Positions 1 through 41,674 of a stretch of DNA of 41,674 bases are shown one piece after another. This DNA is from a virus: positions 1 through 41,674 of the IMG/VR virus record IMGVR_UViG_3300024177_000023, one strand, 5' to 3'. Position numbers and translations under genes: made by a program. Position 1 is the stretch's first letter. Every line of letters begins with the position of its first letter. The notes under the pieces were generated by a model. That model had not been told where the DNA came from and did not search any database. It saw only the letters and a program-made list of their open reading frames with translations.

Positions 1-676
1 TGTTTACCTGAACGGCGTCGTGATGAGTCCCGGAACGGCGGCTAATTACAATTCCGTGTTTACGGACAACGGCACCAACAGCCAGTGGACGGTGGGCTAC
101 GTCATTACCGGAACGCCGACGCTAAATACCTTTACGTTCGCGGCGGTAGCAGGGCAGGCCAATGCCGATGCAGGAGGAGCGCCGGGCATCACGGACGTAG
201 GCTACCTGACTTCCGCTTCGATGGTGGAAGTCAATAACAGCAGTTCTCCGCCGAATGTTTACCCGCTCATCGTCAAGCGCGAATTGGTAGTTTCCTCGCG
301 TGTCTCTATCCCTGAAAAAGTATCTGTGATAGCTGACCTGGGGACAGGAGTGCTCAAGATTCGCTTTCTGTGGGTTCCTGGTACGGTGGTCTATCAGGTC
401 AATAACGTCTACCAGATGAGAGCGCCGCTCAAGATAGACCTAAACGACACTTGGAGTCCATTCCCCGACGAACAAGGGGCGGTCATTCGCCAAGCCCTTC
501 TTTATCGCATGTACCGCTATCTCGGCTCCCCGAACGCCGACTCCGAATATCAGAAGCTCCAAGCAGCGATAAAGAAGGCGCAAGCTGGGGACGATGCCGC
601 GCCAACAGACGTGAACCTAGAGCCGGAAACGTCGCTCATGGATTCTAGCTACGATGGGATGGGAGGTTGGTGGTAG
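1..676 (+). CDS. Head-tail adaptor candidate, C-terminal two thirds (gene split by the window ends)
   Basis: The frame is open from base 2, and base 1 completes a codon begun by the last two bases of the window, so this continues the gene starting at 41298. The joined protein is about 350 aa. It has a helical N-terminus, a beta-rich insert, and a helical C-terminal part (QALLYRMYRYLG, then a coiled stretch) ending in GMGGWW. Position after the capsid genes and before a large nozzle-like protein fits a podovirus head-to-tail adaptor (P22 gp4 / T7 gp11 role). That role is inferred from gene order and fold style, not from a recognised motif. The stop overlaps the next start as TAGTG. Confidence 0.7.
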   Translation, partial: VYLNGVVMSPGTAANYNSVFTDNGTNSQWTVGYVITGTPTLNTFTFAAVAGQANADAGGAPGITDVGYLTSASMVEVNNSSSPPNVYPLIVKRELVVSSRVSIPEKVSVIADLGTGVLKIRFLWVPGTVVYQVNNVYQMRAPLKIDLNDTWSPFPDEQGAVIRQALLYRMYRYLGSPNADSEYQKLQAAIKKAQAGDDAAPTDVNLEPETSLMDSSYDGMGGWW

Positions 677-2532
677 TGCCTACGCCGCGAGTCCAGAACA
701 TCCATCGCTTGGAAGAGCCGGACACACTTTATGTCAACAAATTCTGGACCGGACTGTACAAGAACCGCTCGCCACTTTTTACACCTATCTCCGCTCTGGG
801 AATCCAGCTTATCGCCCGTCAGGACGTACTTTGGGACGGCCTGAACATGATGATTACTCCGCAGTTCACGCTCAAGCGGAGATACGGATTTTCTAAAGCC
901 TGCACTGCCGCATTCGGCGTTTCCGAATGGCCGCTGACGTTTTTCAGCTTCGAGAACCTGGCAGGCGTAATCAATCAGATCGTGGACACGCAAACGAACG
1001 TCTACACCTTCACAGGCTCGGCCAAGACCAGCATTTACACGAAGGGGACCACGGGACAATCGAGCTTCGTGGACGTGGCCAATATCCTATACTGGGTGGA
1101 CGGCAACGCCGCTAAGAAGTGGAACGGCACAACTGTCACGAATATCGGCATCGCAGCTTCCATCACCGCGCCGACGCTGAGCTTTGGAGCGGGAGCTTTA
1201 TCGCCTACAGTCGGCTTCAAGTATGTCTATGTCGGAAAGAACAGCACCACGGGGACAACCAGCACGGCGTCTCCTTCCTCCGCGAGCACGGGCATACAGA
1301 CTTCAAAGAATGTCACCGTGCAGGGCGACTTCATCGCTGACACGCAAGCCAACAAAATCGACATTTACCGCACAAAAGATGGCGGCTCTGTCTATTACTT
1401 TCTCGCGGAGATAGCGAATCCCGGCTCTGGAACATGGACGTACACGGATTCAACGCTCGACGCGAATCTGAACACGCTGCTTATCGCTCCAGTTGCGAAC
1501 GTCAATGACCCTCCTGCCGCTGGCATGTCTCTACTTGTCTGGTATGCAGGCCGTCTTTGGGGAGCTTCCGGCAACACGCTTTACTACTCTGGCGGCCCAG
1601 ACACGCTCAACGGCGTAGGAGAAGAGTCCTGGCCTCCTGGAAATAACTACACCGTTCCGGGGAACATCACAGCGCTGGCAGCTGTCACGCAAGGCTTGGT
1701 TATCTTCACGCGAGACAACGCTTTTGTGATTACCGGAACCTCCGCCGCTGATTTCACCGTTCCGATGCCCTGGCAGAAGAACTTCGGGGTACCGAATCAA
1801 AACTCCGTTACGCAAGACGGAGACATTCTCTACATTCACACCAGCAAGGGGCAAGTTTGGCAAATATCGGCAGGCGGTCTTGAAGAGAATGGCTTCGCAA
1901 TCCAGAAGCAGCTCGCGGCTTTTACGGTAGCGAATGTCTACATCGCTATCCACAGAAACGGCGGAGATGAAGGGCTATTTATCTCGGATGGCGCGGCGAA
2001 TCTCTACCGCTATTCGGCTGTGGCGAACTCCTGGGACACGGTGTACCAGCCAGCAGGCGGGATTGGCGCGATTGCCTCGATTGAAGGGTCAACGAATGAT
2101 TGGAGCCTGTTCATGGGACGGCCCACGGGCAGCGGGTTTATCCTGAGCCGCGATTTGACCACATTTCAGGATGACGGAGTTTCCTATTCCGCGAATGCGA
2201 TATTCGGCTCCATCAACGTAGCTCCGCCGCACAAAGTAGCGAAGATTTCTTGCACGTTGCTGCAAGTCACGTCTGCTGGGACCTACCCGACTGTGGCTGT
2301 AATGCTCAACGAGATTACGGACAGCAGCACGGCCCCGGCGACGTTCACAACACTTCCCAATCCAGTGCCCGACCCTCCCTTGATTCCGCTCGGCACAACG
2401 GTTGTTACTAAGAGGCACGATTTCAAAGCAGCGTCCATCCCCTTGCCGGAGTACGTCCAGCACATGCAGTTGAAGGTCAGCTTTGCGGCAGAGAACGCCG
2501 CAAACGAGATTTATGGGTTTGGCATCGCATGA
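676..2532 (+). CDS. Large tail structural protein, nozzle/hub candidate
   Basis: This 618-aa protein probably starts at GTG 676, overlapping the previous stop (TAGTG), with GGGAGG 9 nt upstream. A TTG at 667 is possible but sits directly on that ribosome site. The protein is beta-rich, with a fibronectin-like stretch near residues 165-270 (APTLSFG... WTYTDSTLD) and repeated short blade-like segments (WYAGRLWG, GNTLYYSGG, GDILYIHTS). Large beta-propeller-like proteins just after an adaptor gene serve as tail nozzle in podoviruses (T7 gp12 / P22 gp10 role). The role is inferred from position and composition. No enzyme motif is seen. Confidence 0.6.
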   Translation: MPTPRVQNIHRLEEPDTLYVNKFWTGLYKNRSPLFTPISALGIQLIARQDVLWDGLNMMITPQFTLKRRYGFSKACTAAFGVSEWPLTFFSFENLAGVINQIVDTQTNVYTFTGSAKTSIYTKGTTGQSSFVDVANILYWVDGNAAKKWNGTTVTNIGIAASITAPTLSFGAGALSPTVGFKYVYVGKNSTTGTTSTASPSSASTGIQTSKNVTVQGDFIADTQANKIDIYRTKDGGSVYYFLAEIANPGSGTWTYTDSTLDANLNTLLIAPVANVNDPPAAGMSLLVWYAGRLWGASGNTLYYSGGPDTLNGVGEESWPPGNNYTVPGNITALAAVTQGLVIFTRDNAFVITGTSAADFTVPMPWQKNFGVPNQNSVTQDGDILYIHTSKGQVWQISAGGLEENGFAIQKQLAAFTVANVYIAIHRNGGDEGLFISDGAANLYRYSAVANSWDTVYQPAGGIGAIASIEGSTNDWSLFMGRPTGSGFILSRDLTTFQDDGVSYSANAIFGSINVAPPHKVAKISCTLLQVTSAGTYPTVAVMLNEITDSSTAPATFTTLPNPVPDPPLIPLGTTVVTKRHDFKAASIPLPEYVQHMQLKVSFAAENAANEIYGFGIA

Positions 2533-3758
2533 TTAAGAACTCAGACCTGCAAGACGGTGTTTTGAGCACGATGGTAGCTGACATTCCTAAGTCCTATCGT
2601 CCTATCCGCCCGATTACTCCCATCACGCACCCTATAACAGGCATCATCGTCAGGACCGTTACGGATACTTCCGGTGCTGCACAGACTCCTGGGGCCGACC
2701 CAAGCGGCAAAAATGGCGTACCGCTAGCGCTCTTGAGCCTTACAGCGGTGCAATCCCCGGTCATTTACCAGGCGGTTGTCTATTCCGCCGTTACGGTTTC
2801 GTTCACGATTGACCCGTCAGACCAGAATTATGACCACTTGGCGATCTGGTTCACGGGCTACCACGGTAACGTCAATGCACAACTGATTGCTTCTGGCTCA
2901 GTTTCTCCGCTCACTTTCATTGTAGATGCCACGGGAGAGACGGTATCCGTATTCGGGCAGACAGTCTCTTCTGCTGGAAACTCCGCTCCACTGGATTTTG
3001 CCGCGCACACGCTTGTTACGCTGACAGGGCAGATTGGCGCTCCTCCAGCCCCGACTATCGCGCAGAGCGTGGTAGGAACTTCGACAGGCTTCCAATTCAG
3101 CTTCAATCAGGTGGTTTTCCCTGCCGGGGATGTGGAAGTCATTGCCGTTTACAAGGTTTATCGCAATACGGCCAACAATCCAGGGACCGCCTCGCTTATC
3201 CAGACCATCGTTCCGACGCCGAATCAGGTTGGGGCCATCGTGGTTTCGGACATCCTCATGGCGGCTTCGGGAAGCACGTACTACTACTGGGTCAGCGCCA
3301 TGAATACGCAGTCGTTCGAGAGCACGCTGACCTTCGCTGGAACATCCATTGGCTCCATCGGCTCAATGCCGTTCAGCGTTACAGGAACTTTCTCGTATGC
3401 GTCAACCTCGACAACCATCACATGGTCATGGACGGGCCTAAAGATTTATCGCGCAGACGGAAACATCACCTCAATTGCGGATAGCAACCAGTCCATCATC
3501 GGATTGACCGCGACAACGACGTATTGGTTTCAACCCTACTACGACGAAATTGCGCAAGCGATTGCCTGGGTTGCCGGTGGAACGGGAAGCCCTGCCTATG
3601 CGCAATCGGCTATCACCCTGGCTATCACGCAGACGGCCAATCTTTTGAATCACGTCACTTTGGCTGCTGGGGGAATGTCCGCCGCTACGACTACGAGCGG
3701 CTCTGGTGGAGGGTCTGGTGGCGGTGGCGGTGGTGGCGGGCGCGGGGGATTCGTCTAG
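2529..3758 (+). CDS. Fibronectin-like tail protein with a glycine-run C-terminus
   Basis: This 409-aa protein begins by ATGA overlap with the previous stop. Residues ~175-280 look like a fibronectin type III domain (APPAPTIAQS ... YKVYRN ... YYYWVSAMN). A second beta domain follows. The last ~20 residues are almost pure Gly/Ser with a run of eight glycines, a flexible tether or virion anchor. It lies between the nozzle-like protein and the spike genes, so a fibre or tail-decoration role is likely. No catalytic residues are recognised. Confidence 0.6.
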   Translation: MIKNSDLQDGVLSTMVADIPKSYRPIRPITPITHPITGIIVRTVTDTSGAAQTPGADPSGKNGVPLALLSLTAVQSPVIYQAVVYSAVTVSFTIDPSDQNYDHLAIWFTGYHGNVNAQLIASGSVSPLTFIVDATGETVSVFGQTVSSAGNSAPLDFAAHTLVTLTGQIGAPPAPTIAQSVVGTSTGFQFSFNQVVFPAGDVEVIAVYKVYRNTANNPGTASLIQTIVPTPNQVGAIVVSDILMAASGSTYYYWVSAMNTQSFESTLTFAGTSIGSIGSMPFSVTGTFSYASTSTTITWSWTGLKIYRADGNITSIADSNQSIIGLTATTTYWFQPYYDEIAQAIAWVAGGTGSPAYAQSAITLAITQTANLLNHVTLAAGGMSAATTTSGSGGGSGGGGGGGGRGGFV

Positions 3759-4102
3759 TGCAAATCTTCTTCATCTCGCCCACTGGATTTATGGCCGTGC
3801 GCAACGCTCTAAAAGGCATTCCCGGCCAGCGAACTCACGGTTGGGCCGACACGGACAATGGTAGCAATCAAGTTATCGGCGTGGCGGAAGTCTGGGGCGA
3901 CACGGAACTAGTAGCCACGGCGCTAGAGAACGCGGGGATTTTGCTCATGCCGGACCATCGCTTCAACGGGCCTATCGGCAAGCCCATCGTGGACGCGCTC
4001 GCGGCACATGGAGTAAACGCTTCCGATACTTGCTGCTCGGCGATGGAAAAGATTCACGCCAAGAGCGGATTCCCGCCGCACAAAATGAAGAGGTACGCTT
4101 AA
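3758..4102 (+). CDS. Small protein between tail genes, unknown
   Basis: The likely start is GTG 3758, overlapping the previous TAG, the TAGTG junction also used at 676 and 6469. The product is 114 aa (MQIFFISPTGF ... PPHKMKRYA). It holds a compact alpha/beta sequence with a CC pair (DTCCSAMEK) and a basic end. I do not recognise the family. Its place suggests a tail accessory or chaperone-like protein. The longer frame beginning at 3524 would overlap the previous gene's glycine-rich end and is unlikely. Confidence 0.55.
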   Translation: MQIFFISPTGFMAVRNALKGIPGQRTHGWADTDNGSNQVIGVAEVWGDTELVATALENAGILLMPDHRFNGPIGKPIVDALAAHGVNASDTCCSAMEKIHAKSGFPPHKMKRYA

Positions 4103-4665
4103 TGTCTCTTTGCACGGTCACGGGGAACGTCAAGACTCTCATCGGCGCATCTGCGGGCGTGGGAACGATTTATTTCTCGCTGAATTACAACGGCCCCGCG
4201 TATATCTCAGGAACGGGCGTTCTTGTGCCGACGAAAGTCACCGGAGCAATCGCCAGTGACGGGTCTTTCTCTGTAGCCTTGCAGGGCAATGACACGATTA
4301 GCCCTTCGGGAACGCTCTACATTATGACCGTTATTCTTGCCTCTGGAGGGACGTGGGAGGCGCTTTACAGCATCACCGGAGTTTCTTTCAATATCAATAC
4401 GGCTGTTCCCACAGGCGCTCCGTCTGTTCCAGTCTTTACCAATGCGCTGTTCCCTACGAACACTTCAAGCCCGCTGACTCCAAGCGGGACAATCAACGGA
4501 AGCAACAAGGTATTTACCCTGCCCACGACGCCAGGAACGATACTTTTCATTTTCAGAAATGGTGTATTGCAGCAAGGGGGAGGAAATGATTTCACGCTTA
4601 CGGGGAGCACCGTTACTTTTGTTAGCGCCCCTTCTACTGGCGATATTATTCTCGCCGTCTACTAA
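4102..4665 (+). CDS. Beta-rich tail/spike accessory protein
   Basis: The product is 187 aa and starts by TAATG overlap. The N-terminal half is beta-sandwich-like (VTGNVKTLIG ... YFSLNYNG ... SVALQGNDTI). The C-terminal ~60 residues contain GTINGSNKVFTLPTTP, then an FRNGVLQQGGGNDFTLTGSTVTF pattern. The latter is a common phage fibre module (short beta repeat around 'NGV.Q..G.Dyt'). It probably forms part of the adsorption apparatus. Its end is overlapped by 80 nt by the next gene. Confidence 0.6.
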   Translation: MSLCTVTGNVKTLIGASAGVGTIYFSLNYNGPAYISGTGVLVPTKVTGAIASDGSFSVALQGNDTISPSGTLYIMTVILASGGTWEALYSITGVSFNINTAVPTGAPSVPVFTNALFPTNTSSPLTPSGTINGSNKVFTLPTTPGTILFIFRNGVLQQGGGNDFTLTGSTVTFVSAPSTGDIILAVY

Positions 4666-6469
4666 AGCGCAGAGCAGAAATTGGCTGAATATTCCCATGC
4701 CTGCGCCAACGCTCGTTCGCGCAAATCAGATTTCCTTGAGCGATACTTTTGCTTTCACTGGCCCCAACACCCACAGCGGGACAGAGACGTTTAAGAATAT
4801 AAATAATGTACTCTATAGTAGTCAGTTTTCCGGCGCGGACATGGGTCTGAAGATCAATGCTGCGGCTATCAGTTTGGGAAGTGCGGGCGGCACGGTGATA
4901 GCAGACCAATCTGGAGCACAAACTTGGTCCACGGATATTTTTAATGGGGTGACGGGACCAGTGACAATTTTGTTTCCTAATTGCCCAACCATCACGGTAA
5001 ATACAGCAGCCACTCCACGTATTTCAGGAACCAAGGTACTGGGACAGTCTATTGGCTGCCCGACATTTTTTTTGGGCAACGCTACCGGAGACCTTTTTGA
5101 CGTTGCGGGAACTGCAACTTACTTCGAGTTTGGAAATGCAACCGTCAGAGCCGGAGTCCCGTTAACCTCTCCAAGCACGGTAGTGTCAGTCACGGGAGGT
5201 GCAAACAGCGGCTATGTTCACGATTTGTTCTTGCGGGACACCTACAACAATTTCAGCCTGGCCGGTTCAGCAAGCGGAGGCGTCAGTAATTGGGTTGTTC
5301 GTAGAATTTACTGGAATGGGTCTGACCCATCCGTGCACACGGGCTATATGATTTTCGTTGGCACCCACGATGGAGTAATTGGTTCTGGTGACAACCTTTT
5401 TAGTGAGTTCGTCAGCATTGGGGATGTTGCCACGCATGACACTGAGCAAATATCAATTGATTCGGGAAGCGACACCGTAAAATTTGATAAAATTGACCTT
5501 GGCTATTCAGCTAGTAATCTTTCAACGCAGCCGACGTGGAGATTCAGAAATGATTTCCCCGGCCTTTTCGCGCCTCGCTGGATTCGCATTTCTCACTCTT
5601 CCCCGGAAGCTCCAAATGCTACCTGTTTCGAGATAGGTGCTGGAACAAATCTGACCTTTGAGGCTATGTATGCTGAAGGTTGTAACATCGGGATGCACAT
5701 CTCTGGAGGGAATGGAATTGACATAACCCAAGGTTCTATTTTCGGATCGAATAAGAACGGAGGCATTTACGTTGACGGCGGCCTAGCCAACCTCCATCTA
5801 AGCATTAATGGCGTGAAGTTTGGCTCCAATTCGACTGCGACGACCAACACCACGGATGACATAAACGTCGGTGCGGGGACAACCTTTTGGGGGGTAACAA
5901 ACAGTTCCTTCGGCCAAGCCTTTGCTGGAGGAGGCGTGTCTCGATATGGTATCAACGGAAGTGGCGACAATTATAAAATTGCCAATAATCTAGTGAATAC
6001 GGCTGGTCTTGGAACTGCTTTTTCTAATGGCGTCAGCTTACCTGGTCTCACCCTCAAGAAAGGCTCCGGGGGCGGCAACTACACCAACGCCACAACCTCC
6101 TATACCGTAGCCGATGCGACGAACCTCTGCTTCACGGTGACAATCCCGACAGGATGGAAACTAGGCGTAAGCGCGAGCGGCGCACTGTCCACGGCAACGG
6201 CAGCGGTAGTGGCTCAAGCGGCCCTAACGGATAACGCAGCCTGCTCTACGGCGAACGCGGGCCTTTTGGTCGAGACCGCACCTATCCAGGGAGCGGCTAT
6301 TGGAGTAGCTGATTCTTTCGCGCTGAATTGGGTCATCACCGGCGACGGAGCGGCGCACAATATCGCACTCCAGTTCAAGACTTCCAACGTGGCGGATACG
6401 GCCTCGCTCATCAACTCAAGCGCGACAGTGACGCCGACCATGAAATTTGAATTGATGCCGAGCAACTAG
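4586..6469 (+). CDS. Pectate-lyase-fold tail spike with a Sec leader
   Basis: ATG 4586 is chosen because AGGGGGAGG lies just upstream and the product then starts with a textbook leader: MISRLR, a long Leu/Ala core, and STKA|Q cleavage near residue 28. The mature ~600 aa begins a right-handed beta-helix (FSGADMGLKINAAA, GGTVIADQSG, then repeated G-N-G turns). It ends in a beta-jelly-roll-like domain (SYTVADATNLCFTVTIP ... FELMPSN). Tail spikes of this fold bind or cleave surface polysaccharide. A cleavable leader is abnormal for a virion protein assembled in the cytoplasm. It overlaps the previous gene by 80 nt in another frame. Confidence 0.75.
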   Translation: MISRLRGAPLLLLAPLLLAILFSPSTKAQSRNWLNIPMPAPTLVRANQISLSDTFAFTGPNTHSGTETFKNINNVLYSSQFSGADMGLKINAAAISLGSAGGTVIADQSGAQTWSTDIFNGVTGPVTILFPNCPTITVNTAATPRISGTKVLGQSIGCPTFFLGNATGDLFDVAGTATYFEFGNATVRAGVPLTSPSTVVSVTGGANSGYVHDLFLRDTYNNFSLAGSASGGVSNWVVRRIYWNGSDPSVHTGYMIFVGTHDGVIGSGDNLFSEFVSIGDVATHDTEQISIDSGSDTVKFDKIDLGYSASNLSTQPTWRFRNDFPGLFAPRWIRISHSSPEAPNATCFEIGAGTNLTFEAMYAEGCNIGMHISGGNGIDITQGSIFGSNKNGGIYVDGGLANLHLSINGVKFGSNSTATTNTTDDINVGAGTTFWGVTNSSFGQAFAGGGVSRYGINGSGDNYKIANNLVNTAGLGTAFSNGVSLPGLTLKKGSGGGNYTNATTSYTVADATNLCFTVTIPTGWKLGVSASGALSTATAAVVAQAALTDNAACSTANAGLLVETAPIQGAAIGVADSFALNWVITGDGAAHNIALQFKTSNVADTASLINSSATVTPTMKFELMPSN

Positions 6470-6912
6470 TGCATATAACCGCAGAAGTCAAAGCCTTGTC
6501 ACTAGTCACGGAAGAAGAGCAAAAGAAATTCATCTCCTGGATGTGGCAATTCCGCGAGAAGTCCAACTTCGATATGGCGGTGATGAGTTACCCGCGCACG
6601 GTGATGTTTAGCGCATCGGATGAGCAAGGGCCGCTCGTATTCCTTCCCGCGCAGCCAATCCTCATGTTCGAGAGCCTGTGCGCAAGGCCGGGAGCCACGG
6701 AAAAGGAAATCGCTCTCTCGCTCTGGCGCATCGGTGAACTGGCAGACGAGACGATGAAGGATACCGGGATGCACGAAGCCTACTTTCTGACAAACGACCA
6801 AGCGGAGGCTGATTCCACGGAGAAGCACGGCTGGACGAAGCTCTTATTTGACCCTGCCAAGAATACCTACCTAATGAAACGGAGAATACCGGAGAGTCCA
6901 AATGCGACCTAA
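6469..6912 (+). CDS. Small protein before the ejection genes, possibly GNAT-like
   Basis: The product is 147 aa from GTG 6469, overlapping TAG of the spike gene. The sequence is mixed alpha/beta (VTEEEQKKFISWMW ... HEAYFLTNDQAEADSTEKHGW ... YLMKRR). The ending is reminiscent of small GNAT-like phage proteins next to internal virion genes, but no clear acetyl-CoA loop is visible. Function unassigned. Confidence 0.55.
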   Translation: MHITAEVKALSLVTEEEQKKFISWMWQFREKSNFDMAVMSYPRTVMFSASDEQGPLVFLPAQPILMFESLCARPGATEKEIALSLWRIGELADETMKDTGMHEAYFLTNDQAEADSTEKHGWTKLLFDPAKNTYLMKRRIPESPNAT

Positions 6913-7552
6913 TCCCTTCTGGCGCAACACGAAAACAGAGAAGCACAAGGGTGACCCGGTAGCCAAGCAAGCCGAAACGCAGCAAATGAATTTCGACTCG
7001 CAACTGATGGACATTTTCCAGAAACAGTACGGCACGCAAAGCTCGCAGCTCAGCTACCTGAACAGCGTGATGAAGCCGATTATCGACGCAGGCGGCAAGG
7101 GCTTCTCCGATGCGGACCTGGCTTCTATGCGCACGGCTGCGACGGACACGAACGCCCAGCAATTCCAGAACGCGCAAGACACCTTGCAAAATCAGATTAC
7201 GCAATCAAGCGGAGGGTCAAAACTGGCAGGCGTATCAGGTGCGACGATTCAGGCGAGGGCCGCGCTGCTCAATGCCGAGGCACAGAAGCAAGCCTCTGAC
7301 CAGGAAACCATCACCTCACAGAATGCGCAACTCAAGAACGCAAACTACTGGAACTCCATTAACGTGCTAAACGGCGTAGCTGCGCAGACTAACCCGCTCG
7401 GCTACGCAGGGACGGCCACAAGCGGAGGGAACACGGTAGCAGGGCTGTCGGGAGCGGTTACACAAGCGAATCAATCACAGTTGCTTGGCGCTCTAGGCGG
7501 CATCGCTGGAGGCGTTGGTGCTGGTCTCGGTGGATATTTTGCGCATCATTAG
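6902..7552 (+). CDS. Internal virion (ejection) protein candidate 1
   Basis: The product is 216 aa: a Gln/Asn/Ala-rich helical region (residues ~25-160) followed by a Gly/Ala hydrophobic C-terminus (LLGALGGIAGGVGAGLGGYFAHH pattern, split here: LLGALGGIAG then GVGAGLGGYF). Helix-rich proteins with a glycine-zipper end, in a row of three after the tail genes, match podovirus ejection proteins that enter the host envelope with the DNA. The start overlaps the previous gene by 11 nt. Family not identified; role inferred. Confidence 0.55.
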   Translation: MRPNPFWRNTKTEKHKGDPVAKQAETQQMNFDSQLMDIFQKQYGTQSSQLSYLNSVMKPIIDAGGKGFSDADLASMRTAATDTNAQQFQNAQDTLQNQITQSSGGSKLAGVSGATIQARAALLNAEAQKQASDQETITSQNAQLKNANYWNSINVLNGVAAQTNPLGYAGTATSGGNTVAGLSGAVTQANQSQLLGALGGIAGGVGAGLGGYFAHH

Positions 7553-7564
7553 AGGAGTTTCCTG

Positions 7565-9226
7565 ATGGTTGAAGATACCGCAACGTCCACGTCCACAACG
7601 AACACGATGGCAAATAGCGGCGCGTTCGATGCCGCTCCCGCTCCACCGCCAGAACAGCAGATGATGCCAGCTTCTGCGGAATTGACGCCGCCTTCGCCGG
7701 CAGCGCAACCCGCGCCCATTCTTTCCGGCTTGCAACCTGCAACTCAACCGCCTCCGGCAGCTGGAACGCCTTCCGTCTGGAAAAATATCGTCATGGGAGC
7801 GATCTACGGCCTCGCAGGTTCAGGCGGAGCCAAGACTTTCGGGGCTGGGGCGGGCGGAGGGGCGGCAAGCGTACTAGCGCAAGAGCAGCTCCAGAAAGAG
7901 AACGCTGCTCGACAGGCAGCGCAGCAGGCTGACGTTCAATTCAAATCCGTGCAAGCCGCGCACATGATTGCGGAGACGGCCGTTCTGAACAGGCAGCTTT
8001 CCACGATGGATGAGGACCACCAGCAGAAGGTATTCGACAACGGTCTTGAGTCCATGAAGAGTTTGCAGAGCATGGGCTTCACGCCCTACTCCATCACGGA
8101 TGATGCAGAGGATGAAGCAGGCGGAAGCGCACACGCGGCAATGAAGGACGCAACCAATAAGCTGGGTGGTGTTCCGGCAACGCTCAGCGTTCCTCTTGGC
8201 CCGCACAAGTGGGCGCATTTCAACTTGCAGCAGGGGGCGCAAACCGGGACGGCCATCAAGATTATCAATGATTTCAACTCCCGCTTCGGGCAGCCCACTG
8301 TCCAAGGTGTGGCTCCTCCGAAACCGGGGAGCGCCGAAGAGCAGGCGCAGATCAAAACAGCCAAGGATGATTGGGACTTACTGCACACACCCACGTCCGA
8401 TGACGGCGAATTGCAGAACATGCAAAACAAGCTGGCCCTCGTCCAGAGCTTGCCCGATGACACGCCCTACAAGAAAGACACCATCGGCCTGCTTACCAAG
8501 AACATAGAAACCTCAAAGCCCTTGGCGCAATCCGTCAAGGACAAGGCGAATCAGGCTGCCGCAAACAAAGCGAAGAGCCAAAAGCAGGCCGAAATTGACA
8601 CGGAGACTAGCCCTGCGAACGTAGCGGCTCAGGCAAAACTCGCCGGGGCAAAATCTTCCGCTGAGGCCAGTGCCAAGGCTGCTGCTGACACGGCATCCGG
8701 TGAATGGAAGCCCAAAGTAACCGCCGATGAAAAGAAGAAAGCGGAACTTGCGGAGAATATCGCGGAGAACGCCACTGCGGTAAACGCCATCCTCGCCCGC
8801 CGTCCCGACCTGGTAGGTGCTGTCGCCGGGCGCTTTACGAACGCTCAGCAGATGATTGGCAACAATGACAAGGACATTTCCGCTGTAGGCAATCGCGTCC
8901 ACAATATCGCAATGGCCAACTCTGGAGTACATGGCTTCCGCTCGCAGGAAGGTGTCGAAGAGACGGAAAGGAACATCTTGAACAGTTTCAAGAACGGGCC
9001 GGATGCGGTGAAAGGTGCACTTGGCTCGAACGTAGATTCCGTGCAGACGTTCATCGACAATGCCCGGCCACCAAGCTATCAGACCCATTCATCGCAGGGC
9101 GGGGCAGGGACCTACTACCACAATAAGATTGCAGCCCCACAGCCGATTTACGCAGCGGCCCCTGGCAAGCCGCGCATGATGTCAACCGATGGAGGAAAGA
9201 CTTGGCAGACGGCACCGGCACAATAA
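7565..9226 (+). CDS. Internal virion (ejection) protein candidate 2
   Basis: The product is 553 aa with AGAGG upstream of the ATG. The N-terminus is Pro/Ala-rich and disordered (residues 1-65). A Gly-rich segment (GAIYGLAGSGGAKTFGAGAG, ~residues 75-95) could insert into membrane. Long coiled-coil stretches rich in Ala, Lys and Gln follow (residues ~100-160, 300-400). No transglycosylase or peptidase motif is seen. Size and position in the triplet suggest a DNA-ejection/internal capsid protein. Confidence 0.55.
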   Translation: MVEDTATSTSTTNTMANSGAFDAAPAPPPEQQMMPASAELTPPSPAAQPAPILSGLQPATQPPPAAGTPSVWKNIVMGAIYGLAGSGGAKTFGAGAGGGAASVLAQEQLQKENAARQAAQQADVQFKSVQAAHMIAETAVLNRQLSTMDEDHQQKVFDNGLESMKSLQSMGFTPYSITDDAEDEAGGSAHAAMKDATNKLGGVPATLSVPLGPHKWAHFNLQQGAQTGTAIKIINDFNSRFGQPTVQGVAPPKPGSAEEQAQIKTAKDDWDLLHTPTSDDGELQNMQNKLALVQSLPDDTPYKKDTIGLLTKNIETSKPLAQSVKDKANQAAANKAKSQKQAEIDTETSPANVAAQAKLAGAKSSAEASAKAAADTASGEWKPKVTADEKKKAELAENIAENATAVNAILARRPDLVGAVAGRFTNAQQMIGNNDKDISAVGNRVHNIAMANSGVHGFRSQEGVEETERNILNSFKNGPDAVKGALGSNVDSVQTFIDNARPPSYQTHSSQGGAGTYYHNKIAAPQPIYAAAPGKPRMMSTDGGKTWQTAPAQ

Positions 9227-10638
9227 CTCCTCCGCCTGGTTACACGCTTGAGACGCAGCAACCCGCTGCCAGCTCCGGCGTTACTCCGCCTCCCGGCTAC
9301 ACGATTGAAGGACAGCCGCCTGCAACGGCGTCAACAGCGCAGCCGGTTAGCGTGTTCCCCGGCTCCGCTCCTGGCGGGAATATGTACCCCGGAGCACCGC
9401 TATCGGCCAATGCGACGGCAGACATAAGCGGACCGGGAGCAATGAACGCCATTGGGAGGGGGATAACTCAATTTGGCAACGATATGTGGGACAAGCTCAC
9501 GAGCACTATCCAGCATCCCGTGGATACCGCAGAAGGAGTGCTCAAAGCAAGCCCTGCTGGGCAAGCCTACGACGCTATCAAGAACTCCGTTGCAGGCTAC
9601 CGGGCTTATGAGAATGCACGTTCGACAGGAGCTGACGTTCCTACGGCTCTCAAAGCGGCAAGCGACACCATTGAAAAGCAAACAGCTCAAGCGCAAGCGG
9701 TAAAACAGGCTGTCGAAGCCTTCAAGAAAGACCCCGGAGCGACGAGCGTAAGGGCACTGGCGCACATAGCGACAGCGGCGGCCCTAGCTTATGCAGGAGG
9801 GGCAGCCATTGACGCCGCGCCAGAGATCGCGGGCGGGGAAGAGGCCGCAGCGGGAGGGGAAGCGGCTGCGAGTACCGCTGCAAAGCCCGGACTTGTCCAG
9901 CAGGTTGTGAAGGGCGAGAAAGTCGCTCAGGCTCCTGCACAATCGGCCATGCGCGAAGGGGCGGCTGCCTCGGCAAAGGATGCTGGAGTCGAAGCTCCAG
10001 CCACAACCTCTCAGCCTATGCGCACCGTACTCGATAAGCCAATCAAAGATTTAGCGGTCAAGGAACGCGGCACCTATGACGCTATAAATGAGGCAGCGGG
10101 CGTGGACCTCAAGGACTTGTATGACCATGCTTCAGATGTAGCAGAGGCGCTTGACGACCCGGTGAATATCGTCAACCGGGACAAGCTGCAAGCTGACCTT
10201 GTGCGCACCAACATGCGAATTGGGCAGGCCGAGGACAAGGCGGCAGAAGCCGGTATCCCGCCCGATGCGCTCCAAAAAGCTAAAGCCATGACCCAGCAAC
10301 GCTATGCGATGCAAACTTTCAAACAGAAAGTCTTCAACAATGAATCAGTGGTCAGCGGGAACATGGAGCACGGCGCACCAGAGACGATTAACGTCGATTC
10401 GGCAATCAAGCAAGTGGAGAATCTCGATAAGCCATCGAAATACGCTCCTGAAGGCTCGCCTAGCCGTCTGGTGCAGGCATTGGGCGATAAGGGGGCTAAG
10501 GCGTTGAAGCAAGGTCTTTATGACGCTCAGAAGGCTGGAGAGACGGCATTGAACCGCCAGAAACTAGCGAAATGGCTTGGTGGGGGCGCTGTCGCTGGCG
10601 CTGGCACGCTTTACGAGCTACTCAAGGGGTCAAAATAA
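9202..10638 (+). CDS. Internal virion (ejection) protein candidate 3
   Basis: The product is 478 aa, starting at TTG 9202 inside the end of the previous gene, with GGAGG 7 nt upstream. The N-terminus carries a repeated PPPGYT motif (twice within 25 residues). The middle is Ala-rich and helical with a membrane-compatible segment (ALAHIATAAALAYAGGAA, ~residues 185-205). The C-terminus has another glycine-rich hydrophobic patch (GGGAVAGAGTLYELL). Third member of the ejection-like block. No enzyme motif is visible. Confidence 0.55.
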   Translation: MADGTGTITPPPGYTLETQQPAASSGVTPPPGYTIEGQPPATASTAQPVSVFPGSAPGGNMYPGAPLSANATADISGPGAMNAIGRGITQFGNDMWDKLTSTIQHPVDTAEGVLKASPAGQAYDAIKNSVAGYRAYENARSTGADVPTALKAASDTIEKQTAQAQAVKQAVEAFKKDPGATSVRALAHIATAAALAYAGGAAIDAAPEIAGGEEAAAGGEAAASTAAKPGLVQQVVKGEKVAQAPAQSAMREGAAASAKDAGVEAPATTSQPMRTVLDKPIKDLAVKERGTYDAINEAAGVDLKDLYDHASDVAEALDDPVNIVNRDKLQADLVRTNMRIGQAEDKAAEAGIPPDALQKAKAMTQQRYAMQTFKQKVFNNESVVSGNMEHGAPETINVDSAIKQVENLDKPSKYAPEGSPSRLVQALGDKGAKALKQGLYDAQKAGETALNRQKLAKWLGGGAVAGAGTLYELLKGSK

Positions 10639-10725
10639 TTACTTCCCGTTGCAGAAGTCTCTCAGGAACAGTTCAACGGTTTTATATCCAAGGTAGAAAG
10701 TGGCCAGAATGATGAGGACTTTCAT
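10639..10725 (-). CDS. Possible 28-aa membrane peptide on the minus strand
   Basis: The reverse strand reads a 28-residue peptide beginning MKVLIILATFYLGYKTVELF and ending in DFCNGK. It fills the gap exactly between the stop at 10638 and the leader of the next gene. It has one hydrophobic segment and a charged tail. A GAGGT lies upstream but only 0-1 nt from the ATG, which is tighter than usual. It would be almost the only minus-strand gene in the genome. Confidence 0.25.
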   Translation of the reverse strand: MKVLIILATFYLGYKTVELFLRDFCNGK

Positions 10726-10786
10726 ACCTCAAGCCTACACCCGGCTGGAAGCCTGTCAAGACGAACAAAAGGAGAATATTTCCTAA

Positions 10787-11239
10787 ATGGCATTTGCCAC
10801 AGGAGCATTCATTCAAGCCCCGCTGCCCGTGACCATCACCAATGTGAACGGAACTAGCGAGGGCATGACCGGCCCGACGCTAGGAACGAAGCTAGGCCAG
10901 CCAACGCCCGTTTGCTTCACCGATGCCAGCGGGAACGAGTACGGGATGACCGGCAACACGGCTGGCTCGAATCTTGGCTCTCCAACGCCAGTCGTCTACT
11001 GCGACAAATTCGGCCATGTAACAGCGGTCCCTTTCACGATTGCCAGCGGGTCAGGTTCGCTCGTTATCGGCGGCTCAAAGACAGGCAAGATTCTAGGCCA
11101 ACCTATTCCCGTAACTATCGCCAATTCCAATGGTTACGGCTTGTCTTCAGGCGAGACAGTCGGCGCTCTTCTTGGAAACCCAACGGTCATCTGTCTGTGC
11201 GATGCCAGCGGAAATGCTTTGACTTTATCGGGAGTGTGA
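10787..11239 (+). CDS. Internal-repeat beta protein, virion-associated
   Basis: The product is 150 aa with AAAAGGAG 12 nt upstream. It consists of about four ~35-residue repeats with the pattern 'LGxPxPVxxxxxxGxxxxMTG' (LGQPTPVCFTDASGNEYGMTG, LGSPTPVVYCDKFG, LGQPIPVTIANSNG, LGNPTVICLCDASG). Such repeats suggest a beta-solenoid or a stacked fibre module. It sits directly before a beta-helix spike gene and may be its capsid/tail adaptor or co-fibre. Family not recognised. Confidence 0.6.
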   Translation: MAFATGAFIQAPLPVTITNVNGTSEGMTGPTLGTKLGQPTPVCFTDASGNEYGMTGNTAGSNLGSPTPVVYCDKFGHVTAVPFTIASGSGSLVIGGSKTGKILGQPIPVTIANSNGYGLSSGETVGALLGNPTVICLCDASGNALTLSGV

Positions 11240-11240
11240 C

Positions 11241-13409
11241 ATGAAAAGACTGGCGGTACTTCTAATTGCTTTACTGGCTACCTGTTGCGGAGCATCGGCT
11301 CAGGTATTCGTGCAGAGCTACAACTTCTCGCAAAAAGGTATTGACGGACCACGGACAGGGAAGGACTTTACCAACACGGGTGTCACTTCTTTCTTGCTGG
11401 CATGGAATCCAGCCGGTTCACTATCTACCTGTTCCGTGCAGGTGGAATCCTCGACGGATGGCATAAGCTGGGGCAGCGGGGATGTGGTCGCTTCGCAGTC
11501 CTGCACAGCAGTTGGCTCCGCATCCGGCAGCTTTACCAAGGCGTTCGTGCGCATCAACGTCACGGCCCTGAGCGGTTCTGGCGGGCTGAATGTGACGCTG
11601 ACCGGCACCATAGGCGGCACCAGCTCAGGCGGGGGCATAACGTCAGTAACTTCGCTGCCTGCAACATGCACACCTGGCCAGGGATTCCAGCTTCCCAGTG
11701 GTGCAACAGTCTTTTGCGGCACGGTAGCCAATACCTTTTTCACTTCTTCATCGCTTGCAACAAACCCGATAGCTTTCGGCGCAAAGATAGATGGCGTGGC
11801 TGTGTTCGATGCCACAATTACTAACGGAAGCTCCACCGTTGTTACAGCATCGACAGACAAGGCGTTTGTGGTGGGGCAGGATGAGACCAAGCAGTGTATC
11901 GGTTCTTCTGGCGGGGTTGCGCAAAACCATATGACATCGGTACGAGTCTTGACCTCAACGACATGCACCATAACAACGGTAAATTCCGCTCACAATGTGA
12001 CCATATCAACGACTGGAAATGGATCAGCGGCAGGAACCGCAACGCAATTATTTGTCTGGGGCACCGACGATACAACGGCATGGCTGGCTTCTTTTGCTTC
12101 TTTTAACCTCCAAGGTCAGCCATGCGGGACAACATTCGTCCCAGTGGGTCTTTCGCTTGTCAAAAAAGGATTTGGCAACGGACTGGCCTGCGGCCTAAAC
12201 ATAACAGGAAACACAGAGGGCGGATTCGTATCCGGTGGCGGTCCCTTGTCCAGCATAATTGTACCTACGATGGATTTTGACCCTACAACATGCACAGCAA
12301 CAAGTGGAGGATGTTTTTTCGGAACTGTCGGGATGCAGTTGAATAACTTCGGCATTTGGGGAGCGGAAATCGGCAATCTTTCCGTTGGATTCAATTCTCA
12401 TTATGTTCTGTCGTTCCTTGCCGATGACCGCTACCAGAGCATTCTTATAGCGGGATGGGGAGCAGGGGACGGTTCTTTTGGTGGAGTCAACGTAGCAAGC
12501 CCATCGGCTCCCGGCATGAACTTCGTCGTGTTTGATGGCGCGGGGGGCGTATGCGCCAATTGGAACGCTTCTTTTGCCCCGGTAACGAATAGCTGGTTTG
12601 GCGACTGCCAGCAATCCGACATAAATCTGGCATTGGGTTCACGTCTATCCTCGACAAATAATACTTTTGGAGTTGTTGCCAACGGATTGGCGATGGTCAT
12701 TGTAGGGGGAGATTTTATTTCCAACAATGATGCGTGTTTCAATAATTCTACATTTAATAATACTGGGATTAAGGTCCTCACCGGGGGTTTTGCCAGCATC
12801 ACGGGATTGGATTGCAAGGCAGATGCAACGACTACAGCCATAGCAATATGGGCAAATGGAGGTACAGTGCGATGTGTCCAATGCAGGCTCGTTGGCGGGG
12901 CGACCGGGAACGACATATTCCTTGATACTTCCGCGAATGTTTATGCGGAACAGACCCGGTTCCTTGGTGCTAATAATGCTGTTAACCGCACTTCGGGGAC
13001 ATTCTTTGATAATGGAGGGAACACATATACCGGGTCTATTACGACTATCGCTCCGTCCTGCACGTTTACTTCTGGCGGGGGCACAACGCCATCTTGCGCT
13101 TTACTGGCAAGCAGCACGAATGAAAAAGGGACCATCATCGCCACGACGGGCACAGGTTCACCAGGGACTACCGGGACAATCACGCTTACGTTTGCTGGCA
13201 CCTACGCTGGAGGTAAGGCTGCGGCTCCAGCCTGCACTATTTCTCTCGATGATAGCGGAACTGCCTGGGCAAACGAAGCAAGCTCCAGGGTAAGCACGCA
13301 AAGCACAACGGCTCCTATTTTTGCCTGGACGAATCTAGCTTCGGGGACACTGACAGCTCTAACCGTATCCGTCCCTTACAGAATGGATTACACATGCACC
13401 GCACGCTAA
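11241..13409 (+). CDS. Second pectate-lyase-fold spike with a Sec leader
   Basis: The product is 722 aa. It starts MKRLAVLLIALLATCC and a GASA|Q cleavage site lies near residue 20, a strong Sec signal. The mature part opens with a beta-sandwich-like region (residues ~25-130), then a beta-helix typical of spikes (NPIAFGAKIDGVAVFDATI, residues ~170-600), with many Asn/Gly turns. The C-terminal ~110 residues (TSGGGTTPSCALL ... PYRMDYTCTAR) form a separate beta domain. It parallels the spike at 4586 in fold and leader. Cys content is high for a cytoplasmic protein, which fits export. Confidence 0.7.
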   Translation: MKRLAVLLIALLATCCGASAQVFVQSYNFSQKGIDGPRTGKDFTNTGVTSFLLAWNPAGSLSTCSVQVESSTDGISWGSGDVVASQSCTAVGSASGSFTKAFVRINVTALSGSGGLNVTLTGTIGGTSSGGGITSVTSLPATCTPGQGFQLPSGATVFCGTVANTFFTSSSLATNPIAFGAKIDGVAVFDATITNGSSTVVTASTDKAFVVGQDETKQCIGSSGGVAQNHMTSVRVLTSTTCTITTVNSAHNVTISTTGNGSAAGTATQLFVWGTDDTTAWLASFASFNLQGQPCGTTFVPVGLSLVKKGFGNGLACGLNITGNTEGGFVSGGGPLSSIIVPTMDFDPTTCTATSGGCFFGTVGMQLNNFGIWGAEIGNLSVGFNSHYVLSFLADDRYQSILIAGWGAGDGSFGGVNVASPSAPGMNFVVFDGAGGVCANWNASFAPVTNSWFGDCQQSDINLALGSRLSSTNNTFGVVANGLAMVIVGGDFISNNDACFNNSTFNNTGIKVLTGGFASITGLDCKADATTTAIAIWANGGTVRCVQCRLVGGATGNDIFLDTSANVYAEQTRFLGANNAVNRTSGTFFDNGGNTYTGSITTIAPSCTFTSGGGTTPSCALLASSTNEKGTIIATTGTGSPGTTGTITLTFAGTYAGGKAAAPACTISLDDSGTAWANEASSRVSTQSTTAPIFAWTNLASGTLTALTVSVPYRMDYTCTAR

Positions 13410-13768
13410 AAATACTGGTGATGGTTTCCCTATTGCCGCTATGGACTGTTTGGGCGCAACAGCCAGGCGCAAAGCCGCCAAAGGATTATAGCGTCCTCGG
13501 TACAGCGAGCGAGCACTATGGAATTTTCGGCATCCAGAAAATCCCCTTGTCGTGCAGGCATTCGAGAGAGCTATTCGGGCAGAAGGTTTGCAGAGTATAT
13601 GTGAAGTTTGGCAGGCCGATGACAGGACGGAAGGTTTTCTATGCCGAGGACTGGACTAACAAACCCGATAGCATCCAGCACGTTCGTTTGCTCTACCCGG
13701 ATGATCGAGGCGTTTATCTCGACGGCATTCCTGGGCATAAAATCTGGTGGCAAGTGAACGTAAAATGA
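13394..13768 (+). CDS. Exported small protein, unknown
   Basis: The product is 124 aa. The leader is MHRTLKILVMVSLLPLWTVWA|QQ, cleaved near residue 22. The mature part has two or three cysteines (SCRHSRELFGQKVCRVYV) and a beta-rich end (GVYLDGIPGHKIWW). It overlaps the spike gene by 16 nt. Family unknown. Context suggests a secreted or envelope-associated partner of the spike. Confidence 0.55.
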   Translation: MHRTLKILVMVSLLPLWTVWAQQPGAKPPKDYSVLGTASEHYGIFGIQKIPLSCRHSRELFGQKVCRVYVKFGRPMTGRKVFYAEDWTNKPDSIQHVRLLYPDDRGVYLDGIPGHKIWWQVNVK

Positions 13769-14142
13769 AACCTTTCGCCTTAGTCCTCGCGCTTCTCTTT
13801 GCCCTGCCTGCCAACGCCGGGCCTATCAACTGGGCCAAACATCACAAGCGCTTCTTGCTCATGGAAGGCGCGGCCATTGCCGGGGCTGGCATCCATGCTT
13901 ATGGCTTGCACCGCTGCCGGAAACTGAACGGTGTTGAGCCTTGCGATGAGCATTATGGCGAAGCGTGGGCCATGTTCGGAGTAACTTCTGCTGTCTCCAT
14001 TATCGCGCTGCCGGCCATTGCGGAAGGCTGCTGGAAAGACAACTGGACGCGCTCCTGCTATACGTTTGCCTATAGCGGCAGCTCATTTGAAACGTGGTGG
14101 GGGATTCACGAGGCGAGGATACATGAGAAAACTATTCCTTAG
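13765..14142 (+). CDS. Exported or membrane protein with paired cysteines
   Basis: The start at ATG 13765 (ATGA overlap) gives a clean leader, MKPFALVLALLFALPANA|G. The 125-aa product has a central hydrophobic segment (FGVTSAVSIIALPAIA) and four cysteines (HRCRKLNGVEPC ... EGCWKDNWTRSC), compatible with two disulfides in the periplasm. Function unknown. It is the third of four adjacent genes with export signals. Confidence 0.5.
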   Translation: MKPFALVLALLFALPANAGPINWAKHHKRFLLMEGAAIAGAGIHAYGLHRCRKLNGVEPCDEHYGEAWAMFGVTSAVSIIALPAIAEGCWKDNWTRSCYTFAYSGSSFETWWGIHEARIHEKTIP

Positions 14143-15025
14143 CCTCCTGCTCGCATCTCCGCTTATGGCCCAGACGCCCGTTACCATCGTCAATCCTTCG
14201 TTTGAGGACAGCCCGCCGACAGGGACTTATGACTACCTGGCCCCGCCTGGCTGGACATGCACGGGAACGGCAAGAGGGCGTATTGTTCCAGCGGCCACGC
14301 CAGTAGACGGCAAGCTAGTGCTATGGATGCAATCAGCTGGCTGCACGCAGGATTTGGCCATCGTGCCCGCCATCAACACCACTTACACGCTCAAATTCAG
14401 CGTAGGCAGCCAGTCGAACTTCCCCATTCCAACAGTCTATTCGGCCAATCTGCTCATCGGCACAACGCTTATCCCCGGCTGTTCCGCTGGCGGAACAGCT
14501 CTTACGGTGCGTGGCACGCTAGTGCAACAGACGCTATCCTGCACGATAGGAACGGCTGTCCCCGTGGCCGGAAATCTCTTTGTGTCGCTCACGAGCGGCG
14601 CGAATCAGACCATCTTCGATAACATCACCATTACCAGCGTCTCTTCCATTCCGCCCAACTTTGCGACCTTCACGTTTCCTGTACGCTTTATGCTTTGCGC
14701 GAAGTGCGACAAGACAGACGACTCGACCAGGGACATGGGCATCTTCTCAGGAGCGGTGCTGAATCTCTCGCAGGACGGAGCGGCAATCTGCTCCGGCACG
14801 GTCAACACCAACGGAGAGTTTAGCTGCTCGGGGCCGGTCAACATCACCCCGGCATTCGTCAACGTAACGCTTGGCGTGTCCGATGCGAGCGGCAACGCCA
14901 TCACGCCTAGCTTCACGAATAGCGTGTCCAACATCATGTTCGCTGGCAAGAGCAGCATCAATGTCGTTTTCCGGCTGGACTCCGTGACTTTTGTCCCTCG
15001 GGGATTGGATATTTACTCGCAATGA
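14123..15025 (+). CDS. Exported two-domain beta protein, carbohydrate-binding-like
   Basis: ATG 14123 is preferred because it exposes MRKLFLSLLLASPLMA|QTP. The mature protein (~284 aa) begins VTIVNPSFEDSPP ... PGWTCTG, the opening typical of DUF642/galactose-binding-like (CBM-type) jelly rolls. A second immunoglobulin-like beta domain follows (residues ~190-300, FTFPVRFML ... VVFRLDSVTF). A glycan-binding role is plausible. Whether it is a virion part or released into the envelope cannot be told. Confidence 0.55.
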   Translation: MRKLFLSLLLASPLMAQTPVTIVNPSFEDSPPTGTYDYLAPPGWTCTGTARGRIVPAATPVDGKLVLWMQSAGCTQDLAIVPAINTTYTLKFSVGSQSNFPIPTVYSANLLIGTTLIPGCSAGGTALTVRGTLVQQTLSCTIGTAVPVAGNLFVSLTSGANQTIFDNITITSVSSIPPNFATFTFPVRFMLCAKCDKTDDSTRDMGIFSGAVLNLSQDGAAICSGTVNTNGEFSCSGPVNITPAFVNVTLGVSDASGNAITPSFTNSVSNIMFAGKSSINVVFRLDSVTFVPRGLDIYSQ

Positions 15026-15165
15026 AGCCCGCAAAGCTCACAAGCCTGGAGAATCGGCTCATGCACGCCTTGCAGCTTTATATCAGGGAGCATGAAGTGG
15101 AAACCATATTGGCGCGCCATTATGCGGAAAGAGCGGCGCGGAAAAAGAAAGCAATCACGAAATGA
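15022..15165 (+). CDS. 47-aa basic helical protein
   Basis: It starts by ATGA overlap with the previous gene and ends by ATGA overlap with the next, so it is held in a translationally coupled chain. The product (MKPAKLTSLENRLMHALQ ... KKKAITK) is a single amphipathic helix with a lysine-rich end. Function unknown. The tight coupling is the main support. Confidence 0.5.
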   Translation: MKPAKLTSLENRLMHALQLYIREHEVETILARHYAERAARKKKAITK

Positions 15166-15557
15166 TTGCCGAGAGCGTCCCCGCAGGCTGGTTTGCCGTG
15201 ATGACAGCGGTTATTGTGACCGTGCCTCCGGCCATCAATGCGCTGGTGAACATCAAAATTGCCAGGCGAGCGGAAGTCAAGTTGGATGTCGTAGCGGATA
15301 AAGCGGCGAAAGTGGCCGTAAAGGTCGCGGAGGCCACAGTCCAGCAAGGGCAAATCTTAATCCTGGCCGAAAAGACGCATACGCTCGTGAACAGCCAGTA
15401 CGGGATAGCTCTAGCGCTCATCGTGGCCAAGTCCGCGCATATCTATGAAAAGGACCCATCACAGGAAAATCTTGAAGAACTAAACAGGGCGAAGGATAAG
15501 CTGGCGGAGCATGAAGCGAAGCAGCGCGTGGTGGATAGAAACGAGACGAGCAGCTAA
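15162..15557 (+). CDS. Membrane-anchored coiled-coil protein, lysis-block candidate
   Basis: The product is 131 aa. The N-terminal hydrophobic segment (GWFAVMTAVIVTVPPAI, residues ~9-27) is followed by a long Ala/Lys/Glu helix (residues ~30-125). One transmembrane helix plus a coiled coil near an endolysin gene recalls inner-membrane spanins or anti-holins, but no family motif is recognised. Confidence 0.5.
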   Translation: MIAESVPAGWFAVMTAVIVTVPPAINALVNIKIARRAEVKLDVVADKAAKVAVKVAEATVQQGQILILAEKTHTLVNSQYGIALALIVAKSAHIYEKDPSQENLEELNRAKDKLAEHEAKQRVVDRNETSS

Positions 15558-15574
15558 GAAAGGCCATCCAGCCC

Positions 15575-15796
15575 ATGACTCCGTGGACCGCAATAGCGAT
15601 TGGGGTTGCTGGCATCGTAGGGAGCGGGGCGGTCAACCTGCTCATCATAGGTATTTACTTTGGAAAGTACCGGACACTGGTGGATGAGGCCAAAGAGACA
15701 GCGGAAGAGTCGCGCAAAGACCTCGTGAAAGTCCGAGAGGATGTAGCCCGAATCAAGGGGCGTATCAACGGCCACGGCTGGAGAACTGAGGGATAA
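15575..15796 (+). CDS. Small single-pass membrane protein with coiled coil
   Basis: The product is 73 aa: a hydrophobic helix near residues 5-29 (AIAIGVAGIVGSGAVNLLII) followed by a charged helix (DEAKETAEESRKDLVKVRED). No strong ribosome site is seen. Similar in plan to the previous gene. An i-spanin or holin-accessory role is possible but unproven. Confidence 0.5.
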   Translation: MTPWTAIAIGVAGIVGSGAVNLLIIGIYFGKYRTLVDEAKETAEESRKDLVKVREDVARIKGRINGHGWRTEG

Positions 15797-15797
15797 A

Positions 15798-15989
15798 ATG
15801 GGAGTAGGTGGACATCCGGGGCACTTCCCGGCAACGGTTGTTAGCGTCAGAAACGACACGGTGACCTTTAAGGCAGCGCCGGAGGACATCGCGTATCTCA
15901 AGAATCAGATTGGACAGGCAGGGACACTTGACTGGAATCCTAGTGGCAGCAAGCCTGATGCTGGCGATTCGGCAAAGAGCGCCAGCTAA
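15798..15989 (+). CDS. 63-aa hypothetical protein
   Basis: It is read from ATG one base after the previous stop (GATAAAATG context). The product (MGVGGHPGHFPATVVSVRND ... SAKSAS) may fold as a small beta barrel in its first 45 residues with a disordered end. No family is recognised. The next gene starts inside its 3' end. Confidence 0.45.
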   Translation: MGVGGHPGHFPATVVSVRNDTVTFKAAPEDIAYLKNQIGQAGTLDWNPSGSKPDAGDSAKSAS

Positions 15990-16509
15990 CATAGAACGGT
16001 ACCTGTGGGCCGTACTAGTTTATATCCCATTCGTATGGGTGGGTCATTCCTGGTACGGTGACTGGTCCTGGCAGTACGCGGCCATCTATACGTTCTTCAC
16101 AGCGATGATTTTGTGGTGTGTTTGCCACATAACGCTAGATTGCCTCAGGACCAGGCATTGGAGGCTACGAGCGGCTGGAATTACGTTCATTCTGGCCGCT
16201 TCGCTAGCCAAACTGGCCTATCTGGGCGGTCCTAAGCCCGTCAGCGGCTATCTGGCTATCTCCCTAGCCGAGGGCTTCATTCTTGCCTGGGCGGGCACGC
16301 TATGCGCGTTCCTGGCCCCTTACGTGAAGCGGCCTGACCTGATATTCCCGCTGGCTGTGTTCTGGCTGGTGCAGGCTGGCTACTCGTTCGGCTGGACGCT
16401 AAACTGGCAAAACTGGGTAGAACTTAACTGGATTGTACCGCCAGCGCTTGGCATTTGCTGCTTTAGCTGGCTGGCATATCGCTTGCGGGCGGTGCCCGTT
16501 GAGGCTTGA
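15958..16509 (+). CDS. Multi-pass membrane protein
   Basis: ATG 15958 is preferred over TTG 15910, giving 183 aa. There are about six hydrophobic segments (e.g. AVLVYIPFVWVGHSW, IYTFFTAMILWCV, ITFILAASLAKLAYL, LAISLAEGFILAWAG, LIFPLAVFWLVQAG, PALGICCFSWLAY). No transporter or immunity signature is recognised. In the lysis block it could be a holin-like or superinfection-exclusion protein. It overlaps the previous gene by 32 nt. Confidence 0.5.
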   Translation: MLAIRQRAPANIERYLWAVLVYIPFVWVGHSWYGDWSWQYAAIYTFFTAMILWCVCHITLDCLRTRHWRLRAAGITFILAASLAKLAYLGGPKPVSGYLAISLAEGFILAWAGTLCAFLAPYVKRPDLIFPLAVFWLVQAGYSFGWTLNWQNWVELNWIVPPALGICCFSWLAYRLRAVPVEA

Positions 16510-16660
16510 ATGCGGAGGATGCGGCAAAGAGATTCTGCCGAAAGACGCGGACTATTACCGGCTTGGGAACGTGGAGATATTGAAGCCGTGCAAGGAGTGC
16601 CTGGCTAAAGCCAAAGCGGCTCTTGAGGCCTATCCCAAGAACCACGGCAAAAAGGGTTAG
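16499..16660 (+). CDS. Zinc-ribbon mini-protein
   Basis: The likely start is TTG 16499, giving 53 aa. Two CxxC knuckles (ECGGCGK and PCKECLA) are spaced ~27 residues apart, the pattern of a small zinc ribbon. A purely downstream ATG (16510) lies in another frame that gives only a featureless arginine-rich peptide. Function unknown. Confidence 0.5.
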   Translation: MRLECGGCGKEILPKDADYYRLGNVEILKPCKECLAKAKAALEAYPKNHGKKG

Positions 16661-16661
16661 C

Positions 16662-16763
16662 GTGAGTGCCACTCAGCCCACGCAGAAGGAGGAAGCGTTA
16701 ACCACGTTAGGGGCGGTTTGCTTGGCGCTTGCCGCCCCAGTTACTTATGGATGCCATTTCTGA
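16662..16763 (+). CDS. Possible 33-aa hydrophobic peptide
   Basis: GTG 16662 opens a 33-residue frame (MSATQPTQKEEALTTLGAVC, then a hydrophobic LALAAPVTYG). It fills the gap between the zinc ribbon and the endolysin and overlaps the endolysin start by 17 nt. It could be a small lysis regulator or a translational coupler for the endolysin, which has no ribosome site of its own. Weak evidence. Confidence 0.25.
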   Translation: MSATQPTQKEEALTTLGAVCLALAAPVTYGCHF

Positions 16764-17217
16764 AGCCAGGCTAGAACTGGTACACCCCGAACTGTCCCGC
16801 CGCGTACACCAGCTCGCGGACATGCTTGATTTCCCTATTCGCGTGGTACAGGGGCTAAGAACCTACACCGAGCAAGATGCTTTATACGCTCAGGGCCGCA
16901 CAGCGCCGGGGCGCATCGTCACAAACGCTCAGGGCGGGCAGTCCATGCACAACTTTGGCTTTGCCGTCGATCTTGCTCCGATGATTGAAGGCAAGCCGGA
17001 TTGGGACGCAAGTGACACAAATTGGCAGGAGATGCTGGCTAAGGGGCTGACTTGCGGGCTGGAAGAGGGCGCACACTGGACGCACGTCGCGCCAGATAAC
17101 CCGCATTTCTACCCCCAAGAGCTGCCAGCAGGCCCATCGGACGCCATGCGCGAGATATTCGCAACACAAGGGTTAAAAGCTGTGTGGGATGAGATTTTTC
17201 CGTTGACAGGCGAATAA
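16747..17217 (+). CDS. Endolysin, peptidase M15 (L-alanyl-D-glutamate / VanY-like) family
   Basis: The 156-aa product (ATG 16747; TTG 16729 possible) has the M15 signature SMHNFGFAVD (residues 66-75) and DNPHF (117-121). Predicted zinc ligands are H68, D75 and H120, with D117 as catalytic acid/base, matching the Ply500-type layout. The enzyme cuts the peptide stem of peptidoglycan. It has no leader or membrane segment, so release needs a holin, for which several tiny membrane proteins around it are candidates. Confidence 0.85.
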   Translation: MDAISEARLELVHPELSRRVHQLADMLDFPIRVVQGLRTYTEQDALYAQGRTAPGRIVTNAQGGQSMHNFGFAVDLAPMIEGKPDWDASDTNWQEMLAKGLTCGLEEGAHWTHVAPDNPHFYPQELPAGPSDAMREIFATQGLKAVWDEIFPLTGE

Positions 17218-17241
17218 AAAGAGAACAAGATTCGGGCAGGT

Positions 17242-17544
17242 ATGCAGCAGATTATCGCATTCATCCAAGCCCACCCTACGACATTCTCGCTGATTGGATT
17301 CTATGTCGGCAGCGCCTTTATCGGCTCACTGCCAGCGCCGGAAGTAGGCTCGACGCAGTTCTACCGCTTCATGTTCTCGTTTCTCAACACACTCGGAGCC
17401 AACCTCACCCGCGCTTATAGTCCGAAACTTCCCGTCGCGGCGGCACAGGCTAGAGGTCTGGCTGACGCGCAAGAGGCCCAAGGCGTAAAGATTGACCCAC
17501 CGAGAGAGGTTCCCAATGTACCAGCACCTGCACCGAAACCGTAG
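17242..17544 (+). CDS. Small membrane protein after endolysin, holin candidate
   Basis: The product is 100 aa with a hydrophobic segment at residues ~13-33 (TFSLIGFYVGSAFIGSL), a second weaker one (FYRFMFSFLNTLGANL), and a Pro-rich tail. Position directly after the endolysin supports a lysis role. The sequence is not one of the holin families I recognise. Confidence 0.5.
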   Translation: MQQIIAFIQAHPTTFSLIGFYVGSAFIGSLPAPEVGSTQFYRFMFSFLNTLGANLTRAYSPKLPVAAAQARGLADAQEAQGVKIDPPREVPNVPAPAPKP

Positions 17545-17965
17545 CTTAGCCTGTATCGCAGTATTCGCCCTTGCCATTTCCATGGCTGGCTGCCCGTCGA
17601 GCAGCGTAACGCACAAGATCGTGATAGCCCAACATGACTTCCGCATAGGCGTGCAAGCTCTTCAAGACGCTGAGATTGCCGTCAACAACCAGCCGGGGCA
17701 GCTTATCGCTCCTGCCCTCCATGTCCAAATGCAGGCGTACATCCAAAAGGTCGCTCTGGCCGGAATGGACCTTGACGACGCGCTGGCCAAGAACGTGCCA
17801 GTTTCAACGCTTCAGACGAAACTGACGGCCATCATGGACTTACTCGACGTGTTGAACAATCAGACCTTGCTAGGCATCAAGGACGCTAACGCAAAGACCA
17901 CGCTGCAATCAGCGATTCTGGTGCTGCGCGGCATCGTCACACAGGCCCTAGTACTGGCGTCTTAG
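17516..17965 (+). CDS. Lipoprotein, outer-membrane spanin-like by position
   Basis: The likely start is ATG 17516, inside the previous gene, giving 149 aa. A type II signal is visible: basic MYQHLHRNR, a hydrophobic core, and a lipobox-like SMAGC with C26 as the lipidated residue. The mature protein is helical (residues 40-149). A lipoprotein nested in the end of a small membrane protein gene within the lysis block recalls Rz/Rz1 arrangements, although it is longer than usual o-spanins. Confidence 0.55.
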   Translation: MYQHLHRNRSLACIAVFALAISMAGCPSSSVTHKIVIAQHDFRIGVQALQDAEIAVNNQPGQLIAPALHVQMQAYIQKVALAGMDLDDALAKNVPVSTLQTKLTAIMDLLDVLNNQTLLGIKDANAKTTLQSAILVLRGIVTQALVLAS

Positions 17966-17973
17966 GAGGGGAT

Positions 17974-18177
17974 ATGGCAGCGGCACCACTGATTCTAAGC
18001 ATCTTGCAGGCGCTACTCGCGGCAGAGCCGGCCGTGGTGCAGGCCATCAAGAACCTGCTCGGCGGCACAGGCACGGCTGACGACTTGGCCATTCTTGGCG
18101 CGGACAAGATTGCATGGCAGGCTATTGCGGACAAGGCGCAAGCTGAGATCGACAAGACCGCACCGCCAAAGGTCTAG
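17974..18177 (+). CDS. 67-aa hydrophobic helical protein
   Basis: A strong AGGAGGGG precedes the ATG. The first half is hydrophobic (APLILSILQALLAAEPAVVQ), the second charged and helical (ADKAQAEIDKTAPPKV). It may be a holin-accessory or a capsid-lumen peptide. No family is recognised. Confidence 0.5.
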   Translation: MAAAPLILSILQALLAAEPAVVQAIKNLLGGTGTADDLAILGADKIAWQAIADKAQAEIDKTAPPKV

Positions 18178-18220
18178 TTTTAGATAGCGCAGCTCCCCAG
18201 CCCGGAGAGAAGATGGAAAC

Positions 18221-18382
18221 ATGGCATACATCCTACTAATCCTTGGCGCATTCTGTTGCACGATTGCAGCGTTTTGGGGGCCGGGGCGTCCAGCGGGGCC
18301 GTGGTATGGGAATCTCCACATCGGCTGGTTAGGACTTGCTTTCTACCTCTGGAGCATTGTTCTGGTCAGCCATCACGTATAG
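18221..18382 (+). CDS. 53-aa two-helix membrane protein, holin candidate
   Basis: The product starts MAYILLILGAFCCTIAAF and, after a Gly/Pro loop (WGPGRPAGPW), ends with WLGLAFYLWSIVLVSHHV. This gives two short transmembrane helices. GGAGA lies upstream. A tiny two-pass protein next to the endolysin and a lipoprotein fits a class II holin, by topology alone. Confidence 0.5.
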   Translation: MAYILLILGAFCCTIAAFWGPGRPAGPWYGNLHIGWLGLAFYLWSIVLVSHHV

Positions 18383-18385
18383 GCC

Positions 18386-18826
18386 ATGAATGACAAGTGG
18401 GAGAGGCTGGAAGATTATGACCTTGGGCGCATAGCGAACGCCCTTGAAAGCATCGCAGGTTCGCTCAAGAAACTTTCTGCACCACCCGCTGCAACGGGCG
18501 GGAAAATCATTCAGCTAGGAGAAACGATGATTACAGGAACAAAAGTAGGCGGAACAAGCACTTTCCAGGTGGTTTGGAATGGCGGAATGACTCCGGGCGG
18601 AGCGGTCACTTGGACTGCGGACGACCCCGGTGTAACCACTTTGCCCGTCCCGACAGACCCGACAGGGAATAGCGTCACAGTCACGGATGCGGTAGCCGAC
18701 ACGCTCACGCAGTACGTGCTGACTGTCACTGGCACGGCGTCTGACGGCTCGGCAGTATCAGCGACGGCTACAGTGCCTTTGCTGACGGCCCCGGCCACAG
18801 GCGGGGTCATCTCGCAGCTTAGCTAA
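18386..18826 (+). CDS. Ig-like (Big-type) surface protein, last gene of the late unit
   Basis: The product is 146 aa. A short helix (residues 1-30) leads into a beta-sandwich (residues ~45-135: TKVGGTSTFQVVW ... VTWTADDPGVTTL ... YVLTVTGTASDGS) of bacterial Ig-like style. Such domains decorate phage capsids or tails and bind carbohydrate weakly. It lies just before the terminator at 18834. Confidence 0.55.
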   Translation: MNDKWERLEDYDLGRIANALESIAGSLKKLSAPPAATGGKIIQLGETMITGTKVGGTSTFQVVWNGGMTPGGAVTWTADDPGVTTLPVPTDPTGNSVTVTDAVADTLTQYVLTVTGTASDGSAVSATATVPLLTAPATGGVISQLS

Positions 18827-18833
18827 CACGAGT

Positions 18834-18898
18834 CAGGGGCGCGGCCTCCTAAGGACCCCTTCCAGGCTTTCGCCAAGCCTACCTGCGCCCCTGTTTTT
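18834..18898 (+). terminator. Intrinsic terminator of the late region
   Basis: CAGGGGCGC (18834-18842) pairs perfectly with GCGCCCCTG (18885-18893), followed by TTTTT (18894-18898). The long loop holds an inner hairpin (AGGCTT/AAGCCT). It separates the late genes from the promoter at 18931. Confidence 0.8.
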
Positions 18899-18930
18899 CC
18901 TCAGCTTTCCCACCGTGTAAATCTTTCCTA

Positions 18931-18959
18931 TTGACAGGATTTACTACTAGTAGTAGATT
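18931..18959 (+). promoter_or_regulatory. Strong sigma70-type early promoter, leaderless
   Basis: TTGACA (18931-18936), a 17-bp spacer, then TAGATT (18954-18959). The ATG of the first early gene is at 18966, only 6 nt after the -10, so the expected transcript starts on or beside the initiation codon. No ribosome site is present upstream of that gene, which fits leaderless translation. Confidence 0.75.
18942..18955. promoter_or_regulatory. 14-bp palindromic operator candidate
   Basis: TACTACTAGTAGTA is a perfect palindrome lying between -35 and -10 of the early promoter, the ideal place for repression. Each half is the hexamer GTAGTA, also found twice inside the promoter at 30644. Candidate binders encoded here are the ribbon-helix-helix protein (30678) and the small XRE protein (19532). 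Confidence 0.55.
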
Positions 18960-18965
18960 CTGCGC

Positions 18966-19136
18966 ATGGTTAAGAAAACCAAGTCCATCGAAGCCAAGCT
19001 ATTCACCTACGAGTGTACGCAGTGTGGATACCGCTGGCATCCTCGAACAGAATGGCCCAAGAAATGTCCGAATCCCAAATGCCAATCTTTTGATTGGGCG
19101 TCTAGCGAGCGGCAATCCAAGGAGGTTTCGGCATGA
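18966..19136 (+). CDS. Zinc-ribbon protein, first early gene
   Basis: The product is 56 aa. ECTQCGYRW and KCPNPKCQSFDW give the CxxC...CxxxxC pattern of a rubredoxin-like zinc ribbon. It is read from the ATG that coincides with the expected transcript start. As the first early product it could bind nucleic acid or a host RNA polymerase or ribosome part. No specific family is recognised. Confidence 0.6.
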   Translation: MVKKTKSIEAKLFTYECTQCGYRWHPRTEWPKKCPNPKCQSFDWASSERQSKEVSA

Positions 19137-19291
19137 GCTTGGAACAATACATTCAAAAACGCATTGAGCGCCAAGAAGGGCTGATGATAGATGCGACGGA
19201 GAATGGCCGGGCTTGGCGGGAAATCATAGTTAATGAGCTAAAGGAAGTCTTGATTCATCTACGGCAATCCAAAGAGCAGGTGAGCGCATGA
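19133..19291 (+). CDS. 52-aa helical early protein
   Basis: It starts by ATGA overlap and carries its own AGGAGG upstream. The product (MSLEQYIQKRIERQEGLMI ... SKEQVSA) is one or two amphipathic helices. It ends in ATGA overlap with the next gene. Function unknown. Confidence 0.5.
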   Translation: MSLEQYIQKRIERQEGLMIDATENGRAWREIIVNELKEVLIHLRQSKEQVSA

Positions 19292-19530
19292 CCAAGCAAA
19301 AAGCGATCAGGGAACTTGTCAAACTTGGTTGGACGCTTGTTGATGCTAGTAAAGGGCAGTCCAGCGTGGAACTGCTATCGCCAGTAACTTCTAAATGGCC
19401 TAACAGCCGGGTCGTGGCCAATGCGCAAGACCTTCTATCCGAAGTGCAGCACGCTCGCTACCTTGATTGCGGCCCCGCTGCTTGGGATGCACTATCCAAT
19501 TCTGACGCTGATTACCGGGACCGCGACTGA
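19288..19530 (+). CDS. 80-aa early protein, unknown
   Basis: It begins MTKQKAIRELVKLGWTLVDA, which resembles the start of small HicA-like or dsRBD-like phage folds, but the expected glycine-histidine motif is absent. It is coupled to the preceding gene by overlap. Function unknown. Confidence 0.45.
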   Translation: MTKQKAIRELVKLGWTLVDASKGQSSVELLSPVTSKWPNSRVVANAQDLLSEVQHARYLDCGPAAWDALSNSDADYRDRD

Positions 19531-19531
19531 T

Positions 19532-19705
19532 ATGGACAACCTCAGCGATGTGCTCCGGCATTGGCGTTGGGCGCGAAAGCTGACGACTCGGCAAGCGGCC
19601 AAGCGCATCGGCATCACAAACTCCACGCTTAACAGGGTTGAGCACGGCAAGCCGATGGACGCAGTAACTCTGGTAAGGATTCTTTGGTGGTTGCTTGGAG
19701 CATAG
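19532..19705 (+). CDS. Small XRE/Cro-type helix-turn-helix protein
   Basis: The ATG 19532 start gives 57 aa that are essentially one HTH domain: LRHWRWARKLTTRQAAKRIG (helices 1-2) and ITNSTLNRVEHGK (turn and recognition helix). Cro-like proteins of this size bind palindromic operators as dimers. The 14-bp palindrome at 18942 in the promoter of this gene cluster is an obvious candidate target, although a ribbon-helix-helix protein elsewhere competes for that role. Confidence 0.7.
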   Translation: MDNLSDVLRHWRWARKLTTRQAAKRIGITNSTLNRVEHGKPMDAVTLVRILWWLLGA

Positions 19706-19713
19706 GAGGTCCA

Positions 19714-19959
19714 ATGAAACTCGACTACACGACACAAAGCCCTGAGCAGGTCATGGATGAGCTGGCTTACCACAGCTACAGCCACAACCGCCGCAGGTGC
19801 CCGGAGGACAAGCCAGAGAGCTACCGCTGCGTGTTTGGCGGGGCGGTAGAGGCGTTTGAGCGGCGCTACCAGCGGGAGCTTGGCGACCTTGACCAGATGC
19901 AGCAGCGGCTGGCCAGCGCCTACAGCACATTGCAGGTTTCAACGCGAGGTGACTTGTGA
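19714..19959 (+). CDS. 81-aa charged helical protein
   Basis: A consensus AGGAGGT precedes the ATG. The product contains YHSYSHNRRRCPEDK and FERRYQRELGDLDQMQQRL, the second clearly coiled coil. No family is recognised. It belongs to the early chain of small genes. Confidence 0.5.
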   Translation: MKLDYTTQSPEQVMDELAYHSYSHNRRRCPEDKPESYRCVFGGAVEAFERRYQRELGDLDQMQQRLASAYSTLQVSTRGDL

Positions 19960-20180
19960 GCGAACTAAAAGTGCGCAGGATGAAAGTCTTAGTCCACGAT
20001 TGTGAATCGAAAACTGGTTGGAATAATTCATCTATTACGTTCACCGAATACAGCCTCCAAGGGCCAAGAAAAGAGGTAATTGTCACCATTGAGGACCCTT
20101 GGCAGATGGCGTCAGTGCAGGAGCAATTAGAAAAAATCACGGCTTATTGGGCCGACAGAGTAAAGGCGGTGAGGCCATGA
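19956..20180 (+). CDS. 74-aa early protein, unknown
   Basis: GTG start in overlap with the previous stop (GTGA). The product begins MSELKVRRMKVLVHD, then has a beta-rich middle and a helix at the end. The opening GTGAGCGAACT resembles the starts of two other small genes (28137, 28307). Function unknown. Confidence 0.5.
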   Translation: MSELKVRRMKVLVHDCESKTGWNNSSITFTEYSLQGPRKEVIVTIEDPWQMASVQEQLEKITAYWADRVKAVRP

Positions 20181-20359
20181 GCGCAGCCAACAAGCAATAT
20201 GAGGTCGATAGAGAGAACGAGGCTGTGTACCGCTATGCCGAGCGAGAGAGCGCATCGGACGGGCCGATAACCAACCTGTGCAGGCATCACTGGTGCATCT
20301 TGTGTAGCTCAGATGACTGCCAGTGCCCATGTCACAAAGATAAGGAGATTTGGCCATGA
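20177..20359 (+). CDS. Cys/His-rich 60-aa protein
   Basis: The start at ATG 20177 overlaps the previous stop. The C-terminal half has a dense metal-binding pattern (CRHHWCILCSSDDCQCPCH), with five or more Cys and His likely binding one or two zinc ions. No known family is recognised. It overlaps the ERF gene start by 4 nt. Confidence 0.5.
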   Translation: MSAANKQYEVDRENEAVYRYAERESASDGPITNLCRHHWCILCSSDDCQCPCHKDKEIWP

Positions 20360-21132
20360 TACGGACAAGCGAACAGATCAACGAACTGAGCGATGCTTTT
20401 GCCAAGGCCCAGACCAAGTTTGGCGCGGCTATCAAGGCCAGCCAAAACCCTGCTTTCAGGTCCAAATACGCAGACCTAGCCAGCGTGATTGACGCCACGC
20501 TAGAGCACCTGAACGCCGAGGGCATAGGCGTAATGCAGCATCCTGCCTTGGAGTTCAGGGGCGAAGGGGAAGCGTTTGTCTCTATCACGACTCGCCTTCA
20601 ACACAAGACGGGCCAGTGGATGGAGTCAGATGTTAGCCTGCCAGCGGTGATGCGTGACCGCTTCGATGCCCAATCCGTAGGTTCGGCCATCACTTATGCC
20701 TGCCGCTATGCGCTCCGGTCCATCTGCACTGTCCCACAGGCCGATGATGACGCCAACGCTGCTAGTGGGGTAGGGAGCCACGAGGCTGCACAGGGGAGTG
20801 CCAAAAAGCAGCTTGAAAGCAAGCTCCAGAGCGCAGACCCCAAGATTAGGGAGCTTGCCAAGGCAGGACTCCAGAAGATGGCTGGAAATGGCCAGGAATC
20901 GCAGCAAGAGGCACATACGGACGCTCGCCGGATAGTGTTCATCAAGATTCTGCCTAACAGCGACGTGGCCGTGAACGGCTATCTGGCCGATGAGCCGGTG
21001 CTTCAATTCCTAACCGACGTGGCAGCCGAGAAAAAGAAGGCCAGGACTGGCGGGAATTACTACCAGTTTGCGCCTAACTACCTGTCTGGATTCAAGGAAC
21101 TCTGCGAGAAGCAAGAAATCGAGATTGCCTGA
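20356..21132 (+). CDS. erf: ERF-family single-strand annealing protein
   Basis: ATG 20356 is used (AAGGAG 9 nt upstream). The 258-aa product has the ERF hallmark DAQSVGSAITYACRYAL and a following DDD (residues ~104-132), after an N-terminal NPAFRSKYADLASV that is also typical. ERF proteins form rings on single-stranded DNA and promote annealing, used for genome circularisation and recombination in P22-like phages. The C-terminal ~70 residues (residues ~185-258) are a variable domain possibly contacting DNA or partners. No SSB or exonuclease gene is recognised beside it. Confidence 0.85.
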   Translation: MIRTSEQINELSDAFAKAQTKFGAAIKASQNPAFRSKYADLASVIDATLEHLNAEGIGVMQHPALEFRGEGEAFVSITTRLQHKTGQWMESDVSLPAVMRDRFDAQSVGSAITYACRYALRSICTVPQADDDANAASGVGSHEAAQGSAKKQLESKLQSADPKIRELAKAGLQKMAGNGQESQQEAHTDARRIVFIKILPNSDVAVNGYLADEPVLQFLTDVAAEKKKARTGGNYYQFAPNYLSGFKELCEKQEIEIA

Positions 21133-21419
21133 TGGCGCTTGTCCATGACCGCGAGGAAGCCCTGCACCTTGTCAGGACCATGCCGGAAGGGATGTTTACT
21201 GACGGCTTGCTGCTCGACTGCCCGAAACGCCGACGCCGCGAACAGGCCATGAACAAACGGCCCATGCTCATCAAACTTCCCCCGGACCAGAAGTTGCGGC
21301 TTGGCAAGCAATTGAATCGCTATATCGAGATTTGCACCAAGGACCTGGGCATCGAAATCATGCTGAAGCTGATTGAGCAGGTGACGGATGAAGAACTCAA
21401 GTCATGGGTGGCGCAATGA
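21132..21419 (+). CDS. 95-aa early protein, unknown
   Basis: It starts by TGATG overlap with erf and is coupled to it. The protein is charged (CPKRRRREQAMNKRPMLIK) with a helical end (LNRYIEICTKDLGIEIMLK). No family is recognised. The position suggests a recombination accessory protein. Confidence 0.5.
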   Translation: MALVHDREEALHLVRTMPEGMFTDGLLLDCPKRRRREQAMNKRPMLIKLPPDQKLRLGKQLNRYIEICTKDLGIEIMLKLIEQVTDEELKSWVAQ

Positions 21420-21658
21420 AAGAGTGGACAAGGAAATTCCTAAGCAAAAAACCGACGCTTAGGCACGGGAAGAGTTACTCAAATACCGTGACTAATGGCG
21501 AGAAGGCCGAGAAGAAAATCAGATTCCCCAAGGAACTCTGGCTGGAAATAGCGCACGAACTTACTAATAACGGTTGGTATGACGAAGTGGACAGGGAAAC
21601 AATGTTCGCCGCTGGTATGGCCGTTGGTTGGGCCGAGCGTGAAAAGAGTGTGAAATGA
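21416..21658 (+). CDS. 80-aa early protein, unknown
   Basis: ATG 21416 overlaps the previous stop (ATGA). An in-frame ATG at 21404 is less likely. The product is basic at the N-terminus (MKEWTRKFLSKKPTLRHGK) and has a helical C-terminal part (LWLEIAHELTNNGWYDEVD). Function unknown. Confidence 0.5.
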   Translation: MKEWTRKFLSKKPTLRHGKSYSNTVTNGEKAEKKIRFPKELWLEIAHELTNNGWYDEVDRETMFAAGMAVGWAEREKSVK

Positions 21659-22038
21659 AGCGTAGAAGGCCGATGTTCAAGGACGATGCGGCTACGGCGG
21701 CGGCTGGCTTCCTAGACCCTAACAGCTACGTCAAGCGGGCCAAAGACGGGGAGTTGCAGTACTACCGCTTTGGGCTGGACATGACAGCGCTCAGAAAGCT
21801 GGCCTTTGAGCGCAGCAAGGGTTACTGCGAGATGCCTGTCAACGGCTACACGGGCGGTCTCCGCTGCAACCGCAATATTGACTGGGAGACGTTTGAGCTT
21901 GACCACAACCCGTCGCTGGCACAGGGCGGAGATGATTCGCCGGAAGGTGTAAGGGCGATTTGTCGGCGCTGCCATATCGCCAGGCATGACCGCACCACCC
22001 GCTGGACGAACAGGAGCCTATCCCGTGCAGAAGCCTAA
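21655..22038 (+). CDS. HNH endonuclease
   Basis: The product is 127 aa. The HNH/beta-beta-alpha-metal core is clear: ELDHNPSLAQGGDDSPEGV (D83-H84) and CRRCHIARH (C103, C106, H111), with further zinc cysteines C58 and C71. It cuts DNA. Here it lies among recombination genes and may act in DNA processing or host takeover rather than packaging, which is far away. It starts by ATGA overlap. Confidence 0.8.
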   Translation: MKRRRPMFKDDAATAAAGFLDPNSYVKRAKDGELQYYRFGLDMTALRKLAFERSKGYCEMPVNGYTGGLRCNRNIDWETFELDHNPSLAQGGDDSPEGVRAICRRCHIARHDRTTRWTNRSLSRAEA

Positions 22039-22171
22039 GCCCAAGAAGCTGGCAGGAGCAGCAAAGCGCAAGCCGCGAAAAGGGAAGATCTGGAGCGATG
22101 ACCTGCGCCGGCCAGACATGATTTCTACGCAACTAGGCAATCTGGTGCGGCTGATAAGGAAAGCGCCATGA
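22025..22171 (+). CDS. 48-aa very basic protein
   Basis: GTG 22025 starts inside the end of the HNH gene. The product (MQKPKPKKLAGAAKRKPRKG ... RLIRKAP) is lysine/arginine-rich and could bind nucleic acid. It is chained to the next gene by ATGA. Function unknown. Confidence 0.4.
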   Translation: MQKPKPKKLAGAAKRKPRKGKIWSDDLRRPDMISTQLGNLVRLIRKAP

Positions 22172-22290
22172 GCTGGCTACTTTATAGGCTCTATTGCTGG
22201 ACGCGCCGCGAGAGGGATGGCTGGCCGGATAGCCGGAATATCTTCTATCGGGCATACATCCGCTGGCAGGCATCGAGATACGAGCCATGA
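22168..22290 (+). CDS. 40-aa Arg/Trp/Tyr-rich peptide
   Basis: It is bounded by ATGA overlaps on both sides, the best evidence that it is translated. The product begins MSWLLYRLYCWTRRERDGW and is aromatic and basic. No family is recognised. Confidence 0.4.
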   Translation: MSWLLYRLYCWTRRERDGWPDSRNIFYRAYIRWQASRYEP

Positions 22291-22637
22291 AGCGCACGCC
22301 AGCACAGATATTGCTCGAAAAGCACCTGCACGAACTGGGCTTGCATTTCGCCAAAGAACAGAGATTTTGCGAGCGCATGTGGAGATTCGATTACGTGCTC
22401 TACCGGCACGAGGACGCGAAGGATGCAGAGTTGAGCTGCCTGCGTATCGCCGTGGAGATTGAGGGCGGTATCTGGATGCAAGGCAGGCACACGAGGGGCA
22501 AGGGCTACCAATCGGACCTCGACAAGTACAACGAAGCGACCATGCGAGGCTTTCGTGTGCTGCGATTTTCAACCGAGGATGTGCTGAAGGGCCGAGCTAA
22601 GGCTTTTATAGGTCAATGGCTAAAGAACCGAGGCTAA
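22287..22637 (+). CDS. PD-(D/E)XK-type endonuclease (VSR/DUF559-like)
   Basis: The product is 116 aa. The layout fits a small restriction-fold nuclease: an N-terminal helix (TPAQILLEKHLHELG), then RFDYVLY (catalytic D), IAVEIEGGIW (ExE in place of ExK), and the closing GFRVLRFSTEDV typical of VSR/DUF559 proteins. It probably nicks or resolves branched DNA alongside the ERF protein. The ExE variation leaves catalytic metal binding likely, but its class uncertain. Confidence 0.65.
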   Translation: MKRTPAQILLEKHLHELGLHFAKEQRFCERMWRFDYVLYRHEDAKDAELSCLRIAVEIEGGIWMQGRHTRGKGYQSDLDKYNEATMRGFRVLRFSTEDVLKGRAKAFIGQWLKNRG

Positions 22638-22735
22638 AAACATGGCATCTGGCTTATATCGCCGTTACGGTCTTTCTGCTCGTGTACGCCCTGTGCCTGT
22701 GGATAGTCGAGTCGTTGCATGGCGGGGGTTGGTGA
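22616..22735 (+). CDS. Possible 39-aa membrane peptide
   Basis: ATG 22616 lies in the end of the nuclease gene. The product MAKEPRLKTWHLAYIAVTVF continues hydrophobically to LWIVESLHGGGW, a single membrane helix. It ends by overlap with a second tiny hydrophobic frame. Support is the topology and coupling only. Confidence 0.35.
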   Translation: MAKEPRLKTWHLAYIAVTVFLLVYALCLWIVESLHGGGW

Positions 22736-22791
22736 TTATCTTCTGGGCGGTGGTGATTGGAGGCTTGGTATGTCTAGCGATGGCACTGTGA
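22732..22791 (+). CDS. Possible 19-aa hydrophobic peptide
   Basis: GTG 22732 overlaps the stop of the previous peptide (GTGA) and encodes MIIFWAVVIGGLVCLAMAL, entirely hydrophobic. It ends within the next gene. It could be a regulatory leader or toxin-like peptide, or chance. Confidence 0.2.
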   Translation: MIIFWAVVIGGLVCLAMAL

Positions 22792-23261
22792 AGGAGCATC
22801 ACGAGAATTGTCAGGTTCGCAATTACGCCGGGATACCCGGCTCTGTTTGCACCTGCGGACTTAACATTTCGAAACAGCCCACGGAGATGAAGTCTTTGCG
22901 CGACATCAAGGACAAGCTGGACGGCGTGCTGGAAGTTCTGTGCGACTCTACGCATAGGCAAAGATTTGAAGCTGACCGTGAACGATGGCTAAAGCATATT
23001 GAGCGCGGCGAGCGATTGTTCGATGGCGCTGAAAGCCTCAGCATCAAATTGGACGCCATCGCCGAGTCACAAGGCAAGCTCTACTCCGCGCTGGACGGCC
23101 TAAACGCAGGGATAGCGCAGGAGCTGGGCGAGTTGCGCAACTTTCTAAATCTTGAAATTCCACGCTGCGTCAATCTGCACACTGGATGGCAAATAGAAAG
23201 ATTAATTGGAATGCTGGCCAAGCCGCCTCGCAAACGGGCAGCCAAAAGGAGACGCAAGTGA
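22770..23261 (+). CDS. 163-aa helical protein with a Cys motif
   Basis: ATG 22770 is chosen because GGAGG lies 6-7 nt upstream; an ATG at 22719 has no such site. The N-terminus has a possible metal site (HHENCQV ... SVCTCG). The rest is coiled coil (IKDKLDGVLEVLCDSTHRQRF, AGIAQELGELRNFL), ending in a highly basic tail (KRAAKRRRK). It may oligomerise and bind nucleic acid. Family unknown. Confidence 0.5.
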   Translation: MSSDGTVKEHHENCQVRNYAGIPGSVCTCGLNISKQPTEMKSLRDIKDKLDGVLEVLCDSTHRQRFEADRERWLKHIERGERLFDGAESLSIKLDAIAESQGKLYSALDGLNAGIAQELGELRNFLNLEIPRCVNLHTGWQIERLIGMLAKPPRKRAAKRRRK

Positions 23262-23416
23262 GCGAAGAGGATAAAACGCCTACGAATCGTTATGCCGCGA
23301 CCAGGCCATATTGCAAGAAACATTGGCGAGCCATGCTGGACATCGGCGGCGAAAAGAAGTGCCCAACATGCAGGAAAGAAGAGTTAAAGCAGGCCAAAGA
23401 GGAAGCCAAGCCATGA
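23258..23416 (+). CDS. 52-aa zinc-binding protein
   Basis: GTG 23258 overlaps the previous stop. CKKHWRAML and KKCPTCRKE supply C, H, C and C for one zinc ion. The C-terminus is charged and helical. Function unknown. Confidence 0.45.
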   Translation: MSEEDKTPTNRYAATRPYCKKHWRAMLDIGGEKKCPTCRKEELKQAKEEAKP

Positions 23417-23619
23417 GCGACCGCCAAACCCAGCAACAGCGCATCCTGGCCCGGCTCCTGCGCGGCCCGGCTACATCCTGGGAGCTGGGGCCTGAGCTTG
23501 GCATCTTGAGCTTGACGCGGCGCATATTCGAGCTGCGCAAGACGCACAGCATCACGTCCAGCGAGCGGCGGGTCAATGGCAATAGGGTGGTCACTTACCG
23601 TTTGGAGGATGCGGCGTGA
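23413..23619 (+). CDS. Winged-helix DNA-binding mini-protein
   Basis: The product is 68 aa from ATG 23413 (ATGA overlap). The pattern is a small helix-turn-helix/wing: QQRILARLLRGPATSWELG (helices 1-2), then LSLTRRIFELRK (recognition helix) and a beta wing (ITSSERRVNGNRVVTYRL). Proteins of this shape occur as small phage regulators. Its target is unknown. Confidence 0.6.
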   Translation: MSDRQTQQQRILARLLRGPATSWELGPELGILSLTRRIFELRKTHSITSSERRVNGNRVVTYRLEDAA

Positions 23620-23795
23620 AGCGACTGAAGAAATGGCCCACATGGAATTGGAAGAACTTCAGCGGGAAACACCTTAAGTTTGCTTTAAGGCTTCTAGAAC
23701 AAAAGGAGAAAGAATGGGAAGCAATAAAACAATCCAAAAAGTTGCTAAAGCAGTGTCGAAAAACGGTAAGAGAGCGCCGAGAAGCCTTGCAATAG
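23616..23795 (+). CDS. Possible 59-aa basic coiled protein
   Basis: GTG 23616 overlaps the previous stop (GTGA). The product is rich in Lys and Trp (MKRLKKWPTWNWKNFSGKH), followed by a basic coiled coil. It overlaps the next gene by 82 nt in another frame, so at least one of the two may be weakly translated. Confidence 0.4.
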   Translation: MKRLKKWPTWNWKNFSGKHLKFALRLLEQKEKEWEAIKQSKKLLKQCRKTVRERREALQ

Positions 23796-24013
23796 CCTCT
23801 AAAGGCATTACGACAGGCAACGATTATGCTCTTTTTATGAGTGCCGTAATGTCGGATCTCATAGAAGGCAGCATCACGCCTTCAGTAGGGAATGCAGTTT
23901 GTAATGCTGGGGCAAAATTACTTCGCATCGTGGAATTGCAATATCGCTACGGAGTGCAAGGCAGTAGCCCTGAAAAGAAGTTGATTTTGGCAGCACCGGC
24001 AGATAGGTCCTAG
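23714..24013 (+). CDS. 99-aa protein before the structured RNA, unknown
   Basis: AAAAGGAGAAAGA precedes the ATG, a strong ribosome site. The N-terminus is basic (NKTIQKVAKAVSKNGKRAPR), followed by a helical region (YALFMSAVMSDLIEG). Codon use is more AT-rich than neighbours. It is the last gene before the ~900-bp gene-free segment holding the large RNA. Confidence 0.55.
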   Translation: MGSNKTIQKVAKAVSKNGKRAPRSLAIASKGITTGNDYALFMSAVMSDLIEGSITPSVGNAVCNAGAKLLRIVELQYRYGVQGSSPEKKLILAAPADRS

Positions 24014-24071
24014 TACCCAAATGTGCTCAACTCGCCACCTTAAAGTATTTTCTAGCTTTCGCTTTTTGTTC

Positions 24072-24101
24072 TTGACAAGGAAAGGTAATGGATGATAGAA
24101 A
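24072..24101 (+). promoter_or_regulatory. Promoter of the large noncoding RNA
   Basis: TTGACA (24072-24077), an 18-bp spacer, TAGAAA (24096-24101). The start would fall near 24108. No translatable, protein-like frame follows, so it appears dedicated to the RNA. Confidence 0.65.
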
Positions 24102-24154
24102 CATAGCACGCGCGGGCGCGGCAACACGAAATTTGGTTGCTTCGGTCCGAACTT

Positions 24155-24210
24155 TGGCGGCGGGGTGCCCTATACACTCCGCCACCAACCCTTATAGGGA
24201 GGGTGTTTTT
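24155..24210 (+). promoter_or_regulatory. Mutually exclusive pseudoknot and terminator at the RNA 5' end
   Basis: State A: stem TGGCG/CGCCA (24155-24159, 24180-24184) plus GGGTG/CACTC holds the 7-nt loop CCCTATA (24168-24174), which pairs perfectly with TATAGGG (24193-24199). State B: CACC..CCCT (24183-24192) pairs with AGGG..GGTG (24196-24205) and is followed by TTTTT (24206-24210), an intrinsic terminator. The two use the same bases, so only one can form. This looks like an attenuator deciding between a ~100-nt and a ~720-nt transcript. Confidence 0.55.
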
Positions 24211-24465
24211 GTTAGTTTCCCACCACAACCTAAAAGGCTGGTTCACGGCCTCGACTCCAGAACCAATCGAGGGTGCAGTGCTTCGGCTTGTTTGTGCTTC
24301 GCTCGCAGTGGTGCGCGGAGAGATTCCGCGACAGAAAGACGTGTTGCTCTACTTCGTCCGACTGGTCTCGGATTCGTTTCGGCAGCACGTTTTAGAAGTG
24401 AATCAGCGAGCGGAGCACCGACAGGCCGATGGCTGGTTTTCTGCTGTTCGATGGATGCTTGCACA

Positions 24466-24536
24466 TCGGGAAGTCGGGGGTTCGATGCCTCCTTCACGCC
24501 AAAAGCGTGTTATAGCTCAGCTGGTAGAGTGCCCGA
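24466..24536 (+). tRNA. Circularly permuted tRNA-like domain inside the large RNA
   Basis: Order is 3' half then 5' half. 3' half: TCGGG (24466-24470, anticodon stem), variable loop AAGTC, T arm GGGGG-TTCGATG-CCTCC (24476-24492), acceptor strand TTCACGC (24493-24499). Linker CAAAA. 5' half: GCGTG (24505-24509), D arm GCTC-AGCTGGTA-GAGT (24515-24530), CCCGA (24532-24536). CCCGA pairs with TCGGG and GCGTG with CACGC. The anticodon loop is missing: the stem continues through an internal loop into the 10-bp helix GGATGCTTGC/GCAAGCATCC. The acceptor has two U-U mismatches and one extra base before the usual TA, so it may be a tRNA mimic rather than a decoding tRNA. Anticodon cannot be read. Confidence 0.6.
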
Positions 24537-24813
24537 CGAGCTCGCAAGCATCCTTCCGGCAGCAGAGCCAGCAACAGTTCATCCAAGCAAAACCGCTACT
24601 CCCGAAAGGGTTCTCCAGGCAACGGCGCAGTACTCGATCTGCGGTTGGAGATTGGCGGCTCGTTCGTGCAGTGCCAAATGCAGCCTTGTCAAAACAATCC
24701 GTCCATCTGAGAGTGGCACCGGATACACGGCCCGGAGCAGAAATTTGCTCGGCGTTGGGCCTAAATGCCAAGGTCTCTCAATCTGGCATTGGGTTGCTCT
24801 TGGTGCTGCACCG

Positions 24814-24826
24814 ACGAGCCGTTTTT
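24814..24826 (+). terminator. 3' closing helix and terminator of the large RNA
   Basis: ACGAGCCG (24814-24821) is the exact complement of CGGCTCGT (24656-24663), enclosing the whole 3' domain, and is followed directly by TTTTT (24822-24826). A long-range closing helix with a U-run gives a defined 3' end. The ~105 bases after it, up to 24932, hold no gene I can support. Confidence 0.6.
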
Positions 24827-24932
24827 CTCCCTCTACCACTACGTCCTGGTCATACGCTCATAAGTCTCTAAAAGCGGCGGAGGGGAAGCTAGGAGGTGCT
24901 GCAAGGCAAGATGAGCAGGGAAGTGGTGTCTC

Positions 24933-25211
24933 TTGCAGGTGAACTGGCCAGATATCCCGCAACTGTGGTCTATCTTGTCAGTCTGCGAGGACCGCTGGCG
25001 CTTCACGTACCCTGGGGTTGACATTGAGCGAGAAGTGCTAAAGATGGGCGAGTGGCTAGAAGCGAATCCCCGGCGCAAGCCCAGGAACTACAAGCGATTC
25101 GCTGTAAACTGGCTCGCCAGCGCACACGGGAGGCTACTGGAGGCCCAAGTCAGAGCATTGGCACAGAGAGAGCAGGACCGCGTTGACAGCGCTGTGGGGA
25201 GGTTACGATGA
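24933..25211 (+). CDS. Small protein with a replisome-organiser-like helical motif
   Basis: The start is uncertain: TTG 24933 or GTG 24939. The product is ~90 aa. The stretch KMGEWLEANPRRKPRNYKRF followed by AVNWLAS matches a helix pair frequent at the C-termini of phage replication-initiation/DnaT-like proteins and in small orphan phage proteins. No helicase-loader domain is present. It lies directly after the large RNA. Confidence 0.55.
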   Translation: MQVNWPDIPQLWSILSVCEDRWRFTYPGVDIEREVLKMGEWLEANPRRKPRNYKRFAVNWLASAHGRLLEAQVRALAQREQDRVDSAVGRLR

Positions 25212-25414
25212 GTGATGCAGGAACCGACATTGAAGTTATGCGAAAGTGGAAGGAATACCGACTGTGGCACGCCGAGCAAGAGAAGTTTCTAGCCGCTAGG
25301 TTTAGGAAGTTAGGTGATTTATCGGATTCACGGCTAGAAGCACGAGCATATTACAGATGTGCTCAAGCACTTGAGGATTTATTCATAGAATTGCCCAGCA
25401 AGCAGGGCGGGTGA
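25208..25414 (+). CDS. 68-aa helical protein
   Basis: It starts by ATGA overlap. The sequence is charged and helical throughout (VMRKWKEYRLWHAEQEKFL, YYRCAQALEDLFIEL). Function unknown; member of the early small-gene chain. Confidence 0.5.
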   Translation: MSDAGTDIEVMRKWKEYRLWHAEQEKFLAARFRKLGDLSDSRLEARAYYRCAQALEDLFIELPSKQGG

Positions 25415-25432
25415 GCAGGCCAAGGGGGAGAG

Positions 25433-25663
25433 ATGAAGCGTTACGAATACATTCAGATGGCTATCGACTTGGGCGACTTAGACCAGTTAAACAGGCTGTC
25501 TCTTGCGGGGTTTCGTGTGGCAGCATTCATCCCCGACGAGCAGGCCAATTTTGTTTTGCTGGAGCGCGAGGTTCCTGAGCAGCAAGCTATCGCAGCCTTG
25601 CAGTACGAGGTTGAGAAACTGGAGCGCCACCCTCAACAGGAGAGAAGCGGGCAGACAAAATGA
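25433..25663 (+). CDS. 76-aa protein ending in a repeat-encoded tail
   Basis: GGGGGAGAG precedes the ATG. The body is alpha/beta (YEYIQMAIDLGDLDQLN ... RVAAFIPDEQANFVLLE). The last ~10 residues, RHPQQERSGQ, are encoded by the 32-bp dispersed repeat that also supplies the next gene's ribosome site. Function unknown. Confidence 0.5.
   Translation: MKRYEYIQMAIDLGDLDQLNRLSLAGFRVAAFIPDEQANFVLLEREVPEQQAIAALQYEVEKLERHPQQERSGQTK
25622..25653 (+). repeat. Dispersed repeat copy 1 (gene-end/ribosome-site cassette)
   Basis: GAGCGCCACCCTCAACAGGA continues GAGAAGCGGGCA. It encodes the end of one small gene, and its CAGGAGAG serves as ribosome site for the next. Other copies are at 25947-25995 and 26157-26185. 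Confidence 0.7.
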
Positions 25664-25944
25664 AAACATTGGTGGTCTGGTTCAGGAATGGCACGCTTTA
25701 CAAGTCAAAGGTTTGCGGGCCTCGCTCACTCAAGCGCACAGCGAATCAGTGGAACGAGTACGCGCAGAAGTGGAATCGGCTGCCGAATCAGATAAATCTC
25801 ATCGGCGTTATCTCGCAGGCCGCCATTCTGGAATTGATGAGACCGCACGATGGATTGCCAAAACACACAGCGCCGGAAGTGCTGGCAAGGCAGAAAAAGA
25901 TTCGCAATCTTTTGGATTCACCTGTAAAGAGCATGGAGCAATAG
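25660..25944 (+). CDS. 94-aa protein, unknown
   Basis: It starts by ATGA overlap after repeat copy 1. The product begins MKTLVVWFRNGTLYKSKVCG, beta then helical, with a charged end (VLARQKKIRNLLDSPV). Not recognised. Confidence 0.5.
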   Translation: MKTLVVWFRNGTLYKSKVCGPRSLKRTANQWNEYAQKWNRLPNQINLIGVISQAAILELMRPHDGLPKHTAPEVLARQKKIRNLLDSPVKSMEQ

Positions 25945-25946
25945 TC

Positions 25947-25995
25947 GAGCAGGAGAGAAGCGGGCAATGAGCGAGCGCCACCCTCAGCAGGAGAG
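25947..25995 (+). repeat. Dispersed repeat copy 2, split in two overlapping parts
   Basis: Positions 25947-25966 repeat the second half (GAGCAGGAGAGAAGCGGGCA). Positions 25973-25995 repeat the first part (GAGCGCCACCCTCAGCAGGA, then GAG). The arrangement looks like a recombination product between two full copies that lost the gene between them. Confidence 0.6.
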
Positions 25996-26002
25996 CAAAT
26001 GA
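25967..26002 (+). pseudogene. 11-codon remnant frame within the repeat
   Basis: ATG 25967 opens MSERHPQQESK and stops in ATGA overlap with the next gene. Its end equals the repeat-encoded tail of neighbouring genes. It is best read as start and end of a deleted small gene, although it may still be translated and couple the next gene. Confidence 0.4.
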
Positions 26003-26196
26003 GACGCAAGGAATTTTTCAGCCACGAATTAAACCGCGCTGTCCACATGCGAATACCCGGCGACATTGTGACGATGATGGCGCTTCACGGCTGGAACGCA
26101 TTCGGCATCTACGAAGTCGTGCAAGAGGAAAAGAAGAAACAGCGAGAACTCAAGCGGCGCCACCCTCAGCAGGAGAGAAGCGGGCGCGAACAGTGA
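25999..26196 (+). CDS. 65-aa protein ending in the repeat-encoded tail
   Basis: It starts by ATGA overlap. The body (MRRKEFFSHELNRAVHMRIP ... WNAFGIYEVVQEEKK) is alpha/beta. The C-terminus RRHPQQERSGREQ comes from repeat copy 3. Function unknown. Confidence 0.5.
   Translation: MRRKEFFSHELNRAVHMRIPGDIVTMMALHGWNAFGIYEVVQEEKKKQRELKRRHPQQERSGREQ
26157..26185 (+). repeat. Dispersed repeat copy 3
   Basis: GCGCCACCCTCAGCAGGAGA continues GAAGCGGGC, nearly identical to copy 1. It is followed at 26195-26211 by GAAAGGGGAAGTGATGG, a 17-bp sequence found again at 27705-27721 with a ribosome site and start codon. An 11-codon frame (26208-26243) begins there and overlaps the next gene. Confidence 0.6.
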
Positions 26197-26232
26197 AAGG
26201 GGAAGTGATGGCTGGACAGGGGAAGGTGCAGC

Positions 26233-26493
26233 ATGGCGACTGAAGCAGCGATGAAGAGGGCGAGGGAGCATTTTCACGGCTGCACCTTGTCTGATTGCCC
26301 GTGCTGCGCACGTTTAGCCGAATTGCTAGACGCCTGGGCACAAGAAGCGCGGCTGGAGGAAGCCGAGGACTGGCCGCACGATTCAAAGTGCAGGTCTATT
26401 CAACCATCGGAGCTTGAGAATGCCGATAATTGTAATTGCTATCGCCGGGAGCGCATCGCCGCGCTGGAGCAGCACAAGGAGGGCCAGTCGTGA
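26233..26493 (+). CDS. Cys-rich 86-aa protein
   Basis: The N-terminal half has HFHGCTLSDCPCCARLAELL, a likely zinc site. The C-terminal half has DNCNCYRRERIAALEQH, helical. The ATG follows GGGGAAGG. The family is not recognised, although small Cys-rich proteins with 'HxxCxxxxCxCC' are frequent in phage early regions. Confidence 0.5.
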   Translation: MATEAAMKRAREHFHGCTLSDCPCCARLAELLDAWAQEARLEEAEDWPHDSKCRSIQPSELENADNCNCYRRERIAALEQHKEGQS

Positions 26494-26669
26494 CAAAAGA
26501 GCAGGTACTAATCAATCTCCAAGCAGGCAAGGTTCTATGTTGTGTCAGGCGAGACGATCCGCTGCTTCCGTGGCTTCTTGAGCATCCATGTATTGAAAAT
26601 AGCGGCGTGATTCAAGTCGATGACCAAAGCAGTTGTATCAAATTTAGATGGCGCGGGGAGGGCCAATGA
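26490..26669 (+). CDS. 59-aa protein, unknown
   Basis: GTG 26490 overlaps the previous stop (GTGA). The product begins MTKEQVLINLQAGKVLCCVR and ends in basic FRWRGEGQ. It resembles a compact alpha/beta domain. Function unknown. Confidence 0.45.
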   Translation: MTKEQVLINLQAGKVLCCVRRDDPLLPWLLEHPCIENSGVIQVDDQSSCIKFRWRGEGQ

Positions 26670-26854
26670 AGCGGAAGCGGACGAAGCGAGTGCGGGAGAC
26701 GTTCAAAGCGAGCGTATGGTGCGTATCGAATGCGGGAGAAGTCTACGCCTATCTGGATGTGAACTCGCCCCGATTGAAGAAACAAGATTGGATTGATGGT
26801 GACCAGGCTCGCGTCACCGTCGAGCGTCTCCCTCAGAAGGTGAAAAATGGATGA
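26666..26854 (+). CDS. 62-aa basic beta protein
   Basis: ATG 26666 has GGGGAGGG upstream. The product (MKRKRTKRVRETFKASVWCV ... RVTVERLPQKVKNG) has a basic head and a beta-rich body. Function unknown. Confidence 0.45.
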   Translation: MKRKRTKRVRETFKASVWCVSNAGEVYAYLDVNSPRLKKQDWIDGDQARVTVERLPQKVKNG

Positions 26855-27095
26855 TAAAGCGTTAAACCGATTGATGGCTGATATGAAGCAGGACGAAGTA
26901 AAGCGACCCTTGCCGCACAGGGTAGACGGGCTTCCAAGGCGGTGCCGGGTTGATTTGGCGACACCCGTCGAGAACGCCATCCGCGATGCGCGGCAAATTG
27001 TGGAAGCGATGCCCGCTGACGTTCGCCTGACGGAAGCAACGATAGCTCTAGGACATGCGCTTGACCGAGTAGCTGATTATCTTGAGGACGTGTGA
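26847..27095 (+). CDS. 82-aa helical protein
   Basis: It starts inside the previous gene's end. The C-terminal half is helical (AIRDARQIVEAMPADVRLTE, ALDRVADYLEDV), in the style of small phage proteins that form bundles. Function unknown. Confidence 0.5.
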   Translation: MDDKALNRLMADMKQDEVKRPLPHRVDGLPRRCRVDLATPVENAIRDARQIVEAMPADVRLTEATIALGHALDRVADYLEDV

Positions 27096-27138
27096 GGGCG
27101 CGGCGGCGTCTCCCTCAGAAGAATGGTGGAGGGCGGAA

Positions 27139-27297
27139 GTGAACAAGCAATGCCAACAATTACATGGAACGACTTGTCGCTTTTGTGGAGCGCGATTAAA
27201 GCGAGATAGTGTGGGGCATTATTGCCCGACTAAGAATTGCCAGTATCAATATGGCGTGAAAGAGTGTCCGGTGCGGCCCAATGATCGTTCTCGATAA
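27139..27297 (+). CDS. 52-aa zinc-finger-like protein
   Basis: GTG 27139 is chosen because GGAGGG lies upstream; the longer TTG 27082 lacks one. CRFCGARLKRDSVGHYCPTK and NC give a CxxC...CxxxxC zinc pattern. Function unknown. Confidence 0.45.
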   Translation: MNKQCQQLHGTTCRFCGARLKRDSVGHYCPTKNCQYQYGVKECPVRPNDRSR

Positions 27298-27655
27298 AGA
27301 CATTCCCGGTAACGCTTGGCTCTGTCGATTTAATTGGCGAGACAGGATAGTTGAACCATTAGACTACGGAAAGGAAACTGAGATGCGAAAGATTGATGAG
27401 AAGTTCAGCACCACAGGCGACATCGTGAAATTATCCAACGGTGAGATCGTGCCAGAGGACGAGCCGCTATTCCTAATTCGCGCCAGGGACCGTCTTGCCG
27501 TTGCCGCGCTCGAAGCGTACCGCGTTCTTTCACAAGAGGACGGTTGCATTGACTACCATTTCGAGCATCTTGATAAGGACATCGAAGCGTTCAAACGGTT
27601 CCGCGAGGAACATCCAGAACGAATGAAGCAGCCAAGCATTACAAGGGGCAGATAG
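27281..27655 (+). CDS. 124-aa protein, unknown
   Basis: ATG 27281 lies in the end of the previous gene; a later in-frame ATG at 27383 (MRKIDEKFSTTG) is an alternative with GGAAA upstream. The C-terminal part (ALEAYRVLSQEDGCIDYHFE) is helical and acidic. Family not recognised. Confidence 0.5.
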   Translation: MIVLDKDIPGNAWLCRFNWRDRIVEPLDYGKETEMRKIDEKFSTTGDIVKLSNGEIVPEDEPLFLIRARDRLAVAALEAYRVLSQEDGCIDYHFEHLDKDIEAFKRFREEHPERMKQPSITRGR

Positions 27656-27717
27656 AGGGCCGAGCGCGAGCAGCGATCTACAGAGCGATAAGGGATGCGG
27701 AGGCGAAAGGGGAAGTG

Positions 27718-28140
27718 ATGGACAAACTCAGAGAACTGATAGCGAAGTGGCGCGATAAAGCTGTTCGGTGGAGTTTAGCCGGACCAACGGTAAATGGTCA
27801 AACAGTAGACGCCCTACGGTATTGCGCCGACGAACTTGAGCAAGCCCTCGCCGAGCCAGCGCCCGCTGCGGGATTCAGTGGTGGGGGGAATATGGACTTC
27901 GCAGAGCAATTGCTGGAGAACGTTATGATGGAGATGGCGCATTATTACAGTCCGCTAGACAAGGAAGCTGTGATGAAGCGCCGCTTACTACCGCTACTAC
28001 TGGCTGGAGAGATGTGCCACGACGACTTGGTATCCGTTTTGCAAAGCGAGTTTGCGACTAAGAGAAACCCCAATCCTGAATTGAAAGACGCGGCAGTAAC
28101 AGGCTATCGCGCCGCCAAGCAGAAAGCGATGGAGCCATGA
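27718..28140 (+). CDS. 140-aa helical protein, related to 28307 gene
   Basis: It starts at ATG 27718 after GGGGAAG, within the 17-bp repeat also present at 26195. The N-terminal domain (LRELIAKWRDKAVRW ... ALRYCADELEQAL) shares the 'W+ ... CADELE' pattern with the product of the gene at 28307, a small phage helical family. After a Gly linker, the second domain (FAEQLLENVMMEMAHYYSPL) is also helical. Function unknown. Confidence 0.55.
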   Translation: MDKLRELIAKWRDKAVRWSLAGPTVNGQTVDALRYCADELEQALAEPAPAAGFSGGGNMDFAEQLLENVMMEMAHYYSPLDKEAVMKRRLLPLLLAGEMCHDDLVSVLQSEFATKRNPNPELKDAAVTGYRAAKQKAMEP

Positions 28141-28310
28141 GCGAACTAAGAAAATCAATTCTGGGAATAATTTTAGTAATAGGGCTAACTCTTCTGGCAT
28201 TTGGAGCAGTGCGATGGGAAGAGTATTCCACTTGTGGCAGTCGCAGCGTAAAGCAATCCAGTATGTTCGGGTGTCCAAACTTTGACCGCAATGCGCCAAG
28301 GAAGCCATGA
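28137..28310 (+). CDS. 57-aa single-pass membrane protein
   Basis: ATGA overlaps bound it on both sides. The product starts MSELRKSILGIILVIGLTLL, a signal-anchor helix, followed by a short polar tail with two cysteines. It could be an envelope-targeted early protein such as an exclusion factor. Function unknown. Confidence 0.5.
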   Translation: MSELRKSILGIILVIGLTLLAFGAVRWEEYSTCGSRSVKQSSMFGCPNFDRNAPRKP

Positions 28311-28597
28311 GCGAACTCAAGCCACTGATGGAGCTGGTGCGGGAGTGGCGCAACATTTTTCACAACCTGAGTAGCAGGCATTTCGGAGATCACCAAGCTG
28401 AGGATATTGCTAACACATACCGAATATGCGCCGACGAATTGGAGGTCTGGGCACGAGCACAGGATGAGGAAATAGAGAAAGAGCATGGCGACCCAGGCGG
28501 AGAACAATGGTTCAATGGCGTAATGGAAGCTAAAATGGTGCGCGAGAAGCTGCTGGGTGTACCGGCAAAAAGCGAACAAAACACGAAAAGGGCTTGA
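28307..28597 (+). CDS. 96-aa helical protein, 'CADELE' family
   Basis: It starts by ATGA overlap. The motif LVREWRNIF ... TYRICADELEVWARA matches the N-terminal domain of the gene at 27718, suggesting duplication. The start region (ATGAGCGAACT) is nearly identical to that of the gene at 28137. Its 3' end carries the -35 of the next promoter. Function unknown. Confidence 0.55.
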   Translation: MSELKPLMELVREWRNIFHNLSSRHFGDHQAEDIANTYRICADELEVWARAQDEEIEKEHGDPGGEQWFNGVMEAKMVREKLLGVPAKSEQNTKRA

Positions 28598-28622
28598 CAG
28601 GCAGAAATTACACGCTTATCTT
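28594..28622 (+). promoter_or_regulatory. Promoter for the GIY-YIG/methyltransferase unit
   Basis: TTGACA (28594-28599), a 17-bp spacer, TATCTT (28617-28622). The expected start (~28629) is followed at once by a stem-loop. Confidence 0.7.
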
Positions 28623-28629
28623 GAGCAGA

Positions 28630-28646
28630 GCCACCGCGCCGGTGGC
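28630..28646 (+). promoter_or_regulatory. 5' stem-loop of the transcript
   Basis: GCCACCG (28630-28636), loop CGC, CGGTGGC (28640-28646): a perfect 7-bp GC-rich hairpin at the very 5' end of the expected mRNA. AGGAG follows directly at 28647. It probably protects the mRNA end and may tune access to the ribosome site. Confidence 0.55.
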
Positions 28647-28657
28647 AGGAGCGGAAG

Positions 28658-29014
28658 CTGAAACCGCGTAGCGAACAGGCTCGATTTGAATCCGATGGGA
28701 GAGTTGTCCTCCTAAATCATTACGGAAATTGCATAAAGCTTTGGCCGAATGATTTGAAGATACTGCTCAGGCCTGGCGTTTATGTTTTTTGGCTTGAACG
28801 TGGAGAGGGCAATTTGGCTCTCTATGTCGGTTCAAGCAAAAGAGTTATGTCCCGCATGTCAAATCCTAACCATACAAAAGCCAAACAATCACTGGCAGAA
28901 TGCACACTCATTGAGATTTACTCGTGCCCTGATGAGGAAAGTGCGAGACTGCGAGAAGCTGATTTAATTCAGGCTCTTCGGCCTATCTATAACAGTCTCA
29001 ATGGCAAGAAATAG
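28658..29014 (+). CDS. GIY-YIG endonuclease 1, possible CTG start
   Basis: The GIY-YIG core is PGVYVFWLE ... LALYVGSS, with downstream R (KRVMSRM) and E (READLIQALRP). The frame stays open upstream to 28625 and reads protein-like (ARFESDGRVVLLNHYGN), but contains no ATG, GTG or TTG before TTG 28754. CTG 28658 has AGGAG exactly 6 nt upstream, after promoter and hairpin, and would give 118 aa. TTG 28754 would give 86 aa and lose part of the fold's N-terminal edge. GIY-YIG enzymes cut one or both DNA strands; free-standing ones in phages are often homing nucleases. Confidence 0.7.
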   Translation: MKPRSEQARFESDGRVVLLNHYGNCIKLWPNDLKILLRPGVYVFWLERGEGNLALYVGSSKRVMSRMSNPNHTKAKQSLAECTLIEIYSCPDEESARLREADLIQALRPIYNSLNGKK

Positions 29015-29213
29015 CATCGAAGTTTACAACCCTCACAGCAATTCCAGCTATCATGTCCCATTCGAGGACGCGCAGCATCTCTCCCGCACAAAACAGGCCA
29101 AATGGGATGGAAACAAACGAGTTATCCTTGGCGCTGACAATCGTATCAAGGTGACATGGGCCCCTCGACAGTCAGGCATTGATGGCCCGCTTGTAATGCA
29201 GGTGGTGGGATGA
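29001..29213 (+). CDS. 70-aa protein, unknown
   Basis: The ATG lies in the GIY-YIG gene's end. The product is beta-rich (MARNSIEVYNPHSNSSYHVP ... RIKVTWAPRQSG). Not recognised. It overlaps the methyltransferase start. Confidence 0.5.
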   Translation: MARNSIEVYNPHSNSSYHVPFEDAQHLSRTKQAKWDGNKRVILGADNRIKVTWAPRQSGIDGPLVMQVVG

Positions 29214-29911
29214 TAGCGACGGCTAGACAGGTGAAGTATGGCGGGCACGAATTCACGGTTGAGCCTGAACCGGCAGACTTCTGGGGCTGGGTTGAGGAAG
29301 GGCGCTACGATAGCGAATGGCGAGCATTACAAGCGCATCTAAGGCCGGAACATACATTCTTGGACTTGGGAGCATGGGTGGGCAGTCACAGCCTCCTGGC
29401 GGGCAAGATTTGCAAGCGAGTGATCGCGGTTGAGCCTGACCCGATGGCTAATCTAATACTCCTTGGGAATTTGCAGCAAAATGACAGCAATTGGAGCCTG
29501 ATTCAGACCGCAATCAGCGATAAATCAGGAGTACTCGAACTCAGTTCAGGATGTTTAGGGGCGAGCACTACACGAGCCAATCCAGCGGCAGGTGAGGGCA
29601 TAGGCGAATCACAAATCTTCATTCAATCAGAGTGTATGACTCTCGCCCAACTCATTGAGGATATGCAAGCTGAAGCGCCATTCTTCATCAAGATGGACGT
29701 GGAGGGCAGCGAGGAGCAAATCCTTAGCGATCTCACGTTCTTCGAGCAGCACAAGCCCACGCTCTACATAGAACTACATCCCTTCTGGTGGCACGACGAG
29801 GCAGCGACTTGGCAGAAAATAGCTAAGTTATCATGCCTTTACAATCACACGCTCGACAAGCTCGGCAACACAGCACAAGCCGGTGCGCGGGAGCTAATCC
29901 TTGCAGATTGA
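29210..29911 (+). CDS. FkbM-family SAM-dependent methyltransferase
   Basis: The product is 233 aa. The SAM-binding motif I is FLDLGAWVGSHSL (residues 50-62), followed by VIAVEPDPMANLILLGNL (acidic E75) and FIKMDVEGSEEQIL (159-172), the FkbM hallmark. FkbM enzymes O-methylate sugars or small molecules. In a phage it could modify host surface glycans or a virion glycan, fitting the glycosyltransferase at 31669. Confidence 0.85.
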   Translation: MIATARQVKYGGHEFTVEPEPADFWGWVEEGRYDSEWRALQAHLRPEHTFLDLGAWVGSHSLLAGKICKRVIAVEPDPMANLILLGNLQQNDSNWSLIQTAISDKSGVLELSSGCLGASTTRANPAAGEGIGESQIFIQSECMTLAQLIEDMQAEAPFFIKMDVEGSEEQILSDLTFFEQHKPTLYIELHPFWWHDEAATWQKIAKLSCLYNHTLDKLGNTAQAGARELILAD

Positions 29912-30284
29912 AGAATTTGTGATTCCAGGAGCTGGCCAGCAATTCAAAGGCAATGATTTCAGAGATTTGCGCAAGTCCGGCGTGTATCTATTCATGCTCG
30001 AAGGCAAACCGCTCTACATCGGCACGGGAAGAATGTTACTGGGGCGTGCGAGCGGGAAGCATAAACAAGCCGAAGAAGCCATCGCGCAATGCGATACAGT
30101 CCTGCTCTACCCATGCCTCAGCTGGTTCATCGCACAGCAATTAGAGACATTGCTTATCAACAAGCTACAGCCCAAGTATAACAAACGAAAGAAGCTCGGG
30201 ATACTGAGCGGGATTCTCGGTCATTCTAAAGGACATGCAAGGAAATATCAGCGAGAATTGGCCATGGCGCTCGAAGGAAAATAA
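29901..30284 (+). CDS. GIY-YIG endonuclease 2
   Basis: TTG 29901 is the likely start, overlapping the previous stop. SGVYLFMLEGKPLYIGTG is the GIY-YIG core, followed by R (RMLLGRAS) and the catalytic E in QQLETLLINKLQPKYN. The C-terminus is basic (KYNKRKK, SKGHARKYQRE). It is diverged from the first GIY-YIG protein. Two such nucleases flanking an FkbM gene suggest a mobile cassette. Confidence 0.75.
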   Translation: MQIEEFVIPGAGQQFKGNDFRDLRKSGVYLFMLEGKPLYIGTGRMLLGRASGKHKQAEEAIAQCDTVLLYPCLSWFIAQQLETLLINKLQPKYNKRKKLGILSGILGHSKGHARKYQRELAMALEGK

Positions 30285-30643
30285 CATTTCAGCGCCGATT
30301 GTGTCAAATCTGACACGCACTACTTTGCAGCGTGTCACGCTTGACACACTTTATCTAACATGGAATCAATGGCTTGCGAGCAGTCTGGTTTACATAATAG
30401 AAATTTATCAGACACGGCATGTTAACTCCTTTGTTTTCGCCTATTTACAAATCCCCCAAAACGACCGCGATAGGATTAGGCAAAAGTGTTTGACCTGGCC
30501 GGCAATCAGCGCAGAATGTTCGCTAAGTCTATGATAGGAAAAGGCTTGAGCCTTCCTGTGAGGGATTCTTGGGCCGGGCGGGTTGCCCCCACGAACCTGC
30601 TCTACTGCTGGGCTATGGCCTTTTTCAAACCAGGCCCAATCTC
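30285..30643. other. Early/late intergenic control region
   Basis: This ~360-bp stretch is the largest gene-free gap apart from the RNA locus. It holds two dyads (30301-30347), a relatively AT-rich middle (30350-30450), a hairpin AAGGC-TTGA-GCCTT (30541-30554), and a GC-rich block (30560-30620) ending in T5 (30621-30625). On the minus strand the GC-rich block contains a D-arm-like string. It may be an origin or switch region; no DnaA-box array is seen. Confidence 0.45.
30301..30347. promoter_or_regulatory. Tandem dyads GTGTCA-N4-TGACAC
   Basis: GTGTCA-AATC-TGACAC (30301-30316) and GTGTCA-CGCT-TGACAC (30332-30347) are two perfect dyads with centres 31 bp apart, about three helical turns. The inner arms also pair with each other (TGACACGC / GCGTGTCA). 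This is the geometry of cooperative repressor sites on one DNA face or of a replication/partition site. Confidence 0.6.
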
Positions 30644-30672
30644 TTGACTGTAGTACGAATCCGTAGTACAAA
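30644..30672 (+). promoter_or_regulatory. Promoter of the late region, leaderless
   Basis: TTGACT (30644-30649), a 17-bp spacer, TACAAA (30667-30672). The ATG of the first gene is at 30678, 5 nt after the -10, so the mRNA should begin at or next to the initiation codon. All following genes to the terminator at 18834 (across the window ends) lie in the same direction. Confidence 0.65.
30650..30669 (+). repeat. Direct repeats GTAGTAC inside the late promoter
   Basis: GTAGTAC at 30650-30656 and 30663-30669 (13-bp step), with a third copy at 30692-30698 in the start of the gene. They share GTAGTA with the palindrome at 18942. Short direct repeats are typical targets of ribbon-helix-helix proteins, and such a protein is encoded immediately downstream. 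Confidence 0.6.
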
Positions 30673-30677
30673 GCCTC

Positions 30678-30950
30678 ATGGCCAAGAAAAACGTAGTACA
30701 GTTCAGGGCAACGGAAACCGAGTACGCAGTGCTTACGCTAGCAGCTAGGGAAGCAGGTACAACGGTGTCAGAACTGGTGCGGGATAAGCTGTTCGGGAGA
30801 GAACGGGCGGGTATCGCGTTGAACGCATTGCCTGAAACTAGTGGCCTCAATGTCTCGGCTAGATTGGATGGGGAGCCTATCTACAAGAGCCATCCGAAGG
30901 CGTGCACGTGCTTTTTGTGTAATTCGGCGCGGAATGCGGGGTTGAAGTGA
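30678..30950 (+). CDS. Ribbon-helix-helix (Arc/CopG-type) regulator
   Basis: The product is 90 aa. Residues 1-40 follow the fold exactly: beta strand KNVVQFRATE, helix TEYAVLTLAAREAG, turn TTVS, helix ELVRDKLFG. The C-terminal part has three Cys (ACTCFLCNSA) after KSHPK, a possible small metal site. As the first gene after a promoter filled with GTAGTAC repeats it probably regulates itself, and through the same hexamer perhaps the early promoter. Confidence 0.75.
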   Translation: MAKKNVVQFRATETEYAVLTLAAREAGTTVSELVRDKLFGRERAGIALNALPETSGLNVSARLDGEPIYKSHPKACTCFLCNSARNAGLK

Positions 30951-31183
30951 TTCAACTAACGCCTGACCCCTCTGACGCCAACCGGCTAATCCTGACACAA
31001 ACTGTCACTTTGCTTCTGGACCGCACGCTGGTTGAGAGCTTGTCGAAGGAAGTGGAAGAGGCGATACGCAGGCAGGCGGCAAAGGATTTGAAGGGCAACG
31101 CCGAGGTGCGGAAGGCGATCTCGAAAGCGGCGGAAGCGAAGCTCTTGGAACTGCTAGGAGTGAAGGTTGACCCGGCTCTGTGA
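30947..31183 (+). CDS. 78-aa helical protein
   Basis: GTG 30947 overlaps the regulator's stop (GTGA). The product ends in a long Ala/Lys/Glu helix (VEEAIRRQAAKDLKGNAEVR). Function unknown. Confidence 0.5.
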   Translation: MIQLTPDPSDANRLILTQTVTLLLDRTLVESLSKEVEEAIRRQAAKDLKGNAEVRKAISKAAEAKLLELLGVKVDPAL

Positions 31184-31676
31184 GTTGGCTTCTAAGTACG
31201 GCACGGACAAGGTTCCTTACTATACCCCGTTTTATGATTTGCTGCTCGGCAACCGGGAAGTCCATCAAGTGCTCGAAATCGGCATAGGTACTAGAGCCTC
31301 TATGACTCATGTGCCCGGCTACGAGCCGGGAGCCAGTCTCAGGATGTGGGCGGAGTATTTCCCCGAAGCGAAGGTAGTGGGCTTTGACCGCGACCCCGAG
31401 ATGCGCTCCGAGGGCCGGATAATCACCTTCCTGGTGGATGAGCGCGACACCACAAGGCTGGCCGAGGCTGCCGCTGAGTTCGGGACCTTTGAGCTGATTG
31501 TCGATGACGGGAGCCATTCCCCCAATGATCAATTCCAGACCGCCCTAACCCTCATGCCGTTTCTCTCTGACGGCGGGGTGTATATCGTCGAGGATGCCGC
31601 CGACATCGAATTGCCATTCCCGCACTATTGGGTCAAAGGCTCCACAGGCGCGAGGTTCATAGTCGTTCATGGGTAG
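31167..31676 (+). CDS. Class I SAM methyltransferase, macrocin-O-MTase/CmcI-like
   Basis: TTG 31167 is chosen because AGGAG lies 6 nt upstream. The product is 169 aa. Features: SKYGTDKVPYYTPFYDLLL at the N-terminus, motif I VLEIGIGT, acidic motif VVGFDRDPEM, and DDGSHSPNDQ, all typical of sugar O-methyltransferases of the macrocin/CmcI group. It overlaps the glycosyltransferase gene, so the two likely act on one glycan. Confidence 0.75.
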   Translation: MTRLCELASKYGTDKVPYYTPFYDLLLGNREVHQVLEIGIGTRASMTHVPGYEPGASLRMWAEYFPEAKVVGFDRDPEMRSEGRIITFLVDERDTTRLAEAAAEFGTFELIVDDGSHSPNDQFQTALTLMPFLSDGGVYIVEDAADIELPFPHYWVKGSTGARFIVVHG

Positions 31677-33159
31677 CAACACAACCATGGTTCTCACTTC
31701 CTGCGATAGACACGACCTCCTCAAAGAGACGCTAGATTCCTTTATCCGCGTGAACTGCGGAGGAGGCAAACCCGATGCCACAATCATTATCGAGGATTCC
31801 ACGGTTCCGATGCCTGACTGGTTGCGCGAGAACATCCACTACTACTCAGCTAACATCGGGAAAGTCTCTTGGATTCAAAATGGTGCGAGGATGGGCCAGG
31901 TCTACTCGATTGACCGAGCCTACCAGCACGTCAAGACTGATTTTATCTTCCACTGCGAGGATGATTGGCGTTTTGATCTGGGCGGCGGCTGGATGCAGGA
32001 ATCAAAAGCCATCCTCGAGCAAAACCCGAAGATTATCCAGGTGAGTCTAAGGGGGCCTACCGGCTGGCACCAGCTTATCGATTTGCCGCCCTACGAGGGC
32101 TTCAAGGTTGCCATGCCCGGCTGGAAAGGCGGCTGGGGCGGCTTGTCGTGGAATCCCGGCCTGCGGCGGCTCTCCGACTATCGGCTCATCGGCTCCTACG
32201 GCAAGCACATCAGCTACGAAAACTTCGGGCTTGAAAGCGAGCGCATCCTGTCTCAGCTCTACCTCGGCATGGGCTACCGCATGGCCGATCTCAACCGACC
32301 GATCGTTAGCCACACAGGGGGGAGCTGCTCCCGCTCGGCCAACTTCAAGGCTCCGATGCCCAAAATCCTCATCGCCATCCCGGTATGCCACAAATTCAAC
32401 TATGGGCAATGGAGGTCGGGCGACGATGAGCGATTTGACCAGGCGAATGCTTTTGAGAATCGCCCTTACGGGATGGGCATACACATTGATGGCCCTAATC
32501 CTCGTGTTCAGGCCCTCCGCGAAACCTGGCTCCAGGACGTAGCGCCATTCTCGAAGCATGTGGATTACCGCCTATTCTACGGTCGCGCAGAGTGTCCCCA
32601 CGGAGAAGGCAACCGGCAAGCAGACATTTTCCACTACACAGGCGCTTGCATGAAGCGCGACTCTTTGCCCGATGAAGTCTTTCTCGACGTGCCGGACGAC
32701 TACGGAAGCCTTCCCCAAAAGACTATAGCCATGTGCCAGTACGCGAAGGAGCGCGACTATGACTTCCTATTTAAGCCTGACGACGATACCTACGTACGGG
32801 TGGATAAACTGGTCGCGGAACTTCTCGGAAACCGTTTTATGGACTACGGGGGATTCTGTCACGCTCATGTCGCTGGAGGAGGTCCCGGATACTGGCTCAG
32901 CCGGCGAGCCTTCTCAATCGTTGCCGAGAAAGCGAACCTCGAAAACTGGGCGGAAGACGTAACCGTATCGAAGACGCTCCATTACAACGGCATTCAGCCC
33001 GTGAATCTTCCGGGGCACCGCTCCGGGATGAGTAACCACTGGTTTGACGTTGAGAACATGACGCCGGACCTCGTGGCCGTCCATGCCGTGCAACCCGAAG
33101 CCATGCGAGAACTTTACCGAAGGGACCATGCCGAAATTCAAACATGCGCTGCTGACTAA
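31669..33159 (+). CDS. Two-domain glycosyltransferase (GT2-like plus GT31-like)
   Basis: The product is 496 aa. The N-terminal domain (1-225) has the GT-A opening VLTSCDRHDLLKETLDSFI and FHCEDDW (residues 94-100), a DxD-type metal site. The C-terminal domain (230-496) resembles beta-1,3-galactosyltransferases: RETWLQDV, FLDVPDDYGSLPQKTIAMC, FLFKPDDDTYVRVD (DDD 371-373), a Gly-rich GYWLSR segment and ENWAEDV. Two sugar-transfer activities in one chain could build a disaccharide on a phage or host surface molecule. It lies next to a methyltransferase, just before the packaging genes. Confidence 0.75.
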   Translation: MGSNTTMVLTSCDRHDLLKETLDSFIRVNCGGGKPDATIIIEDSTVPMPDWLRENIHYYSANIGKVSWIQNGARMGQVYSIDRAYQHVKTDFIFHCEDDWRFDLGGGWMQESKAILEQNPKIIQVSLRGPTGWHQLIDLPPYEGFKVAMPGWKGGWGGLSWNPGLRRLSDYRLIGSYGKHISYENFGLESERILSQLYLGMGYRMADLNRPIVSHTGGSCSRSANFKAPMPKILIAIPVCHKFNYGQWRSGDDERFDQANAFENRPYGMGIHIDGPNPRVQALRETWLQDVAPFSKHVDYRLFYGRAECPHGEGNRQADIFHYTGACMKRDSLPDEVFLDVPDDYGSLPQKTIAMCQYAKERDYDFLFKPDDDTYVRVDKLVAELLGNRFMDYGGFCHAHVAGGGPGYWLSRRAFSIVAEKANLENWAEDVTVSKTLHYNGIQPVNLPGHRSGMSNHWFDVENMTPDLVAVHAVQPEAMRELYRRDHAEIQTCAAD

Positions 33160-33352
33160 GGGCGAGTACCGCGAAATGATTGCGATGTGGATGCGCAATC
33201 CCAAAATCACGGCCAAGCAGTTCCTCGAATTCGCCGCACTCTATAACGAGGTCAGTAACAAACGCACGAAGATGAAAGGCAAGGACCCCGAACCTACCCC
33301 GGACGATTTGAACGAAATGGTCTTGAAACTGGAGGGAAAGAAACATGGATAA
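33128..33352 (+). CDS. 74-aa protein upstream of terminase
   Basis: ATG 33128 (GAAGGGACC upstream) starts inside the glycosyltransferase end. The product MPKFKHALLTKGEYREMIA ... LKLEGKKHG is basic and helical. Its position before the large terminase makes a small-terminase or packaging accessory role possible, but it is short for a small terminase. Confidence 0.5.
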   Translation: MPKFKHALLTKGEYREMIAMWMRNPKITAKQFLEFAALYNEVSNKRTKMKGKDPEPTPDDLNEMVLKLEGKKHG

Positions 33353-33569
33353 CAGCATTCTCGCTGGCAAGAAAAAGCCCGAAGGGAAGTTGAAGCTCGT
33401 CCCGGCTGGGCAGGGTCATAAGCCCAAAGGCGCACACGGACGTGCGGCTGTCAAAGCACTAGGCCGCACCAAGACCACGGGCAACTTCAAAAAGATTGAA
33501 GCGGCAAAAGGGAAGGGTGCGGCTATCGCTGCGTACCAAAACGCGCTGAAGGCTCACAAAGCAGGGTAA
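33345..33569 (+). CDS. 74-aa very basic protein upstream of terminase
   Basis: It starts by ATGG overlap region and ends in TAATG overlap with the terminase. Very Lys/Gly/Ala-rich (GKKKPEGKLKLVPAGQGHK, KGAHGRAAVKALGRTKTTG), probably DNA-binding. It could serve in packaging. Family not recognised. Confidence 0.5.
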   Translation: MDNSILAGKKKPEGKLKLVPAGQGHKPKGAHGRAAVKALGRTKTTGNFKKIEAAKGKGAAIAAYQNALKAHKAG

Positions 33570-35191
33570 TGGGCAAGCAGGTAGAAGCACAAAAGCTGGT
33601 TGAGGAACGGGCAAGGGCCCGAAGAGACAAATTCTTTCTCGCCAATGACATCCTCGGCTACGACTTCCAGCCCGACACCCATGCCGAACTCTTCGCCTGC
33701 TACACAAAGTACAAGGAGAACACGCCATGGGTCGAACACGACGAAATCAAGAACCGGCTGATTCTTTGGTCTCGCGGCCATTACAAAACAACGGCTGTAG
33801 TGGTCGAAGTCATTCAAGCAATCCTGAACTTCCCCGATATTCGCGTGATTCTCATGCAAGGCTCCGTAGCTCTGACGAAGACCCTCTTCCGGCAAATCAA
33901 AAGCCACTTCATCGGGGAAGCCTATGGGTCTCGCCTAAAGGAACTCTTTCCTGAGTTCTGCGGAGAGCCGAAAGAACTTGGGCCGCATCCCTCGACGCAG
34001 TTCATCGTTCCTTGCAGGCGAAACAAGCAACTGGCGCAAGCTACGGTTACGGTAGCCAGCCCCCGGTCAGTCAAGACCGGCTCGCACTACGACCTTGGGG
34101 TGTTTGACGACCTCGTTACGGACCAGAACTTTAGGAATCCTAAGCTACTTGAAAAGGTTACGGAAGACTTCACGCTGGCGCAGTCGCTGATCGACCCCGG
34201 AGGCTACCGGCTTGTCAGCGGGACGCGCTACGCCTTTGGCGACACTTACGAGCAAATTATCCGCTGGCAGGCGCAAGGCAACAAGTGGATTATCTCCGTC
34301 AAGAATTGCTGGACGGACGAGAGCCAGAATAAACCCGACCATGAGAAGGTTCCGCGCTTCCCGCGCTTCACTAAAAAGAGCGGGCAGCTTGGTGGCTTCA
34401 CCAGAGAAGATTTGCTTCAGATGCAGGCCGATGACCCGGCGACCTTTGCCTGCCAGTACCTCAACCAGCCGATTCACTTCAGCAAGGTTGCCTTCACCGA
34501 AGAGCTTTGGGAAGGAGCCATGATTGCGGCGGACGATGCTCCGGTGCTTGGCACAGCCGTGCTCATGGTAGACCTGGCATCCGGCGAGTCCGAGAACGCC
34601 GACGACAGCGTTATCGCGGCGGGGAAGTCCGACAGGCTCGGAGTGAACTATCTCGTGGACATGCGCGGCGGGCAATGGATGCCGATGGAGCTGGCCATGA
34701 ACGTAATCGACATGACCCTCCGGCACCGTCCATCGCGTCTGTGTTTTGAGAACACCGCGAGCTGCAAATACTTCGTCGATTACCTCCGCATGGTAGCGCG
34801 AGAAAAGAACGTCTATTTGCCGCTCGAAATGGTCAAGGTAAACACCACGCCAGACGCGAAGAATACCCGCGTCGTGGGGCTGGCCGGGAAGATTGGCCGG
34901 AAACGCTTCCGTGTGCTCAAGGGATTGCCGAAACTCGACCGTCTGAAAACGCAATCTTACGAGTTTCCAAAAAGTACGAAGTCTAGACACCGCCATGACG
35001 ATTACCCCGACACTGCGGCGCTGCTCGACCAGGAACTCTCGAACGATTCCCTGGCTGTGCCTCTGAGACAGCCCGCGAAGCACCCGATTCTTGCCATGAT
35101 GGCCGACCGGGAGAACGCCTTGGTGAAAATGCTGACACAGCAGGAACTCGCAGCGGTTAGCGAGCCGGACGTTACGGGGCTAGAGGTCTAA
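33569..35191 (+). CDS. Terminase large subunit
   Basis: The 540-aa product has both terminase parts. ATPase: Walker A-like WSRGHYKTT (residues 67-75), Walker B LGVFDD (176-181), coupling motif VSGTR (216-220). RNase H-like nuclease: VDLASGE (D335), FENTAS (E394), HRHDDYPD (D477-D481). It cuts and pumps DNA into the prohead through the portal encoded next. The permuted circular map would fit headful packaging, but the sequence alone does not prove it. Confidence 0.9.
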   Translation: MGKQVEAQKLVEERARARRDKFFLANDILGYDFQPDTHAELFACYTKYKENTPWVEHDEIKNRLILWSRGHYKTTAVVVEVIQAILNFPDIRVILMQGSVALTKTLFRQIKSHFIGEAYGSRLKELFPEFCGEPKELGPHPSTQFIVPCRRNKQLAQATVTVASPRSVKTGSHYDLGVFDDLVTDQNFRNPKLLEKVTEDFTLAQSLIDPGGYRLVSGTRYAFGDTYEQIIRWQAQGNKWIISVKNCWTDESQNKPDHEKVPRFPRFTKKSGQLGGFTREDLLQMQADDPATFACQYLNQPIHFSKVAFTEELWEGAMIAADDAPVLGTAVLMVDLASGESENADDSVIAAGKSDRLGVNYLVDMRGGQWMPMELAMNVIDMTLRHRPSRLCFENTASCKYFVDYLRMVAREKNVYLPLEMVKVNTTPDAKNTRVVGLAGKIGRKRFRVLKGLPKLDRLKTQSYEFPKSTKSRHRHDDYPDTAALLDQELSNDSLAVPLRQPAKHPILAMMADRENALVKMLTQQELAAVSEPDVTGLEV

Positions 35192-37174
35192 ATGGGCGGA
35201 TTCCGGTCACTTCCACAAGCAATCGACCCCGGCGAGCAACAGACTCCGATTCTCCCGGAGGAAGTGAAGCCAGCAGGAGAGGCTTGGGACGATGAGACGG
35301 CCCTCGGCATCGTTCTGGCCGACGTTTCAAGCACGCTCAGCTACTACCAGTCGAAGGGACTGACGCCTCTAGGCGTTGAGAATGCCGATGACTTGGTGCG
35401 TGGTTATGTGAGACCCCGGCAATGGCCTGACGGGAAGCCTCGCGCGAACCTCTCGATGCACGTTTCGCTGCAAGCCATCGAGAAAATCATGCCCTCGCTA
35501 TACATGAGTCTCTTTCCTCCGGGCAAGAAGATGCCATTTGTCGTTGAAGCGGTAGGGAAAACGAAGCCAGAAGCCGCGAGAGCCAATGCTTCGCTACTTT
35601 GGTGGGGCATGAAACGCTCTGACCTAAAGGAAGAGATGCGCATTTCGCTGAAAAGCGCATTGACCTACGGCCCGACGTTCGGCGTTTGGGGCTGGGAGAC
35701 GAAAACGGTCAGGAAAAAGGTCTATGCCAAGACTTCTGACGGGAAAATGAAAGGCACGCAGAAGGAAATTGATTGGGAATGCCCGAAATATGAGTCCGTT
35801 GACCCGCGCTACTTCGGATACGACCCGACTTTGCGCCGGCAGGACGTGCGCAAGGGGAAATTCTACTTCCGGCAGGTGATGACGAACGGTTACGGGCTTG
35901 ACGAACTACGGGACGACCCTTCCTATAAGAATATCCCGACAAACGAGGAACTGGCGGAGATTCTATCGAGGAAATCGGAGCCTACCGAGGATTCGCTGAA
36001 GGATAATAAGCGAGCCGTGTGGCGGGAGTTCCAAGCCAAGCTCGATACCGAGGATGCGAGCAAGGACCCGATGATGCACCCTCTTGAAATCCTAGAATAC
36101 GTCACGGATGACCGCGTAGTTGCGATTCTGCAAAGGAAAATCACGATCAGGAACGAAGAGAACGAGTTTGGGCGCAAGAACGCCGTGTCCTGCTCGTTCA
36201 TTGACGTGCTTGGTTCCTGCTGGGGCTTTGGCATCCCTAAACTGATTGCCGGAGAGCAACGGCTCCAGCAAGGCGTGGTGAATACGTGGATTGATTCTCT
36301 GGCCCTTGTGCTGAATCCCGTCTATCAGCTCTTGAAAGGCGTGGGGCCGGGCACGCAGACTATTCCTGTCTCGCCTGGCAAGGTGATTACCGAAAGCGGG
36401 GAACTAAAGCCACTCGTTACGCCTGACGTTACCGGGCCAGCGATGGAAGCGATTGCCGGGTCTGACGCGAGAGCCAGTCAAAAAGTAGGAGCCAACGGGC
36501 CTTCGGACGCGCCGACTCAGGCACTACGGACTGGCAAGGGCGTGGACGCTTTCGCCAGCGACTTTATCCAGCGGCTGCAATACTTCCTCGAACAGTTTAT
36601 CAATCTCGTTTACATCCCGGTGCTCGAAGCCTATCTCGAAATCATTCACGACCACCTAACGGAAGAGCAAATCAACGAGATTCTCACCGAGGAAGAGGGC
36701 AAGGCCTACGAGGGCGACATCACGGACGTGTACAACGCCGACTTGCGGGTTGACGTAATAGCGGGCGCGAACATGATGGCGAAGTTTGCGGCCAGTCAGC
36801 TTGCGCCGATGATTATCCAGCTCGTTTCTGCTGGCCCTGTGGCCGACCAGTTCGAGGTTGCGGCCAAGAAGTTCAACTATGTGGAGTTTGTCTCTGAAAC
36901 GGTGGATTTGATGGGCTGGGATTTGGAGCACCTTATTGAAGACATGACGGACGAGGACAAGCAGCGCGTCAAGGACAAGAACCAGGCGATGAGCCGTGGC
37001 ATTGCCGCCCAGCAACTACAAGCTCAGAAGGCAGGGGACACGCTCAACCAGATTGACGCCAAGGCCAGCGGGCAAGCCGGGGTAGCCGTGGTCAGGCAGA
37101 TTCTAAAGACACATTCGGATGCTGCGATGGCGGCGGTAGAGCAGGGCCAGGGGAGCGACAATGGCCAGCAATGA
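35192..37174 (+). CDS. Portal protein
   Basis: The product is 660 aa, starting one base after the terminase stop. It has a helical N-terminal region (WDDETALGIVLADVSSTLSY), beta/helical wing (SLKSALTYGPTFGVWGWETK; YESVDPRYFGYDPTLRRQDV), a central ALVLNPVYQLLKGV stretch, and long C-terminal helices (KQRVKDKNQAMSRGIAAQQL). Size and place between terminase and scaffold match large podovirus portals (P22 type). It forms the dodecameric DNA channel and binds the adaptor. Confidence 0.8.
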   Translation: MGGFRSLPQAIDPGEQQTPILPEEVKPAGEAWDDETALGIVLADVSSTLSYYQSKGLTPLGVENADDLVRGYVRPRQWPDGKPRANLSMHVSLQAIEKIMPSLYMSLFPPGKKMPFVVEAVGKTKPEAARANASLLWWGMKRSDLKEEMRISLKSALTYGPTFGVWGWETKTVRKKVYAKTSDGKMKGTQKEIDWECPKYESVDPRYFGYDPTLRRQDVRKGKFYFRQVMTNGYGLDELRDDPSYKNIPTNEELAEILSRKSEPTEDSLKDNKRAVWREFQAKLDTEDASKDPMMHPLEILEYVTDDRVVAILQRKITIRNEENEFGRKNAVSCSFIDVLGSCWGFGIPKLIAGEQRLQQGVVNTWIDSLALVLNPVYQLLKGVGPGTQTIPVSPGKVITESGELKPLVTPDVTGPAMEAIAGSDARASQKVGANGPSDAPTQALRTGKGVDAFASDFIQRLQYFLEQFINLVYIPVLEAYLEIIHDHLTEEQINEILTEEEGKAYEGDITDVYNADLRVDVIAGANMMAKFAASQLAPMIIQLVSAGPVADQFEVAAKKFNYVEFVSETVDLMGWDLEHLIEDMTDEDKQRVKDKNQAMSRGIAAQQLQAQKAGDTLNQIDAKASGQAGVAVVRQILKTHSDAAMAAVEQGQGSDNGQQ

Positions 37175-37469
37175 AATAGCGCGGCTCGTGGCGATCAAGA
37201 ACGCTCTTCACGGAACTACTTCGACGCAAGGCTGGATGTACGTCAAGCAGATTGCCGACAACCTCGTGGCCAATTCAGTGAACGAAGCCCTTGAGGAAGA
37301 GGACCGCGACAGAGGCGAGAGCAAGAGGCTCAAGGCAGCGGCACTCAAGAAGGGTTTCGCGGAACTGTTCAGCGCCATCGAAAGCGCACAGGCCATCAAC
37401 CCGGAAGCGGACTTTGAAACGGGGCTAGGAAATCTGGAAAGAGGAGACACGGATGCCGCAACTAACTGA
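37161..37469 (+). CDS. 102-aa helical protein between portal and scaffold
   Basis: It starts in the portal end with CAGGGGAG upstream. It is acidic and helical (NSVNEALEEEDRDRGESKR, GFAELFSAIESAQ). Probably a head-assembly accessory. Not recognised. Confidence 0.5.
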   Translation: MASNEIARLVAIKNALHGTTSTQGWMYVKQIADNLVANSVNEALEEEDRDRGESKRLKAAALKKGFAELFSAIESAQAINPEADFETGLGNLERGDTDAATN

Positions 37470-38304
37470 AGCAGAGCTTGAGAAACTAAGCACGGACGAG
37501 CTTCGCGCCCTAGCCATGAAAGAAGTAGTGGAAGAGCCAGAGAAGGAAGAGCCCAAGAAAGCGCCTGAGCCGGAACCTGAAGAACAGGAAGAAACTGAAG
37601 AAGAGGAAGAGAAGCATATCTACCGCAAGGAAATCGACAACGGCAATGGCGTGATTGAGGTCTTCGAGGCCGACTCCGTTGATGAGCTGATTGACAAGAT
37701 TGCCGAGGGCAAGCGCAACGCGAGCCTCAAGATTCGAGAACTAAGCGAGAAAATCAAGGTTGAGGACACCCGCACCGCGCAACAGAAGGCCGACGATGAA
37801 TATGTGATTGCCGAACGGCTCAAGAAAGAGCCGTCGAAGGCGATACGAGAAATCATCTCGGAAGTCATTGAAGAGCGCATAGCGAAGCAAGTCCAGTGGG
37901 ACAAAGACCAGTCGCGCTTCGTTCAGACACACCCAGATTTTATCGCCAACGCTGACAATGGAAAGAGGCTCACGGACGAGGTTCAACGCCTCGGACTTAC
38001 CCCTGACTATGCCAGCTTGGAGAAGGCTTACCAGACGCTTAAAGCGAGCGGATTGCTCCTGCTGAAAGCCGAAGGAAGCGAAGAGGCCACGGAAACGGAA
38101 ACCAAGGAATCTGAGCGGATTGCTCAGCCCAAGGCGGAAGTTACGCAGCCACGCAGTCCGAAGAGAGGCTCGAATCTGTCCACGCGCACGGCAGTAGCGC
38201 CAAAGCCAGATACCGCGCCCTCCGAGGATGAGGCTTATGAGTTACCCCTTGACAAATTAAGAGAATTGGCCAACAGGCAGTTAGCGGAGAGAAATAATGC
38301 ATAG
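37453..38304 (+). CDS. Scaffolding protein
   Basis: The product is 283 aa, acidic and helical. The N-terminus is Glu/Pro-rich (EEPEKEEPKKAPEPEPEEQE), the middle coiled coil (KIRELSEKIKVEDTRTAQQK), with HPDFIANADNGKRL and a helical end (LPLDKLRELANRQLAERNN). Position just upstream of the capsid gene and this composition are standard for scaffolds that guide prohead assembly and are then lost. The next gene starts in its last codons. Confidence 0.75.
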   Translation: MPQLTEAELEKLSTDELRALAMKEVVEEPEKEEPKKAPEPEPEEQEETEEEEEKHIYRKEIDNGNGVIEVFEADSVDELIDKIAEGKRNASLKIRELSEKIKVEDTRTAQQKADDEYVIAERLKKEPSKAIREIISEVIEERIAKQVQWDKDQSRFVQTHPDFIANADNGKRLTDEVQRLGLTPDYASLEKAYQTLKASGLLLLKAEGSEEATETETKESERIAQPKAEVTQPRSPKRGSNLSTRTAVAPKPDTAPSEDEAYELPLDKLRELANRQLAERNNA

Positions 38305-38797
38305 GAAGATTAATTATTCCGATGAGGCACTGGTACGCCGCCGTGCATATGGTAGACGTTACCACGCTACTCATAGGACAAATTATTCTCCTGAAGCATT
38401 AGCGCGACGCAAGGAATTTTCTAGGAAATACATCGCGCATTTGCGCGAGACAAATCCTTATTATTCTGCGTTTGCGCGGCGGCTTCGTCTGCATCATTTC
38501 TCACAGCAGGGATATGACGCTCTACTTGCTATCCAAGAGAATGTCTGTCCTGTTTGTAAGAAGCCGTTGATACTGACGGATTCTTATTCTGGAGAAACGC
38601 CAACGCTTGACCATGACCATTCTTGCTGTCCTGGTACCTACTCTTGCGGGAAATGTATTCGAGGGATTCTCCACATGCGGTGCAACAGTGCACTTGGATG
38701 CGTGGATGATAAACCGGAAATTCTCCGCAATGCAGCAGATTATCTGGAACGATATGCCAAAGCGGTGACTTTTACGCCCACTTCACTTCTAAGGTGA
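38297..38797 (+). CDS. HNH endonuclease of recombination endonuclease VII type
   Basis: The product is 166 aa. Core: CPVCKK (84-89), LDHDHSC (104-110), CGKC (117-120), RGILHMRCNSALGC (122-135), the T4 gp49-like zinc/HNH fold. The N-terminus repeats a motif (INYSDEALVRRR / TNYSPEALARRK). It sits between scaffold and capsid genes, where it interrupts an otherwise conserved pair, and its bases are more AT-rich than neighbours. A free-standing homing nuclease is the likeliest reading; Holliday-junction cleavage during packaging is an alternative. Confidence 0.8.
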   Translation: MHRKINYSDEALVRRRAYGRRYHATHRTNYSPEALARRKEFSRKYIAHLRETNPYYSAFARRLRLHHFSQQGYDALLAIQENVCPVCKKPLILTDSYSGETPTLDHDHSCCPGTYSCGKCIRGILHMRCNSALGCVDDKPEILRNAADYLERYAKAVTFTPTSLLR

Positions 38798-38801
38798 CTA
38801 A

Positions 38802-39800
38802 ATGCCTTTACCAACAGCAGCATCGGTTGTATCGAGCGGCTTGGCAGGCTACCCCACGGTCTACTATGACCGCGTAGCGCAAGACACGCTCATGTCAAAT
38901 CTGTTTATGTACCAGGCTTGCGACCTCAAAACCATGCCGGATATGTCGGGCGTTGCGATGCAGATTTTCGGCTACACCGCAATGACCGCCAACACCACCC
39001 CGGCAACGGAAGGAACTCCGGGCGCTGGGCAGTCTCTAACCCAGAACACGGCGACCATCAACCTCGCAAACTACGTGGATTACATCAGCTATTCGAGCAA
39101 GGTCAAACTGACGGCCATCTCGAACGTGGTTGCGGAAGGTTCCGCGCTTCTAGCCTACCGCGGGGCGCTCTCCGTTGACGTGGTTATCAGCACGGCAGTT
39201 GATACGCTTTGCAACGGCAACGCCGCAGTGGACGACATCGAAGTAACCAATGGCAGCTATCTGATTGCCTCCGTAGCCCGGAAAGCGGTCTGGCAGCTTC
39301 GCTCTAAGAACGTCAAGCCCAAGTCGAACGGCCTCTTTTTCGGCATCACCCACTCGCTCACGGCGTATGACCTCGTGAACGATTCAACCGCCGCAGGCTT
39401 TACGGACCTCCAGAAGTACTCCGACAGTCTGGCGACTGCAAACCCGGCTCTTGCTGGCATCAAGGGTGCACGCATCGGGAACGTTGGCGGAGCGGAGTTC
39501 TACGAATCGAACGCCGTGCCGACAGAAACCAACTGGCAATCGACCTCCTTCAACGCCTATCACACTTACGTGTTCGGCCATCAAGCGTTCTGGGCATCCT
39601 CGCTCGGCAAAACCGATCTCAACCAGCGCAACTTCAGCGTCAAGACGCAGCAATTCCCGATGGGCAGCAACTCTCTCGACCCTGGCGGATTGATTGCAGC
39701 GGCCTCGGCCTACAACTTCTTTTTCGGAGTGGTAGCCGCGCCAACGCCCAGCAACACCGACCGCGTTCGCCGCATTCGCTCGGAATCGAGCATTGGATAA
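38802..39800 (+). CDS. Major capsid protein, N4-gp56 family type
   Basis: The product is 332 aa. The start (LAGYPTVYYDRVAQDTLMSN, then LFMYQACDLKTMP), the EGTPGAGQSLTQN segment and the YVDYISYSSKV strand follow the N4-gp56-like HK97-fold capsid pattern. Later sections (FGITHSLTAYDLVNDS; GHQAFWASSLG) fit as well. It builds the icosahedral head with the scaffold upstream. Confidence 0.85.
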   Translation: MPLPTAASVVSSGLAGYPTVYYDRVAQDTLMSNLFMYQACDLKTMPDMSGVAMQIFGYTAMTANTTPATEGTPGAGQSLTQNTATINLANYVDYISYSSKVKLTAISNVVAEGSALLAYRGALSVDVVISTAVDTLCNGNAAVDDIEVTNGSYLIASVARKAVWQLRSKNVKPKSNGLFFGITHSLTAYDLVNDSTAAGFTDLQKYSDSLATANPALAGIKGARIGNVGGAEFYESNAVPTETNWQSTSFNAYHTYVFGHQAFWASSLGKTDLNQRNFSVKTQQFPMGSNSLDPGGLIAAASAYNFFFGVVAAPTPSNTDRVRRIRSESSIG

Positions 39801-39803
39801 TCC

Positions 39804-40034
39804 ATGACACCCATATTTTTGACTGTTCTATCGACGGGAGCCATTTGGGTATCGAATGACGTTACCTTCACGCCAGCTGGCACCGTCGTTAAGCAATTCC
39901 GCGTAAACCCCAACAGCAAAAGCCAGTTGATTTGCACGCTGACAGGCAGCGGCAACGCTTCTGCTTCGGCGCTGGCGACCACAATCCCTACTGGCATCCC
40001 TGCCGGCAAAACCGAGGGCAACGAAGTACACTGA
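39804..40034 (+). CDS. 76-aa head accessory candidate
   Basis: It begins 3 bases after the capsid stop and ends in TGATG overlap. Beta-rich (AIWVSNDVTFTPAGTVVKQF, SQLICTLTGSGNASA). Small beta proteins after the capsid gene often decorate heads. Not recognised. Confidence 0.5.
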   Translation: MTPIFLTVLSTGAIWVSNDVTFTPAGTVVKQFRVNPNSKSQLICTLTGSGNASASALATTIPTGIPAGKTEGNEVH

Positions 40035-40327
40035 TGGATGAGCCTAGAGTCCCTAGCTACTACGTGGTAAGCCGTTCGCTGACCGAGGAGCAGACGGCGA
40101 GGGTGCAGCAAGCCCTCGCCCTAACTCCTATTTCCGGTGTAATCATTACGGACATTCACGATGCGAGGCTTGGAATGCAATTCAGCCACATGATGATACG
40201 CACGGACACGCTCGAACGCGCCAGAGAAATGGCCAGCTATTGTAAGGAGCCGGTTGTGATTCTTGGCGACACTCTTTTTGTCGATTCCTACTATGAGGAC
40301 GGAACGTATGACGCTCTTCCAACCTGA
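40034..40327 (+). CDS. 97-aa head-gene cluster protein, unknown
   Basis: ATG 40034 overlaps the previous stop. Alpha/beta (SYYVVSRSLTEEQTARVQQA ... VVILGDTLFVDSYYED). Its end is overlapped by the next gene. Function unknown. Confidence 0.5.
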   Translation: MDEPRVPSYYVVSRSLTEEQTARVQQALALTPISGVIITDIHDARLGMQFSHMMIRTDTLERAREMASYCKEPVVILGDTLFVDSYYEDGTYDALPT

Positions 40328-40871
40328 CAAACACGAACTGGGCGACGAACGGCTAAGCCCTGAAGAGTCCGTCAAGCGCGAGCGCGAAGAACTGCTCAAG
40401 ATGGCTTCGCGGTTCAGGATTCCGGGGCAGGCAGAACTCGAAGATCCGAAGCGTTCGGAAGGCCCGAAGATTCACTGGAAGCAGCTGCTTTATCGCCTGC
40501 AAAAGATTTGTCCTCCTTTGCGCATGAAAGACAGCCGCGTGGAGGGCATGGAAACGATAGCTCTCTACTACCCCAAAACAGACGCCGAAAAAGTTAACGA
40601 CGGCAGCTTTGTGACCCTCGCCCTGACGGAGAAAGAGAAGTTTTTCAGAGATTACAAATACGTAGGGGGATTCGACAAGGCATGGCTGCCTTTTTACTCG
40701 CACGTGAAGCTCGACACCAGTCTCTTGCCGACACGCGAAGTCCGTGGCGTGATGACCGTGCTGCTGATGCTTATCCGGGCTAAAGCTATCACGCTCGAAC
40801 AGGTGATTGGCGAGTTTGGCGACCCTAACGACGATTCCCGCAGCGACCGATTCTTAAAACAAGCAGTTTAG
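40308..40871 (+). CDS. 187-aa head-gene cluster protein, unknown
   Basis: ATG 40308 is chosen within the long frame, with GAGGACGGAAC upstream. The protein is charged, with helices and an alpha/beta core (HWKQLLYRLQKICPPLRM, IALYYPKTDAEK). It lies where head-completion proteins usually occur. No family is recognised. Confidence 0.5.
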   Translation: MTLFQPDKHELGDERLSPEESVKREREELLKMASRFRIPGQAELEDPKRSEGPKIHWKQLLYRLQKICPPLRMKDSRVEGMETIALYYPKTDAEKVNDGSFVTLALTEKEKFFRDYKYVGGFDKAWLPFYSHVKLDTSLLPTREVRGVMTVLLMLIRAKAITLEQVIGEFGDPNDDSRSDRFLKQAV

Positions 40872-40880
40872 GAGAGAACC

Positions 40881-41294
40881 ATGTCAGACAAGAGCATCGT
40901 ACTCACGAAGGAAGACTTGCAGGACATTCTCACAACGGCCATTGCTGCTGCCAAGGCTCCGAACGCCGTAGAGCAGGCGCAACTTGACCGCCAGATGAAA
41001 GAAATACAACAGAAGCAGGCAGACCGCAAGGAGCAGGGTGCACAGGTGCTGGCTGACATCGCGGCCAAGCGCGACATTCAGGCTATTTGCACGCATGAGC
41101 ACGACAACGGGCAAAGTCACGCAGTCTGGGTACAGGAGTCTACCGGGCCGGGCTACTTCATCTGCCAGCTGAATCAATGCAAGATTCGCCCCGAACCGAA
41201 GCCGGAAAAAGGCGCTGATAACGGGGCTATTTATAACACCAGGGAATTCAACCGGCTGTTCCAGAAGTCTCGCACGAACGAGCTATTTGGCTGA
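40881..41294 (+). CDS. 137-aa protein with possible zinc site
   Basis: GGAGAG precedes the ATG. A long helix (residues ~20-70, Gln/Lys/Ala-rich) leads to a C-terminal region with AICTHEHDNGQSHAVWV and YFICQLNQCKIR, whose Cys and His residues could bind zinc. Located just before the adaptor gene. Function unknown. Confidence 0.5.
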   Translation: MSDKSIVLTKEDLQDILTTAIAAAKAPNAVEQAQLDRQMKEIQQKQADRKEQGAQVLADIAAKRDIQAICTHEHDNGQSHAVWVQESTGPGYFICQLNQCKIRPEPKPEKGADNGAIYNTREFNRLFQKSRTNELFG

Positions 41295-41297
41295 TGA

Positions 41298-41674
41298 ATG
41301 TCTAACAGCACGATAACCCTCCAAAACGTAGTGAATTTCTGCTCGACGCACGCCGACTTGCTGCCCCTTGCAAACGTCGGCGGGTACACGAATGAGCCTG
41401 CTCTGTCGCTCTGCAACGACGCCCTTTCGGACCTGATTACCGACCCGAACGATTGGGTATTCAACCGCAAGGAAATGCCTTCGCTCTTCACCTGCCCCAG
41501 CAAGCAGGATTATCTCTTTGCCGGGGCTTGCGCTTTTACGCTGAACGGCACGGGCACGGCGGCAAGCCCAAGCATGGGCTGGGCCATTGACCTTTCAACG
41601 AACAGCGGCATCACCGTGGCAGGTGGCGTTGTCACCGTCAAGACCATCGAGAACCACCGCTTCTCGACGGGTCA
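41298..41674 (+). CDS. Head-tail adaptor candidate, N-terminal third (continues at base 1)
   Basis: ATG 41298 follows the previous stop by 3 nt. The 125 complete codons give a helical start (TLQNVVNFCSTHADLLPLA, NEPALSLCNDALSDLITDP) and a beta part. The final two bases plus base 1 form a His codon. The reading then continues ...NHRFSTGHVYLNGVVMSPG, an uninterrupted and sensible sequence, to the stop at 676. This in-frame join is the direct evidence for a circular map. Confidence 0.75.
   Translation, partial: MSNSTITLQNVVNFCSTHADLLPLANVGGYTNEPALSLCNDALSDLITDPNDWVFNRKEMPSLFTCPSKQDYLFAGACAFTLNGTGTAASPSMGWAIDLSTNSGITVAGGVVTVKTIENHRFSTG

Follow-up and report, generated by a model that had tools for sequence, protein, structure and literature searches.

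Positions 24466-24536 of the window (the whole 41,674-nt stretch of viral DNA that was analysed) most probably carry a YrlA-type tRNA-mimic domain situated on a phage non-coding RNA. It is best read as a divergent mimic of the YrlA type, possibly one that is independent of Ro60; splicing is not needed. Read from the letters, the domain is tRNA-like and circularly permuted, with a T arm, an acceptor stem and a D arm mounted on a long helix. This same arm order is found in the tRNA-like domain of YrlA, a bacterial Y RNA and a precedent that was absent from an earlier sequence-only reading of this DNA.

Anatomy of the tRNA-like domain

When the sequence was re-read, the tRNA-like anatomy claimed in that reading for 24466-24536 proved right to the base, and the matching strands of both stems broken by the permutation were present (TCGGG with CCCGA and CACGC with GCGTG). 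The lower helix was also as described, with two mismatches and two G-U pairs; 20 of its 22 positions pair, the mismatches being C-C at 24449/24557 and U-U at 24452/24554. The elements are as follows.

24441-24462, + strand: lower helix, 5′ strand, paired with 24544-24565
24466-24470, + strand: anticodon-like stem, strand 1 (TCGGG), pairing with 24532-24536 in a register that covaries in other phage modules
24476-24492, + strand: T arm, stem GGGGG/CCTCC (24476-24480/24488-24492), loop TTCGATG
24493-24511, + strand: acceptor-like hairpin, CACGC (24495-24499) with GCGTG (24505-24509), loop CAAAA; the equivalent stem covaries in 18 phage modules
24515-24530, + strand: D arm, GCTC (24515-24518) with GAGT (24527-24530), loop AGCTGGTA, G18-G19 equivalents present
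24532-24536, + strand: anticodon-like stem, strand 2 (CCCGA)
24544-24565, + strand: lower helix, 3′ strand, partner of 24441-24462

The variable loop is AAGTC, two further U-U oppositions lie at the base of the acceptor-like hairpin, and the T and D loops contain the usual residues. The equivalents of the bases that make the elbow contacts (U8-A14, G15-C48, G18-G19, T54-T55-C56, and A58) were found in the expected positions, as judged from sequence rather than structure. Below the anticodon-like stem there is a 3 × 7-nt internal loop, followed by the long helix. ARAGORN detected neither a tRNA nor a tmRNA in the window; neither arm can thus be completed by a conventional 5′ or 3′ half, and the permuted pairing proposed in the earlier reading has no such competitor there.

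The folding energy of the segment 24425-24580 was 4 sd lower than that of shuffled sequences. Against a YrlA-type reading, the computed minimum-energy fold (-56.8) differs from the exact tRNA-like structure (-52.7) by 4.1 kcal/mol; the lower helix, the acceptor hairpin, and a T-arm hairpin persist in it, but the D-arm side is paired otherwise.

A row of hairpins shared with one relative

The tRNA-like domain forms the tip of the second unit in a row of hairpins, which is described by the following features.

24014-24932, + strand: non-coding span with the hairpin row, between two small genes; no coding signal in six frames
24277-24577, + strand: block common to the window and the related contig G001, 298 of 301 positions identical (99%), holding unit 1 and the tRNA-like unit 2
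24283-24429, + strand: hairpin unit 1, without a tRNA-like apex; arms 24283-24306 and 24406-24429, inverted repeat of 83% over 24 nt, fold z -5.9
24647-24830, + strand: hairpin unit 3; arms 24647-24685 and 24792-24830, sequence not conserved in G001

Over 24090-24930 the fold z was -6.2. The 3′ arm of unit 3 matches unit 1 in 12 of 14 nt (GCACCGAC..GCCG), and the basal strands of these two units are similar, with compensating differences. That the domain is embedded in a larger RNA, as had been proposed, was borne out only in part, by the block of about 300 nt closely common with G001: G001 is the only relative, its left flank is about 76% identical, and its right flank is unalignable. The next gene is 91-92% identical, and the backbone of the two phages is shared as a mosaic. 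An additional hairpin in G001 (689-832 in L003) has a basal stem like that of unit 2, and the last hairpin of G001 differs.

The Salmonella Y RNA operon yrlB-yrlA places a unit that has a tRNA-like tip next to one that does not. By analogy, the hairpin row, seen in two phages only, recalls such operons mixing tipped and untipped units.

The possibility that the span encodes a protein was rejected, since none of the six frames departed from flat codon use and searches of Pfam and PHROG gave no match. Two overlapping frames on the + strand (24088-24942 and 24137-24871) run without a stop in both phages, which occurred in at most 0.1% of shuffles. A blastn search for relatives of the hairpin row among phages and plasmids returned just tRNA-sized or short chance matches, and a pattern derived from its 5′ part had G001 as its sole match. 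A pattern combining the basal stem and a T arm matched at least 119 stretches, and a regular-expression screen of the matches listed showed no permuted module of this kind. A search for the host through the terminase gave no match in genomes. Separately, positions 24281-24307, spanning the 5′ arm of unit 1, are about 90% complementary to 30047-30075 (- strand) in the mRNA of the ORF 29901-30284, whose product appears GIY-YIG nuclease-like by eye and has no Pfam match.

Related phage modules and their neighbouring genes

Viral contigs were scanned with a pattern in which a D arm comes after a T arm, which retrieved tandem tRNA genes and isolated modules; after removal of overlaps with ARAGORN tRNAs, 23 modules were left, the window and G001 among them. 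Eighteen modules from other phage contigs were aligned, and the window was kept out of this covariation set. L015, L078, and L104 were excluded for having no acceptor hairpin, so that selection gives a slight advantage to the acceptor-stem statistic but not to that of the anticodon-like stem. L107 was included by hand despite an ARAGORN overlap because it adjoins a TROVE gene. L078 was also removed as a candidate Ro60-linked permuted module, its match being the joint between two long tRNA-like hits. These two hits (L078:1067-1318, - strand) are non-permuted, about 124 nt and hence longer than a normal tRNA, and they adjoin a TROVE gene.

Both broken stems covaried strongly in the related phage modules. 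When the permuted structure was imposed on the 18 modules, 94.1% of cells were paired, compared to 61.3% in shuffled alignments, and double-sided changes were counted in 124 cells, compared to 38 in shuffles, all counts ignoring kinship among rows. Shifting the partner by one column brought pairing down to 41-43%. Double-sided changes were present at every pair of the two broken stems, the acceptor stem being 98% and the anticodon-like stem 78% paired. In a separate test, strands from the same phage paired far better than strands exchanged between phages; for the anticodon-like stem, which was not a selection criterion, the mean helix score was 3.64 versus 2.28 (0 of 2000 shuffles). The suggestion of a tRNA mimic on a larger RNA is supported, and related phage modules passed the half-stem covariation test that the earlier reading had set; for the window's own element, one near-identical relative is known (G001).

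At relaxed thresholds, the best Rfam match of the window domain was YrlA (RF02553), aligned over the full-length model with 27.7 bits and E=0.0014 in a 1-kb search, and the match recurred on a repeat Rfam search in both the window and G001. At the gathering cut-offs, no Rfam family reached its threshold in the window, that of YrlA being 69 bits. The Ro60-linked phage modules that were scored (L103, L131, and L177) reached just 33.6-35.7 bits, so a YrlA score under the cut-off is normal for phage copies. Modules without Ro60 (L054 and L100) scored 33-35 bits, and the window lies somewhat under these other phage modules (33-36 bits). As all of them miss the cut-off, a low Rfam score alone is no argument against a YrlA-type reading. 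Among the properties of YrlA, the permuted tRNA-like domain (T arm, acceptor hairpin, and D arm) on a basal stem was found in the window, and a score above 69 bits was not. No AAAACUUG-type strand occurred in the YrlA alignment, so that by this sequence test the basal stem shows no Ro60-binding site, and no linked Ro60 (Rsr/TROVE) gene was detected in the window or G001.

With a covariance model built from the 18 other phage modules, the window excluded, its score was 57.2 bits. With this model, the joints of ordinary tandem tRNAs can also reach 63 bits; the value is thus not decisive, and the argument depends on the absence of tRNA halves at the flanks. Isolation of the module, the 20-bp helix, and conservation carry the case for the window domain. 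One alternative is a relic joint of two tandem tRNA genes whose outer halves were lost, in favour of which tandem joints can equal the module in model score. We consider it highly improbable: no pairing would be expected in a relic between the acceptor strands, between the anticodon-like strands, or in the 20-bp flanking helix, and the block is 99% conserved beside diverged flanks.

A Ro60 (TROVE) gene was located close to the module in 8 of the 18 module contigs, and a Ro60-like DUF2828/DUF7788 gene in 3 of 18. TROVE was present in 7 of 17 clean-module contigs (L078 set aside) versus 1 of 30 tandem-tRNA control contigs, a comparison that supports linkage without measuring a rate because the controls include short contigs. 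In all seven, the module lies on the same strand as the gene, 90-490 nt away; L070, the eighth TROVE contig, was found in a later search. TROVE genes are frequent in viral contigs: four phage TROVE query proteins had 551 relatives, and many of the 80 that were fetched (L139-L218) have between one and three permuted modules on their upstream side. Permuted tRNA mimics are frequent neighbours of phage Ro60 genes, and the current Rfam cut-off misses them. Ro60-linked modules carry GTTACTTC on the 5′ side of the core (36/44, comprising 31 exact and 5 with one mismatch) and share a TTTTCTCC-like sequence on its 3′ side. Both are missing from the window, where the best matches are 3 and 4 mismatches away. 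Searches for TROVE, DUF2828, and vWA genes detected none in the window, and those for TROVE and DUF2828 detected none in G001 either. An isolated module with no detected Ro60-type gene was seen in six other contigs (L026, L036, L045, L054, L060, and L100). In L060, a gene for a MazF/PemK-like protein (8535-9280) ends about 116 nt upstream of the isolated permuted module.

The DUF2828/DUF7788 genes stand about 0.45-0.65 kb from the modules in three contigs.

L041:1001-2419: DUF2828/DUF7788 gene beside a permuted module
L071:10334-11800, - strand: DUF2828/DUF7788 gene beside a permuted module
L114:6373-7815: DUF2828/DUF7788 gene beside a permuted module

By hhalign, the C-terminal half of the DUF2828/DUF7788 protein matches the von Willebrand part of TROVE with a probability of 98%. 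Of 80 fetched DUF2828 loci, 7 have a module upstream of the gene, three of these being near-identical copies of one phage. Besides those of L041, L071, and L114, the DUF2828/DUF7788 proteins noted beside permuted modules are in L344, L345, L365, and L397. The RNAs linked to DUF2828 share, by eye, another motif 5′ of the core, ACAGCAAC. In the literature searched, no report linked DUF2828/DUF7788 to Y RNAs. In L009, the DUF2828 gene is about 22 kb from the module (isolated and permuted, 605-656); nearby, at 1-280, a sub-threshold permuted-tmRNA match (39.1 bits) overlaps a standard tmRNA gene.

Function, alternatives and comparison with known systems

We considered that a YrlA-type RNA of this kind, if the element is transcribed, would fold directly and unspliced into a long helix capped by the anticodon-like stem, the T arm, the loop-closed acceptor stem, and the D arm, with the arms docking like a tRNA elbow. 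Proteins that read the tRNA body could recognize the domain, as TruB, DusA, and PNPase do for YrlA, and the long helix might act as a handle for another partner. A site for RNase P at the domain is at most conceivable. Because neither Ro60 nor the Ro60-linked motifs are detectable in this phage, its RNA probably either uses a Ro60-type protein of the host or acts alone, for instance as a decoy or adaptor aimed at enzymes that work on tRNA or break down RNA. We tentatively put forward, as a reading that may well prove wrong, a Ro60-independent branch in which the tRNA mimic stands off the Ro60 platform, in a row of hairpins, and serves as a decoy or adaptor for host enzymes that act on tRNA or degrade RNA.

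Within the YrlA-type reading, the element could be a true Ro60 Y RNA whose partner, Ro60 (Rsr) or a DUF2828 protein, comes from the host or from a part of the phage outside the contig. Such a gene lies beside the module in 11 of 18 comparable phage contigs, and the record, classed as linear, may be incomplete; however, the gene is absent from the window and G001, the motifs of Ro60-linked RNAs are not there, and the lower stem runs as a nearly unbroken helix that lacks the internal loop seen in the Rfam consensus, which leaves this version rather doubtful. It is similarly unlikely, though worth considering, that the RNA works without Ro60 as a decoy tRNA, directed against host defences that cut tRNAs or against other enzymes that bind them. 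For YrlA of Salmonella, a role as a competitive inhibitor has been put forward (PMC7790460), and the six contigs with isolated modules and no detectable Ro60-type gene point the same way, although some of them are short or have the module near the contig end. With no anticodon loop, moreover, the RNA could capture an anticodon nuclease only through its tRNA body.

The earlier reading had also offered a permuted tRNA needing splicing, or the product of an unknown self-splicing system. The arm order fits a permuted tRNA gene, and if the internal loop were cut at CGAG and ACA, a loop of 7 nt could remain; its sequence would be CGAGACA, without U33. No anticodon loop is present, CCA is not encoded, the CAAAA loop leaves no room for it between the acceptor strands, and there is no bulge-helix-bulge. 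By ARAGORN and by sequence, joining the halves did not give a tRNA with an anticodon loop and a CCA end. The anticodon-like stem runs instead into the internal loop and long helix, as in YrlA, and comparable modules are linked to Ro60-type genes; we therefore regard maturation by splicing or by a permuted-intron system as very improbable. A permuted tmRNA, whose gene would likewise carry the 3′ acceptor strand before the 5′ strand, is the least likely reading and practically negligible: ARAGORN found no tmRNA, no permuted or standard tmRNA model matched at E=10 save a 7.6-bit T-arm match of the betaproteobacterial model, and no tag frame was found.

Among known systems, YrlA is one of the closest. 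It consists of a tRNA-like domain and a basal stem, DusA and TruB modify it, and through it Rsr is tethered to PNPase (PMC8394870); the structure of Salmonella YrlA is 6CU1 (cited in PMC8394870). The window shares with YrlA (RF02553) the T arm, loop-closed acceptor stem, and D arm in the same order on a basal stem, and a significant if low full-length match, but differs in its score under the cut-off, its place in a hairpin row, and a phage that has no Ro60 gene, Ro60-type internal loop, or motif. Ro60 has been described in jumbo phages (PMC7824862, PMC7765460), and a Y RNA beside a Ro60 gene was suggested for Listeria phage CKA15 (PMC12282133). The phage Y RNAs beside Ro60 genes have the same permuted core, sometimes two or three in a row, whereas the window lacks Ro60, GTTACTTC, and TTTTCTCC. 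The permuted tRNA genes of red algae and archaea resemble the window domain in arm order, but the latter has no CCA, anticodon loop, or splicing motif; permuted tmRNA (RF04321) also places the 3′ acceptor strand first, but the domain has neither a match to its model nor a tag-coding part.

Bacterial Y RNAs are known mainly as partners of Ro60. A phage copy that has the tRNA mimic while no Ro60 is detectable would uncouple the two functions and make it simple to study the mimic's own role. The comparison adds that phage mimics covary convincingly and that they also occur beside a second Ro60-like family, DUF2828/DUF7788.
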